Origin: Acanthamoeba castellanii str. Neff
Lineage: Eukaryota; Discosea; Longamoebia; Acanthamoebidae
NCBI RefSeq assembly: GCF_000313135.1
Contig: NW_004457380.1
Location: forward strand, 975,188-997,962
DNA length: 22,775 nt
Reading direction: 5' to 3'
Shown piece by piece: positions 1 to 22,775 of this stretch. The stretch's first letter is position 1; each line of letters begins with the position of its first letter. The notes under the pieces are model-generated. The model had not been told where the DNA came from and made no database searches. It was given only the letters and a program-made list of their open reading frames with translations. The translations under genes and the position numbers were made by a program.

Positions 1-194
1 CTCAACGGCACCCTGCCTCAGGTTGGTCTGCCCTGGGCACCACCACCAGCTGGTAGTGGTGACAACTTACCTTTTTTTGCTGTGTGCAGGTGAAGATCGA
101 CGCCGAGACGTACGAGGTGCAGGTCGATGGCGAGATCCTTGCCTGTGACCCGGCGTCCAAGCTGCCCCTCGCCCAGCGCTTCTTCCTCTTCTGA
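1..194 (+). CDS. Urease alpha (catalytic) region, C-terminal end, partial
   Basis: Only the last two exons are in the window. The first (1-21) reads LNGTLPQ. An intron follows from 22 (gttggt) to 89 (tgtgtgcag). The second exon (90-194) reads [20 protein letters not shown] and ends in [13 protein letters not shown] and a TGA stop. The block D-x-E-T-Y-E-V-x-x-D-G-E followed by LPLAQRYFLF-type residues is the invariant C-terminus of urease alpha, the nickel enzyme that hydrolyses urea to ammonia and carbamate. Eukaryotic ureases are usually one fused gamma-beta-alpha chain, so the rest of the gene, including the nickel site, should lie to the left of base 1. Identification is strong although only about 41 residues are visible; whether the gene is fused cannot be seen here. 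Confidence 0.9.
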
Positions 195-260
195 TGTGGC
201 TCGACTAACTATGTCTCATTGCATTTCATTTTATTTAGCATACGGGAAATGTTAGATGTT

Positions 261-317
261 AATAAACAGATCGGATGTGGCCCCGAAAAATCTTCTTCTG
301 CTCGTCAAGATAATAAA
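261..317 (+). terminator. Candidate polyadenylation signals after urease
   Basis: Two AATAAA hexamers lie at 261-266 and 312-317, 67 and 118 bases after the urease stop and before the next start codon at 362. Either could serve the urease mRNA. The second is only 45 bases from the next ATG, so the two genes are packed very closely and the F-box gene's promoter must overlap the urease 3' UTR. Confidence 0.5.
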
Positions 318-361
318 CAAAGAGCCCCGATAAATCTTCTTCGTCGTTCTCGCACCAGTTG

Positions 362-1738
362 ATGATGGAGCAGCTGCCGGACGAGCTGTGCCTGCATATC
401 CTGCGATATGTCAGCCTGGAGGATCTTACGCTCCGATGCTCGGCCACATCGAGAGCCTTGCGCAGGATCTCTGACGATGCCGATCTCTGGCACCACCATC
501 TGGGTCGATACCATTCGAGATGGAGGGACGCCTTGCAGGGCATGGGCGTGGACGCGACGGTGACGCCCCTCCGCGAGTGCGTGCGTTATCTGACGGAGGC
601 TCACGACCCTGATGGCAAGTCGGGCTGCTGCTGGCACGATCTGACCAAGGGCGCCGCATGCACATGCTGCACCTGTCGGCGTCATCATCGTCCCGGTCAA
701 AGGTGGCAGTGGGGCGTACTGAGTAGCCTCGTGAACGACATCGACGATGAGATGAGGCAGATGATCGCGGCTGCGTACGACGCCAACGCCGCCACATCCC
801 TTCAGCTCATTGGAGACGACGACGACGACGACGATGAACGACGACGACAACGACGACGACGACGACTAAAACGACGACGGGGACAACGACGACGATACGG
901 CGGCGGCGGCGGCGACGACGACTGCGACAGGCGCAGAGAGCTGATCACAGAGCTCGAAAGGATGGGCATCTTGGAGCTGCGCAATAAGGACGGTAGGCTG
1001 GAAAGCGTGCGGTGGACCGAGGCCGCGCACCGCGATCTGAGACCGCCACTTCAACGTGGTTTGGTGTGCTACACCGATGCTGAGCTACACGCGAATCTGA
1101 TGCGGCATCATCCGGAGCTATGCGACGACACCGCCCCGTCGACCGGCTCCACGGCGCCCTCGACTTCGCTCTTTGGCGCCACCACCTCGACCTACACCTC
1201 GAGGTCTTCGCTCTTTTGCGGCGGCGGCACCTCGTCCCTGTTTGGCGGCGCTGGCACCGGCGCCGCGACCGCTTCGACTTCGCCCTCCAAGGGCGGCGGC
1301 CTCTTTGGCGCCCCGGCCGCATCAACCGGCACCATCGGCGGCGGCCTCTTTGGCGGCTCTTCGCGCTTTGGCTCCACTCCGTCCACTCCCTCGGCCACCA
1401 CCAGCGGCGGCTTCCCCTCGCTCGGCGGCTTCGGCGCTGGCACCACCTCGACCTTCGGCGCCCCGGCCGCCTCGACCGGCTCTTCGCGCTTTGGCCCCAC
1501 TCCATCCACTCCTTCGGCCACCACCAGCGGCGGCTTCCCCTCGCTCGGCGGCTTCAGCGCTGGCACCACCTCGACCTTCAGCGCCCCGGCCACCTCGACA
1601 GGCTCTTCGCGCTTTGGCCCCACCCCGTCCACTCCCTCGGCCACCACCAGCGGCGGCTTCCCCTCACTCGGCGGCTTCGGCGCTGGCACCACCTCGACCG
1701 CGAGCCCACTGGCCTCGGCCTCGACCCCCAATAAGTGA
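362..1738 (+). CDS. F-box protein with FG/GLFG-rich nucleoporin-like tail
   Basis: A single uninterrupted reading frame of 458 residues beginning MMEQLPDELCLHILRYVSLE. Residues 3-50 are a good F-box: LPDELCLHIL near the start, then CSATSRALRRISDDADLWHH with the typical late Trp. F-boxes bind Skp1 and make the protein a substrate adaptor of an SCF ubiquitin ligase. From about residue 155 there is an acidic Asp run, then an Arg-rich run that could act as a nuclear localisation signal, then a Gly run, all coded by one trinucleotide repeat. A short helical segment follows (ELITELERMGILELRNKDGR). From about residue 260 to the end the chain is Ser/Thr/Gly/Pro-rich with roughly ten FG dipeptides, several as LFG or GLFG, including a 41-residue unit repeated three times. 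FG tails of this kind are known from nuclear pore proteins and form disordered, transport-receptor-binding chains. The start at 362 is the first ATG, directly beside the F-box. The role is inferred; the substrate is unknown. Confidence 0.8.
   Translation: MMEQLPDELCLHILRYVSLEDLTLRCSATSRALRRISDDADLWHHHLGRYHSRWRDALQGMGVDATVTPLRECVRYLTEAHDPDGKSGCCWHDLTKGAACTCCTCRRHHRPGQRWQWGVLSSLVNDIDDEMRQMIAAAYDANAATSLQLIGDDDDDDDERRRQRRRRRLKRRRGQRRRYGGGGGDDDCDRRRELITELERMGILELRNKDGRLESVRWTEAAHRDLRPPLQRGLVCYTDAELHANLMRHHPELCDDTAPSTGSTAPSTSLFGATTSTYTSRSSLFCGGGTSSLFGGAGTGAATASTSPSKGGGLFGAPAASTGTIGGGLFGGSSRFGSTPSTPSATTSGGFPSLGGFGAGTTSTFGAPAASTGSSRFGPTPSTPSATTSGGFPSLGGFSAGTTSTFSAPATSTGSSRFGPTPSTPSATTSGGFPSLGGFGAGTTSTASPLASASTPNK
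817..915 (+). repeat. GAC/CGA trinucleotide repeat inside the F-box gene
   Basis: A near-perfect GAC repeat. It is read first in the GAC phase, giving Asp. After an interruption near 834-842 it is read in the CGA phase, giving Arg. It ends in GGC units coding Gly. A single microsatellite thus codes three different homopolymer tracts, and length change would alter the charge pattern of the protein. Confidence 0.85.
1358..1726 (+). repeat. 123-base coding tandem repeat, three copies
   Basis: Units start at 1358, 1481 and 1604, exactly 123 bases (41 codons) apart, each beginning with the codons for SSRFG. The unit carries RFG, GGFPSLGGF and TFGAPA-type FG motifs. Copies are nearly identical through the Ser/Thr-Pro and GGFPSLGGF part. 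The third diverges near its end, before the stop. The high DNA identity, not only protein identity, suggests recent duplication by unequal exchange or slippage. Confidence 0.9.
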
Positions 1739-2117
1739 CTACCGCAGAGCCCGCTCTGATCGTGATCCGGCGCTTCCACCGTTGAGCCAACCAGCTGGTC
1801 GTTCCTCCCGGCTTGAGTGTTTCGGTTTTTAACTCAGATTCAAACGTGTTGAGGAAGCTCGCGGAGACGCCTGTTTAACACAATGTCTTCTTAGTGGCCA
1901 TCAGTTGGTGAGGGAAGGTCGTGCACACACCCGGCCTCAGTTTGGTATGGAAGTGTTTGTGTCCATTTAGGGGCATGTCTCGCCACCAACCAATCGCTTA
2001 CAACCACCGCCGCTTAACCATGGTTCGTATCTCACAACTTTCGCGTGTGTGACGGCCGTACCCACAAAACAAAACACAAAAAAATTACATTTGTTGTGCC
2101 AAACGTGATTTGCCCCA
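1739..2117. other. Convergent intergenic stretch
   Basis: This gap separates the ends of the plus-strand F-box/FG gene and the minus-strand J-domain/ankyrin gene. It has no frame with coding character, no clear AATAAA on either strand, and no RNA gene that I can recognise. It should hold the two 3' UTRs. Confidence 0.6.
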
Positions 2118-5100
2118 TCATTCCTCCTGGTTGGCGGTGGGGGCGTCGTTCTTGAGGGAGAGCTCAACCAGCCCAAAGATGCTGAGCGCCTTTTGCACGC
2201 GTTCCTGGATGCCGGCCAAAGTCAGTCTGAGGTGTGATGACTCGCTGATCATCCTCCTTTAGCCATTTCATGCGGGGCGAAGGGGCACCTTGGATCGTTC
2301 TTCGGCGACGAGGCGCTTGACGCCGGAGAGAAGGCGGAAAGGACCCTCGCACGACCCACGATGGCTCACCCGCCAATGCAAGTTCTGTAATCGCGCGCGA
2401 TTTGTGCATCATTCGTCAAACTGTTGCAGCCCCGCAAAGCACCACCTCGATCGAGGTGTGGGCGAGCGTCGGCGTACCTGGTGTTCAGGGCCGCAGTAGT
2501 GGACCAGGCGGCACCCCGAGCACACGCGCAGTTGGTCCACCCGACTGCAGATGGCGCACCTCCTCTTCATCGCTGCACGTCACGACGGGGTGGGATTCGA
2601 GTGTTGGTAACTGTACGACACGACACACGCATACATCGCACGCGTGTGGCACGTACCGATTTGATTGGCGAAAGCCGAGCGCCAGTTGGTTTGGCTGCGG
2701 GCCGCCTCGAAGCAGAAGGGGAACGTGCGCAGGAAGATGGTGCGCCACAGGACATTGTCCTCCGCCAGCGTCTGGAAGAAACTCGAGGTCTGCCGCATCG
2801 CACAGGCGTCCCGCCCGTACGCGAAACCCAAAACCTGCCGGAGCGGCCGCCATCAATACTAGACGTGTGCGTGTGCGTGTGCGTGTGCTGCGTGTGCGTG
2901 TGCGTGTGCGTGTGGCTAGGTGGCGTACCCGAAGAATGATCTCCTGCGGAAGGTTCTCCAGGTAGCATTCCTCCTGAACCGCCTGCTCTGCGTTCTCCTG
3001 AGCTTCTTCGGGGAGGCCTTGCTCCAAGTCTGTGCTTTCGCTTTCGCATTCGTCTTCGCTTTCCTCTCCGGCTTCGTTATCTTCGCTTTCGCTCTGCTCG
3101 TCATCTTCGCTTTCGTCGTGGCCGTGCCCGGGCGTCAGCTGGGCGGGGGTTAGGCCACGGTGGTTGACCGCCTCTGCGTCACACCCGGCCCGGTCCCGCA
3201 GGTAGGCCACCGCGTCGTCGTTGCCCACCTGGTAGGCCAAGTGCAGCGCCGTGTTGCCCTCGCTGTCGCGTGTGTCGACGTCCGCGCCGTGGGCGCCTTC
3301 GATGAGCAGGCGCAGCACATCGACACTGTCCAGCATGGCGGCCAGGTGCAGGAGCGACTCCTTGAGCTGGCGCACCGCCTGCGAATCTGACTCCTTGCCG
3401 AGCCGCTTTTCTTCGGCCCGGACCAGCCACATGGCGACGTCGTAGTGTTCGTTCATCAAGGCGAGGAATGCGGGCGAGAGAACCGCACCGTCATCAGCTT
3501 GACCGCCATAGCTGACATTCTTCGACTTGTCGGCCTTTTGGTAGAGCATCTGGACGATGAGGAGGTGGCCGTGCGACGCGGCGGCGTGCAGCGGCGTGTG
3601 GGCGTTGTCGTAGGCTTCGATGTCGACATCCACATCCGGTTGGCGCAGCAACCACGATACGGCATCCGATAGGCCCAGCTCCGCCGCCCAGTGCAGCGCC
3701 GTGTGGCCCTCGTAGTCTGCACGGACATAAAAAGCCACGGTCAGCCCTCCAATCGGACATAAAAACTGCACACGAGGGAGAGCAGGATGTACCCTGCCAG
3801 TTGACGTTCATGTGGGTACCACCTCGCGCTTGTTGAGCGTGGTGAGCGCGTGCAGTGTGTCAGCGTCTCCGTTAACCGCGGCCCAGATTAGGGCCGTACG
3901 CCCATGATGATTGTCAGTGTCGTCCAGGTTGACGTACCGGCCCACTGCACAGTTGCGCCGAAACATTAGGTGAGTGTGTGCGGTGGGGCGTGTGTGTGCG
4001 CGCGCGACGTACACTTGTCCAGAAGGAGCTTGACCGCAGCGGTGACACCCTTCATAGCGGCGACGACGAGCGGCGTTTCGCCCCGGGCGTTGGTCCAGTT
4101 AACCACCATCTGCAGTCGCTGCACCCTGTCGTCGTGCTCCTCGCTGAGCAGACGGTCGATCAGCCGCTCAAGATCGCGCAGCTTCTCCCTGTTGATCATT
4201 TGCATGATCTGCTGACTCGTTTGCTTGGCCTGCAGCAGCAGCTTCTCGGCCTCCGACCGCTGCTCTTCCTGCAGCCGCCGGTCCTTCCTCTTCTGCTCCT
4301 TCCGCCGGCGCCGCTTGCGCTTATCCTCGCGGATGGCCTCCTGCTTGGCCTGCTGCCACTGCATCTTCTCGGCGCGGCCGAAGGGATTCACCATCCCGCC
4401 GCCCTCGAGTATGGACGCGAACGCGGGTTCGCTCCACTCCCCCGCGCCGAGCGAGTTGGCGGCGCGCACGCGAAACTGGTAGTCGCCCTCGGCAAGCTCC
4501 ATCGCAACCACACAATGATTGTCTGCAGCGTCCCGTGACAGACAATTGTGACACCTGGTGAGTTCAGTAAACATCGCACAGCACACGGCTGCATACGACA
4601 CGACACACGACACACGACACACGACACACGACACACGGCCACACACGACACGACACACGACACACGAACGAACCAGTTCCCTCATAGACGGTGGTTGGCT
4701 CGGCCCCGTCGGTCTCCATGCCCACGGAGTATCTGTAGTCCGCACTACTATCGAGTGGGGTCCACGACACTGCGAGCGGGGTTTAGTACGCCAACTCGAG
4801 CTTTGGGGTGCGGGTAGCTGCGCACCATGAATGCACGAGCGGATGAACTTGACGGTCGGGCAGCGCATCTTGGCCGGCGCTCCGCTGGTGATCCGAAGCA
4901 CGTCGTGCTGGCCGTTCTTCTTCGCTTTCTTAGCGTCCCTTATGTCCGCCATTCCTGCATTTGAGAGAGCGGATGCGTCAGCGCACCAGCGACACGAAAC
5001 GAGGGCGCGTCTTATGCAGCGGGCAAGTACTCAGCTCGTCCTTGTCCTGCTCGTGAACGCACAGGTAGAGCGTGTGGTTCCCCATGTCGTTGTAAACTCG

Positions 5101-6384
5101 TCTCTTCTGGGTGTCGCCGACCACGGCGTAGGCCTGTCAAAGAGAGGGAAGTGTTAACGTCATCGCACAGGGAAAGTGTCATTTGCTGGTGTTGCCGAGA
5201 CCTACCTTGGACAGGAGTTGGAACATCTCTGTTGACGACTCGCTGTCGCTCCTGTCCGGATGGTAGCGCTGCACAGACGATCACGAGGTGAAGACATGAA
5301 TGAGGAAAAGGTATCCATTCGAATGACCGAACAAGAAGATGAAGACGTGATGGTAGGTACGTACCAGGGCGATCTTCCTGTACTGCAGCTTGAGGGCGTG
5401 AGTGAGCTTTTCCACCACTTGCTCCTCGCGATGGGCCAGCTCCGCCATGCGGACGGACACGGCCTGCAGCAGAAACTCGTGCTCCAACCGCCGCTCGTGC
5501 ACACTGTAGGCCCAGATCATAAGCATCAGCACAACAACGACGACATAAATGACAACGACAAGAACAAGAACGACGACAACAACGACAAACCTGGCCAGAT
5601 AGTGCTCGGCGTCGTCCGCGCCGGTATGAGTCAAGATGGTTTCCCAGTCCTCCATGTACAGCTCTTCCTGTGCCAGGGCGTCGCCGCGCTTGGCGCGCAC
5701 CTTGCGGCGGCGCGCCCGCTCGCGCTTGTCCTCCTCCACCAGCTTGCGCCGCAGATCGGCCAGGTTCTTGTTGTGCCGGGCGAGTTTGTCTCGCAACCGC
5801 TTCTCCGCCCGCTTGTCCACCAGCACACGCCCGGCTGAGCTGTCTATCGCATTGTCCGCCTGGTGCTGCTGATGGTCGTCGTGGGCGTCATCACCATCGT
5901 CAAAGACATCGTCAAAGGCACCATCAAGGCTGGGCTCGGCGTCGACGCTGACATGGAGCATGCGCAGGAGCTTGGCCTCGACTTCGGCCGCCTCTTGCTG
6001 CTTGGCCCTATACTTCTCCAGCAGATCAGCTTTCGCCTGAGCTCCGCACACGATTCACCGCGTATAAGACCTCAGTGCCGGCGACGACACGCGTGCGCAA
6101 TGACACACACGCAACGGAGAACGCAAAGCGAAGGGGAAGAGGAGATGCCTGATGGTAGTGGAGGACTTTGGCGGTCTGGCGCATGGTCACCGCAAGGGTT
6201 TCGCGGGCCGCACGCAACTGCTGTTCCTCGACGACCAGGCCCACTGCCGGGTGCTCACAGTCCTTCAAACCCAGCAACTGATAGAACAGGAGTGGTTGCC
6301 CTGCGCGAGTTGGATGCGATCAATAAATCTATCGCATCTTCCAACACCAGTGTAGAGCGTGCACGCACCAGTGTTGCTCTCCAT
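2118..6384 (-). CDS. J-domain, FN3, ankyrin, F-box and MYND multidomain protein
   Basis: Fifteen exons (high to low): 6384-6369, 6300-6149, 6036-5591, 5503-5365, 5268-5206, 5133-5031, 4954-4826, 4769-4674, 4522-4013, 3944-3823, 3765-2929, 2834-2657, 2572-2478, 2384-2289, 2240-2118; about 1034 residues in one frame. Residues 60-200: acidic and basic coiled coil. Residues 205-295: J domain, YRKIALRYHPDRS with HPD at 254-256, then AYAVVGDTQKRRVYNDMG; a normal helix I is not obvious. Residues 330-415: FN3 (HVSWTPL, YQFRVRAANSLGAGEWSEP). Residues 425-500: basic coiled coil. Residues 525-790: about six ankyrin repeats (GHTALHWAAELG, NTALHLAYQVG). Residues 800-850: acidic. Residues 862-905: F-box (LENLPQEIILRVL, TLAEDNVLWR). 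Residues 936-974: MYND finger. F-box suggests an SCF adaptor and the J domain an Hsp70 partner. Weak joints: a GC-AG intron at 6148, the donor at 5030 joining J to FN3, a 16-residue insert at 3765, and a CGAG acceptor at 2241. Confidence 0.75.
2864..2914. repeat. Intronic GTGTGC repeat
   Basis: A GTGTGC hexamer repeat fills most of the 94-base intron (2835-2928) that splits the F-box of the J/FN3/ankyrin gene. Read through, it would give a run of Thr-Arg pairs on the minus strand, so an unspliced reading would be an artefact. Donor gtacgc and acceptor ccggcag flank it in phase 0. Confidence 0.8.
4595..4668. repeat. Intronic ACACG repeat
   Basis: An ACACG/ACACACG microsatellite occupies the centre of the 151-base intron (4523-4673) inside the FN3 domain. 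The flanking exons join as TVYEGT then DNHCVVAMELAEGDYQF, which rebuilds a normal FN3 strand pattern, so the repeat is intronic. Confidence 0.85.
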
Positions 6385-6540
6385 GCCGTTATGCTTGTGG
6401 CTCGCCAATCTATCTTTCTTGTGCTGTCCTTGAAGATGTCTGTGCTCCCGAACGTGAAAGTTTGAATTTTCCGTTTTTTTCGTTACGCGAATTTTGCGAT
6501 GGAATGCTATCTACACATTCCTTTCGTGGTTGGTCCAATT

Positions 6541-6554
6541 TATTTATTTATTTT
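6541..6554 (-). terminator. Polyadenylation signal of the DUF1992 gene
   Basis: On the minus strand, overlapping AATAAA hexamers begin within a few bases of the TGA stop at 6556-6558. They lie about 170 bases before the start codon of the next minus-strand gene (6384), which fits a very short 3' UTR. Confidence 0.6.
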
Positions 6555-6555
6555 G

Positions 6556-8143
6556 TCACTCGAGGGCGGCGACCTCTTGGTTGAGGTCGATGAAGAACTT
6601 CTGGAAGTTCATGTGGGGCGCCGCAAGGTTAAAGTTGAGGATCTGGCCGTTGAGCTTCTTCACCTTCTTCGCCAGCCGTGCCTGCGTGGCGTCATTCTTC
6701 CACGTGCGGCTGTCCTCGAACCTGAGGCCTGCGCCGAGCAGGCTGGTGTCCCTCCCCGCCATCATCGACTCGCGCCTCCACTGCTGCTTCAAGTCGGCCA
6801 GCTCGCGCCGCAGCTCGTTCAGTTCGTGCTTGATGTCCTTATCCAGCTGCAGCCTGGATCAGCCACGAGAACACGTCCGGTCACTGCGTGGCGGTTTGCC
6901 AAAGCATGCGTCCTACGTACCAATAGGGCAGGAAGTCATTCTTCTTCATGATGCGGTACATGATGCGCGTGGTGCTATCCAGGTACGGATTGTTGTACTC
7001 TGGTTGATTGCATAGCTCCATCTGAACATGCTCAACAGTTTAGTATCTGGCGGTGAAGAGGGGGAAGGGAGGAGCTAGACTGGTTTCGTACGCACCAGGT
7101 TGACGGATGAACCCTGAAAGTTGTCCATGTCTTCTCTGATGCGCGCTTCAACAAATCCTCCCCTTTGTCACAAACAAACAAAAAAAATCAGCAATTCGTC
7201 GCAGATCAGGCATGGACCGTACCACTCGGCCAGGGACTTTGGTCGCTGAATGTCCTCCAGGCGCTCTTCCATGGACTTCTTGTAGTTGTTTACATCTTCC
7301 CTGGCCTGGAGGAGATACAGCACAAGAATCAACCCGGGTTGTGGTTATGGGTGGAACAACGAAAAGGCTGATGATCGAGCATACCCTCATGGCCCGCATG
7401 GCGCTGGCTTCCTTCTCACGAACAGACAGTGGTGTGCGGCGGGTGATGGGCAAGTACTCGACCGCTGCATTCAGGAATGTGCGCCGAAACACTGGCTGTG
7501 CAACCGATGCGAGGGCCAACACAAATCCACGGATGAGGATGAACGACCACAAACATGCACGCAGCTCCAGCATTACAAGGGCTCTACCTTGTGCTCATCG
7601 TCGGGCATCGAGCGCGCATTGCGCAGGTAGGAGGCACTGTTGGAGCGATCGCCGAACCAGAGCGCGTACTTGGTGGCCTTCTTGATGTCCCCAAGAAGGG
7701 TCTGCATCTCTTTGGCCAGGTCCGCCAGTCCTGCGCCTGCGCATCACCAAGCACGCCCACGATAAGAGCGTGCTGGGTACATCGATGCCGCAGGCTTGAG
7801 TGCACGTACTGAAGAACGCAGACTTAGGCTGGCGTGGCGTGTCGGTCGTGACCTCGCCCTCGAGCGCGGGGGACTTGGCTTCGACGTGCCGAGCGTTTGC
7901 CGGCAATTGGCCACCTTCTTCGGCCCGAGTGACCACGGTCGCCTCTTCGACTTGAGCATGTCTCTCGACTTGGGGCGAAGCAGCATAGAGACGAAGATGT
8001 GGATGATTGCAAGATTGATTTGTGGTGGGGCTGCAGCCGTAACCGCGGTCGACCAACGCAGCGCCGGCTGACACTCGCCGAAGCGAACTAGGCCACATCG
8101 ATGCGGCACTAGCAGAAGGGTGAAAGCATCTTGCTCGCTGCAT
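6556..8143 (-). CDS. Mitochondrial DNAJC28-like (DUF1992) protein without J domain
   Basis: Eight exons (high to low): 8143-8044, 7968-7810, 7730-7588, 7495-7385, 7305-7223, 7162-7096, 7021-6921, 6853-6556; 353 residues. The first 33 residues (MQRARCFHPSASAASMWPSS followed by LRRVSAGAALVDR) are Arg/Ser/Ala-rich with no acid before the final Asp, like a mitochondrial presequence. The C-terminal half carries the DNAJC28 conserved domain (DUF1992): WGGFVEARIREDMDNF, then NPYLDSTTRIMYRIMKKNDF, LPYWLQLDKDIKHELNELRR, and a late NFNLAAPHMNFQKF. In animals this domain follows a J domain; here no HPD motif is visible. The middle (ADLAKEMQTLLGDIKKATKY) is not recognised. The molecular function of DUF1992 proteins is poorly known. 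The intron at 7969-8043 is in frame, so its splicing is not certain. A start 63 or 69 bases further upstream is possible. Confidence 0.8.
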
Positions 8144-8636
8144 CTTCGGTGGTCCTTGAGCTGCTTGAAATTTCCTTGTGGAAGAGGAAAATGCGTTAGT
8201 CGACATAAACATCGCTATATCTGCGCAAGGTCATTGGACACCGCCGCTTCGTGCAGGATGGCCTTGCTTTTGGTCCACCATGAAGGGACGCCACAAGCTC
8301 TCTGTAGCGGTCGCTCTCACGGCCTATTTAGATGTTTGCCTTTGGAAAAAGTTGAGATCGGGCTACCGACCCACGAGCGTCAAAAAGGAGCGAATGTCGT
8401 CCTTCATCGTTCGGGTTGTGGGTTGGTGGATGAACGAACGACATCCCCTTCACGACTTCCCGTCGGATCCGCCGAGAGCCTACCCGACTGGCACGGTGAG
8501 TCCGTGCTGCGGCGAGTTTCAAGGTAACCAGGGCCGGGGAAATTGGGAACCCGTGAGCTGAGGGCGAGGCCGCTTCTCACAGGGCGCCTGTTGCGAGTGC
8601 CAACCCATGTAACACCAGCACACTAGTACCCAAAAC

Positions 8637-8644
8637 TATAAAAG
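8637..8644 (+). promoter_or_regulatory. TATA box
   Basis: TATAAAAG, a consensus TATA box, lies 113 bases before the ATG at 8750 in AC-rich surroundings. Transcription would be expected to begin 25-35 bases downstream, near 8665-8675, inside the direct repeat at 8650-8686. Confidence 0.7.
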
Positions 8645-8649
8645 CACAT

Positions 8650-8686
8650 AGCTCTAGTGCTTCACTTCACAGCTCTAGTGCTTCAC
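8650..8686 (+). repeat. 16-base direct repeat at the likely transcription start
   Basis: AGCTCTAGTGCTTCAC occurs at 8650-8665 and again at 8671-8686, 21 bases (two helical turns) apart. It lies directly after the TATA box, so it could be an initiator or 5' UTR control element. Confidence 0.8.
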
Positions 8687-8749
8687 ACAGCACTACGCCC
8701 ACACCACTGCCATCCATTCGCCCACACCCAACAACACAAGGAGTACACC

Positions 8750-9741
8750 ATGCAGCCCAACAAGCTCGACCTTCAGCCCTGCACGCAGCCTCCCCGGGGG
8801 GAGGCCCGGGTGCAGAGCATCCGCCGGAAGATAGAGAGCGAGAAGGTGCTCCGGACCACCCTCGAGCTCACCCTCGCCCAGCTCCTTCGCGAGCAGCGGG
8901 CTCTCCTCTTCTCCTCCGCTCCTCGGCAGCGAAGCTCCTCTCTCGATCTGGCAGCAACGTCGCCACTCCACCACCACCGCACCTGCAGCCAACCCGACCA
9001 CGAGCTTCGTCCGCCGCCGAGCTGCCGACCGAGAACATGCTGACGATGTCGCCCAACACGCGACGCCGAAGAGACAAGGACGAGGTCAAGCTCACGAAGA
9101 AGCGCAGGCGCATCTCCAACAAGCTCGTCAACCTCGACTACATGCTCAAGAAGCGCAGTCTCGAACAGCGCGCCGCCAGCGCGGACCTCGAGAGGTCCCA
9201 GAAGCGGCCACGCCCCTCCGAGGTCATCGTCGAGGCGTACACCAACCGCGAACAGCTCCAGGCGAGTACCATTAGCAGCGACCAGTGCCCGAGCGTGGGT
9301 TCGACCTCGCCTCGAGAGTACCAGAGTGACTGGGGCTGCTCGCCTTCGTCGTCTTCTCCTTCAGAAGCCACAGCCACCGCCCCAACGACGACGGCGTGGC
9401 TCTCCTTCGCCGAGTCCTCTTCCTCCATCTGGGCCGACCCCGGACACCTCCCGGCGCCGCAGCACTTGCCGTCCGAGCCGCTCACTTGCGAGACCGACCG
9501 GTGCCTGCAAGACGTGATACACGCTTTGACGTATGAAGAGCAATCGTCGCCGTCGGCCGTGACGACGCCGGAGGACCAACCGGATGACTGCCTGGCGTTC
9601 CTCGAGTCGGTCCTGCTGGGCTCGGGGGAAGGAGGGCTCGACGAGGCGATGATGGGACACGACGCCATCCTCAGCGATGACGATGAGTTCGACCTCTCGC
9701 GCTTCCTCGACTCGCCCTCCCTCGACCTCCTTACCGTCTGA
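8750..9741 (+). CDS. Unrecognised basic/acidic, possible transcription regulator
   Basis: I do not recognise this family. The first frame (8750-9043) starts MQPNKLDLQPCTQPPRGEAR and continues into a helical, charged stretch (VQSIRRKIESEKVLRTTLEL) before a stop. A second frame starts at ATG 9037, overlapping that stop, and runs to 9741. A phase-0 intron from 8846 (AAG|gtgctc) to 8988 (cacctgcag) would fuse both into one protein of about 282 residues. The second frame has a strongly basic block (RRRRDKDEVKLTKKRRRISN) followed by helical residues, then a Ser/Thr/Pro-rich middle, then acidic-hydrophobic motifs ending DDDEFDLSRFLDSPSLDLL. A basic region with a terminal acidic-hydrophobic tail is what activator-type transcription factors look like, but no bZIP or other named domain is convincing. 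A TATA box lies 113 bases upstream. Confidence 0.6.
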
Positions 9742-9839
9742 GCCTTGCATCTACAGACTTGTAAATAGATGTACATAGCTGCCTTTTCCTAAATATCAAT
9801 ACTGCACGTTAATCGAGGGGGTGAATGTATCTATGTCTG

Positions 9840-10043
9840 TTATTGCTCCTTCTCCGAATTGCTTTCATCTTCGGGCTCAGATTGCGAGTCGTCGAGAAGC
9901 GAATCCTCCTCCTCTGTTCGCTCTGCCTCGTCGCCCGGTCGCGTCATGTGCATACCCGCGCTGCGGAAGTTGTAGCACACCTTGAGCACGTATGCCAGCA
10001 GAAGGACTTCCAGAAGGTAGAACACCCACGTCGTGTCCATCAT
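9840..10043 (-). CDS. Small single-pass membrane protein, 67 residues
   Basis: One exon: MMDTTWVFYLLEVLLLAYVL then KVCYNFRSAGMHMTRPGDEA and an acidic Ser/Glu/Asp-rich tail to the stop. Residues 5-24 form one hydrophobic helix; Lys and Arg follow it and no cleavage site is evident, so it would be a membrane anchor with the acidic tail probably cytosolic. Third codon positions are GC-rich like neighbouring genes, which supports real coding. It lies 108 bases after the Rogdi stop on the same strand; the ATG follows an AAAG that could also be a splice acceptor, so it might be a last exon of a longer gene. No family recognised. Confidence 0.55.
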   Translation of the reverse strand: MMDTTWVFYLLEVLLLAYVLKVCYNFRSAGMHMTRPGDEAERTEEEDSLLDDSQSEPEDESNSEKEQ

Positions 10044-10151
10044 CTTTGTTGCTTCTTGTTCTGTTTTTTCTTTTTCTTTTTGAAATAATAAATAAATGAT
10101 GCTCTTTGTCGCTGCTGACAACACCTAACAAAGAGGTTGGTCGCGAAGCAA

Positions 10152-12420
10152 CTACGATGAGGTGGACACGGCGAGTAGCTTGTCCCGGAGCTCGTCGGCC
10201 AAATCGTCGGCCTGCTCCAGCGCGTGCACGGCGTTCTACACAAGCGGAGGAACACAAGCGTTTAGGACCGCTTATGATTTGATGCCCTACAACGAAGAGT
10301 TGGAGAGAAAGGATGTACCTTGAGGGCGGGCACGTCGCAGGGAATGCGAATGGCGTCCATGATCTCCACCTTCTTACCTTGCACAATGCTACGGTGGTGG
10401 GTGTGGGTGGGTGGGTGGTAGTGGTGAGCACTACAACAGCGCTGTGGGGGCACTCGTGGCTACAAATGGTAATGAAGGCGTACTAGGTCTGGCCAACAGC
10501 CGGCATTTGGCGCGTGTGAGGCTTGGGAAGCCGGTTACGACTGACGGTGGAGGGATCGACAATGGCCCCGCCCGATTGAAGCAACCCCTGTTGCGAATCC
10601 CGCACCAGCTTGCAGGCACCGGACCTAAACGTTGTTCAGCGATCAGCACACACGGACACAGACACACCCGAGCGGGGCATATCGCGCACACAACGCAGAG
10701 AGACACGAGAGAACGTACTGATCTGAAGAAAATAAATAGAGAGGAAAAGCTGCGATTGGAAAACGTGGAACTCGACGGCGATGTCTGGCGGCAAGGCTGG
10801 CAGGAACCCCTGTGTGGCACGCGGGGTGTCGGTGAGATAGAGAGACAGAGCAGCTAGATTGGCGGGAGAGAGGTACAACGTACGCTGGGAGCAAACAAAC
10901 TGTCTGGAAAGTCGTGCATCTCATAAGTGACTAGTTCCTCCCTGGCCATCCGCAGCTCGTCTTTGATTCTCTGTACGACAGATACACAACACATTCGGAA
11001 GAGGACTCTTGCTGAGTTTGCATCAAACCACCCGGGAACGAGGATTGCTGCCCACCTTGAAAGCTTCGGTAAGGATTCGCTGTTCGGCCTTGCCTTCGTT
11101 CTTGTTCATTAGCCGTTGTAGACGCTTGAGCTCGCCAATCGCCATGCGCATGTAGTTGTGGGCATTTTGTATCTGTTGTTGATGCACGTGAGCCACATTG
11201 TGCCATAATCTGGCAAGCCAGCAACCGACACGGTCGGGGTGGTGGCGTACCTGCGGCAGCCGCAGCGGATCCAGGGGCGATACTTGCGCCTTCACTGCGA
11301 CCGGCAGCTTCTTGCCCCATGTCGGGTTCACCTTGATTCGCAGCTCCTGCATAGACAGCACCGGTGAATCGCACGAACTCATTCTGAATCGGCGAAACCT
11401 GACCACCGTACCGACTTGAAGACACGCCAGCCCGACACCGCGGCAAAACCTCGCACTACAGCGACGTCCCTGTTGACGTGGCCAACAACGTGCCGTGGTG
11501 GTGATTGGTAGATAAGTTGTGGCTTGAGCGACACGTGTAAAATGCTGCGCCGAAGGAGAGAGGCGAACCCTTCGGTCTTCTTGTTGAAGTCGAGCAGATA
11601 GTTGCGTTTGGGTCCCTTCTTCTCATCCTCCACTGGGAAAGAGTGAAAGAAAGCAGTGCAATCTTAGATTGTTGCACTGTAGTGGTGGCGCGTGCGGTTG
11701 GCCTAGTTGTACCTGCTGGTGGCTTTGGTTCCTCTTCCTCCTTTTCCTTGACCTTGAGGCCGTACTTGAGCATGGAGTCGAGGTTCGACGCCACCTTCTT
11801 CCGCAACCGCGCCCGCTCCTGTTCGAGCGTCTCCTGCGCCTCTCTGTTTCTGTTCTCCTCTTCCGTGTCGCCCTTGAGGTCGTCCATACACTCCTTTGGT
11901 ACGTAGATTGAATACCGGCGCAAGGGTCAGCAGCCACGCACAGTACATGTCCTGAGTGCGATGGTACCGTAAGGACACGCAGCATGTCTGCGACAGCGAG
12001 CGGCACCTCCTCGGTAAGCAAGTGGTCGAGTTCGCGTGTCTGGGCGTGCATGAGTAAACAAACAAATGAAACATATAATTCTTTAAATTAAAAGATTAAA
12101 GATCAATCAAGATCAGAGCATGGTACCATGGCTTCCTTCTCAAGAGCAACGATACGCTCGTCCTCAAGCTTGCCGAGGCTCGTATCCTTATTTCGCGCCT
12201 CCTCCTTCATTCGTCGCAGAATGGTCGCTTGTGGGCTCTGCGACATCTCCATCCCCAGCTGCCTGAGGATTTCCGATTGCGTTTTATCCTCTAGTGGGTC
12301 CTGGTGATTGAAGCTCACCGGCACTGATGCGCCCCGAGTGGAGAGCAGTGCCGACGATTCAACGACACCAGAGGATTGCGTGGACAGCGATTTTCGAAAC
12401 TCGTGCAACTCTGCCTCCAT
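10152..12420 (-). CDS. Rogdi/Rav2 family protein (RAVE complex, V-ATPase assembly)
   Basis: Eleven exons (high to low): 12420-12127, 12039-11968, 11893-11713, 11632-11412, 11346-11251, 11172-11056, 10970-10884, 10809-10719, 10608-10542, 10377-10319, 10235-10152; about 455 residues. The order of motifs follows animal Rogdi: ELDHLLTEEVPLAVADMLRV at the start of the core, LPQIQNAHNYMRMAI, then FAPSGFLPALPPDIAVEFHV, QSQLFLSIYFLQ, SGGAIVDPS, and a final KKVEIMDAIRIP with a leucine-rich helix (ALEQADDLADELRDKLLAVS). Rogdi/Rav2 is part of the RAVE complex, which promotes joining of V1 and V0 sectors of the proton-pumping V-ATPase. Here a ~98-residue charged N-terminal extension (first exon, from MEAELHEFRK) precedes the core; animal Rogdi is shorter. 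The joint between the exons ending 10719 and starting 10608 is off by one base with consensus sites, so the real splice or a base there is unresolved. Stop is TAG at 10152-10154. Confidence 0.7.
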
Positions 12421-12597
12421 CTTCGCTTCTTCTTTGGGTTCGTGGCGAAATGGAGCTCCCACCTCCTCACAACTTCAGTAGCCAATCTCTGCCACGTCAG
12501 CCGGAAATAACGAAGGAGATAGCACCACCTCTCTTTCCCCAAGTGCACTTACGGGGCACCACGTGCACTACAGGCTGCGTTGCTGCTGGTGTTGCTG

Positions 12598-14945
12598 TTA
12601 GTGCCAGGCGATGGCGACGCTGGGGAAGTGCTGCTTGGCCTCCTCCCACTCGATACGGCTGATCTGCGTGCACCCGCCGATCTTGAGCTGCGTGATGCTC
12701 GTCCGATGATGGGCACCGCCGCCCTTCCTCTTCCGTCGGTTCTTGTTGCGCTTGCGCCGCTGACCGGCGGCCTGGGCCGCCAGCGCCTGGCCGGCCTTGG
12801 CGCCCACCAGGACCCACGGCAGCTCGCCCTCCTCATCCACCATCAGCCGTGGTTGCTCCTCCACCTTCTTTCCCTTCGCGTTCTTCTTCTTCTTCGTTGT
12901 GTGGTTGCTCGGCTCTGGTTGCTGCTCGTCATCGTTGTCCGGCTGCTTGCCCTGCAGGAGGTCTTCGACGCCGAGGTGGGTGACGTTCAGGCACTTGGAG
13001 AGGTCGAGCACGCGCAGATTGGCGCATTGCCTGAGGTGGTGCAGCCCGTCGTCGGAGACCCGCTCGCAGCCCTCCAGGATCAACTCCTCCAGCGCCACCT
13101 CGTGTTTCTTTCAGGCGAATTGTATGGAGTTAGTCAAACAGTACGCGGTGCCAACAACAAGCAGCCCGAGCGGCAAGGCAAGGTGTGGTACCTCTTCATC
13201 TCCGACGCCAGCCAAACAGGCCAGGGCGACGTCGGACAGACTCTCGCAGCCCTTGCAGTTGAGCTTCTTGAGACGGGGCATCAGCGGGAAGCAGAGATCG
13301 CCCGGAATCTCGCCGCTATCGATGTCCTCGCTCATCTTGTTGATATCCGCAGCCCGCTGGCGCCGAGGAGTCGCACGAACCTCATCCAGCGCAATGAGCG
13401 GGTAGGACTTGAACGCCTTCTCGGTCAACTCCGTGCAGCTCTCTAAAGTGCGACAGCTATGAGAACAAGGGTCGAATGGAATGGTAGACAGTACATGGAG
13501 GGCATGTGTGTATGTACCGATGTTCAACGACACGACGTGCCGCAGCTGGTTGGTGATGAAGATGAACGCGCCGTCGGTCAGTGTTTGCGGCAAGTGGAGT
13601 GTGCGCAGACTTTCGGGCGCCGAAATCTGGTCTAAGAAGAGGCCAATGATACCTGCGCACAAAGCACGCACGCCGAGATGAGTACAGCGCAGACAAGGTT
13701 GAATGAGAAAGGGAACGTTAGAGTCGACGCCAGAGCGAGGCGACTCCCCGAGTAGTGGATTTGTACCTCGCGCGGTGATGTTCGAGCACCCAGCGAGGTT
13801 GAGCGTTTCGAGATGCTCCCCAAAAGGCGTGTCGTCCAGGAATGCTTCGTCTGTGATGTTGGCACAGCCTGTAGAGGAGGCTGCGCGTGAGCAGACCTGG
13901 ACGTGCTGGCAGCCACCGTTGAGTCTCGATAGGGCGTACCCTCGAGGTTGAGATATTTGAGCTTCTTGCAGGTCCCCTTGATGGCCTGGAGACCTGCGTT
14001 GCCAATGAATGATACGGCCACATCGAGATGCTCCAAGTTGACCTGCAGCTTGATGCGCGAGAATGAAGTGTCGCTGACCTCCCAGCAGCCTGAGGACATT
14101 GCATTGTGAGAAAGGCGAACACAACAGAAAGCAGGGGGGAACGTTTACCGCCAAGACTTAGGGTCTTGAGCTGCGGGCAGCGGTCAAAGAGCTGGGTGGC
14201 CGATCGATCGGTGATGCGCGGGCAGTGGGTGAGATCGAGCTCCTCCAAGCCAGCGAGGCGAGCAGCCACGCGGAGCAATGCGCTATCGCCCAGCTTGGTC
14301 ACCGCACCGAGACGGAGGCTTGTGATTCCTGTACATGCATGTGTCGTTAGCAAGCGGCAAAAGGTTGATGTCGCGTTCACACTGTGTCGATGATCGTACC
14401 AGTGTTTTCGGCAATGGCCTCGAGAGCGCTGTCCTGCAGCTTGTTGCAACCAGTCAGGTCCACGGACTGCAGACACCGCAGCCGACGCGCGAGGTCGAGG
14501 ACCGCCGGGTTGGTGATCTTGAAGCACGTCGCGAGGTTGAGCCGGCGAATGCGCTGGGCTCGCTTGGCCACCTTGAAGCAAAGAAGAGCAAGGTGAGGTG
14601 AGGCAGAAGCCGAGAAGAGGGCGCTAATGATGGGAAGGGAATGCTAACCTGTCTGATGAAGTGGTCGGTGATGTAGCCACCACACTCGTGCAGATCAAGC
14701 TGGACCAGGGACGAGTTGAGGAACATGACGAAGTTGGAGAGGGTGAGCTTCTTGCGCAGGGCGAGGGCGTTGAGGATCTGCAGGGCGAGGTGGTCGGGCA
14801 GCGTGTATTCGTCAAAGGCGGTGAGGAGGTAGCGGCAACGCTCGAGGTGGAACTCCTCCACGCCCTGGCACCACAGATTGATGTTGAGCGCGATCGACTT
14901 GATGCAGAGCTTCGTCAGCGTCGGGGCTTCACGTGGCAGCTTCAT
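12598..14945 (-). CDS. Leucine-rich-repeat protein, FBXL/AMN1-like
   Basis: Eight exons (high to low): 14945-14649, 14571-14400, 14328-14149, 14089-13940, 13868-13767, 13652-13518, 13442-13192, 13107-12598; 598 residues, all phases consistent. The N-terminus (MKLPREAPTLTKLCIKSIAL) leads into LPDHLALQILNALALRK, which resembles an F-box-like helix. The remainder is a chain of cysteine-containing LRRs of about 25-28 residues: LNLATCFKITNPAVLDLARR, LTGCNKLQDSALEAIAEN, LDLTHCPRITDRSATQLFDR, LNLAGCSNITARG, LILEGCERVSDDGLHHLRQC, LDLSKCLNVTHLGVEDLL. This LRR class forms the substrate-binding arc of FBXL ubiquitin-ligase adaptors and AMN1. Near the C-terminus a charged insert of about 90 residues (NDDEQQPEPSNHTTKKKKNA onwards) splits the last repeats (TSITQLKIGGCTQIS). 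Adaptor function is inferred; some LRR_CC proteins have other roles. An extra 5' exon cannot be excluded. Confidence 0.8.
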
Positions 14946-15639
14946 TATACGACTTCTTGTCGGTGTTAAAACTGGGTGGGATTGGCGTGATGCGCTAATG
15001 GTGCTGCTCTTGGAGTTGCACAGGTGGGCGGACAATTTAAGGGGTTGTCTTCACCAACTGCGAAGATTCAACAACTGCAGAGAGCTGGACAAACTCGACT
15101 GAGACCTACCGTTCTGGGGTCCTTCTCAAGCTCTCAAGATTACGCCCCCCCCCTTCCATCTGTCTTCACCAAATATCTTCCCGAGCTTTTTCCCTCTTCT
15201 TCTTCAATTTCTTTTATAATTTCTTTGTTTTCTTCGGCAAGCCAAAACGAGGTTATTCTTCGAACTTGTGGTAACGCCGGCGCTCGAGCACAGCAAACGA
15301 TCGATCGACACACAGGCAGTGAGCAAGCACACGACTTTCACATTTTCGGCCACACCCGAACACCATCTTGCCGCTCCGGAGCTAACAATGTCGGCAGGTT
15401 CGCTCTCCCACTTGATTCGGGCACCGAAGGCGTTGCCTTGCCGTCTGTTGCGGCAACCACGTCGCCAGATGCTGACCGTTTCAATTCTAACCTCAAATTT
15501 GCGTTTGTCAATTCTTTTTNTTTTTTTTTTTTTGCAGAGATCGAAATGCCAGCGGTGGTGGCGGCCGCCACAACTTCCCGACCTGGTACCTCCCTCCCTG
15601 GGCACAAGAGAGCTGCAACCAGGCGGCACGCAGGCCTGC
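14946..15639. other. Divergent intergenic region with poly-T tract and ambiguous base
   Basis: This region lies between the divergent LRR and carrier genes and should contain both promoters. A run of about 20 T at 15514-15533 includes the window's only N (15520) and ends in tttgcag, a good 3' splice site at 15537. The carrier mRNA may therefore have a 5' UTR intron. An ATG at 15546 opens a short frame that stops at 15650 and is not in frame with the carrier. I see no other gene here. Confidence 0.5.
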
Positions 15640-17377
15640 ATGATGATTAGCGGTGAGCCGGCATTGCGCGTGCCCTGTGCCTTATTCTGTTATAACACGC
15701 GTGGCACGCCCGAACAGTGTCAAGGGCATGGCAGGACTTGGTGTCGGGCATCGCAAGCGGCGTGTCCATCGTCGTAGCTGGCCATCCTCTGGACACCGTA
15801 CGTCTGTGTGCGATGTTGGGTGTCGTGCTTCATCAGTGCACTTATGTTCAGTGGGCATTCGTCAGATCAAAGTGCGCCTTCAGACACAACCCATGCCCAA
15901 GCCAGGAGAGGCGCCCCAATTCAAGGAGTCATCGATTGTGCGGCCAAAACCATTCGACACGAAGGGGTAATAGCTACGCACTGACGCATCCGCTCGCCAC
16001 GGCGTCCGATTCTAAGGGTGTATGTGTGCGTTGTTGCGCAGGTGCGAGGGTTGTTCAAGGGGATGGTGAGCCCACTTATGGGCGTGCCTCCAATCTATGC
16101 TGTGGTCTTCGGCGTCTACGGCAGCACCAAACGGTGCTCCTCCTCTTCCTTTGTTCCCAGCCGGTCGCTGGCGAGTGCTTACCCAACTTACGGTGTGCCG
16201 GCGAGCAGGTTGATGGGTGAAACGGCGGACACTCCACTCGCCATCAACAAGATAGCACTGGCCGGAGCGATCACTGGCCTTGCCACTGTGGTGCGTGATA
16301 CGGCGCAAGCAGACCTTGTCGTTTGTTGTTCACTGTTTCCCCTATCCCGTTTGCAGGCGTTCGCAGCACCTGCCGAGGCGATCAAGGCGCGGCTGCAGGT
16401 GCAATATTCATCAGCGGCCGGCTCGGCCCGCTACTCGGGCCCGGTGGATTGTGCCAAGCAAATGTATCGAGTACGTAACACCTCACCGACGACGACCCAG
16501 GCGGCAACCGGCAGCTAAGGCCTAACTTTTGTTGGACTGCGACTGGGTGCAGGCAGGTGGTATTCGGGGCGTGTTCAAGGGCACTGCCATCACAGCGTAT
16601 CGAGACGTACCCGGGTATAAGCTGTCTCACATTCCATGAGAAGCAGCATCGCCACTCGTTCTAACCTGACCGCCACCAACAGAAACGCGATCTATTTTGG
16701 AGTGTATGAGATGGTCAAGCGTTGCTTCATCCCCGCTGGTGGATCGGCTCGGGTGCGCCACCTCACTCACTTCGTTCGGTTTCTCATCTCGATGACCTTA
16801 TATTGATCGCTTGTGGTCGGGGGTCTACGACAGGACGTAGGGCCGCTGCCCATGATGTTGGCCGGCGGCCTTGCCGGCACGGCCACCTGGTTGACGGTGT
16901 ATCCTTTGGACATCGTCAAGTCGAGAGTACAGATCGATGTGACGGGTATTCTCTCTTTGCGCTGTGTGTGTGTGTATGGTGTGTGGGAGAATGGCTTTTC
17001 TATATATATATATATATATATTAGAGCGAGAGATGCATAGTGCCCAACTCTTATGTACCTATGTGAATGTGAATGTGGATCACGTACAGGCAAATATGCG
17101 CATGGCCATCGAGGACTGTGGCAGGCGTACAAAGAGATCGTGGCCGAATCGGGAAGCGTGCGGGGACTCTACCGCGGCATCACCCCCGCCCTCCTTCGCT
17201 CCTTCCCTGGTACCTACCCTCTCCCATCATCACCATCAGCACCAGCTTCCAGAACACTTGTGCGCACTCAGCTCACGTAATTGTCTGTGCGTGTGTCGTG
17301 TGCGCACAGCGAATGCCGCGTGCTTCTTGGGCTACGAGATGTCCATGCGACTGCTCCACTTCCTCTCCCCATCGTGA
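15640..17377 (+). CDS. Mitochondrial carrier, carnitine/acylcarnitine-like, one-base gap
   Basis: Eleven exons: 15640-15652, 15718-15797, 15866-15966, 16042-16133, 16209-16290, 16357-16470, 16553-16614, 16683-16752, 16834-16945, 17090-17209, 17310-17377; about 304 residues, the usual carrier length. Three ~100-residue repeats carry the family signature: GHPLDTIKVRLQTQP (about 26-40), PAEAIKARLQVQ in the middle, and YPLDIVKSRVQID near the end, each starting a transmembrane helix. Helix ends such as GVRGLFKG-like VRGLFKGMVSPLMGVPPI, GIRGVFKGTAITAYRDVPG and VRGLYRGITPALLRSFPANA are present. The last resembles the PANAACFLG end of carnitine/acylcarnitine and ornithine carriers (SLC25A20/29/15 branch) of the inner membrane; the exact substrate is not proven. 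Exon 3 has one base too few: PQFK and GVIDCAAKTIRHEG are in different frames near 15925, with one G missing. All other joints are in frame. Confidence 0.85.
17001..17022. repeat. Intronic TA repeat
   Basis: About eleven TA units lie in the penultimate-but-one intron (16946-17089) of the carrier gene. It is a simple microsatellite. Confidence 0.9.
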
Positions 17378-17930
17378 TGCACAGCACAGCGACATCACAC
17401 AAACAAAACACACTGGCGTCGGCAAGAATCGATTGAACACACTGGCGTCGGCAAGCTAATAAGTTGTTGGAATCTTGTCGACTAATTACGCCGCAAAGGA
17501 CAACAAGAGAGAAGGGAGCCTTTGAGCAACACGGTGGTTTTGGGCATCCGACACACCACCTCCGGTACTACTCGTAGTCATTCGCCAGTTCACTCTCTCT
17601 TCTACGGCCTTCCTTCTTTTCAAAACCCACCGCTTTTTGAACGAGGTACAGTTCCGAACTCATCTTCTTCTTCTTGTCCGTCGTTCGTTCTTCCTTTTCT
17701 TCTTTGTTAGTTCGTCATCCTTCTCCGGCAACCTCCGTTTCGATTCATCACTTGTCACCCCTCCTTGTACTCTCTCTCTCTTCTCTCTTCTCTCTTTTGC
17801 TTGTTGTATTGCTATACAACGGTCGCACAGGCCTCGCACTTGTTTCTCATTGATTCTCTTTCTCTTTCCTTTCAATCAAATCAAATCAAGACGCAGTTAG
17901 TTGCACACAAGAGGACGCACGGAGAGGAAG
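17378..17930 (+). other. Carrier 3' end and LIM gene promoter/5' UTR
   Basis: This 553-base gap separates two plus-strand genes. Its left part is the carrier 3' UTR with a 20-base direct repeat. From about 17590 to 17880 the strand is strongly pyrimidine-rich, with CTCTCTT runs at about 17770-17805, as in a 5' UTR or core promoter of the LIM gene. No TATA box, gene or RNA is evident. Confidence 0.5.
17407..17455 (+). repeat. 20-base direct repeat in the carrier 3' UTR
   Basis: AACACACTGGCGTCGGCAAG occurs at 17407-17426 and 17436-17455, 29 bases apart and identical, starting 30 bases after the carrier stop. It could be a local slippage duplication or an mRNA-binding site; nothing decides this. 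Confidence 0.85.
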
Positions 17931-20900
17931 ATGGCGAAGCGGATCAACAACCCCTTCTTGGCACTCGACAAGCAAAAGCAGGAGGAGGAGGAGCGCAAGC
18001 GACGCTACTACGAACAGAAGATTCGTGAACGCCAACAGGGCGGCGGCACGACGAGCAGCAGCCCCGACCTGTCGTCTTCGCTCTCGTCCTCAGCCACAGA
18101 AGATGTCGCCTCGAGGCCCGTCGGCACTGTCGCCAACGGAAATTCCGCCGAGTCCACTCATTCTGTCGACAAAGAAAAGGAAAGAGAAAATCAGGAAAAG
18201 GAGAGAGAAACGAAGGAGGCCGAGGAGCGGCGAGGCAACGTGAAGGAGGAAGAAGAGGGCAGCCACAAGGAGAAGGAGGAGGAGGGCGGCCACCAGCAGG
18301 AGGAGAAGGATGAGAACGGGGAGACCGAGGCCCAGCGCCTGGCGCGAGAGGACCGCGAAAGGCGCGAGCAGGAGAAGCTCCTGGTCAAGGGCGAAGTAGA
18401 GGAGAAGAAGCGCAGCAACCCTTTCCTCTTGCTCGACCGTGAAAAGGTACCTTCTTGCCAAATGTTGCAAATTTTTTGTCTCTTCCTACTTTCCTCCTTC
18501 GCACATGCTACACGATGGAGACGTGTACTGACTCGACATGCAACGTCGACGTTGCCTCTCCACATACAGCAAAAGCAAGAGGAGGAGCGCAGGAACCGCT
18601 ACCTCGGTGGTCGTGGCACGTCGCAGCGCGCTACCAGCGAAGTAGCAACCACGGCCGCCGCCGAGCCTGCCGCGGAGCAGGAGCAGGAGCAGCAGAGCAA
18701 CGCCAACGATGACCACGCTGTCGAGGCCGACGAAAGCGCTCCGGCTGGTGGTGCGGCGGACGTGGACGCTGAGCTGCTCGAAGAGGAGGAGAAAGAGCTG
18801 GCCCGCCTCGAGGAGGAGAAGCGCAAGGCCGACGAGCTGGCCCGCCTCGAGGAGGAGGAGCGCGAGCTCGAGCGGCTCGAGGCCGAAGCCCGCAAGCTGA
18901 AGGAGGCCCAGGAGGCCGAAGAGGCCGAGCTTCGCAAGCTCGAAGAGGAGGAGAAGGAGCTCGAGCGTGAGAAGGCCCGTCTCGAGGAGGAGCGCCTCGC
19001 CAAGCAGCAGAAGCAGCAGGAGGACGAAGAGGCCGAGCTCCGCAGGCTCGAAGAGGAGGAGAAGGAGCTCGAGCGCGAGAAGGCCCGCCTGGAGGCTGAG
19101 CGCCTCGCCAAGGAGCAGAAGCAGAAGCAGGAGGAAGAGGAGGCCGAGGCCGAGCTGCGCAGGCTCGAGGAGGAGGAGAAGGAGCTCGAGCGCCTTGCCA
19201 AGCAGAAGCAGCAGGAGGACGAGGAGGCCGAGCTCCGCAGGCTCGAAGAGGAGGAGAAGGAGCTCGAGCGCCTCGAAGCCGAAGTCAGAGCCCAGCAGCA
19301 GCAAACCGCGGCCGCAGCGGAGGAGCAGCAGGCCGACGACGACGAAGAGGCCGAGCTGCTCGCTGCGTTGGAGGAGGAGGAGCGCCAGTGGCAGGAGGAG
19401 CGTGACGCCGAGCAGGAGAAGATGGTGCAGGAGCTGAACGAGCAGAAGTCGCGCCTGGCCGAGGAGGAGCGCGAGGAGGACGCGTGGGAGGTGCAGGACG
19501 AGGCGACCCGCGCCAAGCGCCGGGCCGACCACGCCGCGTTCGACGCGCGCGAACTCGAGTGGGCCGACGCCGACGACGCCGGTGCTCGCCAGCGCGGCGA
19601 CAAGCGCCAGGCGGCCCTGGCCGAGATCGACCGTCTCACCGCCGACGAGGAGAAGGAGCGGGAGAAGCTCGCCAAGCTCGAGGCCGAGCTGCGACAGCTC
19701 CTCCAGGAGGAGGAGGAGAGCGATGGCGCGCCCACGCCCGCGCCCGCGGCGGCGGCGGTCGAAGCAAAGCCCGTCGCGCAGGCCGCGGCCGGCAATGATG
19801 AGGAGCTCAAGCGGCTGCAGGAGGAGGAAGATGAACTCAAGCGCCTCGAGGAGGAGGAGGCCGAGCTCAAGCGGATGGAGGACGAGCTCCAGGAGCTCGA
19901 GCGCAAGCGCCAGCGCGAAGCCGACCTGGAGCGCGAGCTCGAGGAGATCATGGAGATGGAGGAGGAGCTGGCTCGCCTCGAGGAGGAGGAGGCCCAGCTG
20001 GCCGAGATGCGGCGCGTCGAGGAGGAGCTCAAGCAGCTCGAGGAGGAGCAGCGCCTCGAGGAAGAGCGCGTCGAGAGCGAACTCAAGGAGCTCATGGCCC
20101 GCGAGCAGAGCCAGCAGCAGCCGTCGCCCGCCGCCGCGGAGGAGACCGAGGAGGAGCGCCTGCGCCGCGAGGAGGAGGAGCTGGCCCGCATGGAAGCCGA
20201 GCTGGCCGCCGCCGAAGCTGACGTGGCAGCGCCCGCCGCCGCTGACTCGACGTCTACATCGACGCCTGCGGCCAGCGCCCCCAATCCCAATGCCGGCGGT
20301 GTGGCCAACAAGCCCAAGACGCAGAAGGAGAAGGAGGAGGCGTGGCGCAACAAGATCGGGTCGGGCGACGACGAGGGCGGATCGAAGGCCAAGGAGGAGG
20401 AGATTCGCCGCAAGAAGGAGGAGGAGCGACAGCAGCTGGCGCGCAACGCCAAGGTGGGTCGCATCGCCTCCATGTTCACGGGCGAGGTCAAGGAGCGCGA
20501 CAGGGCCGAGGAGGCGCGCGAGAAGGAGGAGGAGATGCGCCGCATCGCCGAGGCCGTCAAGGAGCGCAAGCAGGAGAGCGCGTTCCTCAAGGGTCCCGAC
20601 GACGACAGCGCCGACAGGCACCAGAAGGAAGTCGAGCGCGAGGAGGCCCTCCCCAAGACGCCGCGCAAGAACGTTGAAGAGGAGTGGAAGAAGAAGGTCG
20701 AGCAGGAGGAGAAGGAGAAGCGCGAGAAGGAGGAGCGCGAGAAGCAGCAGAAGCTGGCCAACCGTCGCAGCGTGAAGATCACTGAGGAGGACTGGAAGAA
20801 GAAGATCGAGGAGGAGGAGCGCGAGAAGGAGCGGGCCGACAGCGAGGCGGCGCGCAAGAAGGAAGAGGAGATGCGCCTCATCGAGGAGGAGCGCAGGCGC

Positions 20901-21568
20901 AGGAAGGAGAGCGGCGGCGACGCCCCGGGGTCGACGACGACGTCGGAGCCGCACCCGCGCGAGACGGTCAAGGCTGGAACGGTTATCGAGCGCGGTCCCC
21001 ACGGCGGCGTCCAGCGAGCCGCGTCGGCGCCCTCAATCCCAGCAACCACGGCCGGCGGCGGCAGCGGCATCCAGCGACCGGTGTCGGCCGCCCCGAGCCC
21101 GGCCACGGCCAACAAGAAGATCACAGTCCGCGGCGATGCGTGCGCCGTGTGCGCCAAGACCGTCTACATCAACGAAAAGCTCTCGGCCGACGGCAAGATC
21201 TTCCACAAGCTCTGCTTCCGGTACCCAACAGTGTTAAACGCAGTGTGTGCGGTGACGCGCTTTGTGTGCACTCGCTGACTCTGGTATGTGATCATCGTTT
21301 GCACATCAGATGCGCGCACTGCAACAAGACCCTCTCCCTGGGCAACTACGCTGGTCTTGAGGGCAAGCTCTACTGGTACGCTCCTCTCCTCTGCAAGCTC
21401 TCTTCCTCTTCCTCCAGGTATACTTAATCTACTCCCCCTCCTCCTTGTAGCAAGCCGCACTTCAAGCAGCTCTTCAAGCTGAAGGGCAACTACGCGTCGG
21501 GCTTCGGCGGCCAGACGCCTGTGGAGGAGTGGAACCAGCAGAAGTCCATGCGCGCTCAACAGCAGTGA
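17931..21568 (+). CDS. Long charged coiled-coil protein with C-terminal EPLIN-like LIM domain
   Basis: Four exons: 17931-18446, 18570-21220, 21310-21375, 21451-21568; 1116 residues. The N-terminus MAKRINNPFLALDKQKQEEE contains an NPFLxLD-K motif that recurs at 163-184 (NPFLLLDREKQKQEEERRNR), the intron falling inside the second copy. Residues 200-1000 are almost entirely Glu/Lys/Arg/Leu heptad-like coiled coil (repeats of AELRRLEEEEKELER), with Ala/Pro-rich breaks near 600 and 770 and three EExW-K/N-K-I/V modules (AWRNKIG, EWKKKVE, DWKKKIE) later. The end is one LIM zinc-binding domain: C1030, C1033, H1051, C1054, C1057, C1060, C1078, H1081 with standard spacing. KPHFKQLFKLKGNYASGFGG after it resembles the LIM of EPLIN/LIMA1, an actin cytoskeleton protein. 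LIM domains bind proteins, often in adhesion and actin structures; a scaffold role in the cytoskeleton is inferred. ATG 17931 is chosen as the first ATG in frame. Confidence 0.85.
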
Positions 21569-21853
21569 GCCCCGCACACGCCCCACCAAGTACCATTATT
21601 ATTATTATTCTTATTTATTTGTTCTATCCTTTGAACACAATACAAACTCTCCTTTCCCAAAGCTGCTGCACGCTTCAGGCCTGCTCCATCTTGGAGCAGC
21701 CACAGATGTTGCCACCACATGTGATGTTGTGCTGTGGAGGGCGCTCACACCTACGCCACCATCCAAGAGTACACTGTAAGGCTCAAGTAGGGGTCATAAC
21801 AAAGAGTTGTTGTTTGTCGTTAACGTTGCAGGCGCAGGTCACTTGTCATTGTT
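21569..21853. other. Convergent intergenic stretch with minus-strand poly(A) signal
   Basis: The ends of the LIM (+) and cyclophilin (-) genes face each other here. On the minus strand AATAAATAAG near 21611-21620, followed by ATT/AAT repeats, could end the cyclophilin mRNA about 235 bases after its stop. No coding frame is convincing. Confidence 0.5.
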
Positions 21854-22775
21854 CTACTGCTTGAGCTCGCCGCAGTCCGAGATCTTGATGATCTCGAGGG
21901 GCCTGTCATTGCTGTCCCTCCTGGCGGCCTCGATCTTCTGGACGACGTCCATGCCCTCCACGACCTTGCCGAACACGACGTGGCGGCCATCGAGCCAGGG
22001 AGTGGGCACGGTGGTGATGAAGAACTGCGAGCCGTTGGTGTTGCGACCAGCGTTGGCCATCGACAAGGTGCCTGTTGTGTGTATCGTGGCGGTGTTAACA
22101 ACACAGCAGTGGCTTTGTAGGAGGAGCCTTGAGTGGTTGGTGCGGAGGAATACCAGGCTCAACGTGCTTCATCACGAAGTTCTCATCGGCGAACTTGGCT
22201 CCGTAGATGGACTCGCCACCAGTGCCCTGGGGGACGGCATACGCCATGAGTTACGCAAAGTACAGCAATGCTGCGGTTGGCACGGCGCGTCGAGCAGGAG
22301 ACAACATACGTTGAAGTTGGTGAAGTCGCCACCCTGGATCATGAAGTTGGGGATAACGCGGTGGAAGATGGAGCCCTTGTAGTGCAGGGGCTTGCCAATC
22401 GATCCCACGCCCTTCTCGCCTGCACTCGCCACAAACACAGCCGGGGTAAGGCACTCTCACCTCTGGTGCAGTGGGGAGTAGGGAGTTAAAGTACCGGTGC
22501 AGAGAGCCCTGAAGTTCTCGGCGGTCTTGGGCGTCTTGTCCTTGTAGAGCTGCGTGCATCAAATGAATGAATGAATGAATTAATAATCTCATTTGCACAA
22601 TTTAGACGAGAGCATGACGAATCAAGCAATTTGAACGATTTTGGTAATGTTGACTTCCGCAGTAATGGATTGCAAGCGCGGCACTAAAGCAGTACTGGCC
22701 TGTCCCAGTTTTAGCGCCAAGGGAGACGTGATCGTACCTCCATCACGATTCTGCCGAGAGGCTTGTTCTCGCGAG
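21854..22775 (-). CDS. Cyclophilin-type peptidyl-prolyl isomerase, 5' partial
   Basis: Five exons in view (high to low): 22775-22738, 22549-22495, 22419-22310, 22226-22154, 22071-21854; the start codon is to the right of the window. About 164 residues are visible, nearly the whole catalytic domain. The order is [120 protein letters not shown], then [20 protein letters not shown] [19 protein letters not shown] and a TAG stop. The active-site residues are present: Arg in FHRV, the F-x-x-Q pair in NFMIQ, QFF, and the Trp in PWLDG that also binds cyclosporin. The enzyme speeds cis-trans isomerisation of Xaa-Pro bonds during folding. There is no ER-retention signal at the C-terminus; the visible part fits a cytosolic cyclophilin, but a signal peptide could lie beyond the edge. 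Confidence 0.93.

Follow-up and report, generated by a model that had tools for sequence, protein, structure and literature searches.

A predicted Acanthamoeba gene joining a J module, FN3, ankyrin repeats, an F-box and a MYND finger, and its possible role as a chaperone-linked SCF adaptor

A window of 22,775 nucleotides from Acanthamoeba castellanii str. Neff (contig NW_004457380.1, the whole stretch of DNA analysed) carries what is most likely one real minus-strand gene, running from 6384 down to 2118 and joining a J module, an FN3 domain, ankyrin repeats, an F-box and a MYND zinc finger in a single predicted polypeptide. The parts are known, and their combination is unusual and perhaps new. 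As read from its domains, the product would be a class-C J-domain protein that is an F-box protein too, and our best guess, which we credit about as much as we doubt, is that it serves as a chaperone-linked SCF adaptor. The modules and the linker between two of them are placed in the window as follows.

5074..5397, minus strand: J helices II-III with the HPD motif (codons 5262-5254); Pfam DnaJ, 46.3 bits, E 4.6e-12
4407..4901, minus strand: FN3; Pfam fn3, 22.0 bits (cut-off 25), 1.8e-4; 2crz (FNDC3A), E 3.9e-6
3136..4100, minus strand: ankyrin repeats in exons 9-11; Ank_2, E 1e-36, three stretches; Ank, five stretches
3034..3115, minus strand: acidic Glu/Ser-rich linker from the ankyrins to the F-box, from a tandem repeat and the translation
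2733..2964, minus strand: F-box in exon 11 and exon 2834-2657; F-box-like, 34.1 bits (cut-off 24.3), E 2.4e-8
2349..2558, minus strand: MYND zinc finger in exons 2572-2478 and 2384-2289; zf-MYND, 31 bits (cut-off 22.7), E 2.7e-7

A preliminary description of this DNA, made by a model from the letters and their open reading frames, had proposed the span, the strand and a count of 15 exons, and all three are reproduced by the rebuilt model, with its ATG at 6384 and its stop at 2118. The length was not: 1034 residues had been given with no sequence, and the spliced model comes to 1006 residues including one X. The exon chain is given below.

6369..6384, minus strand: exon 1 with the start codon (ATG at 6384); GTGCGT donor, GCGCAG acceptor
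6149..6300, minus strand: exon 2, with FYQLLGL at 6286-6266 as candidate displaced helix I; followed by a weak GC donor, GCATCT
5591..6036, minus strand: exon 3, the arm that separates the helix-I-like motif from helix II; predicted as a pair of long helices flanking an acidic loop
5503-5365, 5268-5206 and 5133-5031, minus strand: exons 4, 5 and 6, holding the J module
4954-4826 and 4769-4674, minus strand: exons 7 and 8, FN3
4522-4013, minus strand: exon 9, the FN3 end and the first ankyrin
3944 to 3823 or 3793, minus strand: exon 10, ankyrin
3717..3823, minus strand: exon 10/11 junction, a one-base slip between the halves of one ankyrin repeat; intron 3792-3717, set by hand
ending at 2929, minus strand: exon 11, ankyrins, acidic linker and F-box start
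2834-2657, 2572-2478 and 2384-2289, minus strand: exons 12, 13 and 14, the rest of the F-box, then MYND across exons 13 and 14
2118..2204, minus strand: exon 15 with the stop, from the spliced translation

All 14 introns measure between 56 and 151 bases, and GTACG or GTGCG opens 7 of the 14 donors. With intron 10 set aside, AG ends each of the other 13 and GT starts 12 of them, intron 2 starting with its weak GC. Third-position GC (GC3) lies between 0.72 and 0.88 in every one of the 15 exons, a range given without a random-frame control. A repeat scan located tandem repeats in the acidic linker and within introns, and neither an Rfam scan nor a tRNA scan returned a match.

The reading frame had been thought to stay open through all 15 exons, and at the exon 10/11 junction it does not, the ankyrin reading there shifting frame. 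The ankyrin helix pair encoded by exon 10 closes with TLNKRE (TLNKREVV in one frame), and a few bases further on the tail of the exon reads MNVNWQ in another frame; a GTACAT donor follows at 3792, and beyond the GTGCAG acceptor the translation resumes with DYEGHTALHW (boundaries by hand), the three strings together reading as an ankyrin hairpin. Taken to 3793, its most natural end, exon 10 is 152 bases long and leaves the frame off by one, and continued in its own frame it meets a stop codon. Thirty GT-AG or GC-AG pairs (introns of at least 30 bases) would keep the frame, and judged by eye all 30 either remove ankyrin residues or add unrelated ones. The plainest such bypass, with the GT at 3822 as donor and the next exon starting at 3708, yields a repeat of 27 residues against neighbouring spacings of 37 and 35 (by hand); the end at 3793 yields a repeat of about 40 residues, the other repeats having 33-41.

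Single-base slips are common assembly errors, and an assembly indel is the likeliest account of this one. It is also conceivable that the slip is real and the allele damaged or decaying, the product then being a J-FN3-ankyrin protein only, or nothing, and both the in-frame stop that follows exon 10 and the remaining ankyrin in the other frame fit that account. A long-dead gene, however, would lose both its coding composition and its domain consensus, and the exons downstream of the slip keep a GC3 of 0.72-0.88 with the F-box and MYND consensus intact, which makes a damaged allele improbable.

There were two points at which the preliminary description allowed that transcripts might break, and the one between the ankyrin and F-box parts can be set aside: the last ankyrin (3136) and the start of the F-box (2964) both lie inside exon 11, and the join therefore requires no splice. 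The end of FN3 (4407) and the first ankyrin (4100) likewise share an exon (4522-4013). The other point, between exons 5133-5031 and 4954-4826, is where J and FN3 meet, and here two genes might have been read as one, a J or J-FN3 gene being spliced in the model to an FN3/ankyrin-F-box-MYND gene across 5031/4954. The join is a product of splice prediction, and another locus of the genome (C99) has a J and an FN3 on the same strand with about 1 kb between them. AATAAA occurs on the minus strand from 7200 to 1900 solely at 6552-6544, behind the upstream gene, with none inside the gene and none at its own 3' end; since the gene's own 3' end is itself without AATAAA, its absence inside the gene is weak evidence and an internal end could be hidden. 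Against this, the gap is a 76-base intron (GTACTT...AAATGCAG) with usable splice ends, GC3 is 0.88 and 0.81 on its two sides, as expected of coding sequence, and the FN3 domain itself spans and requires exons 7-9, so that a pair of genes is very unlikely and a single gene remains the reading preferred here.

The HPD motif claimed for the J module lies between helices II and III, where it should be, within a stretch that NCBIfam DnaJ models and solved J domains also match (E down to 1.8e-8, with the helix II/III consensus; DNAJA1, DNAJB12 and DNAJC5 among the matches). The DnaJ profile is matched at positions 16-63 of 63, that is, from helix II on, as are the solved structures and the NCBIfam models in similar fashion. 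Directly before helix II no helix I was found, scores being negative at 20 of 20 offsets for all three lengths, and because helix I is not in place the product is filed as a J-module protein and not as a canonical J-domain protein. The rows used in scoring helix I came from seven usable loci of the eight J loci fetched (L008 was left out), with L029 added.

The top helix-I-like stretch in the whole protein, by 8-residue and by 11-residue scoring, is LFYQLLGL from residue 10 (it ranks second with 16 residues), which places FYQLLGL about 230 residues upstream of the expected helix I position. Shuffles of residues 1-237 matched LFYQLLGL in 77 of 5000 cases on the 8-residue score and in 473 of 5000 on the 11-residue score. 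In real open frames, equally good 8-mers numbered 8 in 54,859 residues (0.035 per 237), a background that is probably too high because the loci from which it was drawn include parts of the present gene and of the J domain of L029. These figures are suggestive, and only that, of FYQLLGL being a displaced J-domain helix I. The intervening exon 3, modelled by AlphaFold2 from a single sequence (148 residues, mean pLDDT 70.1), is predicted to form helices at 2-28 and 67-137 around the acidic loop, which is again only suggestive of an inserted helical arm. The arm may have been inserted into the J domain, leaving helix I at the extreme N-terminus.

The five modules had been described in this order, and each has its Pfam match; in the spliced model four of the five domain types exceed the curated Pfam cut-off, fn3 falling below it, and the J match lacks its N-terminal side. 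FN3 is the weakest of the five. Its match to FNDC3A and its identity with the FN3 of C99 (30% over 77 columns) nevertheless lead us to read the domain still as FN3-like at 22.0 bits against 25, and the same likeness, with J and FN3 both present at C99, suggests that J and FN3 together may represent a module of older origin in this genome. A charged segment, probably helical, separates FN3 from the ankyrins. For the F-box the best solved match is FBXW7 (5ibk, E 3.1e-5), aligned through LP.E and LAEDN.LWR, and a second F-box model, PF00646, gives 12 bits, below its cut-off of 20.5. AlphaFold2 modelling restricted to exon 11 gave a poor result (mean pLDDT 50.4), which was set aside. In the MYND finger, C or H occupies 8 of 8 positions (CAIC, CSGC, YC, H, H, C) that we take to be the zinc ligands of the consensus. 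The finger also matches solved ZMYND12 (9d2f, E 8.8e-5).

Given the five modules, the HPD motif and the FBXW7-like F-box, a chaperone-linked SCF adaptor is a reasonable proposal. The ankyrin/FN3 part, perhaps with MYND, would select clients; the HPD-bearing J module would stimulate Hsp70 on them; and the F-box would bind Skp1 and so bring them to an SCF ubiquitin ligase, the outcome being that Hsp70 clients are passed on for degradation. A ligase adaptor of this kind had been put forward in the preliminary description, and the architecture, the HPD motif and the F-box lend it partial support, while the slip and the misplaced helix I count against it and binding to Skp1 and Hsp70 is inferred. 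A more elaborate version, in which the helical arm splits the J domain between helices I and II, the ankyrin/FN3 part binds clients and a Skp1-recruiting F-box physically couples Hsp70 to SCF, as a one-polypeptide triage switch unlike CHIP or DNAJB2, we think distinctly unlikely.

There is some reason to think instead of one multi-domain gene with no part in SCF at all, a J-domain scaffold, with ankyrins, FN3 and MYND as its binding platform, that targets Hsp70 to one complex, its F-box being vestigial or binding Skp1 to some other end. MYND fingers and ankyrins are general protein-binding modules, and the shortfall of PF00646 points the same way; the F-box-like model, however, is above its cut-off and the residues in common with FBXW7 are kept, and we regard a scaffold of this sort as possible but doubtful. 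If Hsp70 recruitment and SCF docking do reside in one protein, as in the adaptor we favour, the choice between folding and destruction would be open to study as a hand-over within one molecule, and there would be a route to chaperone-linked ubiquitination without CHIP-type TPR/U-box proteins. If the protein is merely a lineage-specific scaffold, it would be another odd domain shuffle of the amoeba genome.

Relatives were sought in the gene's own genome (38.4 Mb, 250 contigs), the best candidates being scored. Residues 1-592 as query gave 12 matches, of which 9 were the gene's own exons and 3 were J regions elsewhere (40-43% identity), and the F-box-MYND tail gave 13, of which 5 were its own exons and 8 were F-box or MYND stretches elsewhere (31-41%); the outside matches in both sets (3/12 and 8/13) cover one domain region each. 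Family searches of the same genome returned 32 J, 23 MYND and 11 fn3 matches, and for the F-box 150 of 452 candidates were scored, in lists that omit intron-split domains and from which the J, FN3 and F-box of the present gene are themselves missing. Among the best candidates scored in this genome there was thus no second gene of the same kind, in searches that miss intron-split domains and so could overlook a sister gene. Two apparent pairings were rejected: at C172 the F-box lies about 3.5 kb from the MYND stretch it had seemed to adjoin, and by eye that stretch looks like an ankyrin-MYND gene; at C9 an apparent J/F-box pair (3.4 kb apart, one strand) resolves by eye into separate F-box/WD40, MORN and DnaJ genes. 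A separate F-box match lies on C168. An actin exon on C172 has Acanthamoeba Actin-1 (4efh) as its second-best solved match, with many other actins scoring about as well; together with GC content and short introns this is weak evidence of an Acanthamoeba source. On viral contigs there were 20 pattern matches, none of which was confirmed as a relative. Among the titles and opening parts of abstracts listed by full-text search none concerns such a fusion, a scope that leaves room for a published account, and a database entry for the gene may well exist.

Several known systems share part of this architecture. FANK1 has FN3 followed by ankyrins, the order found in the amoeba protein; it is not known to have J, F-box or MYND, and the amoeba protein has its charged segment between the two. 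DNAJC (class C) proteins are alike in joining an HPD-bearing J module to unrelated binding modules, and the amoeba protein differs from them in that its helices I and II are not contiguous. No DNAJC protein is known to us to carry an F-box or a MYND finger. The words F-box and ankyrin are absent from the main text of a 2026 review of DNAJC proteins (PMC13254874). FBXW7 and other SCF F-box adaptors resemble the protein in combining an F-box with a repeat domain on which substrates could be held, whereas here the repeats are ankyrins, they lie N-terminal to the F-box, and a J module is added. Ankyrins and an F-box share one chain in the poxvirus ankyrin/PRANC proteins. We know of no J, FN3 or MYND in these or in bacterial AnkB. 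AnkB (5k35) likewise bears ankyrins and an F-box on one chain and was a weak match (E 0.49). Its likeness, and that of the poxvirus ankyrin-F-box proteins, comes without evidence of common descent. Neither CHIP/STUB1 nor DNAJB2 has, to our knowledge, an F-box, CHIP being built of TPR and U-box and DNAJB2 of ubiquitin-interacting motifs, and they are the closest working analogues, in that a single polypeptide ties Hsp70 to ubiquitin-dependent degradation.

The J, FN3, ankyrin, F-box and MYND gene (6384–2118, minus strand) carries simple repeats in two of its introns and is flanked by a convergent F-box open frame and, upstream, by a DJC28_CD-domain gene.

Features in and around the J, FN3, ankyrin, F-box and MYND gene
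317–1738, plus: F-box open frame, convergent neighbour (F-box-like, E 7.3e-11)
2863–2926: simple repeat, intron 11
4598–4667: simple repeat, intron 8
~8150–6557, minus: DJC28_CD-domain protein gene, upstream neighbour (PF09350, E 1.3e-8)
13111–14623, minus: leucine-rich-repeat and F-box-associated LRR matches, weak, below their cut-offs
15985–16518, plus: mitochondrial carrier match (E 3.2e-9)
17901–21278, plus: open frame of 1125 residues, no Pfam match at E 0.01

The convergent F-box frame contains a 123-base tandem repeat (2.8 copies, 1354–1699), and the 1125-residue frame holds 108-base and shorter repeats on a strand that is strongly A/G-rich, with an AT skew of ~0.55 at 19001–21000.

At L029, a J-domain locus elsewhere in this genome, FN3 and J domain lie on the same strand (~6150–4600 of that locus, minus) with ~1 kb between them, and are possibly parts of a single gene that, judged by eye, may also include an RRM-like stretch.

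The N-terminus of the DJC28_CD neighbour, read by eye from a rough hand splice, looks like a mitochondrial leader. The Pfam domain search gave no J-domain match in this neighbour; in DNAJC28, the DJC28_CD domain is found together with a J domain.
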